NCBI GenBank assembly: GCA_903900975.1
Contig: CAIUPE010000141.1
Coordinates: forward strand, 1 to 64,000
Length of the DNA: 64,000 bases
Origin: an uncultured Hyphomicrobiales bacterium
Lineage (GTDB): Bacteria; Pseudomonadota; Alphaproteobacteria; Rhizobiales; Beijerinckiaceae
Direction of reading: 5' to 3'
Part shown: one piece after another, positions 1 to 64,000 of the stretch
How the letters are laid out: each line of letters opens with the position of its first letter
Position numbering within the stretch: position 1 is the stretch's first letter
The notes under the pieces: model-generated
The model's input: the letters and a program-made list of their open reading frames with translations, nothing else
Databases searched by the model: none
Told to the model about the DNA's origin: nothing
Program-made: the position numbers and the translations under genes

Positions 1-159
1 ATGACCGCGCGGCGATACGAGCCAGCCCTCAAAGCCTTCTTCGAAAAACTCGTCGCAACCGGAAAGCCAAAAATGGTCGCACTAACCGCTCTCATGCGAA
101 AAATTATCGTCATCGCAAATGCACGATTGAAAGAATTGAAACTTCAAACAACATGGTAG
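1..159 (+). CDS. IS110-family transposase, C-terminal end (partial)
   Basis: The frame is open from the window edge to a TAG at 157-159 and gives 52 residues. They read like the conserved tail of IS110/IS116/IS902 transposases (Transposase_20 domain): an 'LKAFFEKLVATGKPKMVALT' block followed by 'LMRKIIVIANA'. These enzymes are DEDD-type recombinases; the N-terminal catalytic part would lie to the left of the window. The ATG at base 1 is probably an internal Met. Only 11 bases separate its stop from the stop of the next gene on the other strand. The element's right end must therefore be very short, or this is a remnant. Family call by motif memory only. Confidence 0.75.
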   Translation: MTARRYEPALKAFFEKLVATGKPKMVALTALMRKIIVIANARLKELKLQTTW

Positions 160-170
160 ATGACGGAAGA

Positions 171-920
171 TTAAAAAGGCCGTCCGAAATCGGTAATTTT
201 CGGCTCTTTGCCTGAGAAATCAAAAATCCGTCCCGTTTCCATCCAGTCCGCTGCCGCCATTTTAGCGATATGCGGGGATAGCTCAGAGGGTTCGCGTAGC
301 GTCATCGGGTCTTCGCCCGGAACGGCCATAGCGCGCATATCGGTGCGGAGTGGACCGGGATCGACCATCATGACCTTTATTTTCGTCGAGGACGTTTCTT
401 GCGCATAGGTATGGCCAAGCGCCTCTAACGCCGCCTTGGACACGCTATAGCAGCCCCAATACGGCCGATGCTTCCAAGCCGCTGCTGAACTCATGAAAAC
501 CACTCGACCTGCTTCTGAGCGGGCGAGCAAGGGGTCAAGGATGCGGATCAGCCGCCAATTCGCCGTCACATTGACGGTCATCACATCATCCCAATCCTTA
601 GGCGTGACGTGACCGAGCGGCGAGATGGGCCCCAAAATAGCGCCATTGCCGAAGAAAACATCAAGCCTGCCGAAGCGCTCGTAAATCGCGGCACCAAGAC
701 GGTCGATGCCGTCCATATCTTTCAAATCAGCAGGAACCAGCGTTGCGCCATTTGTGGAGACGCCGCGGATCTCATCATCAAGTTCTTCTAAAGCGCCTTG
801 GGTGCGGGCAAGTGCGATGACATGCGCGCCTTGCTTGGCGAATTCGATCGCTGTGGCACGGCCAATGCCACGCGATGCGCCGGTGACGAGGGCGACCCGT
901 CCTTCAAGGATACCCGCCAT
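171..920 (-). CDS. SDR-family NAD(P)-dependent oxidoreductase
   Basis: A classical short-chain dehydrogenase/reductase of 249 aa, the usual length for the family. The nucleotide-binding motif TGASRGIG is at residues 13-20. The structural NNAG motif is the variant GNGA (91-94). The catalytic set is Ser near 144 and Y158-x3-K162. It is cytoplasmic, and no signal peptide is seen. It follows purF with a gap of only 2 bases, so it is probably the last gene of that operon, a position also held by an SDR in relatives. The substrate cannot be told from sequence. The C-terminus is intact although an insertion-sequence end lies 11 bases away. Confidence 0.9.
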   Translation of the reverse strand: MAGILEGRVALVTGASRGIGRATAIEFAKQGAHVIALARTQGALEELDDEIRGVSTNGATLVPADLKDMDGIDRLGAAIYERFGRLDVFFGNGAILGPISPLGHVTPKDWDDVMTVNVTANWRLIRILDPLLARSEAGRVVFMSSAAAWKHRPYWGCYSVSKAALEALGHTYAQETSSTKIKVMMVDPGPLRTDMRAMAVPGEDPMTLREPSELSPHIAKMAAADWMETGRIFDFSGKEPKITDFGRPF

Positions 921-922
921 GA

Positions 923-2377
923 TTAGCCAGCCTCAGCAAGAAGCGAGAGTTGACGAGGCGACTCGCCCGATTGATCGGTAAGTCCCGTCGGATAATCGCC
1001 GGTAAAGCAATGATCGGTGAATTGCGGCTGGGATTCGCGGCGGCCATTTTCACCCATGGCGCGGTAAATGCCATCAATCGAGAGAAAGGCCAGCGAATCG
1101 CAGCCGATAAAATTCCGCATCTCGTCGAGCGTATGGGTCGCAGCCAAGAGATTATCGCGCTGCGGCGTATCAATGCCGTAAAAATCAGGGAACTTGATGG
1201 GCGGGCTTGAAATGCGGAAATGGACTTCGCTCGCGCCTGCGTCCCGCATCATCTGCACGATCTTGATCGAGGTGGTACCACGCACAATCGAATCATCGAT
1301 CAAAACAATCCGCTTGCCTTCAACGACAGCGCGGTTGGCCGAGTGCTTCATTCGGACGCCGAATTCACGGATCGATTGGGTGGGTTGAATGAAAGTGCGC
1401 CCAACATAATGGTTACGGATGATCCCGAGCTCATAGGGAATGCCGGAGGCTTGTGCGAAGCCCAACGCGGCAGGTACGCCGGAATCAGGAACAGGGATCA
1501 CAACATCGGCAGCGACAGCACTTTCAGCCGCCAATTGTGCACCCATAGCTTTGCGCACGGCATAAACCGATTTGCCATGCACGATCGAATCGGGACGAGC
1601 GAAATAGACATATTCGAAGATGCAGGGGCGAGCGGGTAAAACACCGAACGGCTTGATCGACTCAATGCCGGTTTCGCTGATGATGACGACTTCGCCATTC
1701 TCGACATCGCGCACAAACCGCGCGCCTATAATATCAAGCGCACAGGTCTCAGAGGCCAGAATAAAGCAGCCATCGAGTTCACCAATGACCAAAGGACGAA
1801 TGCCGAGCGGATCGCGCGCGCCAACAAGTTTCTTGTTGGTCAGGCCAACGAAAGAGTAGGCGCCTTCAAGTTCTTTAATGGCGTCGATAAACCGATCCAC
1901 AAATTTAGGCCGTGTGCTGCGGGCCACCAGATGCAGTACCACTTCGGTGTCGCTGGTGGACTGATAGATCGCTCCCGAGCGGATCAATTGCCGGCGAAGC
2001 GTGATGCCATTTGTGATGTTGCCATTATGCGCTACGGCAAAGCCGCCTCCATCAAGTTCGGCAAACAAAGGCTGCACATTGCGCAAAATCGTCTCGCCGG
2101 TGGTAGAATAGCGCGTATGGCCGATCGCCGCGTTGCCGCGTAGACGCTCTATGACCGCGCGCTCCGAAAAATTATCGCCCACTAAGCCCATGCGGCGTTC
2201 GGAATGAAAGCGTTTGCCGTCAAAGCTGACGATACCCGCCGCTTCCTGTCCGCGATGTTGCAAAGCGTGGAGCCCAAGCGCTGTGATGGCGGCCGCTTCA
2301 GGATGGCCAAAAATGCCGAAAACACCGCATTCTTCTTTCAGGCGATCGGCATCGAGATCAAACAGCTCATCCGTCAT
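923..2377 (-). CDS. purF: Amidophosphoribosyltransferase
   Basis: First committed step of purine synthesis: PRPP plus glutamine gives phosphoribosylamine. I place the start at the ATG at 2377 (484 aa) because GGAG lies 8 bases upstream; an in-frame start 30 bases earlier has no better signal. Removing a 16-residue propeptide would expose the catalytic Cys17 of the class II glutaminase domain (CGVFGI). The phosphoribosyltransferase domain carries the PRPP loop VLIDDSIVRGTTS near residues 358-370. Two of the four Cys that bind the 4Fe-4S cluster in Bacillus PurF are absent: 'PDFYGID' has Asp and 'TDHCFTG' has only the last Cys. An iron-sulfur cluster is therefore unlikely. Confidence 0.97.
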   Translation of the reverse strand: MTDELFDLDADRLKEECGVFGIFGHPEAAAITALGLHALQHRGQEAAGIVSFDGKRFHSERRMGLVGDNFSERAVIERLRGNAAIGHTRYSTTGETILRNVQPLFAELDGGGFAVAHNGNITNGITLRRQLIRSGAIYQSTSDTEVVLHLVARSTRPKFVDRFIDAIKELEGAYSFVGLTNKKLVGARDPLGIRPLVIGELDGCFILASETCALDIIGARFVRDVENGEVVIISETGIESIKPFGVLPARPCIFEYVYFARPDSIVHGKSVYAVRKAMGAQLAAESAVAADVVIPVPDSGVPAALGFAQASGIPYELGIIRNHYVGRTFIQPTQSIREFGVRMKHSANRAVVEGKRIVLIDDSIVRGTTSIKIVQMMRDAGASEVHFRISSPPIKFPDFYGIDTPQRDNLLAATHTLDEMRNFIGCDSLAFLSIDGIYRAMGENGRRESQPQFTDHCFTGDYPTGLTDQSGESPRQLSLLAEAG

Positions 2378-2467
2378 TGCACTTACTCCGCCTGCGTCAG
2401 GGCACATATGCGCCTGTCGTCGGCCAAATTCAATGGAAACAGGTGACCGTCAACAAGGTTGACGGGT

Positions 2468-3040
2468 TCACGGCGTTTTGGGTGGTGTTGTCGCATCGCC
2501 CGCGGAACTATCCGTTCCCGCAGCCTTGGCCTTTAATTTGTCGAGAAAGCCGGGATCAGACGGCAGCAGCGCGATGATTTGGTCGCCGGATTCTTTTAAT
2601 ATAGGGCGAAATTTCGCATCACGGATCCAATCCGGATATTGGTTGACGCCGACAAGCTTGTCGAAAAACAAAAAGGCAATGGCTGCAATCAGAAAACCAC
2701 GCGCAGCCCCGAAGAGAAAGCCCAAGGTGCGATCCAGCGTTCCGATGCTGGAATCCAGAATAACATCCGAAATTTTGACCGTGATCATCGTGGCGATAAT
2801 GAGAACGCCGAGGAAGAGCAGTGCAATGGATGCCGCAATCGCAACCTGATGGTTGGCGATGTGCGGTTCAAGAAAAACCAACACGCGGGGATGGAAGATA
2901 TAGGCTGCGATAGCCGCCGCTACCCACGATCCGATGGCCAAGATCTCGCGGGCAAATCCGCGTACGGAGGCCAGAAGACCTGAAATCAAAACGATACCGA
3001 TGACCATGAGATCAAGAAGACTTACCGGGAGATTACTCAT
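2468..3040 (-). CDS. cvpA: CvpA family membrane protein
   Basis: A 190-aa protein with about four hydrophobic segments in the first 130 residues and a polar, Ala/Pro/Thr-rich tail. The N-terminus (LLDLMVIGIVLISGLLASVRGF) and the following Arg-rich loop match the CvpA/colicin V production family of inner-membrane proteins. Some CvpA proteins are needed for envelope stress tolerance, but the molecular role is not settled. It sits between radA and purF, as in many proteobacteria where cvpA precedes purF, and is probably co-transcribed with purF. A 60-90 base gap separates it from purF. Confidence 0.88.
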   Translation of the reverse strand: MSNLPVSLLDLMVIGIVLISGLLASVRGFAREILAIGSWVAAAIAAYIFHPRVLVFLEPHIANHQVAIAASIALLFLGVLIIATMITVKISDVILDSSIGTLDRTLGFLFGAARGFLIAAIAFLFFDKLVGVNQYPDWIRDAKFRPILKESGDQIIALLPSDPGFLDKLKAKAAGTDSSAGDATTPPKTP

Positions 3041-3141
3041 GAAGGTTGGATCCGTCCTTGAAGAAATTTGGCTTCAACCCAGCCAAGGCGTTTGGCCGCT
3101 TATAATGGCAGCTGCTTGTGTCGTCACGTCCCTTTGATTGC

Positions 3142-4536
3142 CTAGTTTTCCGAATGACGCTTTGGTCCACCGAGAATTGCAGCCACAAGGTCGGCAACAT
3201 CGCCCATGGGATAAGTTTTGAGCGTTGTTTTGCCCACAGCATCCAATCCCGCGCGGGGAATGACCGCCGAGGCAAAGCCGAGTTTTGCTGATTCTTTCAG
3301 GCGTGCCGAAATTTGGCCGATAGGACGCAAGGCACCGGTTAAGCCGATTTCGCCCATGAAGACACGATCAGGACGTAACGCATGGCCCGAGAAGGACGAG
3401 ACAAGAGCAGCGGCAGCGGCAAGATCGGCGGCGGGCTCATTCACCTTCAACCCGCCTGCCACGTTGAGATAGACATCATGGCTACCGAGTTTAAGCCCGC
3501 CATGGGCTTCGAGCACCGCAATCACCATGGACAGACGGCTTGGATCCCAGCCGACCACGGCGCGGCGTGGCGTGCCGAGCGAGGAGGGGGCGACGAGAGC
3601 CTGAAACTCAAGCAACATCGGCCGGGTGCCTTCCATGCCCGCAAACACGGCGGTGCCGGGGGAGGTGGTGTCGCGGCCTTCAAGAAACAGCGCAGACGGA
3701 TTGGGGACCTGTTTCAATCCCAAACCGGTCATTTCAAATACGCCGATTTCATCGGTCGGGCCAAAGCGGTTCTTAGCTGCACGAAGAATTCGGAAATGAT
3801 GCGCGCCGTCGCCTTCAAAAGAAGCGACCGCATCAACCATATGTTCCACAACACGAGGGCCAGCGATCTGGCCGTCTTTGGTGACGTGGCCGACCAGAAT
3901 AACGCTCGCGCCGCTGGTTTTGGCATAGCGGATCAAAGCTTGCGCCGAGCCGCGCACTTGCGTGACCGTACCGGGAGCCGACTCGATGCTTTCCGACCAC
4001 ATGGTCTGGATCGAATCGATGATGACCAGCGACGGGGCGGGGCCTTTGGTAAGGGTGGCGATAATATCTTCGACATTGGTTTCGGCGGCCAATTCGACGG
4101 GGGCTTTGGAAAGGCCAAGACGGTCGGCGCGAAGCCGCACTTGGCCGGTCGCTTCTTCGCCCGAAATATAGACGACGCGCTCGCCATTCATCGCCAATGC
4201 GGCGGAGGCTTGCATCAGCAAAGTGGATTTACCGATACCGGGATCGCCACCAATCAGGATAACGGAGCCCGGCACAAAGCCGCCGCCGGTGACGCGGTCG
4301 AGCTCGTCAATACCACTGGCGACGCGGGGGGATTCAGGCGAGTCGCCAATCAAGCCTTCAAGCGGAAAGATGCGGCCTTTTTTGCCGCGAGGTGCTGCAA
4401 TGCCGCCGGGAAGCGGGGCAACGGCTGCTTCTTCCGCAATCGTGCTCCAACTGCCACACGAATCGCAGCGGCCCTGCCAGCGGGTATAGACCGTGCCGCA
4501 ATTCTGGCAGGCAAAGCTTTTCGTTGGTTTGGCCAT
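3142..4536 (-). CDS. radA: DNA repair protein RadA
   Basis: RadA/Sms is a hexameric ATPase that helps process recombination intermediates and branch migration. At 464 aa it is full length. A four-cysteine zinc finger (C10, C13, C24, C27) comes first, then Walker A GGDPGIGKS at 96-104. The RadA signature KNRFG lies near residue 255, and a Lon-protease-like C-terminal domain contains the 'HDVYLNVAGGLKVNEPAADLAAA' region. The start ATG shares one base with the TAA of alr (TAATG), which suggests translational coupling. The cvpA gene follows after about 100 bases. Confidence 0.97.
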   Translation of the reverse strand: MAKPTKSFACQNCGTVYTRWQGRCDSCGSWSTIAEEAAVAPLPGGIAAPRGKKGRIFPLEGLIGDSPESPRVASGIDELDRVTGGGFVPGSVILIGGDPGIGKSTLLMQASAALAMNGERVVYISGEEATGQVRLRADRLGLSKAPVELAAETNVEDIIATLTKGPAPSLVIIDSIQTMWSESIESAPGTVTQVRGSAQALIRYAKTSGASVILVGHVTKDGQIAGPRVVEHMVDAVASFEGDGAHHFRILRAAKNRFGPTDEIGVFEMTGLGLKQVPNPSALFLEGRDTTSPGTAVFAGMEGTRPMLLEFQALVAPSSLGTPRRAVVGWDPSRLSMVIAVLEAHGGLKLGSHDVYLNVAGGLKVNEPAADLAAAAALVSSFSGHALRPDRVFMGEIGLTGALRPIGQISARLKESAKLGFASAVIPRAGLDAVGKTTLKTYPMGDVADLVAAILGGPKRHSEN

Positions 4537-5687
4537 TACGCATCCGATCCGTCGATCACAAGGCGCTCAAAGCGAGACCCTAGCGAGACGAGAATGTCAT
4601 AGCCGATGGTTCCTGCGCTGTCGCCTACCGCGTCGATGGTAAGCTCATCGCCAATAATCGTCGCGAGCGCGCCGCGGTGGACAGCATCTTCGGGCGCGTC
4701 CGTTGCATCGACAATGAGCAGATCCATCGAGACGCGGCCCAGCATGGCGCATTTAACACCGCCGATCAGCACATGGCCGCCTATCTTGGCGTCGGTGCTC
4801 TCGGAACCGCGTGGCAGGCCATCGGCATAACCAAGCGAGAGAGTGGCTAAACGGGTCGGGCGCTTGGCCGTCCAGAAGCTGCCATAGCCAACGGCCTTGC
4901 CTGTCTCAATGGTGCGGGTCTGGATAATGGGCGATTCGAGACGCACCACAGCGCGCATCGGGTTGACGTCGCTCGACCACAAAGGATGGCCGCCATAAAG
5001 CGCGTAGCCGGGGCGTACGAGGTCGTAAAGGCTATCGGTGCGTAGAAATATTCCTGATGAATTGCAGAGGCTTGCAGGAATATCTTTAAACAGCGTGCGA
5101 AGATTTCTAAACGCCGCGCATTGGCGCGCGGTGGTAGCTGAGCCCTCAATTTCCGCCTCGACAAAATGGCTCATGATCAGCCGGAGCGGGAAGCCGAGGG
5201 TGCCCTCATGATGTGCTCTCGCCAAGGCTACGCCATCGGACGGGGCAAGACCCAGACGGTTGAGGCCGGTGTCAAAATGAAGCGCTGCGGGTTGAGCTTC
5301 CGGATGGCTGGCCACAAAGCTGCGCCAATCTTCAATCTCCGGCAGCGAGCCTAAACCCGGTATCAGGCGATGCGTGAGATAGGCGGGGCCGGTATCGGGT
5401 AGAAACCCGTTGAGAACGAAAATCTCCGCATCCGTCGTGAGTGCCCGAACGCGGGCGGCTTCCGAGAGATGAGCCACAAAGAAATGACGGCATCCGGCTT
5501 TAAGCAAAGCAGGGATCACCGTTTCGATGCCGAGCCCATAGGCATTGGCTTTCACAACTGCGCCTGTGGAAGCAGACCCTGCTTTATTGGCCAACAGCCG
5601 CCAATTATGGCGGATCGCTGCGAGATCAATCGTCAATCGGCTGCTGTTTGAACCTGTATGGGCTTGGCTCACTTGGCTAGCAACCAT
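4536..5687 (-). CDS. alr: Alanine racemase
   Basis: PLP enzyme that makes D-alanine for peptidoglycan. The PLP lysine is in VVKANAYGLG (about residue 46) and the catalytic tyrosine in SLGYADGLPR, in the order of the family (N-terminal TIM barrel, C-terminal beta domain). I chose the ATG at 5687, which is 4 bases after the dnaB stop and gives 383 aa. An earlier in-frame ATG at 5720 would overlap dnaB by 29 bases and add 11 residues with no family resemblance. The 3' end overlaps the radA start by one base. The order dnaB-alr-radA is standard in this group. Confidence 0.95.
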   Translation of the reverse strand: MVASQVSQAHTGSNSSRLTIDLAAIRHNWRLLANKAGSASTGAVVKANAYGLGIETVIPALLKAGCRHFFVAHLSEAARVRALTTDAEIFVLNGFLPDTGPAYLTHRLIPGLGSLPEIEDWRSFVASHPEAQPAALHFDTGLNRLGLAPSDGVALARAHHEGTLGFPLRLIMSHFVEAEIEGSATTARQCAAFRNLRTLFKDIPASLCNSSGIFLRTDSLYDLVRPGYALYGGHPLWSSDVNPMRAVVRLESPIIQTRTIETGKAVGYGSFWTAKRPTRLATLSLGYADGLPRGSESTDAKIGGHVLIGGVKCAMLGRVSMDLLIVDATDAPEDAVHRGALATIIGDELTIDAVGDSAGTIGYDILVSLGSRFERLVIDGSDA

Positions 5688-5691
5688 CCCG

Positions 5692-7176
5692 TTACATGCG
5701 CTCCGGCAGGCGATCTTCACCGATGAGATTGGAGAAGCGCGTCAATTCAGCCTCGAATTGCAGCATAACCGTGCCGGTAGGCCCGTGGCGCTGCTTGCCG
5801 ATGATGACTTCGGCCTTGCCGTGGATCAGCTCCATCTCGCTCTGCCATTTGAAATATTCCTCGGTGCCCATACGAGGCTCCTTGGTCTTGAGGTAATATT
5901 CCTCGCGATACACGAAAAGCACGATATCGGCATCCTGCTCGATCGAGCCCGATTCGCGAAGATCGGAGAGCTGCGGGCGCTTATCGTCGCGTTGTTCAAC
6001 CTGACGCGAGAGCTGCGAGAGCGCCACAACCGGAACGCTGAGTTCCTTGGCGAGCGATTTCAGGCCTGTCGTGATTTCAGTTAGTTCTTGAACCCGGTTT
6101 TCGCCCTTTTTCGAGGAACCCGATAGAAGCTGCAAATAGTCGACGACCAGAACATCCAGACCCTTTTGCCGCTTTAAGCGGCGGGCGCGGGCGGTGAGCT
6201 GCGCAATCGAGATACCGCCCGTTTGATCGATATAGAACGGAATACGTTCCATCTCGCGCGCGGCATCCGCGATCTTCATGAATTCGTTTTCTTGGATCTC
6301 GCCGCGGCGGATCTTGTAGGAGGCCACGCCCGATTGCTCGGCGATGATACGGGTGGCGAGCTGTTCCGCCGACATTTCGAGCGAGAAGAAACCGACAATG
6401 CCGCCGTCGAGCCGCTTGACCGTACCATCTGGATTTTTCTCGTGCGAATAGGCTTTGGCGATGTTGAACGCGATATTGGTCGCAAGCGCGGTTTTACCCA
6501 TGCCTGGACGACCGGCGACGATGACAAGATCGGAGGATTGTAGACCGCCAAGCATTTTATCGAGATCGGACATACCGGTGGAAATACCCGAGAGCTTGCG
6601 GTCGCGCTTATAGGCTTCGGCTGCCAGATCAACCGCAGTTTTGAGCGCTGCAGAGAAGCTCTGGAAGCCGCCGTCATAGCGGCCCGATTCGGCCAATTCG
6701 TAGAGGCGGCGCTCGGCTTCCTCGATCTGTTTACGGGGATGGTCATCGACCGGCGCGTCAAACGCCACATTGACCATATCCTCGCCAATCGTGATCAGTT
6801 GGCGGCGCATGGCCAAATCATAGATTGTGCGGCCATAGGCTTCCGCATTGATGACGGTGGTGGCCTCAGCCGCAAGACGAGCGAGATATTGCGGCACCGT
6901 CATGCCGCCTAAATCCTGATCGCCGACGAATGATTTGAGCGTGACAGGGGTAGCCAGTTTGCCTGCGCGGATCAGCGATTGGGTGATGTCGTAAATGCGG
7001 CGGTGGATTTCCTCGGCAAAATGCGCGGCCTCGAGAAAATCCGACACACGGAAATAGGCGTCATTGTTGACGAGAATAGCACCAAGCAATGCCTGCTCCG
7101 CTTCCACATTGTGGGGAGGAACGCGGTATTGCGTTTCGATTTCAGCTAAGCGGGCGAGGGATTGAGCGAGGGCCAT
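5692..7176 (-). CDS. dnaB: Replicative DNA helicase DnaB
   Basis: Hexameric helicase of the replication fork. The 494 residues show the N-terminal DnaB domain, which starts near 'RVPPHNVEAEQALLGAILVN' and binds primase. A RecA-like domain follows with Walker A GRPGMGKTAL (about 221-230) and the Walker B-like VVDYLQLL; downstream are RVQE and the arginine-rich 'RRLKRQKG' segment. No intein is seen. It starts about 200 bases from the rplI stop, in a gap holding the rplI terminator and a perfect DnaA box, so it probably has its own promoter. Confidence 0.97.
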   Translation of the reverse strand: MALAQSLARLAEIETQYRVPPHNVEAEQALLGAILVNNDAYFRVSDFLEAAHFAEEIHRRIYDITQSLIRAGKLATPVTLKSFVGDQDLGGMTVPQYLARLAAEATTVINAEAYGRTIYDLAMRRQLITIGEDMVNVAFDAPVDDHPRKQIEEAERRLYELAESGRYDGGFQSFSAALKTAVDLAAEAYKRDRKLSGISTGMSDLDKMLGGLQSSDLVIVAGRPGMGKTALATNIAFNIAKAYSHEKNPDGTVKRLDGGIVGFFSLEMSAEQLATRIIAEQSGVASYKIRRGEIQENEFMKIADAAREMERIPFYIDQTGGISIAQLTARARRLKRQKGLDVLVVDYLQLLSGSSKKGENRVQELTEITTGLKSLAKELSVPVVALSQLSRQVEQRDDKRPQLSDLRESGSIEQDADIVLFVYREEYYLKTKEPRMGTEEYFKWQSEMELIHGKAEVIIGKQRHGPTGTVMLQFEAELTRFSNLIGEDRLPERM

Positions 7177-7252
7177 GATCGTGTCCAGTGTCGGTCCCGA
7201 ACAGATAGACGCATGTTGCGCGTGATTCGGCCTTCATTTTATCCCATGCCCG

Positions 7253-7261
7253 TTATCCACA
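7253..7261 (+). promoter_or_regulatory. DnaA box upstream of dnaB
   Basis: TTATCCACA matches the consensus DnaA box exactly and lies 77 bases upstream of the dnaB start codon, between the rplI terminator and dnaB. A weaker copy, TTATCCCAT, starts about 14 bases nearer to dnaB. The placement fits DnaA control of dnaB transcription; binding itself is inferred. Confidence 0.55.
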
Positions 7262-7324
7262 ATGCCCACAGGGGCGATAAAATTCTAATCTTGTGCTTGA
7301 CAGGAAATCACTTGCATCTCGGAT

Positions 7325-7356
7325 AAAAAAAGGCCCAGCGAAATGCTGGGCCTTTT
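7325..7356 (-). terminator. Rho-independent terminator after rplI
   Basis: Read on the minus strand this is a 9-bp GC-rich perfect stem (AGGCCCAGC with GCTGGGCCT), a 5-base loop and then a run of seven T. It lies 24 bases beyond the rplI stop and should end the rpsF-rpsR-DUF2232-rplI transcript before dnaB. Confidence 0.9.
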
Positions 7357-7379
7357 CCGTTAGGGATAGCAGAAGAGGA

Positions 7380-7940
7380 TTAGTCCTCGCCGCCGGCCTC
7401 AGCCAAAGCCGCGCCAACCTCAAGACCGAGATCGTCAAGGTTAAGCTCTTCGCGCACAACAGCGCTTTCACCGCGCGACTGACGCTCAGCCTCTTCAGGG
7501 CTACGGGCGACGTTGATGTGGATTTTCACATCGACTTCCGGGTGCAGGTGCAACGGAATGGCATGCAGACCAATCGTCTTGATCGGGGTGTTCAGAACAA
7601 CCTGATTACGATCGATCGAGAAGCCGCCTGCGGTGATGGCTTCCGAAATGTCGCGGGCCGCCACCGAACCGTAGAGCTGACCCATTTCACCAGCCTGACG
7701 GATGATGACAAATTTTTGGCCGTCTAGCTTCTCGGCGACTGCCGCCGCTTCCGCCTTTGCGGCAAGGTTGCGGGCTTCGAGCTGCGCGCGTTGGGTTTCA
7801 AAATGGGCGAGGTTCGCCTTGGTCGCGCGCAATGCTTTGTGCCGTGGCAACAGGAAGTTACGGGCATAACCGTCTTTCACGCGGACGACTTCGCCCATCT
7901 GGCCGAGATTTGGAACGCGTTCGAGCAAAACAACTTGCAT
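7380..7940 (-). CDS. rplI: 50S ribosomal protein L9
   Basis: The N-terminal domain has the L9 signature ([19 protein letters not shown], then [12 protein letters not shown]), which binds 23S rRNA. A long connecting helix rich in Ala/Glu/Lys and the C-terminal domain follow. At 186 aa it is longer than the roughly 150 aa of E. coli L9 because of an acidic tail, as is usual in alphaproteobacteria. AAGGAG stands 7 bases before the ATG. It is the last gene of the rpsF operon and is followed by a strong terminator. Confidence 0.97.
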
Positions 7941-7977
7941 GGTAGTCTCCTTAAGGTGGGGGTAGAGTGGAAATTAT

Positions 7978-8943
7978 TCAGGGTGAACGGCTTTCGACCG
8001 CCGGAAGGCGGGAACGAAAATTGAACCAGACATCGGCCATGCCAAGAACAGCAAAGCCCAAAATGGGCCAGCCGGGCAAAAGCACGAAGACGCTGTAAAT
8101 CATGAAGAGGATCGCGCGGCGCGATTTGATTGGCCGCGTGACGTTGTGAAGAACGGCTAAGCCCTGCAGACAAAAAGCAATCAGCAGGGCGGCAAAGCCA
8201 ATACGACCGAACAGACCGGCAAAATCAGACGCGGTAGCGGTCAGCATCAGGCAAAGGAGGAAAACGGGTAGCGCGATTTTAGGCAAAGCAAGGGTTGCAA
8301 GATCGGGCCAAGGGCGTGGCAAGCGGCCTGAGGCGCGCACAATCCGTGCTGCGATATACAACAGCAAAACCGAAAGAGCGACGCTGATGGCAGCGCTTAC
8401 AGGGCCTGCCAAAAGAGCCATGAAATGGGCGATGGAGGTTACCGTGCTGGCTTGATCGCCGGCAGCCAAATTGCCAAACAAAGCTGGCTCAAGCGCGATC
8501 ATTTCGCTGATCAGCTCTTCGAACGAGGCAACAAAGGAAGCGTAATCGCTGCCCAGCATCAGCGCGCCGACAAAGGTCAGGGTAACGGCGAGGGCCACAT
8601 TCCACATCAGCAAACGGCCAAGCGGATACCATTCCGTTTTGGCTGGATCGTCGGAAGGTCGCGCCAATAAAGCGAGGTATCCCAAGAACCACGACGGAAA
8701 GCCGATGGAAATGCCGTGAACAAGCCCCGCTAAAGGCGAGAAAGCCAAAGAAGTGAAAATCGAAGCGACAAGCGCGGCAATAAAGCCCGCTTGATGGGTA
8801 AAGCCCAGTGTCGCGATCAAAATAGGGAGGGGTGCAACCAGATAGAGCGGAAAAGCCAGCGGCGATGACGTCGCGATGACAGAGAATAACAGCGCCGAAA
8901 CGGCACCACATCCTGCTCCAAAGGCATAATTGCGCATATTCAT
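7978..8943 (-). CDS. DUF2232 family multi-pass membrane protein
   Basis: A 321-aa protein, hydrophobic almost throughout, with about eight predicted membrane segments and short charged loops. It resembles the DUF2232 family of inner-membrane proteins, found in alphaproteobacteria precisely between rpsR and rplI. No catalytic motif is visible. Related families include YybS-like proteins and S components of ECF transporters, so transport or envelope assembly is possible but unproven. Its place between two ribosomal genes, about 140 bases after rpsR and 37 before rplI, argues for co-expression with the ribosomal operon. Confidence 0.8.
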   Translation of the reverse strand: MNMRNYAFGAGCGAVSALLFSVIATSSPLAFPLYLVAPLPILIATLGFTHQAGFIAALVASIFTSLAFSPLAGLVHGISIGFPSWFLGYLALLARPSDDPAKTEWYPLGRLLMWNVALAVTLTFVGALMLGSDYASFVASFEELISEMIALEPALFGNLAAGDQASTVTSIAHFMALLAGPVSAAISVALSVLLLYIAARIVRASGRLPRPWPDLATLALPKIALPVFLLCLMLTATASDFAGLFGRIGFAALLIAFCLQGLAVLHNVTRPIKSRRAILFMIYSVFVLLPGWPILGFAVLGMADVWFNFRSRLPAVESRSP

Positions 8944-9082
8944 GTCGAGCTGTCCCGCAATCCCGTTCTAGGGGCGGTTAGAGATGGAAGGCCATCCCAA
9001 CCAAGCCGGACCAAAAGCGATCCGGATGACGAAAGTCTTCCCGAGAGCGTGAAAGCCCTCGGGAAGGAAGAGGTTTAACCGA

Positions 9083-9343
9083 TTACGCGATCACGTAAGG
9101 CAGAAGGCCCAAGAAACGGGCGCGCTTGATCGCCTGGGCGAGCTCGCGTTGCTTCTTGGCTGATACGGCCGTGATGCGGGAAGGAACGATCTTGCCGCGC
9201 TCAGAGATGTAGCGCGAAAGAAGACGGGTGTCCTTGTAATCAATCTTCGGAGCATTCGGACCCGTGAAAGGGCACGACTTGCGACGACGATAGAAGGGAC
9301 GACGTGGAGCGCCGCTAGAGCCAGTGGATTCAACAGACGACAT
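9083..9343 (-). CDS. rpsR: 30S ribosomal protein S18
   Basis: 86 aa with the S18 core: [15 protein letters not shown], then [18 protein letters not shown], then the RNA-binding '[20 protein letters not shown]'. Length and charge are typical. S18 pairs with S6 on the 30S platform. The start codon overlaps the rpsF stop by one base (TGATG), so translation is probably coupled. Confidence 0.97.
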
Positions 9344-9828
9344 CAGAAGCTCTCCTCTTCAAGGGCTGCATCACGGGGTGGACGTGGAGCGCGGCCTGCG
9401 CCGCCACCAAATCCGCCGCCGCCAGCGCCGCCGCCGAAGCGACCGCCGCCACCACCACCGAAGCCGCGGCCGCCGGATGGGCGATCGCCACGGTCATCAT
9501 CGCGGTCACGCTTCTGAAGCATGGCCGAAGGGGCTTCTTCCAGTTCCTCGACCTTAATGGTCAACGAGCGGATAACGTCTTCGCTGATGGCTTCCAAACG
9601 CTCGACTTCAGCAACGGCCTGATGCGGCGCGTCGATGTTGAGCAGCGTGAAATGTGCCTTACGGTTCTTCTTGATCCGGAATGCAAGGGTTTTTACACCC
9701 CAATATTCCGTCTTGGTGATCGTGCCGCCATTGGCTTCAATGACGCCTTTGTACTGTTCGTTAATGGTATCGACCTGTTGTGACGTCACGTCTTGACGCA
9801 CAAGGATCACGTGCTCGTAGAGAGCCAT
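9343..9828 (-). CDS. rpsF: 30S ribosomal protein S6 with glycine-rich tail
   Basis: The true start is the ATG at 9828 ([14 protein letters not shown]), preceded by AGGAAAGG; the open frame runs on upstream but without S6 similarity. The first 100 or so residues are the S6 fold that binds S18 and 16S rRNA ([15 protein letters not shown] is typical). After '[13 protein letters not shown]' comes a tail of about 45 residues that is mostly Gly with Arg, Phe and Pro, ending in EEESF. The 210 bases upstream (9829-10038) should hold the promoter. They include an imperfect hairpin at 9875-9892, in the place where S6:S18 autoregulatory leaders occur, but I could not confirm that motif. Confidence 0.95.
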
Positions 9829-10038
9829 GAACTTGACCTTTCCTGTTGCGCGGCCTTCTGGCGCCAAGCCCTCCGAGCCTTGAGAAAGGCCCGAAACGGA
9901 AGGTATCGAAGGCGGAGACAAGGGAAATGATTGATTTAACAACCCATCCAGCGAACCGGACTTTCCTTTCAGCCACCGGCCAAACGACCGCATGAAGCCG
10001 TGGTCCTTAGAGGCAAAAGGGCGAAATGGCAAGCGCGA

Positions 10039-11373
10039 TTAGGCAGTAAACCAAAGACTAACGATCAAAAGTCCATTCAAAAGAACAATGATAGCGGCAA
10101 TCAGTCCGGCCAATCCGGTCAGCCATACGGGGGCCGTTAGCGTTCCCATGCGTTTGCGCTGCGCAGTAAAGGCGACAAGCGGGATAACGGCAAAGGGTAA
10201 TTGCAGGCTCAGCACCACCTGGCTAAGCACCAACAACGCCGTTGCTCCTGCATCGCCATAAGAAATCGCAATCCAGCCCGCCGGAAGTACTGCTAGAAGA
10301 CGGGTTGTTAGGCGTCGAATAACGGGAGAAAAACGTAGGCGTAAAAAACCTTCCATGACGATTTGGCCGGCAAGCGTGGCGGTAACGGTTGCATTCAATC
10401 CGCATGCAATGAGCGCCAATGCAAACAAGGTCGGGGCCAATTTGCTGCCCATCAGCGGTTCGAGCAGAGCATAGGCATCGGATAATTCTACAACATCGGT
10501 TCGGCCTACCGCGTGAAAACCGGCAGCGGCGAGTACCAAAATCGCAGCATTGATCAAAAAGGCGAAACTGAGCGCAATGGTTGAGTCAATTGTCGCATAA
10601 CGGAGGCTTTCGCGCCTTTGGTCAGATGTCGTCCCGAGCGGACGGGTCTGGATGATGCTGGAATGGAGATATAGGTTGTGAGGCATTACTGTCGCACCCA
10701 AAATACCGAGTGCAACATAAAGCATATCCGGATTGGTTATGATCGATCTATCCGGAAATAAGTTGGGGAGTAGGGCGGTCCAATCCGGATGGGAAAGACC
10801 GAATTCGATGGTGAAGAAAACGGCGATTAAGGCCAAAATTGCGATGATGACGGCTTCGATCGTCCGAAAGCCGAAACGTTGTAAGGCGATCAGTAAAAGT
10901 GCATCGAGGGTGGTAATGGCGATGCCAAGGGGAAGTGGCCACCTGAACAAGAGCTCTATGCCGATCGCCGTTCCGATGACCTCGGCAATATCGGTCGCGA
11001 TGATGGCAATTTCCGCCATGAACCACAGGCCCAAGCTCGCCCACCGCGGAAAAGCCTCGCGGCAAACTTCGGCCAGATCGTGACCGGTTGCCACCGCAAG
11101 TCGCGCGGCGAGCGACTGTAAAACGATGGCCATGAGACTCGATAAAAGCACAACGGATAGTAGCGTGTATCCGAAGCGCGAACCGCCAGCGAGTGAGGTT
11201 GCCCAGTTACCAGGATCCATATAGCCGACGGCAACAAGGTAGCCAGGGCCGAAAAAGGCCAGTAGCCGTCGCCACGCAGGCCAATCCCGGCTATACCGAA
11301 CTCCACCGTGACGCAACGGATCGGAAGTATCAACGTTTTGGAGCAACGCGGCCATGCGCACTATCATCCCCAT
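10039..11373 (-). CDS. mntH: NRAMP-family divalent metal (Mn2+) transporter
   Basis: Proton-coupled Mn2+/Fe2+ importer of 444 aa with eleven hydrophobic segments. The two metal-binding motifs are intact: DPGN in the first membrane helix ([10 protein letters not shown]) and MPH in the sixth ([10 protein letters not shown]). The open frame starts at 11373. An in-frame ATG at 11355 (MAALLQNV) has a GGGGA 11 bases upstream and may be the real start. A short palindrome AATTGCAATT lies just upstream and may be a metal-regulator site. It precedes rpsF in the same direction but is separated from it by 210 bases. Confidence 0.93.
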
Positions 11374-11382
11374 ATAGCGGGA

Positions 11383-11392
11383 AATTGCAATT
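11383..11392. promoter_or_regulatory. Palindrome upstream of mntH (possible Mur/MntR-type operator)
   Basis: AATTGCAATT is a perfect 10-bp palindrome 10 bases before the longest mntH start. Manganese genes of alphaproteobacteria are often controlled by Mur or MntR from AT-rich palindromes with TGCAA-like half sites. The assignment is an inference from position and composition only. Confidence 0.3.
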
Positions 11393-11581
11393 CCAGCGCG
11401 TCCGATAGTGCGATGTGCTTTTTGAGCAACAGTGACTTTAAATCAACCATTTGGTGCAAACAAACGTTGCTTTGCCGAAAATTGGCCACATTGACATTCG
11501 TCTGTGAAGTCTTTCGCGGTAGGTGAGCTTGAATGCTCGGCCGTTCGGTTTGCCGGATGGTGAAGAGGTAGAAATGGGTTG

Positions 11582-12571
11582 ATGCGTATCTTTGACGCTC
11601 ATTTTGGATTGTTGGCCAAAGCGATACCGATTATTTTGTCGGCGTGGCTTTGTAGCAGCATCGCTGTAGCGTTGGATGGACCGCCGTCGGTATCGTCCGA
11701 CTCGGCCAAACGTGATCCCGTTGTTTCACCCCTCGACGCTCCTGCGCCCGTTTCTTCGGTGGAAGATAGCGAACATACGGAAGAAACATCGGTGCTTGAT
11801 GTTCCGATCCAAACCAAGCCGGGAATGGAATCGCGTGTTCTAGAAGTTGCGGGCGCTCCTTTGAAAGCGATCGGCTCAGTGGTCGATTCGACCCGAGATG
11901 CCATCCGATCCTATTTGGCGGGCGATAAGCAAGAAGCGATAAAAACTCTTTCCGATGCGGCTGACAAAGGCCATGCGCCTGCACAATGGAAACTAGCCCG
12001 GATGTATGCGGAAGGGGATGGTGTTCCGCGGGATGACGTGCGGGCTTTCGAGAATTTCTCTTTGATGTGCGACCGGCATGCCGAGGAATCGCCTGAGTCA
12101 CCGACGGCTCCTTTTGTCTCTTCCGCCTTTGTTGCCTTGGGGTCCTATTATTTGAAGGGAATCCCCAACAGCCAGATCAAAGCCAATCCGGTGCGCGCAC
12201 GCGAAATGTTTGCCTATTCGGCTTCCTATTTCGGCGATGCAGAAGCGCAGTTCATCTTGGCTCGCCTCTTTCTGGATGGTGTGGGGGGAGCAAAGGATCC
12301 CAAACAGGCGCTTCGTTGGCTTAATCTTTCGGCGGAAAAGGGACATCATTTGGCGCAAGCCCAGCTTGGACAATTGCTGTTTAGCGGCGAAGCAGGTCCC
12401 AAACAGCGTGCGCGAGGCCTGATGTGGCTAACTTTGGCGAGCGACGAAGCCGATCCATCCAACGAAGTTTGGATTATCGAAGCGCACCGAGTGGCGTTCG
12501 AGCAAGCCTCCGATACCGATCGCCTCGCTGCAAATGCGTATTTGATGCAGCACAACCGGATTCAGAAATAA
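11582..12571 (+). CDS. Exported Sel1-repeat protein (ExoR-like)
   Basis: The first 30 or so residues form a signal peptide (LAKAIPIILSAWLCSSIAVALDG). A low-complexity Ser/Pro/Glu stretch follows, then three or four Sel1/TPR-like repeats from about residue 115, e.g. 'GHAPAQWKLARMYAEGDGV', 'GDAEAQFILARLFLDGVGG' and 'GHHLAQAQLGQLLFSGEAG'. The fold should be a periplasmic helical scaffold. The architecture is that of ExoR, the periplasmic regulator of the ExoS/ChvI system in rhizobia, but ExoR is shorter (about 268 aa) and exact identity is unproven. The ATG at 11582 is used; a TTG directly before it is equally spaced from GAGG. Confidence 0.7.
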   Translation: MRIFDAHFGLLAKAIPIILSAWLCSSIAVALDGPPSVSSDSAKRDPVVSPLDAPAPVSSVEDSEHTEETSVLDVPIQTKPGMESRVLEVAGAPLKAIGSVVDSTRDAIRSYLAGDKQEAIKTLSDAADKGHAPAQWKLARMYAEGDGVPRDDVRAFENFSLMCDRHAEESPESPTAPFVSSAFVALGSYYLKGIPNSQIKANPVRAREMFAYSASYFGDAEAQFILARLFLDGVGGAKDPKQALRWLNLSAEKGHHLAQAQLGQLLFSGEAGPKQRARGLMWLTLASDEADPSNEVWIIEAHRVAFEQASDTDRLAANAYLMQHNRIQK

Positions 12572-12635
12572 CTTCGATATCAGACGTTTGTAAGTTCTTT
12601 TGGCTTAATAAAAAGGACCGAAGCCGTCCTCAACG

Positions 12636-12664
12636 TTGACAAGAAAATTCTCCCACGCTTAAAC
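12636..12664 (+). promoter_or_regulatory. Predicted sigma-70-type promoter of the potassium channel gene
   Basis: TTGACA (12636-12641), a 17-base spacer and TTAAAC (12659-12664), 28 bases before the start codon at 12692. The -35 is perfect and the -10 weak. Confidence 0.5.
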
Positions 12665-12691
12665 GCAAGCTTAGGGTTAGGGTAAGTTAAA

Positions 12692-13726
12692 ATGCGTAGG
12701 CGCGTAATCAGTTTTCTTGAACGTATGTACACCGATCCTACATCCGTATGGTATGGGCGGTTTCACAACTTCATCGCTTTCGTCATTTTTGTCTCCTGCC
12801 TTGGAATTGCCGTCGAGACGCTGTCTGATTTTGTCGAAAAGCACGAGCATATCATTGGTTTTTTTGAAAATTTCACGCTGGCCATTTTTGTTCTCGAATA
12901 TATTGGTAATCTGGCTTTCGCTAAAAATCGTGTGAAGTTCATTTTTAGCTTTTGGGGGCTCGTCGATCTGTTGTCGATCTTGCCGTCACTGCTGTTGTTT
13001 ATGAATACGTCGGCTTTGCGTGGTACCCGTGTCTTGCGGGTCATGCGGGTGCTGCGCGTCATGCGGGTGCTCAAACTTGCACGCCAAACCATGGAAATGC
13101 TGGGTTCGCAGATTACAAAAAAGCGTAATCCGCTTTTGTTGAACCTCAACATCTACCTCATCACCTTGTTCGCGGTGACGATGATTTCGTCGAGCCTGAT
13201 GTATTATACGGAAGGTATTCTCTACGCCCCTTCGACGATATCGGAAGGCCAAGCCGCGCTCGATCAGGTGGCTTTGGAGACGGGGCAACCCGCGCAAACC
13301 TTTATGCCGCATGATCCGCTAACGGGCGTTGAGATCCCGGAAGACAAGCGCTTTTTTAATTCGATACCGACAGCAACCTGGTGGTGTCTCGTGACGTTGA
13401 CCACAACGGGCTACGGTGATTTATATCCTGTTACGCTACTTGGGAGAATTATCGCGGTCTTTACCATGTTCTCCGGCTTGATCTTGTTCTCTTTGTTGAT
13501 GAACATTGTCGGAAAAACGGTGATGGTAATGTTGTTTGGCGAGGCTTTGGATGGTCACGATAAGCCAGCGGTCGCAGCGCCTGCCGGCGTAGATGGTGCC
13601 GTAAATCCCGTTGCCGCCGCTTTGGCCCTCTTGCAGCGGGAACACATTATATCGACCGAACAGGCGATTGTGATTGCAAGCAAGCCCCGCGAAGAATTGA
13701 GCAAGGCACTGGCGACAATCGTTTAG
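12692..13726 (+). CDS. Voltage-gated potassium channel (six-helix, Kv type)
   Basis: 344 aa with six membrane helices and a pore loop. The fourth helix has arginines at every third position (LRGTRVLRVMRVLRVMRVLK, near residue 110), the voltage sensor. The selectivity filter is TTTGYGDLYP near residue 235. The loop between S5 and the pore is unusually long (about 45 residues) and polar. The cytoplasmic tail ends in a short helix-rich segment and has no RCK or cyclic-nucleotide domain. It lies alone between the Sel1 gene and xthA. The ion selectivity is firm; the physiological role is not known from sequence. Confidence 0.9.
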   Translation: MRRRVISFLERMYTDPTSVWYGRFHNFIAFVIFVSCLGIAVETLSDFVEKHEHIIGFFENFTLAIFVLEYIGNLAFAKNRVKFIFSFWGLVDLLSILPSLLLFMNTSALRGTRVLRVMRVLRVMRVLKLARQTMEMLGSQITKKRNPLLLNLNIYLITLFAVTMISSSLMYYTEGILYAPSTISEGQAALDQVALETGQPAQTFMPHDPLTGVEIPEDKRFFNSIPTATWWCLVTLTTTGYGDLYPVTLLGRIIAVFTMFSGLILFSLLMNIVGKTVMVMLFGEALDGHDKPAVAAPAGVDGAVNPVAAALALLQREHIISTEQAIVIASKPREELSKALATIV

Positions 13727-13744
13727 AGGCTCAATCGTCCGAGG

Positions 13745-14527
13745 TTAAAGGTTCAAATCGATCCGGACAGGAACATGATCGGACGGCTTTTCCCAGGCGC
13801 GGACGTGGGAATCGATGGCTGATCCTTGCAAACGATCGGCCGCCATCGGCGACAAGAGCAAATGATCGATGCGAATGCCGTTGTTTTTTTGCCAAGCACC
13901 AGCCTGGTAGTCCCAAAAACTATAAATACCCGCCTCGTCATGGGTGGCCCGTACGGCATCGGTCAGGCCCATATTCATTAATTCGCGCCATTTTGCACGG
14001 GATTCGGGTTGAAAGAGAGCGTCGCCGGACCATTGCGAGGGATTTTCTGCATCGATAGGCATCGGAATGATATTGTAGTCCCCCGCTAGGACGAAGGCTT
14101 CTTCGGCCATTAAGAGACCGCGGCTACGGGAAATCAGCCGGTCGAGAAAGCCGATTTTATAAGGAAATTTTTCGGTACCCAGCGGGTTGCCGTTCGGCGC
14201 ATAGATGGAGGCGACGCGAAGGGCACTATGGGGCGTCGAAAAAATTCCCTCGATATAACGAGATTGCTCGTCGCTCGGATCACCGGGGAGCCCGCGCAAG
14301 ACCTCATCGAATCGATATTTGGATAGAAGGGCCACGCCGTTAAACGTCTTTTGCCCCAAAATCTCAACATTATAGCCAAGTGATTCGACTTCGAGACGCG
14401 GAAACGTGTCATCTTGGCACTTCAATTCTTGCAAACATACGATATCGGGGGAGGCTTCTTTGAGCCACGCCACAAGATGGTCGATTCGCTGGCGCACAGA
14501 GTTGACGTTCCATGTGGCAATGCGCAT
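13745..14527 (-). CDS. xthA: Exodeoxyribonuclease III
   Basis: AP endonuclease/3'-5' exonuclease of base-excision repair. The family start MRIATWNVNSVRQRIDHL fixes the start at 14527 (260 aa); the open frame continues 69 bases upstream without similarity. Motifs: LQELKCQDDTFP (metal-binding Glu), GDYNIIP, and the C-terminal SDHVPVRIDL with the catalytic His. It converges with the potassium channel gene, leaving 18 bases between the stops. Confidence 0.95.
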   Translation of the reverse strand: MRIATWNVNSVRQRIDHLVAWLKEASPDIVCLQELKCQDDTFPRLEVESLGYNVEILGQKTFNGVALLSKYRFDEVLRGLPGDPSDEQSRYIEGIFSTPHSALRVASIYAPNGNPLGTEKFPYKIGFLDRLISRSRGLLMAEEAFVLAGDYNIIPMPIDAENPSQWSGDALFQPESRAKWRELMNMGLTDAVRATHDEAGIYSFWDYQAGAWQKNNGIRIDHLLLSPMAADRLQGSAIDSHVRAWEKPSDHVPVRIDLNL

Positions 14528-14701
14528 AGAATCTGCTTTCTTTTGTTCAATCGGACAGGAGAAATGTATGCTGTTCAGCGCGATTATGCCAGCCATGATG
14601 CAAGGGCGATTGGCCTAATCGTATAGTATAGCGCTTGACTTATCCCAAAGGCTTGTGTCTCACGGGCCCCGTTCTCACGCATTCTGTAAAGGTATCCGCG
14701 A

Positions 14702-15652
14702 ATGAGCATGGCACTTACATTTCCGGGGCAGGGCAGCCAAGCGGTCGGCATGGGTAAGGCCCTAGCTGACCAGTTTTCGATTGCCCGTTCGGTGTTTTCA
14801 GAAGTCGACGAGGCGTTGAGCCAATCCTTGTCGCGCATTATGTTTGAAGGTCCGGAGGATGAGCTTACCCTGACAGCCAATGCACAGCCAGCTTTGATGG
14901 CCGTGAGCATAGCGATGCTTCGTGTTTTGGAGCAGGAAGCGGGTCTTAATCTTCGCAACCATGTGGCGTATGTGGCAGGTCATTCGCTCGGGGAATATTC
15001 AGCCTTGGCAGCTGCGGGTAGCTTGACGGTTAGCGATACGGCGCGGCTCTTGCGGATTCGCGGCAATGCCATGCAGGCTGCGGTCGCCACTGGTGTTGGT
15101 GCCATGGCGGCATTGCTGGGTTTAGATTTTGCTGCGGCAGCAGCTGTGGCCGCTGAAGCAGCGCAGGGCGATATTTGCCAGGCGGCAAATGATAATGGTG
15201 GTGGTCAGGTGGTCGTTTCCGGCACCAAGGCTGCGGTGGAGCGCGCCATCGAGCTAGCCAAAGCCAAAGGCGCGCGGCGAGCCGTGATGTTGACGGTTTC
15301 AGCACCGTTCCATTGTGCACTGATGCAGCCGGCTGCGGATGCCATGGCGGAAGCCTTGGCAAATGTCACACTGGTTGCGCCCGTTGTGCCACTCGTCGGC
15401 AATATATCGGCGGTGGCGGGATCCGATCCCGATGCCATTCGCTCGGCGCTCGTTCGTCAGGTCACTGGGACAGTGCGTTGGCGGGAGAGCATCGAATGGA
15501 TGGCCACACATGGCGTGAAATCTTTCGTCGAAGTCGGCTCAGGCAAGGTTTTGACCGGATTGGTCAAGCGCATTGCGGCGGATGCAGAGGGGCTCGCGGT
15601 GGCGAATCCCGATGATATCGCGGCATTCCGCAGCCAAATTGGATTGGCATAA
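14702..15652 (+). CDS. fabD: Malonyl-CoA:ACP transacylase
   Basis: Loads malonyl groups onto ACP for fatty-acid synthesis. 316 aa, full length. N-terminal FPGQGSQ oxyanion region, nucleophile Ser95 in GHSLGEYS, and 'SAPFHCALM' with the partner His. First gene of the fabD-fabG-acpP-fabF cluster; fabG follows after 11 bases. Confidence 0.97.
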   Translation: MSMALTFPGQGSQAVGMGKALADQFSIARSVFSEVDEALSQSLSRIMFEGPEDELTLTANAQPALMAVSIAMLRVLEQEAGLNLRNHVAYVAGHSLGEYSALAAAGSLTVSDTARLLRIRGNAMQAAVATGVGAMAALLGLDFAAAAAVAAEAAQGDICQAANDNGGGQVVVSGTKAAVERAIELAKAKGARRAVMLTVSAPFHCALMQPAADAMAEALANVTLVAPVVPLVGNISAVAGSDPDAIRSALVRQVTGTVRWRESIEWMATHGVKSFVEVGSGKVLTGLVKRIAADAEGLAVANPDDIAAFRSQIGLA

Positions 15653-15663
15653 GGGAGTTTAAA

Positions 15664-16401
15664 ATGTTTGATTTAACGGGTCAGTCCGCGCTTGTAACCG
15701 GTGCAACGGGTGGAATTGGGGGGGCAATTGCCCGCATTTTCCACCAAATGGGTGCCAACGTCGCAATTTCGGGTACACGGAGGGAAGCGCTTGAGGGATT
15801 GGCAGCGGAACTGGGCGATCGGGTTTCGATTTGTCCGGCCAATCTTTCGGACGCTGAATCGGTCGAGGCCCTGGTGCCCGCAGCCGAGGCCGCAATGGGC
15901 GGACTCGATATTTTGGTCAACAATGCCGGAATCACACGCGATAACCTTTTTGTTCGCATGAAGGATGACGAATGGGCCGATGTGATGCGTGTTAATCTGG
16001 AGGCAACGTTTCGTCTTTCGCGTGCGGCGGCCAAGTCAATGATGCGCAAGCGCTATGGACGGATCATTTCCATTACGTCGATCATCGGCACAACGGGTAA
16101 TCCGGGGCAGGCCAATTATGCTGCTGCGAAGGCAGCCATTGTAGGGATGTCCAAGTCGCTTGCCTTTGAAGTGGCCAGCCGCAACATTACGGTCAATTGT
16201 CTTGCTCCGGGCTTTATTGAAACTCCGATGACAGATGTGCTGAACGAGAAACAGCGTGAGTCGACGCTGCAACGGGTGCCAGTTGGCCGTCTGGGTACGC
16301 CAACCGAGATCGCGGCCGGCGCATTATACCTCGCAAGTCGCGAGGCGGGTTATGTGACGGGCCAAACCCTTCATATAAACGGTGGAATGGCAATGATTTG
16401 A
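15664..16401 (+). CDS. fabG: 3-oxoacyl-ACP reductase
   Basis: SDR enzyme that reduces 3-oxoacyl-ACP with NADPH. 245 aa. TGATGGIG at 12-19, NNAG at 86-89, catalytic Y152-x3-K156 (NYAAAK), and the FabG C-terminus 'GYVTGQTLHINGGMAM'. GGGAG stands 7 bases before the ATG. Its place between fabD and acpP makes FabG the firm choice over other SDRs. Confidence 0.97.
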   Translation: MFDLTGQSALVTGATGGIGGAIARIFHQMGANVAISGTRREALEGLAAELGDRVSICPANLSDAESVEALVPAAEAAMGGLDILVNNAGITRDNLFVRMKDDEWADVMRVNLEATFRLSRAAAKSMMRKRYGRIISITSIIGTTGNPGQANYAAAKAAIVGMSKSLAFEVASRNITVNCLAPGFIETPMTDVLNEKQRESTLQRVPVGRLGTPTEIAAGALYLASREAGYVTGQTLHINGGMAMI

Positions 16402-16439
16402 ATAACTTACAAGGTTTGTTTTGGTTGCTGGATTAGTTT

Positions 16440-16468
16440 TTGACAGTGCTCGCAATCGAAATTTATCT
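16440..16468 (+). promoter_or_regulatory. Predicted promoter upstream of acpP
   Basis: TTGACA (16440-16445), 17 bases, TTATCT (16463-16468). It lies in the 266-base gap between fabG and acpP, about 200 bases before the acpP start. It would give acpP its own transcript with a long leader, sensible for a protein needed in large amounts. Confidence 0.5.
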
Positions 16469-16667
16469 GTGCTAACGAAGGGTTTGAATTGGCGAACGGG
16501 GTTGACGTGACTGTTGCGGCGTCGTTTGAACATTCACCGGTTCAGGGTACCCTTCGGGTTTTCCTGCAGTCTGATTGGCACTGTATCGTCCAGCCGATTA
16601 ATATTTTGAACCTGCGGCAGCTTTTACATTAAGCTGTTCGCCAGATTGAAGACAGTGAGGAAAAATT

Positions 16668-16904
16668 ATGAGCGATATCGCAGCCCGCGTTAAAAAGATT
16701 GTGATCGAACATCTCGGCGTTGAAGCCGACAAGGTTGTTGATACCGCAAACTTCATCGACGATCTTGGTGCGGACAGCCTTGATACGGTTGAATTGGTCA
16801 TGGCGTTTGAAGAAGAATTCAGCGTTGAAATTCCTGATGATGCAGCAGAAACGATCCGCACTGTTGGGGACGCGGTTAGCTTCATTTCGAAAAAGTCTGC
16901 CTGA
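16668..16904 (+). CDS. acpP: Acyl carrier protein
   Basis: 78 aa, acidic, with the phosphopantetheine attachment Ser37 in [24 protein letters not shown] is 8 bases before the ATG. It carries growing acyl chains for FabD, FabG and FabF encoded around it. Confidence 0.98.
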
Positions 16905-16956
16905 TACATCATCAGGACGCGACGTTTATTCACTTCCAAGGCATTGAGGTCTCACC

Positions 16957-18222
16957 ATGCGGCGTGTTGTCGTAACGGGTATGGGGATGGTTTCCCCATT
17001 AGGGAACGGCGTAGAGACGTCTTGGTCACGGCTTAAGGCCGGACGCAGTGGTGCGGTCAAAGTTAGCCGCTTCGACGTGTCGGATCTCGCTTCGCAAATT
17101 GCGTGCGAGGTTCCGCGCGGCGATGGTAGCGATGGCACCTTCCATGCCGATGATTGGATGGATAAAAAAGACCAACGCAAAGCCGACGAGTTCATTCTCT
17201 TCGGCTTGGCGGCGGCCACGCAGGCCCTAGCCGATTCAGGCTGGGAGCCGAAAACCGAGGACGAACGATATCGCACCGGCGTAATGGTTGGGTCCGGTAT
17301 CGGGGGCATCGGTACCATTTATGAGACGTCCGTGACCTTATACGAGAAGGGGCCGCGGCGTATTTCACCATTTTTCATTCCCAGCGCGATCATCAATTTG
17401 GCATCGGGCTGGATTTCGATCCGCCATGGCTTGAAGGGTCCTAACCATTCTGTGGTGACGGCCTGTTCTACCGGTGCACATGCGATCGGCGATGCAGCCC
17501 GTTTGATCATGTTGGGCGATGCAGATGTAATGGTGGCGGGCGGAACCGAATCGCCGGTCAACCGGTTATCATTAGCCGGGTTTGCGGCATGTAGAGCCCT
17601 CTCTTCAGGCTTCAACGACGATCCAACGCGGGCCTCCCGACCTTATGACAAAGACCGTGACGGCTTTGTGATGGGCGAGGGGGCTGGTGTTGTGGTGCTG
17701 GAAGCGTTGGAACACGCGCAGGCGCGGGGTGCAAAAATTTACGCTGAAGTTATCGGCTATGGCATGTCGGGCGATGCCTATCATATCACGTCGCCGGCCG
17801 AAGATGGTGACGGTGCCTATCGCTGCATGATGTCGGCGTTGAAGCGCGCTGGCTTGCAAGCGCACGATCTCGACTACATCAATGCCCATGGCACGTCGAC
17901 GCCGCTCGGCGACGAAATCGAATTGCGTGCCGTTGAACGGATGCTTGGCAATGACAAATCGCATGTCGCGATGTCATCGACCAAATCGGCGACTGGCCAT
18001 TTGCTTGGTGCTGCCGGCGCAATTGAGGCGATTTTCTCGATTCTGGCGATCCGCGATCAGATTGTACCGCCGACGCTCAATCTGGATAATCCGTCGGTAG
18101 AAACCAGTATCAATCTCGTTCCACACACGCCGCAGGCTCGCAAGGTGGATGTTGCCTTGTCCAATTCGTTCGGATTTGGTGGAACGAACGCCTCTCTTAT
18201 TTTTCGAAAATTCGAGCAATAG
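16957..18222 (+). CDS. fabF: 3-oxoacyl-ACP synthase II
   Basis: Condensing enzyme of chain elongation, 421 aa. The Cys-His-His triad is present: C170 in TACSTGAHAIG, H311 in NAHGTSTPLGD and H348 in KSATGHLLGAAG. The C-terminal SNSFGFGGTNASL loop is typical. GAGG 7 bases upstream of the ATG. It is 52 bases after acpP and probably shares its transcript. Confidence 0.97.
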   Translation: MRRVVVTGMGMVSPLGNGVETSWSRLKAGRSGAVKVSRFDVSDLASQIACEVPRGDGSDGTFHADDWMDKKDQRKADEFILFGLAAATQALADSGWEPKTEDERYRTGVMVGSGIGGIGTIYETSVTLYEKGPRRISPFFIPSAIINLASGWISIRHGLKGPNHSVVTACSTGAHAIGDAARLIMLGDADVMVAGGTESPVNRLSLAGFAACRALSSGFNDDPTRASRPYDKDRDGFVMGEGAGVVVLEALEHAQARGAKIYAEVIGYGMSGDAYHITSPAEDGDGAYRCMMSALKRAGLQAHDLDYINAHGTSTPLGDEIELRAVERMLGNDKSHVAMSSTKSATGHLLGAAGAIEAIFSILAIRDQIVPPTLNLDNPSVETSINLVPHTPQARKVDVALSNSFGFGGTNASLIFRKFEQ

Positions 18223-18290
18223 TGCCTTGATGGCGCTTGTTCAGAGCGCTCGGGGCGCGCGTACCGCCTCGCGATGGGAAGAATAGCTTG

Positions 18291-19688
18291 ATGACCGAGG
18301 CTGATGGCGTACCCCCGACTGAGGAACCGATACCGGCACGGCTAAAGCCGCGCGGGTTGATTCGCAGGATGGTCTTGAAAAGCCCAGCGGCTGCCATTCA
18401 TCCCGAGTCTGTACCCGTCCCACCAGAGTCGCAGACTTGGGAGCGTCCAGAGCGACCATTTACGAATTTCGCCAGCGGATTTTTGTCGTTTTTGGTGATT
18501 ATATTGTTCACCATCACGGCTATTTTCGTTGCAGAGCAACGTCAAATTTCGGCGGCCGGTCCATTGGCTGCCGATAAAATCGTGATCGTGCGAGGTAGTA
18601 CGGCCGATGTGGTCGATCAGTTGGAGCGCGAAGGCGTGACCGATAAGGGCTTTTTGCTGTCGCTCTATTGGCAGTTAACCGGCAAAGGCTCTCAGATCAA
18701 GGGCGGCGAATATCTGTTCCGCAAGGAAGTTAGCCTCGAACAAATAACCGAGACCTTGATCGAGGGAAAATCGATTCTGCACCCGATTACCGTCCCGGAA
18801 GGCCGCACATCGGACGAGATCGTGGATATTCTTCGCGATGATCCTAATTTATCAGGTGATATCAAGGTCGTTCCGAAAGAAGGAACCTTGTTGCCGGAAA
18901 CCTATAAATTTGCACGCGGGATGACCCGAACGCAGTTGCTCGAGCATATGGCGCAGGATCAAGCTCGGCTTGTTCGCGAAATCTGGGCCAAACGGTCACC
19001 TGATTTGCCCATTTCAAGTCCGCTTGATCTCGTCACGCTGGCTTCGATCGTTGAAAAGGAAACCGGAAAGGCCGATGAGCGCCCACGGGTTGCGGCCGTA
19101 TTTATCAACAGGCTACGGCTCAAAATGCAGCTCCAGTCCGACCCGACGGTTACCTATGGCCTGGTGGGCGGCAAAGGCTCACTTGGGCATGGGCTGACGA
19201 AAGCTGAATTGCAGCAAGCAACGCCATACAACACCTATGTCATTCCGGGGCTTCCTCCTGGCCCGATTACCAATCCCGGACGGGCCGCATTAGAAGCGGT
19301 CGCCAATCCTTCCCAAACCAAAGATTTGTATTTTGTGGCAGATGGAACGGGTGGCCATGTGTTTGCCGACAGCCTGGAACAACATCAAAAAAATGTTGCC
19401 AAATGGCGGCAGATCGAGGGCGAAAAGACATCCGATGCTCCCTCGGCACCGTCCATACCTGCAACAACGGTTCCGGCAACACCATTGCCTGCGACGACTG
19501 CGGTTGTTCCGGTTCCGATGGCGCCAAAGCCAACACCTGAGGTGCAACCGTCTGTGCCAAAGGCTCAACCCAAGCCTGAACCCAAGCCGGTGCAACCTGC
19601 TCCGATCAAGCCTAAAGCAGCTAAGCCACCGGTAAAAAAACTTCCCGTTCCGGACGGTGAAGCCGAACAGCCGCCGATCGAGGATTGA
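18291..19688 (+). CDS. mltG: Endolytic murein transglycosylase MltG
   Basis: Inner-membrane lytic transglycosylase that cuts nascent glycan strands (YceG family). I start at the ATG at 18291 (GGGAAG upstream, 465 aa). One membrane helix lies near residues 65-85. The YceG domain follows, with the catalytic Glu in ASIVEKETGKADE and the conserved 'VFINRLRLKMQLQSDPTVTYG'. The last 90 residues are a Pro/Ala/Lys tail (PKPEPKPVQPAPIKP), low in complexity and absent from E. coli MltG. It follows fabF, as in relatives. Confidence 0.93.
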   Translation: MTEADGVPPTEEPIPARLKPRGLIRRMVLKSPAAAIHPESVPVPPESQTWERPERPFTNFASGFLSFLVIILFTITAIFVAEQRQISAAGPLAADKIVIVRGSTADVVDQLEREGVTDKGFLLSLYWQLTGKGSQIKGGEYLFRKEVSLEQITETLIEGKSILHPITVPEGRTSDEIVDILRDDPNLSGDIKVVPKEGTLLPETYKFARGMTRTQLLEHMAQDQARLVREIWAKRSPDLPISSPLDLVTLASIVEKETGKADERPRVAAVFINRLRLKMQLQSDPTVTYGLVGGKGSLGHGLTKAELQQATPYNTYVIPGLPPGPITNPGRAALEAVANPSQTKDLYFVADGTGGHVFADSLEQHQKNVAKWRQIEGEKTSDAPSAPSIPATTVPATPLPATTAVVPVPMAPKPTPEVQPSVPKAQPKPEPKPVQPAPIKPKAAKPPVKKLPVPDGEAEQPPIED

Positions 19689-19774
19689 TGGTCTCTAAGC
19701 GACTGGAAGGGTGTACGGAGCTGGGGCCGTATGAAGAGGCGAAAGAATAAGACTTGAAAGAGGTGACGGCGAAC

Positions 19775-20428
19775 ATGATTGCGCATCTTGCCAACGAGAC
19801 AGTTTCCCGACGGGGCCTGATGTTTGTTCTGTCGTCGCCATCTGGCGCAGGAAAGACGACGCTTACGCGATTGCTTCGTGAGCAAGAGCCCAGCCTATCG
19901 TTATCGATTTCGGTAACGACGCGTGGGCGGCGGCCCAGCGAGGTCGAAGGCGTCCATTATTATTTTATTTCCGATACCGAATATTTCGCGATGCAAGCCC
20001 GAGGCGATTTATTGGAATCAGCGGAAGTGCATGGCAACCACTACGGTTCGCCACGGCGGGAGGTCGAGCGGGCGCTTGAGGCCGGCAAGGATATCTTGTT
20101 CGACATCGATTATCAGGGCACCCGTCAGTTGGTCGCCAACGCTCCCGATGATGTCGTGAGTGTGTTTATCCTGCCGCCTTCGATGAAAGAGTTACGCTCC
20201 CGCTTGGAGCGTCGCGCGGAAGATAGCCAGGACGTTATCGAGAGACGTCTCGAAAATGCGCGCAAGGAAATATTGCGTTGGACTGAATATAGCTATGTTT
20301 TGGTCAATGATGATCTGGATCGCACGTTTTCGCGGTTGCGGATCATTCTCGCGGCTGAACGGCTGAAGCGGGAACGCCAGACCGGCCTTGAATCCTTTAT
20401 TTCGACCTTGATCGACGAAACACCCTAA
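19775..20428 (+). CDS. gmk: Guanylate kinase
   Basis: Phosphorylates GMP to GDP. The start at the ATG at 19775 (217 aa) has AGAGGTGA upstream; a TTG 21 bases earlier is in frame. P-loop [10 protein letters not shown] at about 19-28 of the product, then [14 protein letters not shown] and the GMP-binding 'YGSPRREVE'. In many Rhizobiales yicC lies between mltG and gmk; here only 86 bases separate them. The 3' end overlaps rsmA by 4 bases, tail to tail. Confidence 0.96.
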
Positions 20429-21264
20429 GTTGAAAGTGCGTTTGCAAGCGCTACAAACCCGGCGACGGGAACCGTCTCTGCGCGAGCCGTTGGATCAAGT
20501 CCGACTTTCTTACATAATTCGATCGGATCGACGCCAAGCCCTTTGAGGCTCTGTCGCAACATTTTACGTCGCTGACCGAACGCGTGCTGTGTCACTTTGG
20601 CCAGCAGCTCAGCCGAGCACGTCTCGGGCAAGGCACGCGGCGTTAATTTGACAACTGACGATGTGATTTTGGGCGGCGGAGTAAAGGCCTGGGGCGGAAC
20701 ATCAAATAAAATACGCGCTTCGGTGCGCCATCCGCATAAAACGGCCAGCCTCCCATAATCATGGGGTTCATCCGGCGTTGCTACAATTCGTTCCGCGACT
20801 TCGCGCTGAAACATCAAAACGAACGCGTCGAAGGGGGGAGGCCAGGCTTCACCGCCTATCCACCGTGTCAATAAGAGCGTACCGATATTGTAGGGCAGAT
20901 TGGCAATGATGCGGCACGGCCCCTCGATTCCGAGATTATTCCACTGGATCGTTAAGGCGTCGGCTGCGATGACGTCGAGCTGTCCGGGATAATGGGCTCC
21001 AATGTCGGCAAGCGCAGGCAAACAACGCTCGTCCCGTTCAATGCCTATCACCCGTTTGGCTCCACCCGCTAACAGGGCGCGGGTAAGGCCGCCCGGGCCC
21101 GGGCCAACTTCGACCACCGTCACGCCTGCGAGGTCACCGGCCGAACGGGCGATCTTCGACGTGAGGTTCAAATCAAAGAGAAAATTCTGGCCGAGCGATT
21201 TTTTGGCCGCCAATCCATGCCGCTCGATGACATCCCGTAGGGGAGGAAGTGTATCAATGGCCAC
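20425..21264 (-). CDS. rsmA: 16S rRNA dimethyladenosine transferase
   Basis: KsgA/RsmA dimethylates two adenines in the 3' hairpin of 16S rRNA. 279 aa. [11 protein letters not shown] at the start, SAM motif [16 protein letters not shown], and the catalytic NLPYNIGT. Resistance to kasugamycin follows from loss of this gene in other species. It follows lptD with only a 9-base gap, whereas surA and pdxA usually intervene in this group. Confidence 0.96.
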
Positions 21265-21273
21265 GATGCATCA

Positions 21274-23691
21274 TCAATTGCTAGTGCCTGTCGATTGTTT
21301 GGCGTCGATGGTGCCTAGCGTTCTCAGCGACAAACGTAAGAAGATCGTCTGGCCGGTGTCCGTTGTTCCCGTATCGAGGGGCTCTTTGCCGATATATTGT
21401 AGTGATAATTCGGTGCACTCATCATGATAGGTCGCGCTGGCCGAATAGGCCGCGAGGTAATCATGGGGAGCCGACGGATCGGTCAAATCACGGGTCAGCG
21501 AATAAAGTGTGTTGCCTGAAATGCTCCAATGCGGATCGATGGCATAACTGGCCGTAATTCCGACACCTTCACGGCGATTGAGGATGCCGGCATCGGGCTG
21601 AGCGTCATAGTTGGCGTAAATCAGACTGCTGCTGAGTTTGCCGAAAGTAGCGCGGGCTTCCGCTTCAAAACGGCGGCTTTCCATGCCTTGCGGGTCGAAC
21701 CGCCCGCGAACCGTATAAGCATAGTTGGCGCTGGGTACGAATTGAATGCGGGAAACATAGTCCGATGTAGTTTTATCGAGGCCCGAATTGGCGCCTTCAA
21801 GCGCAAGTCCGCGTTGAGCAAACGAATTAATGCCGCCCAATTGGTAGGATTGACCTACAAGAAGGTTAGCATAGGCACCATCTCGCATATTGAGCGAGTA
21901 TTGGCCGCCAACATTGGCACGCGATCCGCCTTCGATCCTGTCAAAGCCGGAAAACTTATCAACGGCAAACAGATTAGTATCGTCGAACACCAGGCTTTGG
22001 GCATCCTCGTTTGGCAATTGACCAATATTGGTCTCACTCGGGCGCGAAATGATCTGAACAATAGGTTCAAAGACACTGCTGCCGATCGAACTGGCCGCGA
22101 TAAAGGGATAGCGATAAGTGACACCCACGGTGCCCATGCCACGGGACAAAGCCTCGTTGTCATTGCCAAAGAAGTTGTTTTGATAGGAATTGATGTCGCC
22201 ATTATTGAACAGCGTCGTAAAGGCGGCATCGCCACGGAACGAGGCAAAAGGCGTCCAGGTTTGCCCGATCGGGTCAATAAAAGTACGCCGCCAGTTCAGC
22301 TCAGCGGTATACCGGCTGTAATCGCCGCCCATTCCACGCAAGTAGCAATTGGTGGATGTGTAAGGGGCAACGCATCCGCTGTTCAGAGAGGCGAAATCGG
22401 CCTCCAGACGCGACACGTTGGTAAAGTTGGTCGTTAGGTCCAATTCACCTCCAATGGCGCCCGGGAGGTGGATTCTGCGATCATAATCGACAACCGGCAT
22501 CACAAGTGGCTGGTGGCGTTGTTCATCGCCCGTCAGTAGCGATTGGAAGTAGTAGCCACGAGCATCAAAAAAACTGTCGTTACCCTGTCCGCGCAAAAAG
22601 GCGGTTGAGGTTGACTCTCTCTGGACGGTGCCCAGTGAAGTGACCGAGGGACTAAAAATATGATAGTTTTGAAATACCCATTTGTCGGAAATATAGGCCA
22701 GATCCCAACCCCAGTGCCATTGGCTGTTGATCGTGAAATCGCCGACTGTTTCGGCGTAGCCACGTTCTTTCATATCGCCGGCGCCATTCGGTGACGGGAG
22801 GAAGGAGCCCTGATTGCCCTGCGAAATGCCACCGAACCGAATGAGATAGGCGCCGTTCGCCAATTTCTGGCGGTATTCACTTTCCAACATCAATCCTTGG
22901 CGGGAATACATCGTAGGCGTGACAGTAAGATCCCGATCTGGGCTTAAAACGTAATAATAGGGCGTTGCAATGCTCTGTCCCAGCGTTGACGACGAGCCGT
23001 AAACAGGTGTTAAAAATCCAGATTTTCTTGGAATTGTCGTGTCAGGCGCAGAAAAATACGGGAAATAAACCACTGGCACGCCGTGCACGTCGATGGTCGC
23101 ATCCTCGTAATAAATTACTTTTTCGAGTTGGTTGTGGATAATCCGCTTAGCACGGACTTGCCAGAGCGGCGGCTTGGCAGGATCGTCCTTACAGGCATCG
23201 CAAGCCGTAAATGTTCCACGCTCGAAGATGGTCTCATTAGCACCGATACGTTCCCCACGTGGCGCAACGAAATGGGTATTTTCGGGCGTGTCAACTTTAA
23301 AGGAATTGATGAACCCGTCCCGAAATTGTTCGGACAATTCAAGCGAGGCTGCATGCAATACCTCGCCGTTCGTATCGGTGAGAACGACGTGCCCCTCGGC
23401 ATAAGCCCGTCCCGTGTCCGAATTATAGATGACGCGATCGGATTCTAACACCTTGCCCTTGTAATAAAGCTTAGCGTTCCCACTCGCGGTTATCGTTTTA
23501 TTATCAGTATCATAGACGATTTCGTTGGCATCTACCGTGAGCTTTTCATTGGGCGACGCAGCGGAAGTTGCGGGAGCAGCAACAGGGCTGGGCAAGTTTT
23601 GGGCGAGCACATGGGTTCCCGCCATGACAATGGCAAGCGCGCCCAAATATCCCGCCCATCGAGCGAGACGGTTTGCCGATCTGGCACCCAA
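21274..23691 (-). CDS. lptD: LPS-assembly protein LptD
   Basis: Outer-membrane barrel that inserts lipopolysaccharide with LptE. 805 aa. Signal peptide in the first 31 residues (YLGALAIVMAGTHVLAQ). An OstA/LptA-like periplasmic domain follows at about 50-180 (NEKLTVDANEIVYDTDNKTI). The rest is a large barrel with alternating aromatic-ended strands. The start codon appears to be TTG: no in-frame ATG upstream of the signal peptide exists and a later Met would cut it off. It lies downstream of lptF-lptG, so one operon supplies three parts of the same LPS export machine. Confidence 0.94.
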   Translation of the reverse strand: MGARSANRLARWAGYLGALAIVMAGTHVLAQNLPSPVAAPATSAASPNEKLTVDANEIVYDTDNKTITASGNAKLYYKGKVLESDRVIYNSDTGRAYAEGHVVLTDTNGEVLHAASLELSEQFRDGFINSFKVDTPENTHFVAPRGERIGANETIFERGTFTACDACKDDPAKPPLWQVRAKRIIHNQLEKVIYYEDATIDVHGVPVVYFPYFSAPDTTIPRKSGFLTPVYGSSSTLGQSIATPYYYVLSPDRDLTVTPTMYSRQGLMLESEYRQKLANGAYLIRFGGISQGNQGSFLPSPNGAGDMKERGYAETVGDFTINSQWHWGWDLAYISDKWVFQNYHIFSPSVTSLGTVQRESTSTAFLRGQGNDSFFDARGYYFQSLLTGDEQRHQPLVMPVVDYDRRIHLPGAIGGELDLTTNFTNVSRLEADFASLNSGCVAPYTSTNCYLRGMGGDYSRYTAELNWRRTFIDPIGQTWTPFASFRGDAAFTTLFNNGDINSYQNNFFGNDNEALSRGMGTVGVTYRYPFIAASSIGSSVFEPIVQIISRPSETNIGQLPNEDAQSLVFDDTNLFAVDKFSGFDRIEGGSRANVGGQYSLNMRDGAYANLLVGQSYQLGGINSFAQRGLALEGANSGLDKTTSDYVSRIQFVPSANYAYTVRGRFDPQGMESRRFEAEARATFGKLSSSLIYANYDAQPDAGILNRREGVGITASYAIDPHWSISGNTLYSLTRDLTDPSAPHDYLAAYSASATYHDECTELSLQYIGKEPLDTGTTDTGQTIFLRLSLRTLGTIDAKQSTGTSN

Positions 23692-23718
23692 AATCTGTCT
23701 TATCCCTAACGAGCCGTC

Positions 23719-24810
23719 TTAACCGTCTTCTTGATACAGTAAAACGAGGGCACAGAGCAAACACGCAATGACCGGACACATAAACGAGGTTAACAAAGGG
23801 GACAGCATGCCTGCGGAGCCTAAATCGGCCATGACTTTGTTTGAAATATAAAGGGCAAAGCCAGCGCCGATACCGCCCAAAATCGAGGTCATCTGGGCGC
23901 CCGTTCGGGAAAACCTCAAGCTGACGGTCGCCGCAAGCAGGAGCATGGCAGCCATCAGCACCGGACGGGCAATTAGCGTGTGATATTGTTGAAAATATCG
24001 AGCTGAATCAAGGCCTGCCGCTTCCGTTGCGCGGGCCCAATCGGGTAGGTCGTAGAAGGAAATGCTCTCGGGTTCCGATAGGGACTGGCGAATTTGGGGA
24101 GCCGTTAAATAAGTCGGCAATTCATAAGTCTCGTGATATTCAGGCGGTGAACCGGGCGAAAGCAATCGCACGCCGGACATCTGCCAATATCCGTCTCGCA
24201 AATCAGCGGTATGGGCTTCTACGCGGTAGACGAACGCTCCTTGGTGATCAAATTCGAACGCGGTCACCGTTTCAAATTTAGCAGACGTTCCATCGACCGG
24301 ACGGGCCCGCATAATTGCCTCGCCATCAATACTTTTTTGCCGAATCCAGACGTTTTTACCACCTTCAGCGCCTGCTTTGTTCAGGACACGGTTGGTCGCG
24401 TCATCAGCGATTGATTTCAAAGTCGCTGAAATCGGGTTGAGTACGAGCGTGGACGCCATACCTAGCAGAAGGGCAGCGGCAAGGGGCGGGGTCAGAAAGT
24501 GCCAGACGGACATGCCGGCGGCGCGGGCAATAACCAATTCGCGGCTTCGTGCAAGTGCCAGAAAAGCAAAAAGCGCCCCGAAAAGAGCCGCGAAGGGCAG
24601 GACCTGTTCCGCAATAACGGGAGTACGCAGCAACGATAGGCGCGCCGCCCCGAACAACGCACCGGCCGAGGCGTCGTTCGATATACGGGTTAGTTCGATG
24701 ATATCAAGGACATAAATCAGGAACGCAACAATGCCGAAAACGGCTATCATGCTTTTCGTAAAAATGCCGAAAAGGTAGCGGCTCAAAAGCGAGAAGGGCT
24801 GGAGGATCAT
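23719..24810 (-). CDS. lptG: LPS export permease LptG
   Basis: One of the two inner-membrane permeases of the LptB2FG exporter. The start at the ATG at 24810 overlaps the lptF stop as ATGA and gives 363 aa; a longer frame to 24888 has no family match. Three membrane helices at each end enclose a periplasmic beta-jellyroll domain (about 120-260), the YjgP/YjgQ layout. The N-terminus LLSRYLFGIFTKSM is typical. lptD follows after 27 bases. Confidence 0.94.
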   Translation of the reverse strand: MILQPFSLLSRYLFGIFTKSMIAVFGIVAFLIYVLDIIELTRISNDASAGALFGAARLSLLRTPVIAEQVLPFAALFGALFAFLALARSRELVIARAAGMSVWHFLTPPLAAALLLGMASTLVLNPISATLKSIADDATNRVLNKAGAEGGKNVWIRQKSIDGEAIMRARPVDGTSAKFETVTAFEFDHQGAFVYRVEAHTADLRDGYWQMSGVRLLSPGSPPEYHETYELPTYLTAPQIRQSLSEPESISFYDLPDWARATEAAGLDSARYFQQYHTLIARPVLMAAMLLLAATVSLRFSRTGAQMTSILGGIGAGFALYISNKVMADLGSAGMLSPLLTSFMCPVIACLLCALVLLYQEDG

Positions 24811-25991
24811 TGGGGCGCCCTTGCGTTTATTCGTTGCCGTTGGAGCGCAAAAGGAGGCTTTAAAGTTCGCGATGAAAGAAGCGTCCAACCAGCTAATGCC
24901 AGCGCAACGAAGAGCGGAAACGAACCTGAAATGATAACAAGATAGGGTGAGGTTTTAAGGGCCACCGACAAAGTGAATCCTCCAACGCGAACCAGCGCAC
25001 CAACCAAGATCGCGATGATGATACTGGACACTGCGCTTGAACGGGTGGTGCGCGGACGTCCAAGACTTGCCATTCCGATGGCCGCAAAAGCGAAGGTAAA
25101 CAATGGTGTTGAAAATCGGTCTGCCAATTCGGCACCAATGCGGGTTTCGACCGACGAAGGCTCTTTGCCGTCGATATAACTCGATAAAAGATCGGTGGTC
25201 AGGCGCTCATGCGGCTGAAAAATAACTTCGTCATTGCCGGGCGCAAGTTGGGTGAGGTCGAGCGCATAGCGCTGAAAGGCAACAATGCTGGCATCTTGCG
25301 CGCGGTGGGTTTCGCGTTGCACGCTGCCATTTTCTAGGACGAGATAATTTTCACCCTTGCCGGCAACAATCCGTCCCCGCTCCGCGACATAGACCAGCAC
25401 GAGGTCAAGATCGCGGCTATCTTGGATAAATATTCCCATTAGAGCATCGCCCGCGCGCTCTCGGTAATGAAACACAACCCCTTTTTCGAGTTCGTTAAAC
25501 CGACCGGGTTTGACGATCTTGGCCAGAAAATCCGATCGGATCTGGGTGACCATGGTTCGCCAAGTTTGGATACTGGCTGGGACAACCCACAAGGTTAAAA
25601 GACCGCATAAGAGGCTTGCGATAACAGCGGTCGTCAAGATCGGGCGCATGAGCCGCAGAGGGGACATGCCGGATGCTGCCAAAACGGCAAGTTCGCTATC
25701 GGCATTGAAACGGTTTAGCGCAACCAGAAGTCCAATGAAAAAAGCCACCGGGCCTATAATCGCGGCCATCGCAGGCAATGTCAGAATCGTCACTTTCAAA
25801 AAGGCCAGCAAAGATTGACCTTGGGTAGTGATCAGATCGACATCATGCATCGCCTGGCTGATCCAGATCACAAGCGTTAGTGCGCAAAGCGCAGATAGCG
25901 CCGCCATGCCGATGATTCGGAGGAGGTAACGGTCAATAACAGCCAAGCGACGTGTTCCTGTTCGCCATCTTGCAGATGCACGATGTTTCAT
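24807..25991 (-). CDS. lptF: LPS export permease LptF
   Basis: Partner of LptG: 394 aa, YjgP/YjgQ family. It begins with a basic stretch and IDRYLLRIIGMAAL, followed by six membrane helices in two groups of three around a periplasmic domain. The central 'GVVFHYRERAGDALMGIFI' segment is the LptF type. It is the first gene of the lptF-lptG-lptD-rsmA operon and diverges from pepA across 131 bases that must contain both promoters. Confidence 0.94.
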   Translation of the reverse strand: MKHRASARWRTGTRRLAVIDRYLLRIIGMAALSALCALTLVIWISQAMHDVDLITTQGQSLLAFLKVTILTLPAMAAIIGPVAFFIGLLVALNRFNADSELAVLAASGMSPLRLMRPILTTAVIASLLCGLLTLWVVPASIQTWRTMVTQIRSDFLAKIVKPGRFNELEKGVVFHYRERAGDALMGIFIQDSRDLDLVLVYVAERGRIVAGKGENYLVLENGSVQRETHRAQDASIVAFQRYALDLTQLAPGNDEVIFQPHERLTTDLLSSYIDGKEPSSVETRIGAELADRFSTPLFTFAFAAIGMASLGRPRTTRSSAVSSIIIAILVGALVRVGGFTLSVALKTSPYLVIISGSFPLFVALALAGWTLLSSRTLKPPFALQRQRINARAPQ

Positions 25992-26122
25992 GCAGTGCTA
26001 ACAAGGTGGAGGATGAAAGATCAACCGCGGATTTCATTTTCGTCGGTTGCTGCGATCATCAGGCCAATACGATCCGATCTCAACACCTCATTGTGAATGG
26101 CGCTTCGCGCCGGGAGAATTGA

Positions 26123-27640
26123 ATGTCTGAAGCCCTTAAAATTTCCTACGCTGCGCCTGACGTGGCAAAAGGCGGCACGCTTGTCATTTTTATGGCTGAC
26201 GACGGAAAACTACCCGATGCAACCCGTAAACTCATTGGAACGACGGCTGCAAATGGTATCCATCGTGCCGTAGAAGCTGAGTCCTTCAAGGCTAAACCGA
26301 AAAGCATTTTGGCCATTCCGGCCCCACATGGCCTCGACGTCGACCGCGTGCTTGTTGTTGGGATCGGTCACGATGGCGATCGCCAAGCGACGGATTATAT
26401 TCGGCTCGGTGGTGCGATATCTGGGCGATTTGGGACGGCTCGGGTTATCAATATACTGTTCGTCGGACCCGCCGATTGGCGTGTCGACGGGGCGGCGGCA
26501 TCCGATTTAGCCTTGGGTATGCGCCTTCGCGCCTATCGGTTTGATAAATATTTCACCAAAAAGCGCGAAGCGGATCAGGATCGTCCGCAGGGTGCCGTAA
26601 TAATTAAGATCGGCTTGGCCAATTATAGCGAAGCCAAAAAAGTTTCAAAAACAGGCGATTCCATTGCCGAAGGCGTCATTAAGGCGCGTGATCTTGTTAA
26701 TGAACCGCCAAATGTGCTTGATCCCATCGAATTTGCGCGGCGTGCGTCTGAATTGTCCAAATTGGGTGTCGAAATCACCGTGCTGGACGAAAAGCAACTG
26801 GCGCGGATCGGCATGCGCGCTTTGCTTGGCGTCGGTCAGGGGTCGGCCAAAGAGAGTCGTGTGGTCATCATGCGCTGGAATGGTGCAAAGACCGCCAAGG
26901 CTTCGAAGGCAGGTCCGGTGGCTTTTATTGGCAAAGGCGTCGTGTTCGATACCGGCGGCATCTCGATCAAGCCGGCTGCCGGCATGGAAGATATGAAGGG
27001 TGATATGGGGGGGGCGGCCTGCGTCGTCGGTCTCATGCATACTCTGGCGTCTCGCAAGGCCAAAGTAAATGTGATTGGCGCCATTGGTTTGGTTGAAAAC
27101 ATGCCTGATGGGAACGCGCAGCGCCCCAGTGATATTGTGACGTCGCTTTCTGGTCAAACCATTGAGATTATCAATACCGACGCAGAAGGTCGTCTCGTGC
27201 TCGGCGATGTGCTCTGGTATGTCAAAGAGACCTTTAAACCGCAGTTGATGATTGATCTGGCAACCCTGACCGGTGCCGTCTTGGTGGCATTGGGTCAGGA
27301 AAACGCGGGCTTATTCTCAAACGATGATGCGTTAGCCGAGCGGATTTATGCCGCAGGCAAGGCAACCGGCGAGACCGTTTGGCGCCTGCCTTTAAGCCCC
27401 GCTTACGATAAAATGGTTGATTCAAAATTTGCCGATATGAAAAATTCAGGGGGGCGCCACGCCGGCTCTATTACGGCGGCGCAATTCCTGAAGCGGTTTG
27501 TCGGCGATACGGCGTGGGCGCATTTGGATATCGCCGGTACAGCTTTGGGATCGCCTGAGAGTGACATCAATAAAAGCTGGTCATCAGGCTGGGGCGTGCG
27601 TCTGCTCGACCGGTTCGTCGCCGATTATTATGAGGAATAA
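26123..27640 (+). CDS. pepA: Leucyl aminopeptidase
   Basis: M17 family cytosolic aminopeptidase with two metal ions, 505 aa. The C-terminal catalytic domain has [15 protein letters not shown] (metal-binding Lys and Asp), [11 protein letters not shown], and the family signature [12 protein letters not shown] near residues 352-363. The N-terminal macro-like domain is present. In E. coli PepA also binds DNA at xer/car sites; that role is not implied here. GGGAGA precedes the ATG. Confidence 0.96.
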
Positions 27641-27665
27641 TTTGAAACGCGAGGGAAACTAACCC

Positions 27666-28118
27666 TTGACTGATATTCTGTTTTATCACCTCGAACGGCA
27701 GCCGCTGGAACGTGTGCTGCCCGTGCTCCTGGAAAAAACCTTGGAGCGCGGCTGGCGTGCCCTCGTTCGGACGCAGACGGCGGAGCGGGTACAGGCGATC
27801 GACGAGTGTTTATGGAATTATGCCGAAGAAAGTTTTTTACCCCACGCTTCCTCAGGAGAGCCTGATCCGGACATTGAGCCCATTCTAGTTACCTGTGGAT
27901 CGGATGAACCCAACAGGCCGAATATCTTGTTTCTCGTCGATGGATCGCCCTTACCCGACGATATCGCGCCGTATGAGCGAATCGTGTTGATGTTCGATGG
28001 CAATGACGAAGCGGCGCTAAACGGGGCGCGCGGGGCGTGGAAAGACCTTCGGTCGCGCGGACTGGAAGGGACGTATTGGCAACAAAACGACGGTGGTCGT
28101 TGGGAGAAAAAAGCATGA
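27666..28118 (+). CDS. holC: DNA polymerase III chi subunit
   Basis: 150 aa, HolC family. It starts with DILFYHLERQPLERVLPVLLEKTLERGWR and has 'ALWNYAEESFLPHA'-type residues ('LWNYAEESFLPHA' here), which match the chi fold that links the clamp loader to SSB. The start is a TTG with GAGGGA about 11 bases upstream. It follows pepA after 25 bases, the order seen throughout alphaproteobacteria, and overlaps the next gene by 4 bases (ATGA). Confidence 0.92.
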   Translation: MTDILFYHLERQPLERVLPVLLEKTLERGWRALVRTQTAERVQAIDECLWNYAEESFLPHASSGEPDPDIEPILVTCGSDEPNRPNILFLVDGSPLPDDIAPYERIVLMFDGNDEAALNGARGAWKDLRSRGLEGTYWQQNDGGRWEKKA

Positions 28119-28489
28119 TCAAGCCGTTAGCTGTTTTGGCGCTGTGCGGGTTAGTCCTTTCGGCATGCGCACCGGCGCATGATAAGCCAGCGGCGGCGGT
28201 ACCGGCATCAGCGCCGCCTGCGCCGTCCTTTGGTGCAGTGGTGGATGAAAACGGGCAATGCACTGAAGCCATCACGTTTGATCCAGCCCCCTATAAAGGC
28301 AAGCCCGATGACGCCTTGGTCGGATTGAGCGAATGCCAGATCGTCGCCTTGCACGGTCAACCGCCTTTGAGCGTCATGACAGGAGCAAGCCAGCAGTCTC
28401 GTCGTGAAACGACAATGCTGTATATGGAGCCGAATGGAAAAGCGGTCTATCTCTTTTCCGATAATGGTCTGAAACGTATTGTTAGATGA
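28115..28489 (+). CDS. Small lipoprotein, BamE/SmpA-like
   Basis: 124 aa starting with a lipoprotein signal: basic start, hydrophobic core and the lipobox LSAC, so Cys18 should be lipidated. A Pro/Ala linker follows, then a compact C-terminal domain: 'LVGLSECQIVALHGQPP', 'TTMLYMEP', 'AVYLFSDNGLKRI'. The pattern (helix, Gly-x-Pro turn, then strands ending in a lysine/arginine-rich strand) is that of the SmpA/OmlA (BamE) fold, but the match is loose. It overlaps both neighbours by ATGA, so it is translated with holC and the MFS gene. Confidence 0.75.
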   Translation: MIKPLAVLALCGLVLSACAPAHDKPAAAVPASAPPAPSFGAVVDENGQCTEAITFDPAPYKGKPDDALVGLSECQIVALHGQPPLSVMTGASQQSRRETTMLYMEPNGKAVYLFSDNGLKRIVR

Positions 28490-29670
28490 CTTCGAATACG
28501 GCGGCCGACGATCATTCAAGCGGATTTATAGATCGGCAAGCCCGGCGTGAATATGCGGTTCTTTGCCTGGCAACTTTTCTCATTTTTTTCACCAATGCGC
28601 ATGCTGCGTTGCTTGCTGTTGTCTTTCAAAGCCATGGCATGCCGCTTGGTGATGTAGGCGTCATTTTATCATCTTACGGGGTGCCGGTGGTACTCTTTAC
28701 CCTCTTGACGGGAGCGATTGCCGGCCGGATCGGTGCATTGAAGACGCTGAAGATTGGCGTAGGCATCATGGCATTGGCGTTTGTTAGCCTTCAATGGACC
28801 GCTGCAGCCTTCGGGTCGGCCTTAACGTCGCGGGTTGTCCAAGGGATTGGATATGGCTTGTTGTTTGCGCCGCTGATGACCTATGCGCAAAGCCGTTTGT
28901 CGCAGCAGCGTTTTGTGTATTTGCTGGGTGTGTTTTCATCGATGGCGCCGCTCGCCCAAGCTTTCGGACCGCCTTGGGCGGACTACGTCTTTTTTACTTT
29001 TGGCGATCGGTATTTATTCTTGATTGGTGTGATCCCTGCGCTCATCGGATTTTGCCTTTTGTTTCTTATGCGCAACGAGGCTACGGCATCGGCGGCTAGC
29101 TTGTTCAATTTTCGATTGTCGGCACTTCACGGAAAGTCGATTGGAATTCTGGCCGTTTTTGTGGCGGGTAGTATTTTCGGCTTTTTAGCATCGTTTATGG
29201 CAGGGACGCTGCATGAGAAAGGGCTCGCAATTGGATGGTTTTTTGTAGCTTCGACCGCTGCGATGTTCTCGACCCGATTTTTGGGCTTGAACCATTTTGG
29301 GCGGTTTGATCGTCGGATGATTGTGGCCGGAGGCCTCATCTTGATGGGGATGGGTTTTACGACGGTAGCCGCAAGCGGCACGGCGCTTTGGGTAGCATTT
29401 GGCGGCATCATATTTGGAACCGGATATAGTGTTGTCTATCCGCTATTATCAGCATGGATGAGCGAGGGATTGCCAGCGGCTGAACGGTCCGGCCCACAAG
29501 CGATCTTTAATGCGGCCTTTAATGCCGGCTTGCTATGGATGCCACTACCGGTGTCCTATGGGGTGGCTTTGCTTGGTTACCAAGGTGCCTTGCTTGGCCT
29601 TGCTTTGTTCGGATGGGCAATGGCGGCGTTACTGCTCCTTTCAACGCATCGGAAACACACCATTCTCTGA
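28486..29670 (+). CDS. MFS transporter
   Basis: 394 aa with twelve hydrophobic segments and the MFS loop motif between helices 2 and 3 (GAIAGRIGALKTLKIG). The C-terminal half carries 'FGTGYSVVYPLLSAWM'. Substrate not recognisable; the set resembles YfcJ/arabinose-efflux-like permeases. The start overlaps the lipoprotein stop (ATGA), making it the fourth gene of pepA-holC-lipoprotein-MFS. Confidence 0.88.
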   Translation: MTSNTAADDHSSGFIDRQARREYAVLCLATFLIFFTNAHAALLAVVFQSHGMPLGDVGVILSSYGVPVVLFTLLTGAIAGRIGALKTLKIGVGIMALAFVSLQWTAAAFGSALTSRVVQGIGYGLLFAPLMTYAQSRLSQQRFVYLLGVFSSMAPLAQAFGPPWADYVFFTFGDRYLFLIGVIPALIGFCLLFLMRNEATASAASLFNFRLSALHGKSIGILAVFVAGSIFGFLASFMAGTLHEKGLAIGWFFVASTAAMFSTRFLGLNHFGRFDRRMIVAGGLILMGMGFTTVAASGTALWVAFGGIIFGTGYSVVYPLLSAWMSEGLPAAERSGPQAIFNAAFNAGLLWMPLPVSYGVALLGYQGALLGLALFGWAMAALLLLSTHRKHTIL

Positions 29671-29691
29671 TCGAGTCGAACAAGAAACACC

Positions 29692-29705
29692 TGTCACATG
29701 TGACA
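29692..29705. promoter_or_regulatory. Perfect 14-bp palindrome, operator-like
   Basis: TGTCACATGTGACA reads the same on both strands. It lies 22 bases after the MFS stop, at the head of the 386-base gap between two gene ends. Position and symmetry suit a dimeric regulator upstream of the structured segment at 29772-29929. No regulator can be named. Confidence 0.35.
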
Positions 29706-29771
29706 CTATATCGCCGCTCAAGCTTACCTTAAATTTTTCCTCGTGAATTTTCTTTGGAAGCGGCAGCAGAC

Positions 29772-29929
29772 GGCGCGGTGCAGCGTGCCATCGGGGAGGA
29801 TAGGCCACCCCGACCAAGGCGAAGGCCTCGCTTTCAAAAAGGAGATGATACGATGAGCCTTTGGACCGTTTGTATCAGGCTAACTTTAGTAGTGCCCCGG
29901 AGGAGACTGCAAATTTCTTTCCGGGTCAC
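29772..29929 (+). ncRNA. Candidate structured RNA in a convergent gap
   Basis: Four hairpins follow one another on the plus strand: 29772-29789 (GGCGCG with CGTGCC), 29791-29813 (TCGGGG with CCCCGA), 29817-29833 (a 6-bp stem, 5-base loop) and 29892-29929 (8-bp GC-rich stem, one mismatch, 3 more pairs). A strong ribosome-binding site (AAGGAG) sits between the third and fourth. Both flanking genes end here, so the segment is not an ordinary leader of either. It may be a stand-alone small RNA or the structured leader of the short frame at 29853. I recognise no Rfam family. Confidence 0.35.
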
Positions 29930-29942
29930 GCTAAACAATTAG
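29853..29942 (+). CDS. Possible 29-residue small protein
   Basis: ATG preceded by AAGGAG with a 7-base spacer, one of the clearest ribosome-binding sites in the window. The product (MSLWTVCIRLTLVVP, then an Arg-rich stretch and a polar end) has a hydrophobic first half and five Arg in the second half, so membrane contact is possible. No family is recognised. The GC-rich hairpin at 29892-29929 lies inside the frame. It could be a real small protein or a leader-peptide-like element. Confidence 0.3.
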   Translation: MSLWTVCIRLTLVVPRRRLQISFRVTLNN

Positions 29943-29943
29943 C

Positions 29944-29967
29944 AAAAAGGGGGGCGAGCGAAAGCCC
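29944..29967 (-). terminator. Possible terminator after the ABC-F gene
   Basis: On the minus strand GGGC, an 8-base loop, GCCC and then CCC and five T. The stem is short, so termination is only probable. It is 90 bases past the stop of the ABC-F gene. Confidence 0.35.
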
Positions 29968-30056
29968 ACTTCCCACTCCTTAAAATAAGCCAATTTCACT
30001 CTAAAATCAAGTCAACTTTTCGCTGCGGAAAGGGCAGAGGCGCCGTTACCTAGCTT

Positions 30057-31922
<1,866 letters not shown>

Positions 31923-32031
31923 GAGGGCTTCTCGCCGAATTATGAGCATGAGGCAAGAGAACTTAAAAAATAATACAAATTTCGGCTTGAACCTTGGCGC
32001 AACTCCGCCTAAACGATCTTAGCCGAAGAGA

Positions 32032-32108
32032 CGGGGCTTAGCGCAGCCAGGTAGCGCATCTGCTTTGGGAGCAGAGGGTCGTAAGTTCGAATCTTACAGC
32101 CCCGACCA
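32032..32108 (+). tRNA. tRNA-Pro (TGG)
   Basis: 77 nt. Acceptor stem CGGGGCT with AGCCCCG, anticodon loop TTTGGGA between TCTGC and GCAGA, a T-loop TTCGAAT, and an encoded CCA at 32106-32108. Confidence 0.97.
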
Positions 32109-32142
32109 TTCGGCCAAGTGGGATAGCGAAACGGAACCTGTC

Positions 32143-32445
32143 ATGACCGCCCGCATTTACCGTCCTGCCAAAACTGCCATGCAGTCGGGTCACAGCAAAG
32201 ATCGTTGGTTGCTTGAGTTCGTCTCCGACCAACCCCGTGAAATTGATCCGCTGATGGGCTGGACGGGTTCGTCCGACACGCTTCAACAGGTAAAGCTCTG
32301 GTTTGATACGCGCGATGGGGCGATTGCCTACGCTGCGCGGCACGGCATCGCAGCGCAGGTTGAAGAACCGCAAGATGCCAAGCGTCGCTTGATGTCGTAT
32401 TCGGATAATTTCAAATTCAACCGCATCGGTTCTTGGACGCATTGA
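32143..32445 (+). CDS. NADH dehydrogenase accessory subunit, NDUFS4-like
   Basis: 100 aa, the whole being the 'ETC complex I subunit conserved region' of the NDUFS4 (18 kDa) type: ARIYRPAKTAMQSG, then WLLEF and 'DPLMGWTGSSDTLQQV', and 'YSDNFKFNRIGSWTH' at the end. In mitochondria and alphaproteobacteria this supernumerary subunit stabilises the NADH-binding arm of complex I. I start at the ATG at 32143; the frame is open further upstream into the tRNA. It lies between tRNA-Pro and tRNA-Arg. Confidence 0.92.
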   Translation: MTARIYRPAKTAMQSGHSKDRWLLEFVSDQPREIDPLMGWTGSSDTLQQVKLWFDTRDGAIAYAARHGIAAQVEEPQDAKRRLMSYSDNFKFNRIGSWTH

Positions 32446-32469
32446 GCCGGGTTGTACTGCTTTGGTTGA

Positions 32470-32546
32470 GACTCCATAGCTCAGCTGGATAGAGCAGCCG
32501 CCTTCTAAGCGGCAGGTCGCTGGTTCGAATCCAGCTGGAGTCGCCA
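32470..32546 (+). tRNA. tRNA-Arg (TCT)
   Basis: 77 nt. Acceptor GACTCCA with TGGAGTC, anticodon loop CTTCTAA between GCCGC and GCGGC, T-loop TTCGAAT, encoded CCA at 32544-32546. It reads AGA codons. Confidence 0.97.
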
Positions 32547-32582
32547 TCGTCCCTGCATTCATCCTGAAGAGGGGAACGCCCC

Positions 32583-33191
32583 GTGTCTTCCCCTAATTTT
32601 CCAGTGTTTAGTGACGATCTAGATGTGTTTCTGTCCCAACTGCTGGAAGCGCTCGAAATAGCCGTCGTCGATCGGAAGAGCGCTTTTCATACGCCGTCGC
32701 TTGCTACGGTGGGTCTGGACGGGCGGCCACGCAACAGGACCATTGTTTTGCGTTCGTTTAATGCAACCTTGCGCGAGTTATCATTTTATACGGATGTTCG
32801 CTCCGACAAATATAGTGAACTCTTGCGCGATCCGAGAGTTGCCGTTCATTTCTATGATGCTGGCCTCAAACTGCAACTGAGGATCGAGGGCGAGGTGACG
32901 CTCCACCAGCGCGACGTGATCGCCGAACACGCTTGGCAATCGACGTGGATGACCAGCCGACAGGTTTATGCAACTGAGCCCGCCCCCGGTTGTCCGATCA
33001 GCCGAGCGGATGCCTTTCGCGTGCCCGACGCCTTAACCGATTCCGATGCCGGTCGTCCGAATTTCGTTGCCGTGAAAATAAGGTGTGGTCGTCTTGAAGG
33101 GTTGTGGCTTGGCAGTGAAGGGCACCGCCGAGCCGTGTTCGACTGGGACCGCTCAGGCGTTGAGCAAAGGTCCCGTTGGCTTGTACCTTGA
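32583..33191 (+). CDS. Pyridoxamine 5'-phosphate oxidase-related FMN-binding protein
   Basis: 202 aa with the split-barrel flavin fold: 'PSLATVGLDGRPRNRTIVLRSF', 'LSFYTDVRSDKYSELLRDPRVAVHFY' and 'LQLRIEGEV'. These correspond to the FMN-binding strands of PdxH-type proteins. The C-terminus ends in an Arg-rich 'RSRWLVP' as in PdxH, but the PLP-binding residues cannot be checked well, so general stress flavoprotein and true PdxH both remain possible. The start is GTG. It converges with the cystathionine lyase gene. Confidence 0.82.
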   Translation: MSSPNFPVFSDDLDVFLSQLLEALEIAVVDRKSAFHTPSLATVGLDGRPRNRTIVLRSFNATLRELSFYTDVRSDKYSELLRDPRVAVHFYDAGLKLQLRIEGEVTLHQRDVIAEHAWQSTWMTSRQVYATEPAPGCPISRADAFRVPDALTDSDAGRPNFVAVKIRCGRLEGLWLGSEGHRRAVFDWDRSGVEQRSRWLVP

Positions 33192-33198
33192 AGCAACC

Positions 33199-34389
33199 TT
33201 ATGCTGCAGCCCGCAGGCGATCAAAGCCAGCCGCCAGATCCCGCTTTAAATCCTCGACATCCTCAAGTCCGATCTGGATCCGCAGCGCAGGACCGGCAGC
33301 TTTCCATTCGGTTGCAGTCCGATAGGACCGTGGATCAAACGGGGTAATAAGACTTTCATATCCCCCCCATGAGGCACCAATGCCAAACAGGGCTAGATCG
33401 TCGAGCATGGCTTCGACGGCCTTTCGGGAATAGGGCTTTAAAATGAACGAAAATAAACCGGATGAGCCTTTGAAATCGCGTTTCCAAATGGCGTGACCAG
33501 GACATTCGGGTAAAGCTGGATGAAGCACCGTTTCGACCTCGGGTCGCGCTTTGATCCAATTGGCCATATCAAGCGCCGCTTTTTCTTGCTCTTTGAGCCG
33601 CAGCAGCATCGACCGCATGCCGCGCAGGGCGAGAAACATATCTTCAGGTCCAGCGCATATCGACATTTCGTCGAAGGTGGTGCGCAATGCTTGCCAGCTT
33701 TTTTCATTCGCCGTCACCATGCCGAGCAGAATATCGGAATGGCCGGACAAATATTTTGTGCCTGCTTCAATCGCCAGATCGACGCCCATTTCGTGGGGTG
33801 GAAAGAAAAATGGCGTAGCCCAAGTATTGTCCATCAACACGGTGGCGCCATGCTTGTGAGCAACCGCTGAAATCGCTGGAATATCCTGCACCTCAAAGGT
33901 TTGTGAGCCGGGTGCTTCGGTGAAAATAGCGGTCGTGTTGGGGCGCATGAGGGCTTCAATGCCGCCGCCGATCATGGGATCAAAATACGTCGTCTCGACG
34001 CCGAAACGCTTAAGCACGCCATTCGCGAAGGTTCTCGTCGGGCGGTAGACGCTATCGGTTATCAATAAATGGTCCCCCGCTTTCAAGCAGGAGAATAAGG
34101 CTACCGCAATTGCTGCGAGGCCCGATGGAACGCAGACGGTGCCGGCGGCACCCGAAATGCCGCTCCATGCGGTTTCGAGTGCTTCACTGGTGGGCGTGCC
34201 ATGGGTGCCATAGGTGAAGCGCGTGTTTTTGCGGTCGAGATATTCTGCGGTCGATGGATAGAGCACGGTGGAACCGCGATAGATCGGCGTGTTGACGAAA
34301 CCGAATTGTTCGGAGGGATCGCGGCCCGCATAAACCAGTTTGGTACGGTCGGAGAAACTGGCGAGGAGTTCGGGAGTCATTTTTTTCAT
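33199..34389 (-). CDS. metC: Cystathionine beta-lyase / Cys-Met metabolism PLP enzyme
   Basis: 396 aa, fold type I PLP enzyme of the Cys/Met metabolism family. Features: GSTVLYPST, YGTHGTPTSEALE, 'LLITDSVYRPTRTF', and the PLP lysine in EAGTKYLSGHSD. The aldimine region and 'GGYESLITPFDP' favour the MetC type, which cleaves cystathionine to homocysteine. I use the ATG at 34389; the frame extends 7 codons to a TTG. It diverges from aapJ across 221 bases. MetC by family resemblance; related gamma-lyases cannot be fully excluded. Confidence 0.85.
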   Translation of the reverse strand: MKKMTPELLASFSDRTKLVYAGRDPSEQFGFVNTPIYRGSTVLYPSTAEYLDRKNTRFTYGTHGTPTSEALETAWSGISGAAGTVCVPSGLAAIAVALFSCLKAGDHLLITDSVYRPTRTFANGVLKRFGVETTYFDPMIGGGIEALMRPNTTAIFTEAPGSQTFEVQDIPAISAVAHKHGATVLMDNTWATPFFFPPHEMGVDLAIEAGTKYLSGHSDILLGMVTANEKSWQALRTTFDEMSICAGPEDMFLALRGMRSMLLRLKEQEKAALDMANWIKARPEVETVLHPALPECPGHAIWKRDFKGSSGLFSFILKPYSRKAVEAMLDDLALFGIGASWGGYESLITPFDPRSYRTATEWKAAGPALRIQIGLEDVEDLKRDLAAGFDRLRAAA

Positions 34390-34498
34390 GATAAAAATAT
34401 TTAACCTCAAACGGAGCCGATAGCAGCATAGGACGAAGGTTTTTGCGATCCGTCAAGAAATGTGCTGAAAAAAGTAGCGTGATGACTTTTCAATCCCC

Positions 34499-34528
34499 TT
34501 GACCAATGCTCGAAACTCAAATGGTAAT
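34499..34528 (+). promoter_or_regulatory. Possible promoter of aapJ
   Basis: TTGACC, an 18-base spacer and GGTAAT, about 80 bases before the aapJ start. Both boxes deviate from consensus. Confidence 0.3.
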
Positions 34529-34610
34529 AGCAGCCATGCCTCAATGGCATAGGAACCCGTGGCGCGCCTGTCGCATACGATTGGGCCGCCCCGCTGATTT
34601 GGAGGGACTA

Positions 34611-35627
34611 ATGAAGAAATTGATTGCTGCGGCAGTTGTTGCGGCTGCCTCGTTTGGGCTTGTGACAGGCGCAAGCGCCGGCACGCTCGATAATGTGAAG
34701 GCAAAGGGCCAGCTCGTCTGCGGCGCTAACCCGGGTACCGCCGGCTTTGGTGTTCCCGATGAAAAGGGCAATTGGACGGGTCTTGATGTTGATTATTGCC
34801 GCGCCATTGCGGCTGCGATTTTTAACGATCCAACGAAGGTTAAGTTTGTACCTTTATCGTCAAAGGATCGGTTTACGGCTTTGGCGTCCGGTGAAGTTGA
34901 CGTTTTGATTCGCAATTCCACTTGGACGATGTCGCGTGAAACCACGCTTGGCGTGATCTGGGCTGGTATTAACTTCTATGATGGCCAAGGTTTCTTGGTG
35001 AACAAGAAGCTCGGCGTGAAATCGGCGACCGACCTTGATGGCGCAACGATTTGCGTGCAGCAGGGCACCACGACCGAACTTAATCTGGCTGACTATTTCC
35101 GCGCCACGGGCAAGAAATATCAAGTCGTGACGTTCGGCACCTCGGAAGAAGCGGTTAAGGCCTATGATACCGGCCGTTGCGATGCCTATACGACCGATCG
35201 TTCGGGGCTCGCTGCCGACCGTCTGTCGATGTCGAAGCCAGATGATCATATCATTCTGCCGGAAATCATTTCGAAAGAGCCGCTTGGCCCGTTGGTTCGT
35301 CAGGGCGACGACCAGTGGCTTAACCTCGTGAAATGGGTCCATTATGGTCTGTTGGTTGCTGAGGAAGATGGCATCACGAAGGCCAATGTGGACGAAAAAG
35401 CGAAGTCGGATGATCCGGAACTCAAGCGCGTTCTGGGTACCGATGGCAAGTTCGGCGAATCGCTCGGGCTTTCCAATGCTTGGCTCGTGCAGATCGTGAA
35501 AGCGGTCGGCAATTACGGTGAAATCTTCGAACGCAATGTGGGTCCAAACACGCCGCTGCAACTGGCACGCGCCAGCAACGCGCTGTGGAACAAGGGCGGC
35601 CTACAATACGCACCACCAATCCGCTAA
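34611..35627 (+). CDS. aapJ: General L-amino acid ABC transporter, substrate-binding protein
   Basis: 338 aa periplasmic binding protein (SBP_bac_3). A Sec signal (KKLIAAAVVAAASFGLVTGASA) is followed by GTLDNVKAKGQLVCGANPGTAGFG. Later come the 'GLDVDYCRAIAAAIF' and 'SRETTLGVIWAG' blocks seen in AapJ. GGAGGG stands 5 bases before the ATG at 34611. AapJ collects a wide range of L-amino acids in rhizobia. A strong terminator follows at once, so it should be expressed above aapQMP. Confidence 0.95.
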   Translation: MKKLIAAAVVAAASFGLVTGASAGTLDNVKAKGQLVCGANPGTAGFGVPDEKGNWTGLDVDYCRAIAAAIFNDPTKVKFVPLSSKDRFTALASGEVDVLIRNSTWTMSRETTLGVIWAGINFYDGQGFLVNKKLGVKSATDLDGATICVQQGTTTELNLADYFRATGKKYQVVTFGTSEEAVKAYDTGRCDAYTTDRSGLAADRLSMSKPDDHIILPEIISKEPLGPLVRQGDDQWLNLVKWVHYGLLVAEEDGITKANVDEKAKSDDPELKRVLGTDGKFGESLGLSNAWLVQIVKAVGNYGEIFERNVGPNTPLQLARASNALWNKGGLQYAPPIR

Positions 35628-35639
35628 GGTTGGTCAAGA

Positions 35640-35674
35640 CGGTGGAGGCAATCAAGGCCTCCACCGTTTTTTTT
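35640..35674 (+). terminator. Terminator/attenuator between aapJ and aapQ
   Basis: A perfect 10-bp stem (CGGTGGAGGC with GCCTCCACCG), a 7-base loop and eight T. It lies 13 bases past the aapJ stop and before aapQ, so it probably lets only part of the transcription pass. This sets the usual excess of binding protein over permease. Confidence 0.9.
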
Positions 35675-35723
35675 AATTTTCTCATTGACGGTTATTGATT
35701 TCGACCGGGAGGCTTTCGGCGCC

Positions 35724-36914
35724 ATGAGCATCCAGGCTAATGCAAAGCATCAGGATCCGAAGGTCGTTTTTTATAATGATCCGAAGATTCGCAGTTTATT
35801 TTTTCAATGTTTCTTGTTGATTGCCTTCTTGGCATTGTTTTATTTTGCCTATGACAACACCGTCGCCAACCTCAAAAAGCGGAACATTGCGCAGGGTTTT
35901 GCGTTTTGGAACGTGGAGGCTGGCTTTGATATTTCGCAAACGCTCATTCCTTATTCGGCGGCCTCGTCCTACGGCCGTGCCTTTTGGGTCGGACTGCTCA
36001 ATACGCTGCTGGTTTCCGGTTTAAGCATTTTCTTCGCCACGATCATCGGTGTCGTGATTGGTGTCTTGCGGCTATCGAAAAATTGGGTCGTATCGCGATT
36101 GGCCGCTCTGTATATTGAAGTATTTCGGAATGTACCGCTGCTTTTGGTGTTGTATTTCTGGTACGGTGCCGTGCTGTCTAACCTGCCGGAACCCCGCGAT
36201 AGCATCGCGATACCAGGCGATATCTGGCTGAATTCTCGCGGCCTATTGGTCCCCCGGCCGGTGATGCTGGATCAATTCTGGGTGGTCAGCTTGAGTGTCC
36301 TTTTAGCGGTATTGGCGGGCATTGCCGTACATCGCCATGCGCGCCGTAAGCAGGCTGAAACCGGTGAAAGGCTTCCAGCGGGCTGGATTTCAACCCTTTT
36401 GATCGTTGGCGTGCCGTTAGCCGTCTATTTTGCGGTGGGACAACCCTTGGGGCTCGATCTACCAGTGAAGGGGCGTTTTAACATCAATGGTGGCCTCAAT
36501 CTGGCTCCCGAACTTGTGGCGATGGTGGTGGGGCTATCCACCTATACTGCAGCCTTTATTGCCGAAGCGGTGCGGGCGGGCGTTGTTGCCGTTTCAAAGG
36601 GGCAGACCGAGGCCGCGCACTCTTTGGGACTTACCGACGGGCAAACGCTTCGCCTGGTGGTGATGCCGCAGGCCTTGCGCGTGATCGTCCCGCCATTAAA
36701 CAGCGAATTTTTATCGCTGACCAAGAATTCCTCGCTGGGGGTTTCAATCGGCTATCCCGATCTTGTGAATGTGTTTACCGGTACGGTTTTGAACCAGACC
36801 GGGCAGGCGGTGGAAATGGTGTCGGTGACGATGTTGGTTTATTTGACCTTTAGCCTGCTCACTTCGGCTTTCATGAACTGGTTTAATACCCGTGTCGCTT
36901 TGGTGGAGCGTTGA
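35724..36914 (+). CDS. aapQ: General L-amino acid ABC transporter, permease AapQ
   Basis: 396 aa with about eight membrane helices. It carries the BPD_transp_1 domain and the EAA-type loop (QTEAAHSLGLTDGQTLRLVVMPQALRVIVPP), and is longer than most polar amino-acid permeases, as AapQ is. The ATG at 35724 has GGGAGG 11 bases upstream; an in-frame TTG 39 bases earlier is less likely. The stop is one base before the aapM start. Confidence 0.95.
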   Translation: MSIQANAKHQDPKVVFYNDPKIRSLFFQCFLLIAFLALFYFAYDNTVANLKKRNIAQGFAFWNVEAGFDISQTLIPYSAASSYGRAFWVGLLNTLLVSGLSIFFATIIGVVIGVLRLSKNWVVSRLAALYIEVFRNVPLLLVLYFWYGAVLSNLPEPRDSIAIPGDIWLNSRGLLVPRPVMLDQFWVVSLSVLLAVLAGIAVHRHARRKQAETGERLPAGWISTLLIVGVPLAVYFAVGQPLGLDLPVKGRFNINGGLNLAPELVAMVVGLSTYTAAFIAEAVRAGVVAVSKGQTEAAHSLGLTDGQTLRLVVMPQALRVIVPPLNSEFLSLTKNSSLGVSIGYPDLVNVFTGTVLNQTGQAVEMVSVTMLVYLTFSLLTSAFMNWFNTRVALVER

Positions 36915-36915
36915 T

Positions 36916-38064
36916 ATGACCGATGCCACATCGCTTAGCTTTGTTCGCTCCGCCGTCATTCCAGAGCAGCGTCCGCCGCATCGGGTCAGCGGACCTTTGG
37001 TGTGGATGCGGGAAAATCTGTTTTCCTCGCTGTTGAACACGGTCTTGACGATTGTGTTTTTGGGTGTGGTTGGATGGGTGTTGCCGGGCTTTATCCGGTT
37101 CGTCTTATTGACGCCGGTATGGGTTGCCAGCAGTTCAAAAGATTGCTCGGCTGACCTGTTGCAGCATCCGGTCGGCGCCTGTTGGGGATTTATCGACGCC
37201 CATTTTGGTTATTTGTTTTATGGCCAATATCCAGCAGGGGAGCGGTGGCGCGTCAATCTGTTTTACGCGCTCGAGGCGCTGGGCATTGTTTGGATTTTGC
37301 TGCCAAAAGCGCCGTTTAAATCGGCAGGCTTGGCCTTTTTCTTTCTGTTGTTTCCGGTCATTGGCTTCGTTCTGCTGTCGGGTATGCCGATTATCGGGCT
37401 TTCAACGGTACAAACCCATTATTGGGGCGGTTTCCTTGTTACCATTGTGATATCAACCGTGGGCATCGTCGCATCGCTACCGATTGGCGTTGTGTTAGCG
37501 CTTGGTCGACGCTCGGCCATGCCCATTGCGCGCCTCGTCTCTGTGATCATGATCGAATTCGTCCGGGGTGTGCCGCTGATAACGGTACTATTCATGGCAA
37601 ATGTGATGTTTCCATTGTTTGTGCCCGATGGTTGGCGCCCCGATTCCTTGCTGCGTGTCCTTGTCGGTGTTGGCTTTTTCTCGGCCGCTTATATGGCCGA
37701 AGCTGTTCGCGGCGGATTACAGGCCATTCCGCGCGGCCAATACGAGGCGGCCCAAGCGCTCGGTCTCGGCTATTGGCAGATGATGATCAAAATCATTCTG
37801 CCGCAAGCCTTGAAAATCGTCATTCCGAACATCGTCAATAATTTCATCGGTCTGTTCAAAGATACGACCTTGGTAGCCATTGTCGGGATTTTTGACTTTC
37901 TGCGCACCATTCAAGCCAGTCTTTCAGACCCGAATTGGCGTTCGGGGCAAATGCCGCTTGCGGCCTATCTGTTTGCTGCTTTCGTCTATTTCATTTTCTG
38001 TTACGGGATGGCGCGCTATTCGCTCTCGATGGAGCGACGCCTTCAAACCGGTAACCGGCACTAA
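36916..38064 (+). CDS. aapM: General L-amino acid ABC transporter, permease AapM
   Basis: 382 aa partner of AapQ. Membrane-spanning segments with the EAA loop '[20 protein letters not shown]' and the '[16 protein letters not shown]' segment. The ATG at 36916 directly follows the aapQ stop, with TGGAG upstream. aapP follows after 11 bases. Confidence 0.95.
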
Positions 38065-38075
38065 AGGAGAACCTC

Positions 38076-38861
38076 ATGTCCTCGACCGGCAGCGCGATCT
38101 TAGCCATGAAACCCGCCACCCTATTGCATGAGAATGCGATTGAGATCACCGGCATGAACAAATGGTTCGGCGCGTTCCATGTTCTGCGCGACGTCAATCT
38201 GACTGTGAAGCGCGGCGAACGCGTGGTGATTTGCGGTCCCTCAGGCTCCGGTAAATCAACGCTGATCCGTTGTATCAACCGTTTGGAGGAACATCAAAAG
38301 GGGTCGATTATTGTCGATGGCACCGAGCTGACCGCAGATGTTAAAAAAATTGACGAGATTCGCCGGGACGTCGGCATGGTGTTTCAGCACTTTAACCTGT
38401 TTCCGCATCTGACCATTTTGGAAAATCTGACTTTGGCCCCGATCTGGGTTAAAAAAATGCCAAAAAAAGACGCCGAAGAAATTGCGATGCATTATCTGAC
38501 GCGTGTGAAAATTCCGGAGCAGGCGAACAAGTTTCCGGGCCAGCTTTCTGGTGGCCAGCAGCAACGCGTGGCGATCGCCCGCTCGCTCTGCATGAGCCCG
38601 AAGATTATGTTGTTCGATGAGCCAACCTCGGCGCTTGACCCGGAAATGGTCAAAGAAGTGCTCGATACGATGGTGTCGCTGGCGCAAGAAGGCATGACGA
38701 TGATCTGCGTGACGCATGAAATGGGCTTTGCCCGCCAGGTCGCCAGCCGCGTGATCTTTATGGATCAAGGCCAGATCGTCGAAGTGAACACGCCAGACGA
38801 GTTCTTCAAAAATCCGCAGCATGAGCGGACTAAACTTTTTCTGAGCCAAATCTTGCACTAG
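38076..38861 (+). CDS. aapP: General L-amino acid ABC transporter, ATP-binding protein
   Basis: 261 aa ABC ATPase of the polar amino-acid uptake class. Walker [11 protein letters not shown]-loop '[15 protein letters not shown]', signature [15 protein letters not shown], Walker [14 protein letters not shown], and switch His in [17 protein letters not shown] is 5 bases before the ATG. Energises AapQM. Confidence 0.97.
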
Positions 38862-38876
38862 GCGAGCGCTAAAGTT

Positions 38877-39030
38877 GTCATTGCGAGCGAATGCGAAGCA
38901 ACCCAGATGAAGTAAGCCTATACGTTTCAACGCCGCAGTTATCACCAAGGCGTTTATATAGGCAGCAATCGTTAAATAGTGCCCTTACCGAACCCATCAG
39001 TTGGGTTGCTTCGCATTCGCTCGCAATGAC
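38877..39030. repeat. 154-bp element with perfect 29-bp terminal inverted repeats
   Basis: The arms are 38877-38905 and 39002-39030 and are exact reverse complements; the left one begins GTCATTGCGAGCGAATGCGA. They enclose 96 bases with no reading frame of note. The GTCATTGCGAGCGAA...GCAA-type arm resembles a palindromic repeat dispersed in many bacterial genomes. It fills the gap between the convergent stops of aapP and the sulfurtransferase gene, where it may also end transcription from both sides. It looks like a MITE or REP-type pair. Confidence 0.8.
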
Positions 39031-39050
39031 GGATGGGCTGTGCCTAACCG

Positions 39051-39890
39051 TTATCCGGTGACAACCTCGCAATCGGCACGTGCTCCCCACTCAGCCCAAG
39101 AGCCATCGTAAAGCGCTTCGACCGGATGGCCAATGCTTTCCAAAGCCAGCGCGAGAATGGCGGCCGATACGCCCGAGCCGCAGCTGGTGATGATGGGTTC
39201 AGCCAGATTGACGCCCGCTTTTTCAAAGGCTGCGACAATTGCATCCCGCGACATCAAGCGACCTTCAGCAACGATATCGGCAAATTGGACGTTAAAGCTG
39301 CCCGGCATATGGCCGGAAGCCAGACCGGGCCGTGGCTCAGGCGCTTCGCCGCGAAAACGTGCGGCAGGCCGAGCATCAACGATTTGAGCCCTTTTGGTCT
39401 GCAATGCCGTTTTCACTAAGGCGAGATCAGCAACCTCGGAAGCCTTGAAATGCGGTGTAAAGGATTTGGCGGGTTTGGTCGTGGCATCATTTGTCCATGC
39501 GCGGTCTTCCGCCCGCCATCTCGGGGCGCCACCTTCCAGAATAGAAACGCGTGCAGCGCCCATCACGCGAAAGGTCCACCAGACCCGGGGGGCCGCAAAC
39601 AGTCCGGCGCCATCATAGATCACAATATGGTCCGAATCCGAAACACCCATAGCACCGACCCGAGCAGCAAAGTCGCCGGGATTCGGCAGCATATGGGGGA
39701 GGGAGCTGCTTGTATCGGCCACAGCATCAATATCGAAATGCACGGCTCCCGAAATATGACCCGCTTGGTATTCAGCTTTGCCGTCGCGATTCATGGTAGG
39801 CAAATACCAACTTGCATCAATAAGGCTGACGTCGGCATCGTTGAGATGCTCGGCGAGCCAATCGGTCGTGACGAAATTAGATGGCTTCAT
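39051..39890 (-). CDS. sseA: 3-mercaptopyruvate/thiosulfate sulfurtransferase
   Basis: 279 aa, two rhodanese domains. The second has the active Cys in CGSGVSAA, the loop form of mercaptopyruvate sulfurtransferase (CGSGVT/S) rather than the CRxGR/K form of thiosulfate rhodanese. The first domain has 'DASWYLPTMNRD' and 'GHISGAVHFDID'. It starts inside the stop of the tRNA-editing gene (ATGA) and is the last gene of a cysteine-related operon. Confidence 0.9.
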   Translation of the reverse strand: MKPSNFVTTDWLAEHLNDADVSLIDASWYLPTMNRDGKAEYQAGHISGAVHFDIDAVADTSSSLPHMLPNPGDFAARVGAMGVSDSDHIVIYDGAGLFAAPRVWWTFRVMGAARVSILEGGAPRWRAEDRAWTNDATTKPAKSFTPHFKASEVADLALVKTALQTKRAQIVDARPAARFRGEAPEPRPGLASGHMPGSFNVQFADIVAEGRLMSRDAIVAAFEKAGVNLAEPIITSCGSGVSAAILALALESIGHPVEALYDGSWAEWGARADCEVVTG

Positions 39891-40621
39891 GGGGCTAAGT
39901 CCTCGGTTTCGGCGAAGGCGATCCGCACGCGGCGGTTTTGCTTGCCCTTCTTCTCAATAGCGGTAACGACGATCCGCCCGATTTCCGATGTGTTGTGAAC
40001 ATGGGTGCCACCGCAGGGCTGGAGATCTAACCCAGCGATGTCGACCAGACGAACCCGACCAGTCCCGATGGGCGGCTTCACGGACAGGGTTTTTACCAGC
40101 CCCGGATTGCTTTCGAGTTCCTCGTCGGTAATCCAGCGGAACGTAACATCCGCGTTTAGCCCAATACGGCGGTTGAGATCTGCCGTGATCGCATCTTTGT
40201 CGAGACCGGCATCAGGGATATCAAAATCGAGTCGCCCTTCGCCGTCTCCAATCGCGCCGCCTGTGACGGGAAAAGGCAGCGTTGTGGTCAACAAATGCAG
40301 GGCCGTGTGAATTCGCATGCGGTCAAAGCGCTTGGCCCAATCGAGCACAAGCGTCACGCGCTCGCCGATAGCGGGCGGAGCGGACCCCTCGGCTAAAACA
40401 TGAATGACCTCGCTTTTGTCCTCGCCGTAAACGGTTGTCGCAATCTGAAGCGAGGTTCCGTCACCACGGAGCAGAACACCCGAATCGCCTGGTTGACCAC
40501 CACCGGTCGCATAAAAAATGGTCCGGTCGACACAAATACCGCCGCGATCATTCACACTCATCACATGAGCGGTGCACTCTTTGAGATAGGCATCATCGCG
40601 AAAGAGCAGTTCGGTACTCAC
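39887..40621 (-). CDS. alaX: Alanyl-tRNA editing protein AlaX
   Basis: Stand-alone trans-editing hydrolase that removes Ser (or Gly) from mischarged tRNA-Ala. 244 aa. The zinc-site motifs are intact: HTALH in 'MRIHTALHLLTT' and CGGTH in 'LQPCGGTHVHNTSEIG'. The N-terminal strand part has 'FYATGGGQPGDSG' as in AlaRS editing domains. The start is a GTG at 40621 that overlaps the cysteine synthase stop (GTGA). A longer frame upstream overlaps that gene and has no similarity. Confidence 0.9.
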   Translation of the reverse strand: MSTELLFRDDAYLKECTAHVMSVNDRGGICVDRTIFYATGGGQPGDSGVLLRGDGTSLQIATTVYGEDKSEVIHVLAEGSAPPAIGERVTLVLDWAKRFDRMRIHTALHLLTTTLPFPVTGGAIGDGEGRLDFDIPDAGLDKDAITADLNRRIGLNADVTFRWITDEELESNPGLVKTLSVKPPIGTGRVRLVDIAGLDLQPCGGTHVHNTSEIGRIVVTAIEKKGKQNRRVRIAFAETEDLAP

Positions 40622-41652
40622 GGCAGAAAATCCGGTTGTATCGTCGACGTCCGTTCGAGCCACGCCGGAACAGGCAGGTCTTTCGAGCGTAAGAATTCGG
40701 GGTTGTACAATTTCGAGGCGTATCGCGCTCCGCCATCGCACAAGATCGTTACAACCGTATGTCCGGGGCCCAAAGAGCGGGCAAGGTGAATGGCGCCTGC
40801 GACATTGATGCCAGAGGAGCCGCCGAGCGACATGCCCTCTTCGGCGAGCAAGGCAAAGGTTAGCGGTATGGCTTCGCTATCGTGAATCTGGAAGGCGATA
40901 TCGATGGGCGCATCTTCGAGATTTTTCGTAATGCGGCCTTGCCCGATGCCCTCGGTGATCGACGATCCTTCCGATTTTAAGATACCATCGGTGTAATAGG
41001 AATAAAGCGCGGCCCCCATGGGATCGGCAAGGCCGATTTTGATCGAAGGGTTAAAACGCTTCAAGCCCATGCCAGTGCCTGCCAGCGTGCCGCCGGTGCC
41101 AACCGCGCATATGAATCCGTCGATTTTGCCGCCCGTCTGTGCCCAAATCTCGGGCGCGGTCGTATCGATATGCCCTTGCCGGTTGGCGACATTGTCGAAC
41201 TGATTGGCCCAGATCACCCCATTCTTTTCGGTGGTCGCCAACTTTTCAGCCAGTCGGCCAGAAAGTTTGACGTAATTATTGGGATTGGAATAAGGGACGG
41301 CCGGAACTTCGATCAGTTCAGCGCCCATTTGCCTTAGCGCGTTCTTTTTCTCGATCGATTGTGTGTCCGGAATAACAATGACGGTTTTAAGGCCCAGAGC
41401 ATTACCTACCAGCGCCAGACCAATGCCGGTATTTCCGGCAGTACCTTCGACAATGGTGCCGCCAGGTCTCAATCGGCCCGTAGCCATCGCATCGCGGATC
41501 ATCGCCAGCGCCGCACGATCTTTTACTGAACCACCTGGATTCATGAATTCGGCTTTACCGAGAATGGTGCATCCCGTCGCTTCCGACGCCCGTTTTAGCC
41601 GAATGAGCGGTGTGTTGCCGATTGCTTCTAAGACGTCTTCAGCGATTTGCAT
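40618..41652 (-). CDS. cysK: Cysteine synthase A
   Basis: PLP-dependent O-acetylserine sulfhydrylase, 344 aa from the ATG at 41652 (MQIAEDVLEAIGNTPLIRL). The PLP lysine is in NPGGSVKDRA, the phosphate-binding TAGNTGIG and GTGGTLAGTG loops are present, and the C-terminal Ser/Gly-rich 'LGGSSGINVAGA' follows. The open frame extends another 108 codons upstream but only with low-similarity sequence. It heads the cysK-alaX-sseA operon and diverges from chrR across 176 bases. Confidence 0.93.
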   Translation of the reverse strand: MQIAEDVLEAIGNTPLIRLKRASEATGCTILGKAEFMNPGGSVKDRAALAMIRDAMATGRLRPGGTIVEGTAGNTGIGLALVGNALGLKTVIVIPDTQSIEKKNALRQMGAELIEVPAVPYSNPNNYVKLSGRLAEKLATTEKNGVIWANQFDNVANRQGHIDTTAPEIWAQTGGKIDGFICAVGTGGTLAGTGMGLKRFNPSIKIGLADPMGAALYSYYTDGILKSEGSSITEGIGQGRITKNLEDAPIDIAFQIHDSEAIPLTFALLAEEGMSLGGSSGINVAGAIHLARSLGPGHTVVTILCDGGARYASKLYNPEFLRSKDLPVPAWLERTSTIQPDFLP

Positions 41653-41768
41653 CGAACCGGCGATCCCAATCTTTGAGGAAGGTTCTGTAGTGGTACTGTG
41701 CGTCGATCTTTTCGGCAACAGAGCTTTGGGACGAGGTGGGCTGATTTTTTGTCGGATCGACCAACCCC

Positions 41769-41797
41769 TAATCCGAATGATCGATTGTGACGTAAGA
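41769..41797 (+). promoter_or_regulatory. ECF11/RpoE-type promoter of chrR
   Basis: TAATCC (41769-41774), exactly 18 bases, TAAGA (41793-41797). The RpoE-ChrR consensus of Rhodobacter is TGATCC, 18 bases, TAAGA, so only one base differs. The transcript would start near 41804, about 25 bases before the TTG start of chrR. Confidence 0.55.
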
Positions 41798-41828
41798 CTC
41801 ATGTAAAAATATTCATGGAGTTTGAGTT

Positions 41829-42488
41829 TTGGGCATAGGTTCGAACACCAACCAAGATGACAGCGGATTAAATGCACTGTTAGCCGATTATGCGGCGGGT
41901 CGATTATCCGCGCCTTTGCATGGCTTGGTGGCTGGTCATTTGGTGATGAAGTCCGAAAATCGCGCCTTTGTCGCAACGCTTGAGGCGATGAAGGCCGCTA
42001 GCCTAGAATTGCGGGATAATGTGCCTCTTTCGGATCGGAATAAGGTGCTTGCTAGGATATTGAGCGCAGTAGAACATGTGCCGGTTGCCGAACAATCTCC
42101 CTCGCATGCCCTTATTCCTCCTCCCGTCGCCGCCTTTATTGGCGATGATTGGCCGAATTTGAAATGGCATACCGTTATGCCCGGGCTCAAGGAAGTGCGC
42201 TTACCTTGTGAGGCGGGCACGGATGCGTCGCTGCTATGGATCAAGGCCGGTCGTGTCATGCCGGCACATAGCCATGATGGTACAGAAGTTACACTGGTAC
42301 TTCAGGGCGGGTTCTCGGATGGAAACGGACATTATTGCCGAGGCGATATCGCCATTGCCGATTCAGACGTTGAGCACCGGCCGCGAGCTGATGAGGGCGA
42401 CGATTGCGTTTGCTTTGTCGTGAATGATGCCCCTTTGCGTATGACGGGTCCGATTGCACGTTTCATTTATCGTATGCGAGGGCATTGA
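41829..42488 (+). CDS. chrR: ChrR-like anti-sigma factor with cupin domain
   Basis: 219 aa, similar to ChrR of Rhodobacter along its whole length. The N-terminal anti-sigma part has 'NALLADYAAGRLS' and H37, but the other zinc ligands are gone: Lys41 and Asn44 replace the CxxC, and the early His is missing. The C-terminal cupin keeps its metal set H147, H149, E153 and H183 (AHSHDGTEVTLVLQGGF, VEHRP). ChrR normally holds its sigma factor until singlet oxygen frees it. No sigma gene is adjacent. The start is TTG with GGAG 8 bases upstream. Confidence 0.85.
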   Translation: MGIGSNTNQDDSGLNALLADYAAGRLSAPLHGLVAGHLVMKSENRAFVATLEAMKAASLELRDNVPLSDRNKVLARILSAVEHVPVAEQSPSHALIPPPVAAFIGDDWPNLKWHTVMPGLKEVRLPCEAGTDASLLWIKAGRVMPAHSHDGTEVTLVLQGGFSDGNGHYCRGDIAIADSDVEHRPRADEGDDCVCFVVNDAPLRMTGPIARFIYRMRGH

Positions 42489-42489
42489 G

Positions 42490-43287
42490 TTGGCCAATCT
42501 TTATCGAGCATCACCGAAAGACGGCATTGCATGGGTGACGGGCGCAAGCTCGGGTATTGGGCGCGGTACGGCGTTAGAATTGGCGCGTCGCGGCTATACC
42601 GTGGTTGCGACAGCTCGCCGCGTGCAGGAGTTGGAACATCTCGCCTCGGAGGCTAAAGGCCTATCGGGACGGATTGTCCCTGCAACCTGCGATGTAACCG
42701 ATCCGGAAAGCATGGTTTGGTTGGTAGAACGGCTGGAGAGGGAGCATGGCGATATCGTGCTCGCTTTCCTCAATGCCGGCATTTATTTTCCGCTGCGGGC
42801 CAATCCGTTCGATGCGGAGGCCTTCCGCAAAACCTTTGACGTTAATGTCTATGGCGTCATTAATGGTATAGCGGCTGTTTTACCGCGTATGGTCAAGCGC
42901 AAGCGCGGACAGATCGCCTTGAATGGGTCGGTGGCCGGTTATGGTGGATTGCCGCGCGCGGCCGCTTATGCGGGCAGTAAGGCAGCATTGATCGCGATGG
43001 CGGAAAGCTTGAAGTTTGATACAGACCTGCTGGGCCTTACGCTTCAAATCGTTAATCCCGGATTCGTTGAAACGCCACTGACAGCGCTTAACGATCACCC
43101 GATGCCATTTTTGATGAAGCTCGACGAGGCATCACGCAGAATCTGTGATGGATTCGAGCAAGGCGGCTTCGAGATCACATTTCCCAAGCGCCTTGCCTTT
43201 ATCCTGAAGGCGCTGAATCTGCTGCCATATCGCGCTTATTTCGGGTTGATCGCGGCTATGACCGGCTGGAACAATAAGGCCCCTTAG
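42490..43287 (+). CDS. SDR-family oxidoreductase (stress-linked)
   Basis: 265 aa from a TTG at 42490 (GAGGG 8 bases upstream, one base after the chrR stop). TGASSGIG near 17-24 of the product, NAG, and the YAGSK active site. The C-terminus is hydrophobic (LNLLPYRAYFGLIAAM), hinting at membrane contact. A dehydrogenase of this kind accompanies cfa, DUF1365 and amine-oxidase genes in the singlet-oxygen regulons of alphaproteobacteria. It overlaps cfa tail to tail by 4 bases. Confidence 0.85.
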   Translation: MANLYRASPKDGIAWVTGASSGIGRGTALELARRGYTVVATARRVQELEHLASEAKGLSGRIVPATCDVTDPESMVWLVERLEREHGDIVLAFLNAGIYFPLRANPFDAEAFRKTFDVNVYGVINGIAAVLPRMVKRKRGQIALNGSVAGYGGLPRAAAYAGSKAALIAMAESLKFDTDLLGLTLQIVNPGFVETPLTALNDHPMPFLMKLDEASRRICDGFEQGGFEITFPKRLAFILKALNLLPYRAYFGLIAAMTGWNNKAP

Positions 43288-44531
43288 GTCTTGGCATAGA
43301 TGATTTGGCGGACATCGATATTTCCCGCGCGAAATCCGGCTTCGCAATAAGCAAGGTAATATTCCCACATCCGGCGAAAGCGCTCGTCAAATCCCAACGG
43401 CGTTAATTCGGGCCAAGCCGCGCGGAATTTATCACGCCAAGCGGCCAGTGTGTCGGCATAGTCAATGCCAAATATGCGTTCATGGCGAATGGCCATTCCT
43501 ACTTTTTCGCCCAGTGATTTCATGATCGAGGGCGATGGCAGCATGCCGCCGGGAAAAATATAACGCCGTATGAAATCAACTTCGAGACGATAGGACTCAA
43601 AAAACTGGTCCTGAATGGTAATCACCTGAAGACCGGCGACGCCAGTCGGTGTCAAACGTTCGGCAAGCGTATTAAAATAAACCGGCCAGTATTGCTCGCC
43701 GACGGCTTCAAACATTTCGATCGATGCGATTCGATCATAGTGACCGATTTCATCGCGGTAATCTTGAAGCTTAATGTTAACTTTATCAGTTAAACCTTGA
43801 TCAAATATGCGCTTTTTAGCAAAATCATATTGTTCTTGTGAAATAGTCAGTCCGGTTACCTTGCAACCGATTTCTTTAGCGGCAAATTCGGCAAATCCGC
43901 CCCAGCCGCAACCGATTTCCAGTACCGAATGATGGTCCGTTATGCCCGTTTCGCGCACAAGGGTGGCATATTTATTCTGTTGGCCCTGATATAAGTCCTT
44001 TCCATCGGCGGTAAACAACGCTGACGAATAGGTCATGGATGGGTCGAGCCAGCGCGAGTAAAATGCATTGCCCAAATCATAATGGGCGTGAATGTTACGC
44101 TTTGACCCCGATTTAGTGTTCCGATTCAACCAGTGCTTGAACAATTGCCAGAACCGGACAATCGGCCGGTCGGTCAACATTGATGAGATCAGATGGTGAT
44201 TGGCACAAAAAAGCTGCAAGAAAGTTGTGAGATCGGTGGCTTCCCATTCGCCGCGCAGAAACGACTCGGCAATCCCGATATCACCCGATGTCACCATGCG
44301 TTTCGCAAAGCGATAATCGTGCAGGATCATTTCGGCATTCGGTCCAGGCATTGCGCCACCAAAACGGAAGCAACGGCCATCGGGCAATTGAACCACCAGC
44401 GAACCCACCTCGATTTTCGACGCAAAATCAAACGCTTTGCGCATGAGATACGGCAAGCCCTGACGACTTTGGCTAAAGATTTCAGAGGTTATCTGGACCG
44501 ATTCCAAGGATGTTTCGGGATCGTTCAGCAT
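43284..44531 (-). CDS. cfa: Cyclopropane-fatty-acyl-phospholipid synthase
   Basis: 415 aa SAM-dependent enzyme that methylenates unsaturated acyl chains in membrane phospholipid. N-terminal lipid-binding part, then the SAM site VLEIGCGWGGFAEFAA near residue 197, 'GLTISQEQYDFAKKRI', and 'FIRRYIFPGGMLPS'. CfaA belongs to the photo-oxidative regulon of Rhodobacter. Last gene of the phr operon; its start overlaps the DUF1365 stop by 7 bases. Confidence 0.95.
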   Translation of the reverse strand: MLNDPETSLESVQITSEIFSQSRQGLPYLMRKAFDFASKIEVGSLVVQLPDGRCFRFGGAMPGPNAEMILHDYRFAKRMVTSGDIGIAESFLRGEWEATDLTTFLQLFCANHHLISSMLTDRPIVRFWQLFKHWLNRNTKSGSKRNIHAHYDLGNAFYSRWLDPSMTYSSALFTADGKDLYQGQQNKYATLVRETGITDHHSVLEIGCGWGGFAEFAAKEIGCKVTGLTISQEQYDFAKKRIFDQGLTDKVNIKLQDYRDEIGHYDRIASIEMFEAVGEQYWPVYFNTLAERLTPTGVAGLQVITIQDQFFESYRLEVDFIRRYIFPGGMLPSPSIMKSLGEKVGMAIRHERIFGIDYADTLAAWRDKFRAAWPELTPLGFDERFRRMWEYYLAYCEAGFRAGNIDVRQIIYAKT

Positions 44532-45400
44532 GGTTTTTCCTCGCCACTAATCGTTTCCGCCCTTTTTGGGTCCGGATGGATGCGTTGGTCGTCATTTGGG
44601 AAACTCACCGCAGGTGGTGGCGCGGGCCGCGAGACGAGACGCATGCCCTTGGCCCATAAACGCAGCGCTTCCACGTGAATTCCAAGTACGATTTTGAGCG
44701 TAAGAAAGGGGATCGTCAAGCACAGAGCCAATACGTTTCTGCTCGTCAACCGGCGTTTTATGCCATGAAAGGTCGCAGCCAAAATAGGACTCTGGCCATC
44801 TTTGACCAAAATACGCAGCGCGAGGCGATCCGTCGGGGGGTGAATACGAAAAAAATAGCGCATGGCGAGCGGGTTAAACGGAGATACGTAGAACAGTTTT
44901 TCGCAGGCCTGACGGATCCCTGCAGGCGTGATTTGATCCGTTTGAACGGGTTCGACATAGGTGTGGGCCTGTCCGAATGTATTTCGAACTTCGTAGGCAA
45001 TGGCGCGCAAATTCCCGTCGCTGGAATAGCCGAAATAGACAGAAAGCGGATCGAAAACATATCCCAATATACGTGGATAACAGAGCAGTAGGACACGGCC
45101 ACCGGCGAGATCGACGCCAGCCTGATGAAACAGACCCAAGGCATAGGGGAGGAGAGCCGAACCATCTCGAATCCCGTGGTCCTTTTCGTAAAAACTCAGT
45201 ATATTGAAGCGGTTAATTGAAAAGAACGCACTTTGACGCTTGGCTTCCTGATAGGCTCCAAGATCCAGCAAAATTGAAAACACGCGATAACTGAACCGAT
45301 GGGTAACGGGCTTCATCCGCGCATGCATGACGGGGCCGACATACAGGCAAACCGGCTCAGGCGGCGGCAGAAATCGTGTGTCTGCCCCGGCCAACATCAT
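44525..45400 (-). CDS. DUF1365 family protein
   Basis: 291 aa. 'LYVGPVMHARMKPVTHRFSYRVF' at the start and 'YPRILGYVFDPLSVYFGYS' are the hallmark segments of DUF1365; no catalytic set is known to me. It is almost always beside the amine oxidase and Cfa encoded here, so a part in making or modifying membrane lipids under stress is likely by association. Its ATG overlaps the stop of the amine oxidase (ATGA). Confidence 0.88.
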   Translation of the reverse strand: MMLAGADTRFLPPPEPVCLYVGPVMHARMKPVTHRFSYRVFSILLDLGAYQEAKRQSAFFSINRFNILSFYEKDHGIRDGSALLPYALGLFHQAGVDLAGGRVLLLCYPRILGYVFDPLSVYFGYSSDGNLRAIAYEVRNTFGQAHTYVEPVQTDQITPAGIRQACEKLFYVSPFNPLAMRYFFRIHPPTDRLALRILVKDGQSPILAATFHGIKRRLTSRNVLALCLTIPFLTLKIVLGIHVEALRLWAKGMRLVSRPAPPPAVSFPNDDQRIHPDPKRAETISGEEKPC

Positions 45401-46743
45401 TCGGCAGCCACGGCATAATCAGGCATCGGACGCCAATGGGGTATAACGCCCAAACGTTCGGCTACATCGAGACCCGACATCAAGCCATCTTCGTGAAAGC
45501 CATGGCGCGACCAAGCGCCACAGTACCACGAGCGGTTGGTGCCTTGAATTAGGTTGAGCCGAGGCTGTGCCGCTATGGCAGCCTTATCGAATTGCGGATG
45601 ATCATAAACATACGTCCCAAAGGTCAATTCCGCAGCTGGCGGTTCGGCGGGATTAAGCGTCACGAAAAGGGGGCAAGCGGGATCAATGCCTTGTAAATGG
45701 TTCATCCAGTAGCTGACGCATAATTCGGCGTTGCGTTCTTTGTCCTGAATCACGTTCCACGAACCCCATGCGCGCTTGCGACGGGGCATCAGACGTGGGT
45801 CGCGGTGCAGATATACAGTGTTGGGTTTATAGGCGATGGCACCCAGCACGCTCCGCTCTAGTGGCGTAGCATCGGCCAACATCGACAGGGACTGGTCAGT
45901 ATGCGTGGCCAACACAACGCCATCATATTCTGCTGTGGAACCATCAGCGAGTGTTAAGCTGACCCCATTGTCATGGCGGATCACGCGGGTAACCCGTGTC
46001 GAAAGTTTCAATCTGTCGCGATAGGCATCGATCATTTTTTCGACATATACCCGGCTGCCGCCCGTAACTGTGCGCCATTCGTGACCATTATATTGCAACA
46101 AATGATGATTGCTGAAAAACGAGATGAACGCTTTGACCGGAAAATTCAGCATGGATTGGGTCGACATCGACCAAATCGCAGCGCCCATCGGCAAAAGATA
46201 ATCGTCCTGAAAGCGGGTTGAAAACTGGTTGATCCTTAAATAATCGCCGAGCGTCCGTTCATCGAGTCGGTCATGTGTCAGATCGTCGGTTGCCATTTTA
46301 TTGAACCGCACAATTTCCAGAAGCATTTTTAGATAGCTTGGCGAAAGCAGGTTGCGCGGTTGGGCAAAAATGCCGCTGATAGTTCCGCGCGAACGGCCGC
46401 ACCACTCAAACCGACCTGCATCGACCGACAGAGCGAAGCTCATATCCGAGCCATGGGTTGCGACCTGCAAATGGTCTAGTAACGCCGTAAGATTGGGATA
46501 ATTAGGCTCGTTATAGACAATAAAGCCGGTATCAACCGAAATGGACTTGCCGTTGTAATCAATATCAACGGTCGCCGCGTGCCCACCGGCGCGGCTGTTC
46601 TGCTCATAAACCGTTATCTGGTGCCGCGGTGACGATGCCAAAGCATAGGCTGCCGCATTTCCAGCTATTCCAGTGCCGATAATGGCAATATTCATTGGCT
46701 TGCTCGATTTCGATATCGGTGGGTTGTGGGTCGCTATCGTCAT
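45397..46743 (-). CDS. FAD-dependent amine oxidase/desaturase-like protein
   Basis: 448 aa. An FAD-binding motif MNIAIIGTGIAGNAAAYAL at about 17-35, with the second strand 'YEQNSRAGGHAATVDID', then 'SVDTGFIVYNEPNYPNL'. This is the NAD(P)-binding amine-oxidase group (COG2907) found next to DUF1365 and Cfa. The precise substrate is unknown; a role in lipid modification is inferred from the neighbours. phr lies 3 bases upstream. Confidence 0.85.
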   Translation of the reverse strand: MTIATHNPPISKSSKPMNIAIIGTGIAGNAAAYALASSPRHQITVYEQNSRAGGHAATVDIDYNGKSISVDTGFIVYNEPNYPNLTALLDHLQVATHGSDMSFALSVDAGRFEWCGRSRGTISGIFAQPRNLLSPSYLKMLLEIVRFNKMATDDLTHDRLDERTLGDYLRINQFSTRFQDDYLLPMGAAIWSMSTQSMLNFPVKAFISFFSNHHLLQYNGHEWRTVTGGSRVYVEKMIDAYRDRLKLSTRVTRVIRHDNGVSLTLADGSTAEYDGVVLATHTDQSLSMLADATPLERSVLGAIAYKPNTVYLHRDPRLMPRRKRAWGSWNVIQDKERNAELCVSYWMNHLQGIDPACPLFVTLNPAEPPAAELTFGTYVYDHPQFDKAAIAAQPRLNLIQGTNRSWYCGAWSRHGFHEDGLMSGLDVAERLGVIPHWRPMPDYAVAAE

Positions 46744-46746
46744 GGA

Positions 46747-48207
46747 TCAAGCCGTTTCTTTGAGTGCTTTATAGGCCGCCAGGGCGTCTTCCCGCGCACG
46801 CTCGTGATTGACAAGAGGGGCAGGGTAGGTTGATCCGAGTTTCACACCGAAAGATGACAATTCAAGCGGCCGAGCTGTCCAAGGTGCATGGATGACTAAG
46901 GAGGGCAGGCTTGCCAGCTCAGGTACAAATCGGCGGACATAACGTCCGTCGGGATCAAATTTTTCGCCCTGCAGCATCGGGTTGAAAATTCGATAATAGG
47001 GAGCTGCGTCGGCACCTGAACCTGCGACCCATTGCCAGCTGGCAGGGTTACTGGCGGGATCGGCATCGAGCAACGTATCCCAAAACCACGCTTCACCTTC
47101 CCGCCAGTCGATCCGGAGATGTTTGATCAAGAAGGAGGCCACAATCATTCGCACGCGGTTGTGCATGAAGCCCGTTTGCCACAACTCACGCATGCCCGCG
47201 TCAACAATGGGATAGCCGGTTTGTCCGCGCTTCCACGCGTCCAGCATGACGGGATCATTTCGCCAATTGAACTGGTCGAAACTACGTTGAACATTAATTG
47301 ACGACAGATCCGGCTGATGAAAGAGCAAATGGTAGGAAAATTCCCGCCAACCGAGTTCGGATTGGAAAATCCGTAGGTCTTCTGAAGAGGCTCGTGTTTG
47401 GCCTGAGTGATAAGCGGCTTCTGTCGCATGCCAGACTTGCCGAATCGATACTTCCCCAAATCGCAAATAGGGCGAAAGCCGTGACGTTGAGGGCAGATCG
47501 GGCCGGTTCCGGCTATCACCATAGCCTGCAAAACCTTCAGAGATGAAGCGGTCCAGCGTAACGCGCGCACCATTTTCCCCAGGGATCCAAGCCTCCGACA
47601 GCCCGCCAGACCAATCGGGGTTCCTCGGTAAAAGATTGAGCTCCGCAAGAGAAGTGGGCTTCGGGCCATTTCTTATCGGGGTCGACGGCGCAAGTCGGGA
47701 TGGCGCAGGGGCAGGCTGAGGTACAACAAAATCAAGTCGCGCCGCCCGCCAGTAAGGCGTGAAAACGCGCATCGGTGTGCCCAGTTTTGACGTAACTTCC
47801 CAAGGCTCTCGCAGCAAGCTGCCGTTATAACTTCGAACGGTACTGCCGGATGATTCGATATTGGCTTTTAACGCGGTGTCGCACGCCACTTGCTCCTTAT
47901 GATATCGGCGGGTCCAGAACACCGTTGTTGGCTTCAGAGCTTCAACCAGCGATGGAATTACAACGGAAGGATCACCGCGATAGAGGTGCAATTGTCCGCC
48001 AAGAGCAGCGATATCGGCGGAGAGGCGCTCAAGGCTATGGTTAAGCCACCACCGCTGAGCTGCTCCTAACGCCCGGCCATGCAAACTTGAATCATCAACG
48101 ATATAGATGAGATGCAGGGGCTTTTCCGTTTGCACTGCAGCAGCAAGCGCGGGGTTATCGGTGAGGCGAAGATCGTCACGAAACCAAAAAAGGACCTTTT
48201 CGGTCAT
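46747..48207 (-). CDS. phrB: Deoxyribodipyrimidine photolyase
   Basis: 486 aa from the ATG at 48207. The N-terminal antenna domain has 'LFWFRDDLRLTDNPAL' and the C-terminal FAD domain has 'GMRELWQTGFMHNRVRMIVASF', 'HLRIDWREGE' and 'RIFNPMLQGEKFDPDG'. This is the class I CPD photolyase pattern. The conserved Trp electron-chain residues appear present. Photolyase is a known member of RpoE/ChrR regulons. First gene of phr-amine oxidase-DUF1365-cfa. Confidence 0.94.
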   Translation of the reverse strand: MTEKVLFWFRDDLRLTDNPALAAAVQTEKPLHLIYIVDDSSLHGRALGAAQRWWLNHSLERLSADIAALGGQLHLYRGDPSVVIPSLVEALKPTTVFWTRRYHKEQVACDTALKANIESSGSTVRSYNGSLLREPWEVTSKLGTPMRVFTPYWRAARLDFVVPQPAPAPSRLAPSTPIRNGPKPTSLAELNLLPRNPDWSGGLSEAWIPGENGARVTLDRFISEGFAGYGDSRNRPDLPSTSRLSPYLRFGEVSIRQVWHATEAAYHSGQTRASSEDLRIFQSELGWREFSYHLLFHQPDLSSINVQRSFDQFNWRNDPVMLDAWKRGQTGYPIVDAGMRELWQTGFMHNRVRMIVASFLIKHLRIDWREGEAWFWDTLLDADPASNPASWQWVAGSGADAAPYYRIFNPMLQGEKFDPDGRYVRRFVPELASLPSLVIHAPWTARPLELSSFGVKLGSTYPAPLVNHERAREDALAAYKALKETA

Positions 48208-48313
48208 GATAGTCTTAACCCTGAAATCCAACACACAAAACCATTACGAACGAAACACCCGACCGGTTCATCCGCCCGATTGCGCTGGATCGGTATCATG
48301 TTGGAAAAAAGGG

Positions 48314-48389
48314 TGGCTCCTCGAGCAGGGCTCGAACCTGCGACAATTCGATTAACAGTCGAATGCTCTACCAGCTGAGCTATCGAGGA
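48314..48389 (-). tRNA. tRNA-Asn (GTT)
   Basis: 76 nt on the minus strand. Acceptor TCCTCGA with TCGAGGA, anticodon loop CTGTTAA between TTCGA and TCGAA, T-loop TTCGAGC, encoded CCA. Confidence 0.97.
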
Positions 48390-48576
48390 TCACCGGACAG
48401 CCGGATACATCACTATGCCGCCCTAATGCAAGGGGTGATTACACGAATTTTTCGCCGAGGCTGTGCCAAGCCGATGATTCATGCGGATATCTTCACTTTT
48501 TTTTGTTGTACGCATCAAACTGATTGCCGTGGGACCAAACTCTTTGTAGACAGACGCGCCGGATGCATTCGGTAGA

Positions 48577-48650
48577 GGCCTCGTGGCGGAGTGGTCACGT
48601 AGAGGACTGCAAATCCTCGTACCCCGGTTCGATTCCGGGCGAGGCCTCCA
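48577..48650 (+). tRNA. tRNA-Cys (GCA)
   Basis: 74 nt. Acceptor GGCCTCG with CGAGGCC, anticodon loop CTGCAAA between GAGGA and TCCTC, T-loop TTCGATT, discriminator T as in other tRNA-Cys, encoded CCA. Confidence 0.97.
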
Positions 48651-48746
48651 TTTTTCAGCATCCTTCATAGGTTTGTCGTAGGGCGCATGACACTTTAAGG
48701 GGCCCATTCGGGCTCTGACGGTTGTAAATAGGACGGAGACGGCAGG

Positions 48747-49406
48747 ATGATCGACTTTTCCAAAGCCCGGCGGGCCATGGTCGACGGACAGCTCCGGACC
48801 AATGATGTGACAAATTCAAATCTGCTGGATGTGTTTACCGTCGTGCCACGGGAGGTTTTTGTCGATCAGGCCGAACAATCGGTGGCTTATGCTGACCGCA
48901 TCGTGACGGCTTCAGGGGGCACGGGACGCCAAATGCTTCCGCCCATGACGCTCGGTCGCATGATTCAGGCCGCCGACCTCAAATTGGGCTCGGAAGTGCT
49001 CGATGTTGCGGGTGGCGCTGGTTATACAGCGGCTTTGATGGCCGCGCTCGGGGCTTCCGTTACCCTTCTAGAAGTCGACGATATACAGGCCAAAGCCGCT
49101 GAACAGGCATTGGCGGTCGCAGGTGTAAGGGGAGTGATCGTTGCTGTCGGTCCACTTTCTTCGGGCGGCAAGAAATCGGCAAAATACGACACGATCCTTA
49201 TCAATGGCCGCTGCGAATCGGTGCCCGACAGCTTGTTGAACAAGCTCAAAAATGGTGGTCGACTGATCTGTGTTTATGGATCAGGCGTATCGTCCATGGT
49301 GCGGGTCTATACGGCCACGGATGGTGCCATCGGTGAAAAGCGGCTGATGAGTGCCTCTGGTCCTCTTCTAACCGCGTTCTCACGCTCAAATGAATTTGTG
49401 TTCTAA
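48747..49406 (+). CDS. Protein-L-isoaspartate O-methyltransferase family protein
   Basis: 219 aa. PIMT-type N-terminus ('MVDGQLRTNDVTNSNLLDVFTVVPREVFV'), and SAM motif I LDVAGGAGYTAALMAALGA, in which the usual GTG is GGAG. The motif that binds isoaspartate is 'ASGGTGRQMLPPMT', altered from the classical GHGQTISQP. True isoaspartate repair is therefore uncertain. This short PIMT-like gene stands before tolC throughout alphaproteobacteria. Confidence 0.85.
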   Translation: MIDFSKARRAMVDGQLRTNDVTNSNLLDVFTVVPREVFVDQAEQSVAYADRIVTASGGTGRQMLPPMTLGRMIQAADLKLGSEVLDVAGGAGYTAALMAALGASVTLLEVDDIQAKAAEQALAVAGVRGVIVAVGPLSSGGKKSAKYDTILINGRCESVPDSLLNKLKNGGRLICVYGSGVSSMVRVYTATDGAIGEKRLMSASGPLLTAFSRSNEFVF

Positions 49407-49447
49407 GCTAGCTTTACCTTAAGTAGGTTCATGTGTGCTGAATGATT

Positions 49448-49472
49448 CCCCGATTCACGGTATGCATCGGGG
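49448..49472 (+). terminator. Possible terminator between the PIMT-like gene and tolC
   Basis: CCCCGAT and ATCGGGG form a 7-bp perfect stem with an 11-base loop; a T-rich but interrupted stretch follows. It lies 42 bases past the stop of the PIMT-like gene. Confidence 0.45.
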
Positions 49473-49516
49473 TCGTTTCATTTACATTTTTATTTTGATT
49501 GGGCGGTAACGGGATC

Positions 49517-50896
49517 ATGACCTCGATGAAGAGAGTGTGGCTGGCTGGCATTGCAGCGTCTGCCGTGTGGGCTGCGGGTTTAGCCCATGCTGAAACAATC
49601 AACAGCGCGTTAGAGCGGGCTTATGTCGAAAGCCCTGATCTAAATGCCCAGCGGGCCAGTCTTCGCGCTACCGACGAGCAAGTGCCACGGGCACGGTCGG
49701 GATATTTGCCGCGGGTAAATGCGAGCACACAGCTTGGCAAGGCAGATTCAACCTTCAATGCCGGAATTCTTGGCGGGCCTACCAGTGATTATAACACCAC
49801 ACCGCGTTCGGTCGGCGTCACCGTTACGCAAAATCTCTACAATGGCGACCGCACCAACAAACAGGTTGAAACGGCCGAAAAGGGTGTTTTAGCAGCGCGT
49901 GCGGGCCTTCGTTGGGCGGAACAGCAGGTGCTGTTGAATGGCGCTACCCAATATATGAACGTCGTGCGGGACGAGGCTGTCGTGAAATTGCGTACAGCCA
50001 ATATCGACGTCTTGCAGGAACAGCTCCGCCAAACCAAAGACCGCTTCAACGTCGGCGAAGTCACACGCACCGACGTTGCCCAAGTGGAGGCCCAATTAGC
50101 CTCAGCCGATGCCGACCTTTCGAGTGCCGAAGCTAATTTAGAGAGCAGCAAGGCGAATTATCAGCAGATTATTGGCATTGCGCCAACCCAGTTAGCCGCT
50201 GCTGAACCGGTGGCTAAACGATTACCCGCGGCAATCGACAATGCCTTTAAAATTGCCGATGCGGAACACCCGCAGCTCTTATCGGCCCGTTTCAACATCG
50301 AAATCGCCGAGGCTCAAGTCCGACTCGTGGAAGGTGAGTTTCAGCCGACAGTTGATCTGCAAGGCAGTGCCACGCAGCAGTGGGATTCAAAATATCCCGA
50401 CGATATGGGGCATGATTTCAGGCTCTTAGGCCAGATTTCGGTTCCCTTATATGACGCGGGTGAAATTTCGGCCCGTGCACGGGCGGCAAAGGAAACGCTT
50501 GGTCAACGGCGGCTTGAAGCAGCAAGCACCCGTGATCAGGTTCGGTCTGGCGTTGCAGCCGCTTGGAGCCAGTATCAAACGGCTGTAGCGCGTGTAAAAT
50601 CGGCAAAGGCACAAATCGATGCGGCAACGATTGCACTCAACGGCGTGCAAGAAGAGGCCAAAGTGGGTCAGCGTACGACGCTTGACGTGTTGATTTCGGA
50701 TCAAGACCTCTTGAGTGCCCGCGTCAATCTCGTTACCGCGGATCGCGATCGGGTCGTGTCATCTTACCAAGTTTTATCCGCGATTGGTCGGTTATCTGCC
50801 GATACGCTCGGGTTGCATGTTAAAGCCTATCAACCCAACACACATTACGAGGCAACACGTGGCCGTATATCAGGTACGGATACCGCTACCCCCTAA
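49517..50896 (+). CDS. tolC: TolC family outer-membrane protein
   Basis: 459 aa. Signal peptide (WLAGIAASAVWAAGLAHA). Two tandem helical/barrel halves with 'TLGQRRLEAASTRDQVRSGVAAAW' and the heptad-rich tunnel helices typical of type I secretion and efflux channels. The ATG at 49517 is used; an in-frame ATG is 9 bases later. It would form the exit duct for efflux pumps or type I secretion systems encoded elsewhere. Confidence 0.94.
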   Translation: MTSMKRVWLAGIAASAVWAAGLAHAETINSALERAYVESPDLNAQRASLRATDEQVPRARSGYLPRVNASTQLGKADSTFNAGILGGPTSDYNTTPRSVGVTVTQNLYNGDRTNKQVETAEKGVLAARAGLRWAEQQVLLNGATQYMNVVRDEAVVKLRTANIDVLQEQLRQTKDRFNVGEVTRTDVAQVEAQLASADADLSSAEANLESSKANYQQIIGIAPTQLAAAEPVAKRLPAAIDNAFKIADAEHPQLLSARFNIEIAEAQVRLVEGEFQPTVDLQGSATQQWDSKYPDDMGHDFRLLGQISVPLYDAGEISARARAAKETLGQRRLEAASTRDQVRSGVAAAWSQYQTAVARVKSAKAQIDAATIALNGVQEEAKVGQRTTLDVLISDQDLLSARVNLVTADRDRVVSSYQVLSAIGRLSADTLGLHVKAYQPNTHYEATRGRISGTDTATP

Positions 50897-51010
50897 AGCG
50901 AGCATTTATCGGACGGCGATCAACAACAAATTTGCTTCGAAAGGCTTGCGGTACTAGGAGCAGTTCCGTTACAGATTTGTTAATAATGAATTTAGTTGAA
51001 GAGTGCCGAT

Positions 51011-51583
51011 ATGAGCGCGTTAATTGCCCGACAAAACGAGCCGACGATGGACGAGATTCTCGCCTCGATTCGGAAGATCATTTCTGATGATCTCGGGGAC
51101 GTGGCTGCGCAACCGGTAGCCGAGGCACCGCTGGCGGGGGGGGCAACGGCCGAGATTTTAGAACTTTCAACGCAGATGGCGCTACCTTCAGCCCGGGAAC
51201 CGGCGTGGAATCTGCCGTTCCACAAGCGGAGCGAGCAAGCCATTTCACCGGCTCCCGTAGCCGTTGATCCTGTTTCGGCTGTAACCGAATTGGCGGCGCG
51301 TATGGCGCGTGTTGCGGCGGCACCTACCGCACCTGTTGAACCTTCAAAGGAAGCAGCCCCGATGGCGGTTGAAACAACACAGGCCGTATCGTCTTCTTTC
51401 GGTGCCTTGCGTGATACCATCCAGCGGGCTTCGGTGGCCGATAACGCCTTGGCCGTTGCCAAGCAAACGGTTGTCGATGCGGCGTTGACTCCATTGCTCA
51501 AGGAATGGATCGACGCCCATTTGCCTGCGATGGTAGAGCGATTGATCAAGGCTGAAATCGAGCGGATGGTTCAGCAGGTCTGA
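51011..51583 (+). CDS. popZ: PopZ family (DUF2497) polar organizing protein
   Basis: 190 aa. The N-terminal 'EPTMDEILASIRKIISDD' helix and the C-terminal block 'TPLLKEWIDAHLPAMVERL...KAEIERMV' are the two conserved ends of PopZ, joined by a Pro/Ala/Glu-rich disordered linker. PopZ assembles a polar mesh that holds the ParB-origin complex and cell-cycle regulators. It precedes valS, the usual order in alphaproteobacteria. The ATG at 51011 is preferred over a TTG 15 bases upstream. Confidence 0.88.
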   Translation: MSALIARQNEPTMDEILASIRKIISDDLGDVAAQPVAEAPLAGGATAEILELSTQMALPSAREPAWNLPFHKRSEQAISPAPVAVDPVSAVTELAARMARVAAAPTAPVEPSKEAAPMAVETTQAVSSSFGALRDTIQRASVADNALAVAKQTVVDAALTPLLKEWIDAHLPAMVERLIKAEIERMVQQV

Positions 51584-51714
51584 TCCACTTCCCATTATGA
51601 ATGATGGCTATTTTTAGATAAATGTTCGGTCATCCGTTGACTTGGTGCGAGCGGTCAGCTTTTTAACCACCATAACAATTTGCTAGCGCCCAAGCGGGCG
51701 GGGATTTTGCACGC

Positions 51715-54549
51715 ATGATGGACAACAGGTTTGAGCCGGCTTCAATCGAGGCCCGTATCCGTGAAATGTGGGAGAAGGAAGGCGCGTTTCGTGCCGGTCG
51801 CCCCGAGCGGAAAGACGCGAAGCCCTTCACTATCGTCATTCCGCCGCCCAATGTGACGGGCTCGCTCCACATGGGGCATGCACTCAACAACACGCTACAG
51901 GATATTTTGTGCCGCTTCGAGCGGATGCGCGGCAAAGACGTGCTCTGGCAGCCCGGCACCGACCATGCGGGTATCGCGACCCAAATGGTGGTGGAGCGCC
52001 AATTGGCTGAGCGCAAGCAGCCATCGCGCCGCGATATGGGCCGCGAGGCATTTTTAAAGCGCGTTTGGGCTTGGAAAGAAGAATCAGGCGGGTTGATCAT
52101 CAACCAGTTAAAACGCCTTGGTGCCTCATGCGACTGGTCGCGCGAACGCTTCACCATGGGCAAAGACGGCTCGGCGGATGACCAGATGGTGCGCGCCGTT
52201 ACCAAAGTGTTTGTAGAGCTTTATAACAAAAAGCTCATCTATAAAGACAAGCGCCTTGTGAATTGGGACCCGCATTTTGAATCGGCGATTTCTGATTTGG
52301 AAGTGGTTCAAATCGAGAAAAAAGGCTCGTTCAAATTCACCCGCGGGGACGAGACCCCGTTTAATGCCGATGCTTTGGCAAAGGCCTTGGCCAAAGACCC
52401 GCACGGCCACCTCTATTATTTAGATTATCCGGTTGAGGGCGAAACCTACGACCCCGAAAATCCGAACACGTTTGTGCCGATAGCCACCACGCGGCCTGAG
52501 ACGATGTTGGGCGATACGGCGATTGCGGTTCATCCGGAAAACGAAAAGCTCAAGCATCTGATTGGCAAAAACATCGTATTGCCGCTCATCGGGCGTTTGG
52601 TGCCAGTGGTCGCCGATGACTATGCCGATCCCGAAAAGGGAACGGGCGCGGTAAAAATTACGCCCGCGCATGATTTCAACGATTTTGAAGTCGGCAAACG
52701 GCATAATCTGCAAGCGATTAATGTGCTGACGCGGCAGGCCAAAATAAACATTCAAGGCAATGAAACGTTCACCACCGGAGCAGCTGGTATTTCCGCTGAT
52801 ATTACAGCGTTAGACGGGCTTGACCGCTATGAAGCGAGGAAGCGCGTTGTTGGCTTGGTAGAAGCCGCAGGCTATCTCGCCAAAGTCGAGCCCTATGCCA
52901 GCCAAGTGCCGCATGGCGACCGCTCGAATTCGGCCATTGAGCCTTATTTGACCGATCAATGGTATGTCGATGCCAAGACCATGGCGATTGAGGCGTTGGA
53001 TTCGGTGCGCTCTGGGCGGACCAAATTTGTGCCGGAGAACTGGTCGAAAACTTATTATCAGTGGCTTGAGAATATCGAGCCTTGGTGCGTTTCCCGCCAA
53101 TTGTGGTGGGGCCATCAGATCCCGGCTTGGTATGGTCCGGATGGGCATGTGTTTGTTGGGTCAAATGACGCGGAAGCCTCCACTGAGGCCGAAAAGCATT
53201 ATGGCACGAAAACACCTTTGACGCGCGACGAAGACGTTCTCGACACCTGGTTCTCCTCCGCGCTTTGGCCGTTCTCAACGCTCGGCTGGCCGGACAAGGC
53301 GCCAGAACTCGCACGCTATTACCCCACCGATGTGCTGGTGACCGGTTTCGACATCATCTTCTTCTGGGTAGCCCGCATGATGATGATGGGTGATCATTTT
53401 ATGCGCGATGAAGCGGATAAACCGATCGAGCCGTTCCACACCGTCTATATCCACGCCCTTGTCCGCGACGAGAAGGGCGCCAAAATGTCCAAATCCAAGG
53501 GCAATGTGATTGATCCGCTCGATCTCGTTGACCAGTATGGGGCGGACGCGTTGCGTTTCACGCTTGCCGCCATGGCAGCTCAAGGTCGTGACATTAAGCT
53601 TTCGACGCAACGCATTGAAGGTTATCGCAATTTCGCGACCAAAATTTGGAACGCCGCCCGCTTCGCCGAGATGAATGCCTGCGCCCGTGTTGCTGGTTTT
53701 GACCCTAAGGCGGTCAAATTGCAGCTTAACCGCTGGGCGATCAGCGAATTGGCGAATGCGACATCGGAAGTCACCGCAGCGATTGAGGCCTTCCGGTTTA
53801 ACGATGCGGCCAATGCAGCCTATCGCTTTACCTGGAATGTGTTCTGCGATTGGTATCTCGAACTCGCCAAGCCGATTTTCATGGGCGAGGACGAAGTCGC
53901 CAAGGCCGAAACGCGTGCGAGCGTCGCCTATGTGCTCGATGGTATTTTAAAAATCCTGCACCCCTTCATGCCCTATCTCACGGAAGAATTATGGGCCGTG
54001 AAGGGCCAAGAAGGACCAAAGCGCGAAACGATTCTTTCGCTCGCCGAATGGCCAGTTCTGGATGGGTTATCGGCTCCCGATGCCGAGGCCGAAATTGGCT
54101 GGCTGGTGGACCTTGTGACTGAAATTCGCTCCGCACGCAGTGAAATCAATGTACCGGGCGGCTCCTTGGTGCCGTTGGTGTTGGTTGGTGCATCGTCTGC
54201 CACGCAGGAACGCGCTGGGGCGTGGGGCGATATGCTGAAACGTTTGGCGCGGCTCTCCGATATTTCCTTTGCCGATCAAGCCCCGCCACAATCCGCCCAA
54301 ATGGTGATCCGGGGCGAAGTAGCAGCCCTGCCACTCGCAGGCATTATCGATATTGTGGCTGAGAAGGCACGGCTCTCGAAAGAGCTGGAAAAGATCGCGC
54401 AGGAAATTGGTAAGATTGATGCTAAGCTCGGAAATGCCGATTTTATGGCCCGTGCACCTGAAGAAATCGTGGAAGAGCAGCATGAACGCCGTTCTGATTT
54501 TACCGAGCGTTCAAGCAAGCTGACCGAGGCGCTGTCGCGGCTGGGGTGA
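51715..54549 (+). CDS. valS: Valyl-tRNA synthetase
   Basis: 944 aa class I synthetase. HIGH-type PPNVTGSLHMGHALN near residue 46, the CP1 editing domain (about 200-370), KMSKS in GAKMSKSKGN near 590, the anticodon-binding helical bundle, and a C-terminal coiled coil from about residue 870 (KARLSKELEKIAQEIGKID). Complete, no gap in any motif. Confidence 0.98.
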   Translation: MMDNRFEPASIEARIREMWEKEGAFRAGRPERKDAKPFTIVIPPPNVTGSLHMGHALNNTLQDILCRFERMRGKDVLWQPGTDHAGIATQMVVERQLAERKQPSRRDMGREAFLKRVWAWKEESGGLIINQLKRLGASCDWSRERFTMGKDGSADDQMVRAVTKVFVELYNKKLIYKDKRLVNWDPHFESAISDLEVVQIEKKGSFKFTRGDETPFNADALAKALAKDPHGHLYYLDYPVEGETYDPENPNTFVPIATTRPETMLGDTAIAVHPENEKLKHLIGKNIVLPLIGRLVPVVADDYADPEKGTGAVKITPAHDFNDFEVGKRHNLQAINVLTRQAKINIQGNETFTTGAAGISADITALDGLDRYEARKRVVGLVEAAGYLAKVEPYASQVPHGDRSNSAIEPYLTDQWYVDAKTMAIEALDSVRSGRTKFVPENWSKTYYQWLENIEPWCVSRQLWWGHQIPAWYGPDGHVFVGSNDAEASTEAEKHYGTKTPLTRDEDVLDTWFSSALWPFSTLGWPDKAPELARYYPTDVLVTGFDIIFFWVARMMMMGDHFMRDEADKPIEPFHTVYIHALVRDEKGAKMSKSKGNVIDPLDLVDQYGADALRFTLAAMAAQGRDIKLSTQRIEGYRNFATKIWNAARFAEMNACARVAGFDPKAVKLQLNRWAISELANATSEVTAAIEAFRFNDAANAAYRFTWNVFCDWYLELAKPIFMGEDEVAKAETRASVAYVLDGILKILHPFMPYLTEELWAVKGQEGPKRETILSLAEWPVLDGLSAPDAEAEIGWLVDLVTEIRSARSEINVPGGSLVPLVLVGASSATQERAGAWGDMLKRLARLSDISFADQAPPQSAQMVIRGEVAALPLAGIIDIVAEKARLSKELEKIAQEIGKIDAKLGNADFMARAPEEIVEEQHERRSDFTERSSKLTEALSRLG

Positions 54550-54589
54550 TTAGCTGCATCCCGGACCGCGCAGCTCCTGCCGCGCATAA

Positions 54590-54841
54590 CTATTCCTCCA
54601 AAGGGGGCTCAATCACCGGCATTCTCTCGATCATAAAATAAAGATGATCCTTTGCTGCTTCATATTCCAGCACCCGGTCGCCGCGTTGGGCGACGAGGTG
54701 GGGAATATCAATCGCCGCCATCCCGTCGGTACAGGTAACATGCAGCACCTCGCCCGGCGAAAGACTTGCAAGCATTTTGCCGGTTCGCAGCGCGGGTAGG
54801 GGGCATTTTAAGCCCTTTAGATCGAGGTGATGGTCAGCCAT
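54590..54841 (-). CDS. tusA: Sulfur carrier protein TusA
   Basis: 83 aa. DLKGLKCPLPAL carries the sulfur-accepting Cys in the CPxP motif, and the SirA-like fold follows ('VLHVTCTDGMAAIDIP'). Persulfide carrier for tRNA thiolation and, in some bacteria, molybdenum-cofactor enzymes. The start at 54841 fits the family; a longer frame adds 23 unrelated residues. It diverges from mobB and faces the valS end. Confidence 0.9.
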   Translation of the reverse strand: MADHHLDLKGLKCPLPALRTGKMLASLSPGEVLHVTCTDGMAAIDIPHLVAQRGDRVLEYEAAKDHLYFMIERMPVIEPPLEE

Positions 54842-54943
54842 TCCTTCTTCTAGCGCTGGATGGTTCTCATTCCTAGACTTGTGCTCGACGCGGGAGACAA
54901 ATTCAGCCACAAGGCTTGATCCTTTTTTAGCTCAGGTGGCGTC

Positions 54944-55474
54944 ATGCGGGTAATCGGATTGGCAGGATGGAGTGGGGCAGGCAAGACGACGCTCATTGCG
55001 CGGCTGATTCCTGAACTCAGCCGACGCGGATTTTCCATTTCGACGATTAAACACGCCCATCACCGCTTCGATGTCGATTATCCGGGCAAAGACAGCTATG
55101 TGCACCGCACCGCTGGTGCGCGCGAAGTGTTGGTAGCGTCGGGCGAGCGTTTCGCTCTGATGCATGAATTGCGCGGCGCACCGGAGCCAGATTTGCGGCA
55201 TTTGCTCTCTCTGCTTTCGCCCGTCGATTTCGTTCTGGTGGAAGGCTACAAGCCGGAGCCTCTGGTTAAAATCGAGGTACATCGGGCCGAAAATGGCAAG
55301 AATTTCATCTATCCGCATGATCCGACCATTGTTGCCGTAGCCACCGACCGGCCCGATGAGGTTGTGGGCCTGCCGACCTTCGAACTCATCGATGCAGTGG
55401 GAATTGCCGATTGTGTTGTCCGCTATGCGATGCCGATGGAAGCCTTGATGGAACGGCTTGGCCCTACCGCCTAA
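54944..55474 (+). CDS. mobB: Molybdopterin-guanine dinucleotide biosynthesis protein MobB
   Basis: 176 aa GTP-binding protein. P-loop [11 protein letters not shown] at the start, 'STIKHAHHRFDVDYPGKDSY' and 'FVLVEGYKPEPLVKIEVHR'. Helps MobA attach GMP to molybdopterin. Its stop overlaps the mobA stop, the two genes lying tail to tail rather than in one operon. Confidence 0.93.
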   Translation: MRVIGLAGWSGAGKTTLIARLIPELSRRGFSISTIKHAHHRFDVDYPGKDSYVHRTAGAREVLVASGERFALMHELRGAPEPDLRHLLSLLSPVDFVLVEGYKPEPLVKIEVHRAENGKNFIYPHDPTIVAVATDRPDEVVGLPTFELIDAVGIADCVVRYAMPMEALMERLGPTA

Positions 55475-56079
55475 ATCCGTATCCTTTCCGCTTCCATTAA
55501 ATCATCCGGCGTGTTGACGTTAAAGAACGGATCATAGGGTTCAACCGGCCATTCAACAGAAACGGCGTTTAACCGATCCGTCCATTCCATCACGCGTTTG
55601 CATTGCCCCGCATCAAGACGCGTTTGAATGTCACCGCGTGCGGCAATTGGCCAAAGCGATAGAGCCGGATGAAGCCTGCCGCCCGATTTGGCCGTTGCCA
55701 TGCTGATCGCCTGATCCGGTAGAGCTGCGGCGAGGCGTTCAACAAGATCGCTCGGCAAAAAGGGCGTATCGCCCGAAACGGTTAGGATATGGGTAGCCTC
55801 GGGCTGCGTACGCTCCGCCCACACCATACCCGCCAATATGCCCGCCATCGGCCCAAGCTCAGGCGCATGATCGGGCAGGATATCAAACGAATAAAGCGCA
55901 AAGCGCGATGGATCGCCATTGGCGCTTATCGCCAACGCCGTCACCTGAGGCTGCACCCGCGCCATAATCCAATCAAGAATTGGGCGTCCTTGCACGGCAA
56001 CAAGCGGTTTATCACCGCCGCCCATCCGGCGGGCGGAACCGCCTGCTAACACGACGGCTGGAAACAGGTTTGCGCGCAT
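55471..56079 (-). CDS. mobA: Molybdenum cofactor guanylyltransferase
   Basis: 202 aa nucleotidyltransferase. LAGGSARRMGGGDKPL is the GTP-binding signature, then 'ILPDHAPELGPMAGILAGM' and 'TVSGDTPFLPSDLV'. Makes bis-MGD for DMSO-reductase-type enzymes, so the organism should have at least one such enzyme or nitrate reductase. Confidence 0.95.
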   Translation of the reverse strand: MRANLFPAVVLAGGSARRMGGGDKPLVAVQGRPILDWIMARVQPQVTALAISANGDPSRFALYSFDILPDHAPELGPMAGILAGMVWAERTQPEATHILTVSGDTPFLPSDLVERLAAALPDQAISMATAKSGGRLHPALSLWPIAARGDIQTRLDAGQCKRVMEWTDRLNAVSVEWPVEPYDPFFNVNTPDDLMEAERIRI

Positions 56080-56153
56080 TGGACGGGCATCCGAAGGGGA
56101 TTTTTCAACTCCTTCGGGGTGCGCCCGTCCGTGTGCGCTGTCAAGGCGGCGAA

Positions 56154-56636
56154 TTATTCCGCCGAGGGACGCACGGGGATTTGTTTCGCCTGCGCCATCA
56201 TTTCAGCCGGTTTCTTGATGCTGACTTTCAGCACGCCCTTTTCAAAATGCGCATCAATGGCCTTTGAATCAGGCTTGAAATCGAGCGGGATGGTGCGTTG
56301 GAAGGAACCGAAGCTCCGTTCCATGACGTAAAAATCTTTACCCTTCTGCTCGCTCTCTTTTTTCTTCTCGCCCGCAATGATCAGCCGGTCGCGGTCCAAG
56401 GTGACGGAAACGTCCTTCTCGGACACGCCCGGCAATTCGGCCGATACTTCCAGCGTGTCTTTGGTCTCGGCAATGTCGATCACGGGAAGCGTCATCTCGG
56501 AGCCATTGCTGCCAATCATAGGCATACGGCGGTCCATATACCCCATCATATCCTGCATTTCGCGGGGCAGGCTTTGGAACGGGTCGCGGAAGCTCGGAAG
56601 GTCGGGGCTCAAAAACGATGGGATCAAAGAACGCAT
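56154..56636 (-). CDS. Small heat shock protein Hsp20
   Basis: 161 aa from the ATG at 56636. Alpha-crystallin domain from about residue 45: 'LPVIDIAETKDTLEVSAELPGVSEKDVSVTL', 'LIIAGEKKKE', and the C-terminal 'GVLKVSIKKP'. The C-terminal I-x-I/V anchor is 'IPV'. The 'GSFQRTIPLDF' region is typical. ATP-independent chaperone. I looked for a ROSE thermometer or a sigma-32 promoter upstream and saw neither clearly. Confidence 0.94.
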   Translation of the reverse strand: MRSLIPSFLSPDLPSFRDPFQSLPREMQDMMGYMDRRMPMIGSNGSEMTLPVIDIAETKDTLEVSAELPGVSEKDVSVTLDRDRLIIAGEKKKESEQKGKDFYVMERSFGSFQRTIPLDFKPDSKAIDAHFEKGVLKVSIKKPAEMMAQAKQIPVRPSAE

Positions 56637-56811
56637 GGCTTTACTCTCAAACAAGTGTGAAGATGAAGACGGAAGGCCAATCTCGTATCAGGTTGGGGGA
56701 TGGGCTTCCTTGACTTCGCGCAATGGGCTAAAAGCAACGCGTCCGTGCGTCATCCAATCGACGTGTTTGGCAATTCATGCTGTCATGGTGAAAGACAGAG
56801 GAGATTCGCTC

Positions 56812-57171
56812 ATGAGTTCCACCGTCATCGAAGTAGCCCTTACCGATCTCGAAGAGTCGGAAGAGGACCGGATTGAGCAGCTTGTCGACACGCTATCCAA
56901 TGAAGTTTTGCCGTCGCTTGCAGAAGCGGCTGGTGTGTCGGGCACAACTTTGGCCGCGCGTTTGATGATCGAGATGGCCTATATTGTGGGCTTCACCCAC
57001 CATCCAATCGACGCGATTGATCTCCTAACCGCTGCCGGGCAGGCCGTGCGCGCGGGTATTGGTGACAATGAGCAGGCTGGCCGCGACGAAGCAGGTGATG
57101 ATGATTCGTCTGATGGCGGTAACGAGCCATTGTCGGAGGACACTGCCCCCCGCTCGGATCGCTTGCACTGA
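56812..57171 (+). CDS. Unknown small acidic protein
   Basis: 119 aa starting at an ATG with AGAGGAGA 6-9 bases upstream. A helix-rich N-terminal domain (DRIEQLVDTLSNEVLPSLAEAAGVSG) is followed by 'MIEMAYIVGFTHHPIDAIDLL' and a long Asp/Glu/Ser tail (DEAGDDDSSDGG). No family is recognised. It is not an extension of the frame opposite hsp20, which only runs into it. It diverges from hsp20 across 175 bases and precedes tRNA-Lys. Confidence 0.7.
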   Translation: MSSTVIEVALTDLEESEEDRIEQLVDTLSNEVLPSLAEAAGVSGTTLAARLMIEMAYIVGFTHHPIDAIDLLTAAGQAVRAGIGDNEQAGRDEAGDDDSSDGGNEPLSEDTAPRSDRLH

Positions 57172-57207
57172 GAATTTGGATGATCGTCCCGCCGGTACGG
57201 ACGATGG

Positions 57208-57283
57208 TGGTGAGCGCGCTGGGACTCGAACCCAGGACCTATTGATTAAAAGTCAATTGCTCTACCGGCTGAGCTACGCGCTC
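57208..57283 (-). tRNA. tRNA-Lys (TTT)
   Basis: 76 nt on the minus strand. Acceptor GAGCGCG with CGCGCTC, anticodon loop CTTTTAA between ATTGA and TCAAT, T-loop TTCGAGT, encoded CCA. Confidence 0.97.
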
Positions 57284-57459
57284 GCTACACGCGCTTGCCT
57301 AAAGGGCCAGCGGCGTCGGGTCAATAGGGTATTGCGCCGCAACCAAGCTGAAGCATGTGCGTTTATGCTCCGTTCGGTCATTTCCTATTCATCCCTTCTG
57401 GCTTACATCAGCGTGAAATGACGAGTTTGGCTCGGTGATTTGAAGGAATATGAACGCGA

Positions 57460-58818
57460 ATGACGACTAGGACATGCATCGCGGTAATTCTCGCAGCGGG
57501 TGAAGGTACCCGTATGAAATCGGCAACGCCCAAGGTTTTACACGCCATCGCTGGCCGCTCGATGCTCGGGCATGTGCTCGATACGGTCAGCCAAGCGGGC
57601 ATTAAGGACATCGCCGTTGTGATCGGTCCTAACCGCGAGGACGTAGCCAAAGAGATCTGCGCCCAAGTGCCGCAGGCGCATATTGTGGTGCAAACGGATC
57701 GGCTCGGCACCGCCCACGCTGTTTTGGCCGCGCGTGACGCCATTGGGACGGGCTATGACGATCTGCTCGTTCTATTTGCCGATACGCCACTGATAGAGCC
57801 CGCAACGCTTCAGGCGATGCGCGCAAGGCTGGTGGAAGGCCGTGCGGTTGTAGCCCTCGGATTTGAGGCCGCCAATCCGCAAGGCTATGGCCGCCTGCTG
57901 ATTGATGGAACCTCGCTAGACGCGATTCGTGAGCATAAAGATGCAACGGACGGGGAGCGGAACGTCACCCTGTGCAATTCCGGCCTAATGGCGCTGGATG
58001 GCAAAAAGGCGTTGGCGCTGCTTGACGGTATTGGCAATGGCAATGCCCAGAAAGAATTTTATTTAACCGATGCGGTATCGGTTGCCCGCTCACAAGGGCT
58101 AACGACCGGATATGAACTCGCCCCCGAATCGGAAGTGATGGGTGTGAATGACCGCAGCCAATTGGCAGCAGCTGAAGCCGTGATGCAAAACCGGTTACGC
58201 CACCGCGCAATGCTGAATGGCGCGACGCTGATTGATCCGGCTTCGGTTTATTTCTCCTATGATACCCAACTCGGTCGCGATGTGGTGATCGAACCTCAGG
58301 TCGTTTTCGGGCCAAAAGTTACGATTGGCGATAAGGTCGATATCCATGCCTTCAGCCATATCGAGGATGCGTCGATTTCAGCTCATGCCTCGATTGGCCC
58401 TTTTGCGCGTATCCGCCCCGGATCAAAGGTGGGTGAGGGAGCTAAAATCGGCAATTTCGTCGAATTGAAAAAGGCTGATATCGGTGCAGGCGCTAAAATC
58501 AGCCATTTGAGCTATATCGGCGACGCGGAAGTCGGCGCGGAGGCCAATATCGGCGCGGGAACAATCACCTGCAATTATGATGGCTTTTTCAAATATAAGA
58601 CCGTGATTGGCGCAGGCGCTTTTATCGGGGCCAATTCCTCGCTCGTGGCACCGATTACTGTTGGCGCAGGCGCTTATGTTGGCTCCGGCTCCGTGATCAC
58701 CAAGGAAGTCTTGGCCGATCAGTTGGCGGTCGCGCGTGGCAAGCAAATGGCCAAAGACGGGTGGGGTTCCACCTTCCGCGCCGCAAGCGAAGCCAAGAAA
58801 AAGGCTACGAAGCCCTAA
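57460..58818 (+). CDS. glmU: Bifunctional UDP-GlcNAc pyrophosphorylase / GlcN-1-P acetyltransferase
   Basis: 452 aa. N-terminal uridylyltransferase with ILAAGEGTRMKS and 'DTPLIEPATL'; C-terminal left-handed beta-helix with hexapeptide repeats from about residue 255 ('GPKVTIGDKVDIHAFSHIE', 'IGAGTITCNYDGF'). Last two steps to UDP-GlcNAc, the precursor of peptidoglycan and lipid A. glmS follows after 90 bases: the two consecutive parts of the pathway lie together. Confidence 0.97.
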   Translation: MTTRTCIAVILAAGEGTRMKSATPKVLHAIAGRSMLGHVLDTVSQAGIKDIAVVIGPNREDVAKEICAQVPQAHIVVQTDRLGTAHAVLAARDAIGTGYDDLLVLFADTPLIEPATLQAMRARLVEGRAVVALGFEAANPQGYGRLLIDGTSLDAIREHKDATDGERNVTLCNSGLMALDGKKALALLDGIGNGNAQKEFYLTDAVSVARSQGLTTGYELAPESEVMGVNDRSQLAAAEAVMQNRLRHRAMLNGATLIDPASVYFSYDTQLGRDVVIEPQVVFGPKVTIGDKVDIHAFSHIEDASISAHASIGPFARIRPGSKVGEGAKIGNFVELKKADIGAGAKISHLSYIGDAEVGAEANIGAGTITCNYDGFFKYKTVIGAGAFIGANSSLVAPITVGAGAYVGSGSVITKEVLADQLAVARGKQMAKDGWGSTFRAASEAKKKATKP

Positions 58819-58908
58819 AACGTTATTTTTCGTTATCGAACGTGATTTGCCTATCGCTCTGCCGTTTGGTTACCAGACGGTGTCGCTACCAAAGTCAGGA
58901 AATTTTAG

Positions 58909-60738
58909 ATGTGCGGAATCGTTGGAATTTTATCGTCGGAACCAGCCGCGAGCCAAGTCATCGAGGCTCTTAAGCGGCTTGAGTATCGCGGGTATGATTC
59001 CTCGGGCGTCGCCTCGCTGAGTGATGGCGGGCACATTGAACGGTTGCGCGCGGAGGGCAAGCTCAAGAATCTGGCGGCAAAACTGACGGCCCATCCGTTA
59101 TTCGGCCATAGTGCGATTGGCCACACGCGGTGGGCAACCCACGGTAAGCCTACGGAAGACAACGCGCATCCCCATGCGACCGAGCGGGTCGCGGTTGTCC
59201 ATAACGGCATTATCGAGAATTTCCGCGAGTTACGCGCTGAATTGCAAGCCGAAGGCGCCGTTTTCAAAAGCGAGACGGATACAGAAGTAGCCCTCCATCT
59301 CGTTGACCGCGCTTTGCTGCGCACAGGTGATCCTGTCAAAGCGGTGGCTGCAGCGCTGCCCCGTTTGCGCGGCGCGTTTGCTTTGGGTTTCTTATTCGCA
59401 GGCCACGATAATCTGCTGATCGGCGCGCGGCAGGGTGCGCCTTTGGCCATTGGTTATGGCGAAGACGAGATGTATCTGGGCTCGGATGCTCTGGCATTGG
59501 CCCCCTTCACCGAAATGGTTACCTATCTTGAGGAAGGCGATTGGGTCGTCTTAACCCGCAAGGGTGCCGTTATTCACGATGTGACCAATGCCGTGGTCAG
59601 CCGGGCGGTGCAGAAAAGCGGCGCTGGTGCCTATCTGATCGATAAGGGCAATCACCGCCATTTCATGGCCAAGGAAATCGCCGAGCAGCCCGAAGTGGTG
59701 GGCCGCACGCTGGCGCATTATCTCGATCTCGGCGCGGGCAAGGTGCATATGCCAGTTGCTTTGCCGTTTGATTGGACCAAACTGACCCGCATTTCGATTA
59801 CCGCCTGTGGCACTGCAAGCTACGCGGGTCAAATCGCCAAATATTGGTTTGAATCGCTGGCGAGGATTCCCGTCGAGGTCGACGTAGCCTCCGAGTTCCG
59901 ATATCGCGAAGCGCCTTTGGAAAAGGGCGGTTTGGCCATTTTCATTTCGCAATCGGGCGAGACCGCCGATACCTTAGCGGGTCTGCGCTATGCGAAAGCG
60001 ATGGGGCAGCACATTTTGTCGGTTGTGAACGTCACAACCTCATCCATCGCGCGCGAAAGCGATGTTGTGGTGCCAACCCTTGCAGGCCCCGAGATCGGCG
60101 TTGCCTCCACCAAGGCGTTCACCTGCCAACTGACCGCGCTCGCGTGCTTGGCGATTGCAGCCGCCTCGGCACGTGGCTCCCTAAAGGCGGGCGAGGAAGA
60201 AGCGCTGGTTAATGATCTGATTGCTATGCCGGGTCTGATGGTAGAGGCGCTAAAACTGGAGCCCCATATCGAGCACGTCGCCCACGATATGGCGAAGGCG
60301 ACCGATGTGCTCTATCTCGGCCGCGGCACCAGCTTCCCGCTGGCGCTTGAAGGCGCGCTGAAGCTGAAGGAAATCTCCTATATCCATGCCGAGGCCTATG
60401 CAGCGGGTGAATTAAAGCATGGCCCGATTGCGCTGATCGACGAGACCTTGCCCGTGATTGTGATTGCCCCACATGACGGGCTTTACGAGAAAACCGTCTC
60501 GAACATGCAGGAGGTCGCTGCGCGCGGTGGGCGGATTATTCTGATTTCCGACCGTGAAGGCTTTATTGGTGCGGGGCTGGAACCAGCGGCTAAAATCGAA
60601 ATGCCGGCCATGAACCCGCGTTTTGCCGCCATTGCCTATTCCGTACCCGTGCAGCTTTTAGCGTATCATACGGCGGTGGCGCTCGGTAAAGACGTGGATC
60701 AGCCGCGCAATTTGGCCAAATCGGTAACGGTTGAGTAA
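58909..60738 (+). CDS. glmS: Glutamine--fructose-6-phosphate aminotransferase
   Basis: 609 aa, full length. Start MCGIVGIL with catalytic Cys2 (N-terminal after Met removal), class II glutaminase domain, then two SIS domains ('FISQSGETADTLAGLRYAK', 'LGRGTSFPLALEGALKLKEISY') and the C-terminal 'DQPRNLAKSVTVE'. Makes glucosamine-6-phosphate. No glmS ribozyme is present upstream, as expected outside Gram-positives. Confidence 0.98.
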   Translation: MCGIVGILSSEPAASQVIEALKRLEYRGYDSSGVASLSDGGHIERLRAEGKLKNLAAKLTAHPLFGHSAIGHTRWATHGKPTEDNAHPHATERVAVVHNGIIENFRELRAELQAEGAVFKSETDTEVALHLVDRALLRTGDPVKAVAAALPRLRGAFALGFLFAGHDNLLIGARQGAPLAIGYGEDEMYLGSDALALAPFTEMVTYLEEGDWVVLTRKGAVIHDVTNAVVSRAVQKSGAGAYLIDKGNHRHFMAKEIAEQPEVVGRTLAHYLDLGAGKVHMPVALPFDWTKLTRISITACGTASYAGQIAKYWFESLARIPVEVDVASEFRYREAPLEKGGLAIFISQSGETADTLAGLRYAKAMGQHILSVVNVTTSSIARESDVVVPTLAGPEIGVASTKAFTCQLTALACLAIAAASARGSLKAGEEEALVNDLIAMPGLMVEALKLEPHIEHVAHDMAKATDVLYLGRGTSFPLALEGALKLKEISYIHAEAYAAGELKHGPIALIDETLPVIVIAPHDGLYEKTVSNMQEVAARGGRIILISDREGFIGAGLEPAAKIEMPAMNPRFAAIAYSVPVQLLAYHTAVALGKDVDQPRNLAKSVTVE

Positions 60739-60812
60739 ATCCGAATCGACGCTTAAGCCTTTGGCTGATATGCGTTGATGGACCGAGATCATCTCCAACA
60801 GACAGGTCCGTC

Positions 60813-61535
60813 ATGACTGGCGATACGCCTCACGACATGCGCGAACCGGGGCCTTTTACGCCTATTGCACCGGTGCGCCCAACGATTAGCCAACGCATCC
60901 GCGGTTATTTCTTCACCGGCATCGTGATTGCGGGACCACTGGTCGTGACCGTTTACATCACGACATGGATTATCGGGCTGATTGATGCTTGGTTTAAGCC
61001 GCTGATCCCCGCAGGCTTTTTTCCGGAGTGGATGGCGCCCTTCAATATTCCCGGCCTTGGATTGATTATTGCCTTTGTCAGTTTAACTTTGCTCGGCTTT
61101 CTCACCGCCAATCTTGTGGGACGCTGGATGTTAGGCATTGGCGAAACCATTTTGGGCCGAATGCCGGTGGTGCGCGGCATTTATAAGGGCGTCAAACAAG
61201 TCTTCGAAACGCTATTCTCGCAAACCGGAACCTCTTTCCGAAAAGTTGGCTTGATCGAATATCCGGGGAAGGGCTTGTGGTCGATCATCTTCATTTCGAC
61301 ACCGCCTGAGGGCGTGGTTTCGGAAGTCTTGCCTGGCTCGGAAGATTATATTTCGTGTTTTCTGCCATGCTCGCCCAACCCGACGACGGGATTTTTCCTC
61401 TATATCCGCAAGGCTGATGTGATCGAGGTACCCATCTCGATAGATGATGCGGCGAAACTTGTAATGTCGGCAGGATTGATTCAGCCTGTGGCTGGCAAAG
61501 AGCCGGTGCCGCTGGCCAATCCGAAAAAGCTGTAA
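60813..61535 (+). CDS. DUF502 family membrane protein
   Basis: 240 aa with two membrane helices near residues 32-60 and 70-100 ('YFFTGIVIAGPLVVTVYITTW') and a soluble C-terminal domain ('PVVRGIYKGVKQVFETLFSQ', 'GEVVPLTPNPTTGF'-type segment, here 'PCSPNPTTGFFLYI'). DUF502 has no proven function. It lies between glmS and recG in many alphaproteobacteria. Confidence 0.88.
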   Translation: MTGDTPHDMREPGPFTPIAPVRPTISQRIRGYFFTGIVIAGPLVVTVYITTWIIGLIDAWFKPLIPAGFFPEWMAPFNIPGLGLIIAFVSLTLLGFLTANLVGRWMLGIGETILGRMPVVRGIYKGVKQVFETLFSQTGTSFRKVGLIEYPGKGLWSIIFISTPPEGVVSEVLPGSEDYISCFLPCSPNPTTGFFLYIRKADVIEVPISIDDAAKLVMSAGLIQPVAGKEPVPLANPKKL

Positions 61536-61549
61536 TTCCACGGTATGCA

Positions 61550-62164
61550 ATGACGATCTTTTTATCGGGGCTTAGCCTCGGCTTGAGCCTCATCGTCGCT
61601 ATCGGCGCACAAAATGCTTTTGTCTTGCGTCAAGGCCTCAAAAACGAGCATGTCTTTTGGGTGTGCCTCGTTTGTGCCGCATCAGATGCGGTGCTGATGC
61701 TTTTCGGCGTGCTGTTTTTTGATCAGATTGCCCAGATATTGCCTTGGGTAGAGAATGGACTTCGGTTAGCGGGTGCCCTCTATTTGGCCTATTACGCGTT
61801 TGGACGCTTTCAAGCGGCGTTTAACAATGCCTCGGCGCTTCAAATGGCTAATGGCGCGTCGGCATCTCTCGGCAGTACGTTGGTCAGCACGGCTTTGCTG
61901 ACCTGGCTCAACCCCCATGTCTATATCGATACAGTGGTGCTGGTCGGATCGGTCGCTTCGGGATTTGGCAATGGGCGCTGGCTGTTCGCGTTCGGCGCGA
62001 TTTCGGGGTCGTTTCTGTTTTTCTTTTCGCTCGGCTTTGGGGCCAAGCGGATGGGCGGATGGTTGGCAAGGCCCAATGCTTGGCGGATTTTGGATGGCTT
62101 TATTGGCGGATTATTGTTGCTGATTGCCTTTCAGCTTCTCCAGCCTTTGTTTCCGCTTTTTTGA
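61550..62164 (+). CDS. LysE/ArgO-type amino acid exporter
   Basis: 204 aa with six hydrophobic segments. It starts 'FLSGLSLGLSLIVAIGAQNAFVLRQGL', the signature of the LysE/YggA (ArgO) branch. 'TALLTWLNPHVYIDTVVLVGS' carries the conserved N-P-x-x-x-x-D. Exports basic amino acids in known members. It follows DUF502 after 14 bases and its stop faces recG. Confidence 0.92.
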   Translation: MTIFLSGLSLGLSLIVAIGAQNAFVLRQGLKNEHVFWVCLVCAASDAVLMLFGVLFFDQIAQILPWVENGLRLAGALYLAYYAFGRFQAAFNNASALQMANGASASLGSTLVSTALLTWLNPHVYIDTVVLVGSVASGFGNGRWLFAFGAISGSFLFFFSLGFGAKRMGGWLARPNAWRILDGFIGGLLLLIAFQLLQPLFPLF

Positions 62165-62173
62165 TGGGCACGA

Positions 62174-64000
62174 CTAGCCTGCGCGGATCAACCTAATCGC
62201 CTCATCGCGCTCAAACAGATAGAGTAAGGTGCGCACGGCTTGGCCGCGCGGTGTTTCAAGCTTTGGGTCTTGCGCCAAGATGTTTTTGGCGTCGTCGCGC
62301 GCAATCGCCAAGAGGTCCCCATGCTTTTCAGGCACCGTGAGGCGAAAACCGGGCATGCCGGATTGCCGCGTGCCCAGCACATCGCCTTCGCCACGCAGCT
62401 TCAAATCCTGCTCGGCGATTTCAAAACCGTCATTGGTGGAGCGCATGGTTTCAAGCCGCGCGCGGCCCACTTCGCCCAAATTACCGAACAGCAAGATACA
62501 GCTTGAGCGCTCAGCCCCTCGGCCAACCCGCCCACGCAATTGGTGGAGTTGCGAAAGGCCAAACCGCTCGGCGTGCTCGATCACCATGATGGTGGCTTCA
62601 GGCACATCCACGCCAACCTCGACCACCGTAGTGGCAACGAGAATTCGCGTTCGGCCAGCGGCAAAATCGGCCATGGATAAATCTTTCTCGGTACCCTTCA
62701 TCTGGCCATGCACGAGGCCTACCTCGGCCCCGTAGATTTTCTGCAAATCCTCGAAGCGCTCTTGGGCGGCGGCCAAATCAAGGTCTTCTGATTCCTCAAC
62801 CAGCGGGCAAATCCAATACACGCGCTGGCCGCTCGCTAACGCGCGGCCAAGTCCATTGGCGACTTCGCTTAAACGCTCCAGCGCGATGGTGCGGGTTTCA
62901 ATCGGTTTGCGGCCTGCGGGCTTTTCGCGAATAACAGAAACGTCCATATCGCCGAAATAGGTCAAAACCAGCGTGCGCGGAATGGGCGTTGCCGTCATCA
63001 CCAGCACATCAACAGCCTCGCCCTTTTTCGAGAGCGCGAGCCTTTGATGAACGCCGAAGCGGTGTTGCTCGTCAATGACAGCCAGCCCCAAGCGGTGGAA
63101 GGTAACAGCCTCTTGAAACAAAGCGTGCGTTCCGATGGCGAAGTGTATCGAACCATCAGCTAGCCCCGCCAGCGTTTGCGCGCGGTCCGCGCCTTTATCG
63201 CGCCCCGTGAGCAACGCAATCGTGATACCGGCCTGATCGGCCAAGGGTTTCAGCCGCTCATAATGCTGGCGGGCTAGAATTTCGGTCGGCGCCATAAGAG
63301 CGGCTTGCCATCCCGCTTCAACCGCCATGGTCATCGCCATCAGCGCCACAACCGTTTTACCGGAGCCGACATCGCCTTGCAAAAGCCGCAACATGCGTTC
63401 GGGCGAGGCGAGATCGCGCTTGATATCGGTCAGCGCCTGCTTTTGTCCATCGGTCAGCGTAAAGGGCAGGGCATCGAGCATCGCTTTAACAAGATGCCCA
63501 TCACCCGTCCGCGATGCACCCGCCTCGCGTTTCATCCGCGCGCGCATCAGGAGCAGCGCCAATTGGCCCGCGAGCAGCTCATCATAGGCCAAGCGTAGAC
63601 GAGCAGGGGCCAAGGGCACGATATCGGCGAGCGTTGGTGGGCGATGCAGCGAGCGCAGGGCGGAGGAGAAATTCGGCCAGTTCTCGCGCTTCAACAAAGC
63701 GGGGTCGATCCACTCGGCGAAATCGGGCAAGCGCTCAAGGGCGGCTTCTGCGGCTTTGATCAGCCCGCGCGGGTAAAGCCCAGCGGTCAAGCCATAGATC
63801 GGCTCAAAGGGCGGCTGACGGGCGAGCCCTGCAGCATCCAACACGCGTTCGGGATGCACCATCTGCCGGTGCCCGTCCCATAATTCGATGACGCCAGAGA
63901 CATAGCGCGTTTCGCCAATCGGCAGCAGCGCTTCCATCCTCACCCGGCTGGTGTTGAACCAGGTCAGCGTGATGTCGCCGGTATCGTCTTCCACTAATAC
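62174..64000 (-). CDS. recG: ATP-dependent DNA helicase RecG (5' end outside window)
   Basis: The frame is open to the right edge, so the N-terminal part is missing. It begins inside the wedge (OB-fold) domain ('GDITLTWFNTS'), then Walker A LLQGDVGSGKTVVAL, DExH-type 'AVIDEQHRFGVHQR', 'TATPIPRTL', and the helicase C domain 'ATTVVEVGVDVPEATIMVIEHAERFGLSQLHQLRGRVGRG'. RecG is about 690 aa; 609 codons are seen. Reverses stalled forks. A GTG near the edge is internal, not the start. Confidence 0.96.
   Translation of the reverse strand, partial: VLVEDDTGDITLTWFNTSRVRMEALLPIGETRYVSGVIELWDGHRQMVHPERVLDAAGLARQPPFEPIYGLTAGLYPRGLIKAAEAALERLPDFAEWIDPALLKRENWPNFSSALRSLHRPPTLADIVPLAPARLRLAYDELLAGQLALLLMRARMKREAGASRTGDGHLVKAMLDALPFTLTDGQKQALTDIKRDLASPERMLRLLQGDVGSGKTVVALMAMTMAVEAGWQAALMAPTEILARQHYERLKPLADQAGITIALLTGRDKGADRAQTLAGLADGSIHFAIGTHALFQEAVTFHRLGLAVIDEQHRFGVHQRLALSKKGEAVDVLVMTATPIPRTLVLTYFGDMDVSVIREKPAGRKPIETRTIALERLSEVANGLGRALASGQRVYWICPLVEESEDLDLAAAQERFEDLQKIYGAEVGLVHGQMKGTEKDLSMADFAAGRTRILVATTVVEVGVDVPEATIMVIEHAERFGLSQLHQLRGRVGRGAERSSCILLFGNLGEVGRARLETMRSTNDGFEIAEQDLKLRGEGDVLGTRQSGMPGFRLTVPEKHGDLLAIARDDAKNILAQDPKLETPRGQAVRTLLYLFERDEAIRLIRAG

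Follow-up and report, generated by a model that had tools for sequence, protein, structure and literature searches.

A ChrR-family anti-sigma gene apart from its putative sigma gene in a branch of the Hyphomicrobiales

Which sigma factor does an anti-sigma factor control when no sigma gene stands beside its own gene? This question is raised by a chrR gene in a stretch of 64,000 nucleotides (hereafter the window) on contig C141 of an uncultured Hyphomicrobiales bacterium. In described RpoE-ChrR systems the sigma and anti-sigma factors are transcribed together from the sigma factor's promoter. A first-pass annotation of the window had reported a ChrR-like anti-sigma gene behind an ECF-type promoter, a divergent cysteine synthase gene upstream of it and no sigma gene in the window, leaving either a sigma factor encoded elsewhere or a new partner as the target of the regulator.

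An anti-sigma gene and a distant sigma gene

Comparison of the chrR product with curated models identified it as a true ChrR-family anti-sigma factor composed of an anti-sigma domain (ASD) and a cupin domain. The gene has 219 codons, a TTG start and a GGAG (41817-41820) 8 nt 5' of that start, and its product scored 145.0 bits against TIGR02451 (curated cut-off 124.5), matched PF12973 and aligned with Rhodobacter sphaeroides ChrR (2z2s_B) over residues 15-206 with 121.7 bits; its score against the narrower equivalog NF051881 was 112, below the 300 of that model. No second TIGR02451 match was found in the genome at E-values up to 1, making chrR the sole match. The divergent cysteine synthase gene was also confirmed (Table 1), and a profile search with PF04542 (E up to 0.001) found no sigma gene on the whole of contig C141, in agreement with what had been reported for the window.

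Genome-wide (2.9 Mb in 153 contigs), the same search identified six sigma genes. The search for an ECF11 sigma gene that the first-pass annotation had proposed thereby yielded a single ECF11-like gene, C50:46780-47352, on another contig than chrR. Its best solved relative is R. sphaeroides SigE (2q1z_A, 162.5 bits; next 74.8 bits), and its ECF11 group was assigned from this closest relative, not from an ECF11-specific model. Of the two other ECF sigma genes, one has an adjacent NrsF gene and the other is EcfG-like, with matches to PhyR_sigma2 and the PRK12547 model, a combination for which we assume the name EcfG. The remaining three presumably encode RpoH, RpoD and FliA, judging by size and sequence.

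Analysis of 199 genomes drawn evenly from the Hyphomicrobiales revealed chrR (E-value at most 1e-10) together with the sigma gene (at least 100 bits) in 119 and neither gene in 80, a co-occurrence that is perfect at a 100-bit line chosen after the list was seen; below that line, eight genomes without chrR have weaker sigma matches of 75.9-84.6 bits. The two genes lie side by side (linked) in 72 of the 119 genomes and are unlinked in 47. No genome among the 199 had both arrangements, where 17 would be expected if these were independent (hypergeometric 1.4e-11, kinship ignored). Two sigma matches of at least 100 bits occurred in one genome only (G200, both linked), and none of the linked genomes in the 199 had a further, unlinked sigma gene at that score. 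Among 60 relatives, a ChrR match was found in 40 (two of them weak) and a sigma match at 1e-20 in 38. Among the best 80 of 586 candidates, no sigma gene was found within the chrR locus (flanks of at most 6 kb) in, among others, Stappia, Roseibium, Pannonibacter and Beijerinckiaceae metagenome-assembled genomes. The family of the window genome has both forms, four of its members being linked (G016, G018, G026 and G028).

In a tree of 130 genomes built from sigma and cupin columns by a quick method, with long rows flagged, all unlinked rows fell on the same side of a single branch (SH-aLRT 99), from which the separation of chrR from the sigma gene reads as a single change. The divergent cysK gene follows the same division, since it adjoins chrR in 41 of the 51 distinct loci that lack a sigma gene and in none of the 51 that have one (counts from 110 loci, eight of them duplicates of a chrR already counted). 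Together, the sigma gene on contig C50, the perfect co-occurrence and the clade-wide arrangement strongly support the first of the two possibilities raised by the first-pass annotation, namely that the target of ChrR is a sigma factor whose gene lies elsewhere in the genome.

Promoter motifs and the putative regulon

The annotated pattern TAATCC-N18-TAAGA is present directly before chrR exactly as described, at 41769-41797 (+), and at the level of sequence the ECF-type promoter is real; its -10 element, however, is CGTA after a 16-base spacer, not TAAGA after 18. In relatives, unlinked chrR genes share TGATCC-N16-CGTA as their conserved upstream element. The candidate TAAGA was rejected because the bases after CGTA vary; it consists of the last two bases of CGTA and those that adjoin them. 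From the position of the element, the predicted chrR transcript would start at about 41800-41804.

Table 1. Features at the chrR locus (positions in the window).
Feature	Positions	Strand	Evidence
cysK, divergent neighbour of chrR	40618-41652	-	PRK10717, 554 bits
ECF11-type promoter of chrR, TAATCC-N16-CGTA	41769-41794	+	motif search and conservation upstream of chrR
chrR	41829-42488	+	TIGR02451, PF12973
Short-chain dehydrogenase (SDR), RSP_1087-like	42490-43287	+	profile match; TTG 42490 start inferred
CFA-like SAM methyltransferase, UfaM/CfaA-like, last gene of convergent run	43284-44531	-	PF02353
DUF1365 protein, UfaO (RSP_1090)-like	44525-45400	-	PF07103, 246 bits
Flavin amine-oxidase-like protein, UfaD (RSP_1091)-like	45397-46743	-	PF01593
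DNA photolyase phr, first gene of convergent run	46747-48207	-	PF03441, 293 bits; PF00875, 164 bits
Second ECF11-type promoter, TGAACC-N16-CGTA, 37 nt before phr start	48245-48270	-	motif search

The annotated pattern with at most one mismatch occurs 99 times genome-wide (6 exact) versus 61 for the reversed control, and its two matches in the window are near chance (1.86 expected from shuffles). TNATCC-N16-CGTA occurs 18 times in the window genome versus 11 for the reversed control, and since at least nine of these matches lie inside long same-strand open reading frames, the genome-wide count alone proves little. A larger difference was observed for TGATCC-N16-CGTA with at most one mismatch (182 versus 41 for the reversed pattern), an excess that may reflect in part base composition and in part a larger regulon. 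The significance of the chrR promoter comes from comparison across genomes, the single-genome pattern not rising beyond chance.

For that comparison one motif rule was applied to 400 nt upstream of each gene, accepting at most one mismatch at N16, an exact match at N15, or nnATCC-N16-CGTA. Of 64 unlinked chrR genes, 62 had the motif upstream (50 with at most one mismatch at N16, seven exact at N15 and five as nnATCC-N16-CGTA); in the other two it was absent from these 400 nt even under this wide rule. Its distribution at sigma genes was the reverse: 1 of 63 unlinked sigma genes had it (as nnATCC-N16-CGTA), one further gene being too near a contig end for the scan, and none of the 63 came within one mismatch at N15-17. 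Among linked pairs it was found upstream of 52 of 66 sigma genes (51 with at most one mismatch) and 1 of 66 chrR genes. The reversed control gave 0/64 for unlinked chrR, 0/63 for unlinked sigma, 1/66 for linked sigma and 0/66 for linked chrR. All 12 members of the window's genus carry the motif upstream of chrR. These distributions suggest that in the unlinked form only the anti-sigma gene is under sigma control. The unlinked sigma factor thus seems to act in trans, on a regulon to which the gene of its anti-sigma factor belongs and its own gene does not.

The genes around chrR point to the content of that regulon. If the TTG start at 42490 is right, the SDR gene begins 1 nt after the chrR stop codon, and the two genes probably form one operon, which faces a convergent run of phr, ufaD-, ufaO- and ufaM-like genes (48207 down to 43284). 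The UfaO-like product is compared here with RSP_1090, which we take to be a DUF1365 protein. RSP_1091 and RSP_1090 are named UfaD and UfaO in the furan fatty acid synthesis pathway in excerpts of PMC7380195, where the R. palustris homologues of ufaD, ufaO and ufaM are RPA2571, RPA2570 and RPA2569; the putative UfaM identity of the methyltransferase follows by analogy with that gene order. In P. syringae, the orthologue of RSP_1091 carries the annotation flavin-containing amine oxidase (PMC5507510, in part). Excerpts of a 2019 review place furan fatty acid genes within the core SigE-ChrR regulon and tie furan fatty acid synthesis to ChrR turnover (PMC6852236). As the SDR and phr-ufa-like neighbours correspond to this known core regulon, chrR sits among what is likely its own regulon, and the phr-ufa-like run has an ECF11-type promoter of its own (Table 1).

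Motif conservation supports several candidate members. Upstream of phr the motif was found with at most two mismatches in 17 of 17 distinct clusters (eight exact, five with one and four with two mismatches; 20 rows scanned), versus 1/17 for the reversed control. A gene for a DUF2177 membrane protein had it with at most one mismatch in 10 of 11 genus members (control, 0/18 rows). In the window genome this gene (C132:25298-25666) has an exact TGATCC-N16-CGTA upstream (L381, L112), and in the linked genome G040 a DUF2177 gene lies directly 3' of chrR. A weaker case is a BLUF blue-light receptor gene, with the motif at up to two mismatches in all five genus members having BLUF and in 1 of 13 control rows; a photoreceptor under a photo-oxidative sigma factor would be notable. 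The copy in the window genome (C12:16084-16359) has TAATCC-N16-CGTA upstream (L356, L099). Among SDR genes, 11 of 53 rows had the motif with at most one mismatch, the window SDR gene not being one of them. No motif enrichment was found upstream of cysK (47 rows), none that was clear upstream of the CFA, DUF1365 and amine-oxidase genes, and no ECF11-type motif upstream of the RpoH gene.

Zinc ligands and the proposed circuit

The ASD of R. sphaeroides ChrR binds zinc through H6, H31, C35 and C38, and zinc binding is required for inhibition, according to excerpts of PMC6852236. The corresponding residues of the window ChrR are S12 (placed by offset), H37, K41 and N44, so only the second histidine is kept, and the ZAS signature (HxxxCxxC with an N-terminal His in the ASD) was not found in this protein. 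The CxxC is missing from 63 of 64 unlinked ChrRs; the one exception, in G094, is accompanied by a second, zinc-less ChrR, and both G094 genes carry the exact motif upstream. G094 and G131 each have a single ECF11-like sigma gene and a pair of unlinked ChrRs, of which one has the CxxC and the other lacks it; within this set (L388, L389, L390 and L251), L388, L389 and L390 have the exact motif upstream.

Linked ChrRs retain the CxxC in 59 of 66 cases in the main count, which covers 66 of the 72 linked genomes, and in 5 of 10 more (the other six and four from the window's family), giving loss in 12 of 76. Zinc-ligand loss has therefore also happened without separation, and at least seven changes are needed to place CxxC loss on the tree. 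In the linked genome G162, chrR (L398) appears to be split over two frames, and the sigma gene next to it has the exact promoter motif; the split may stem from a sequencing error, and this ChrR was counted as zinc-less. Because chrR and sigma separated only once on the tree, the association of this separation with zinc loss amounts to one case, and the tree offered one usable independent pair for this comparison. Sigma residues that differ between the unlinked and linked clades lie mainly in region 2.3-2.4 (R79, L77, R84), with no clear tie to zinc loss. At the site matching R. sphaeroides K38, which we take to contact ChrR, 25 of the 64 unlinked sigma factors and 58 of the 66 linked ones have a Lys, a difference that we treat as no more than a lead.

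The metal site of the cupin domain is intact. H147, H149, E153 and H183 of the window ChrR match R. sphaeroides H141, H143, E147 and H177, and all 130 rows (64 unlinked, 66 linked) have the HHEH ligands. The ASD is also not decaying: dN/dS values of 0.02-0.11 in seven of eight genus pairs (the eighth was saturated) show that it is under purifying selection in unlinked ChrRs. A structure predicted from 40 unlinked sequences has four ASD helices (block pLDDT 83-96), and over both domains it resembles R. sphaeroides ChrR (2q1z/2z2s, 185-189 columns) with TMt 0.85 and rmsd 2.4 across 186 columns, a likeness of fold that does not prove sigma binding.

We consider it likely (probability about 0.78) that chrR encodes the anti-sigma factor of the C50 sigma factor, that it inhibits independently of zinc from an unlinked locus, and that ECF11-type control applies to the anti-sigma gene only. 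The C50 sigma gene would have a transcript of its own, starting from a site where no ECF11 promoter is present. In the absence of stress the N-terminal four-helix domain of ChrR would hold the sigma factor without structural zinc, and the cupin domain would be the sensor part. A photo-oxidative signal, by analogy singlet oxygen or lipid peroxides, would inactivate ChrR or trigger its breakdown, and the freed sigma factor could then act at TNATCC-N16-CGTA-type promoters of chrR-SDR, the phr-ufaD-ufaO-ufaM-like run, the DUF2177 gene and perhaps the BLUF gene. Newly made ChrR would shut the response off. Since the sigma gene has no ECF11 promoter, the direct positive loop of rpoE-chrR would be lost and negative feedback through the anti-sigma factor left, so the response should be self-limiting. 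With less confidence, but still on balance, we favor extending this to a whole clade of ECF11 systems, with zinc-free inhibition by a far-off anti-sigma factor, a sigma gene outside its own regulon and negative feedback only.

When it lost its zinc ligands, the unlinked ChrR may also have lost its anti-sigma activity and become a stress-induced cupin protein; the sigma factor would then be regulated otherwise, e.g., through its own transcription. The zinc requirement in R. sphaeroides, the near-universal lack of CxxC and the behavior of chrR as a regulon member would all agree with this, yet we regard it as unlikely since an inactive ASD is difficult to reconcile with purifying selection on a domain whose predicted four-helix fold is kept, with the occurrence of chrR only together with the sigma gene (119/119), and with RseA and RskA, whose ASDs inhibit without a zinc motif (PMC7406223, in part).

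It is far less probable that the target of ChrR is a different sigma factor or some new partner, and that the ECF11-like sigma factor has another anti-sigma factor. Although chrR and the sigma gene do not adjoin and the latter often has a conserved neighbourhood of its own, the two genes scanned beside the C50 sigma gene (a pterin dehydratase gene and a weak IalB match) include no anti-sigma gene, and the other ECF sigma factors are accounted for. The perfect co-occurrence of chrR and sigma at the threshold used rules against a new partner, and the one suggested by the first-pass annotation is not needed. The recurrent place of unlinked sigma genes beside an ialB-like gene was seen at 44 of 64 loci, many of which are short (L068-L090, L095, L255-L294). 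Least probable of all is a separation produced by fragmented assembly with a chance match as promoter, as the 153 contigs and the near-chance pattern in the window might have suggested: six of the 47 unlinked pairs share one contig at distances of 1.0-3.4 Mb along it (less if circular) and a seventh (G031) is 1.6 Mb apart, which speaks against an assembly artefact, neighbour genes are kept at both the chrR and the sigma loci of unlinked genomes, and the motif precedes nearly every unlinked chrR and none in the reversed control.

Comparison with known systems

The preferred reading, an unlinked and zinc-independent anti-sigma factor of the C50 sigma factor, describes a known kind of system, a ChrR-family protein with an ECF11-like sigma factor, in an arrangement that we judge to be a new, widespread variant of RpoE-ChrR, because it lacks adjacency, sigma autoregulation and the feature that defines ZAS. 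Nothing in the titles and abstract starts of the literature searched describes a ChrR clade that is unlinked or zinc-less; an earlier mention is possible, as key surveys lay outside that search. In one large branch of the Hyphomicrobiales a regulator of the response to light damage and its putative brake are encoded far apart, the brake is without its zinc clamp, and it alone seems to be induced by the regulator, an arrangement that would amount to a rewiring of a textbook stress circuit. This provides a natural comparison between relatives in which sigma and anti-sigma factor, or the anti-sigma factor alone, are autoregulated. The clade is also a natural test in another respect, having lost the zinc CxxC and kept the cupin site and the core regulon: if it still senses singlet oxygen, sensing must lie with the cupin or with furan-lipid-driven turnover and cannot be the role of the ASD zinc. 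Surveys that seek anti-sigma factors beside ECF genes would leave the unlinked group without a regulator; according to excerpts of PMC7406223, that survey took ASDs from ECF-gene neighbourhoods, so unlinked ones fall outside its method.

The non-zinc class I ASDs of RseA and RskA resemble the ASD considered here in being helical and, by the account in excerpts of PMC7406223, in inhibiting without zinc, but they belong to another sequence family. Linked ChrRs such as those of Jannaschia, Thalassobacter and Neptunicoccus, and those of the loci L314, L323, L347 and L393, have likewise lost the zinc CxxC, with the cupin ligands kept in the three that were checked (L314, L323 and L347); unlike the window ChrR, they still adjoin the sigma gene, and those three stand apart on the tree. 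PSPTO_1043/1042 of P. syringae has, from ChIP-seq of PSPTO_1043, the identical consensus TGATCC-N16-CGTA and a phrB operon in its regulon, although its sigma and anti-sigma genes adjoin and its sigma gene has the promoter (excerpts of PMC5507510). The closest counterpart is RpoE(SigE)-ChrR of R. sphaeroides (ECF11), with which the system shares a homologous sigma factor and two-domain anti-sigma factor, the cupin metal ligands, a TGATCC-type promoter and the regulon genes phr, SDR, ufaD, ufaO and CFA-like methylase. In contrast to that system, the rpoE-like gene is not immediately upstream of chrR (the two are on different contigs here, and unlinked in 47 of 119 genomes), the sigma gene is without an ECF11 promoter, the ASD zinc ligands are lost, and chrR instead adjoins an SDR gene and faces the phr-ufa-like run.
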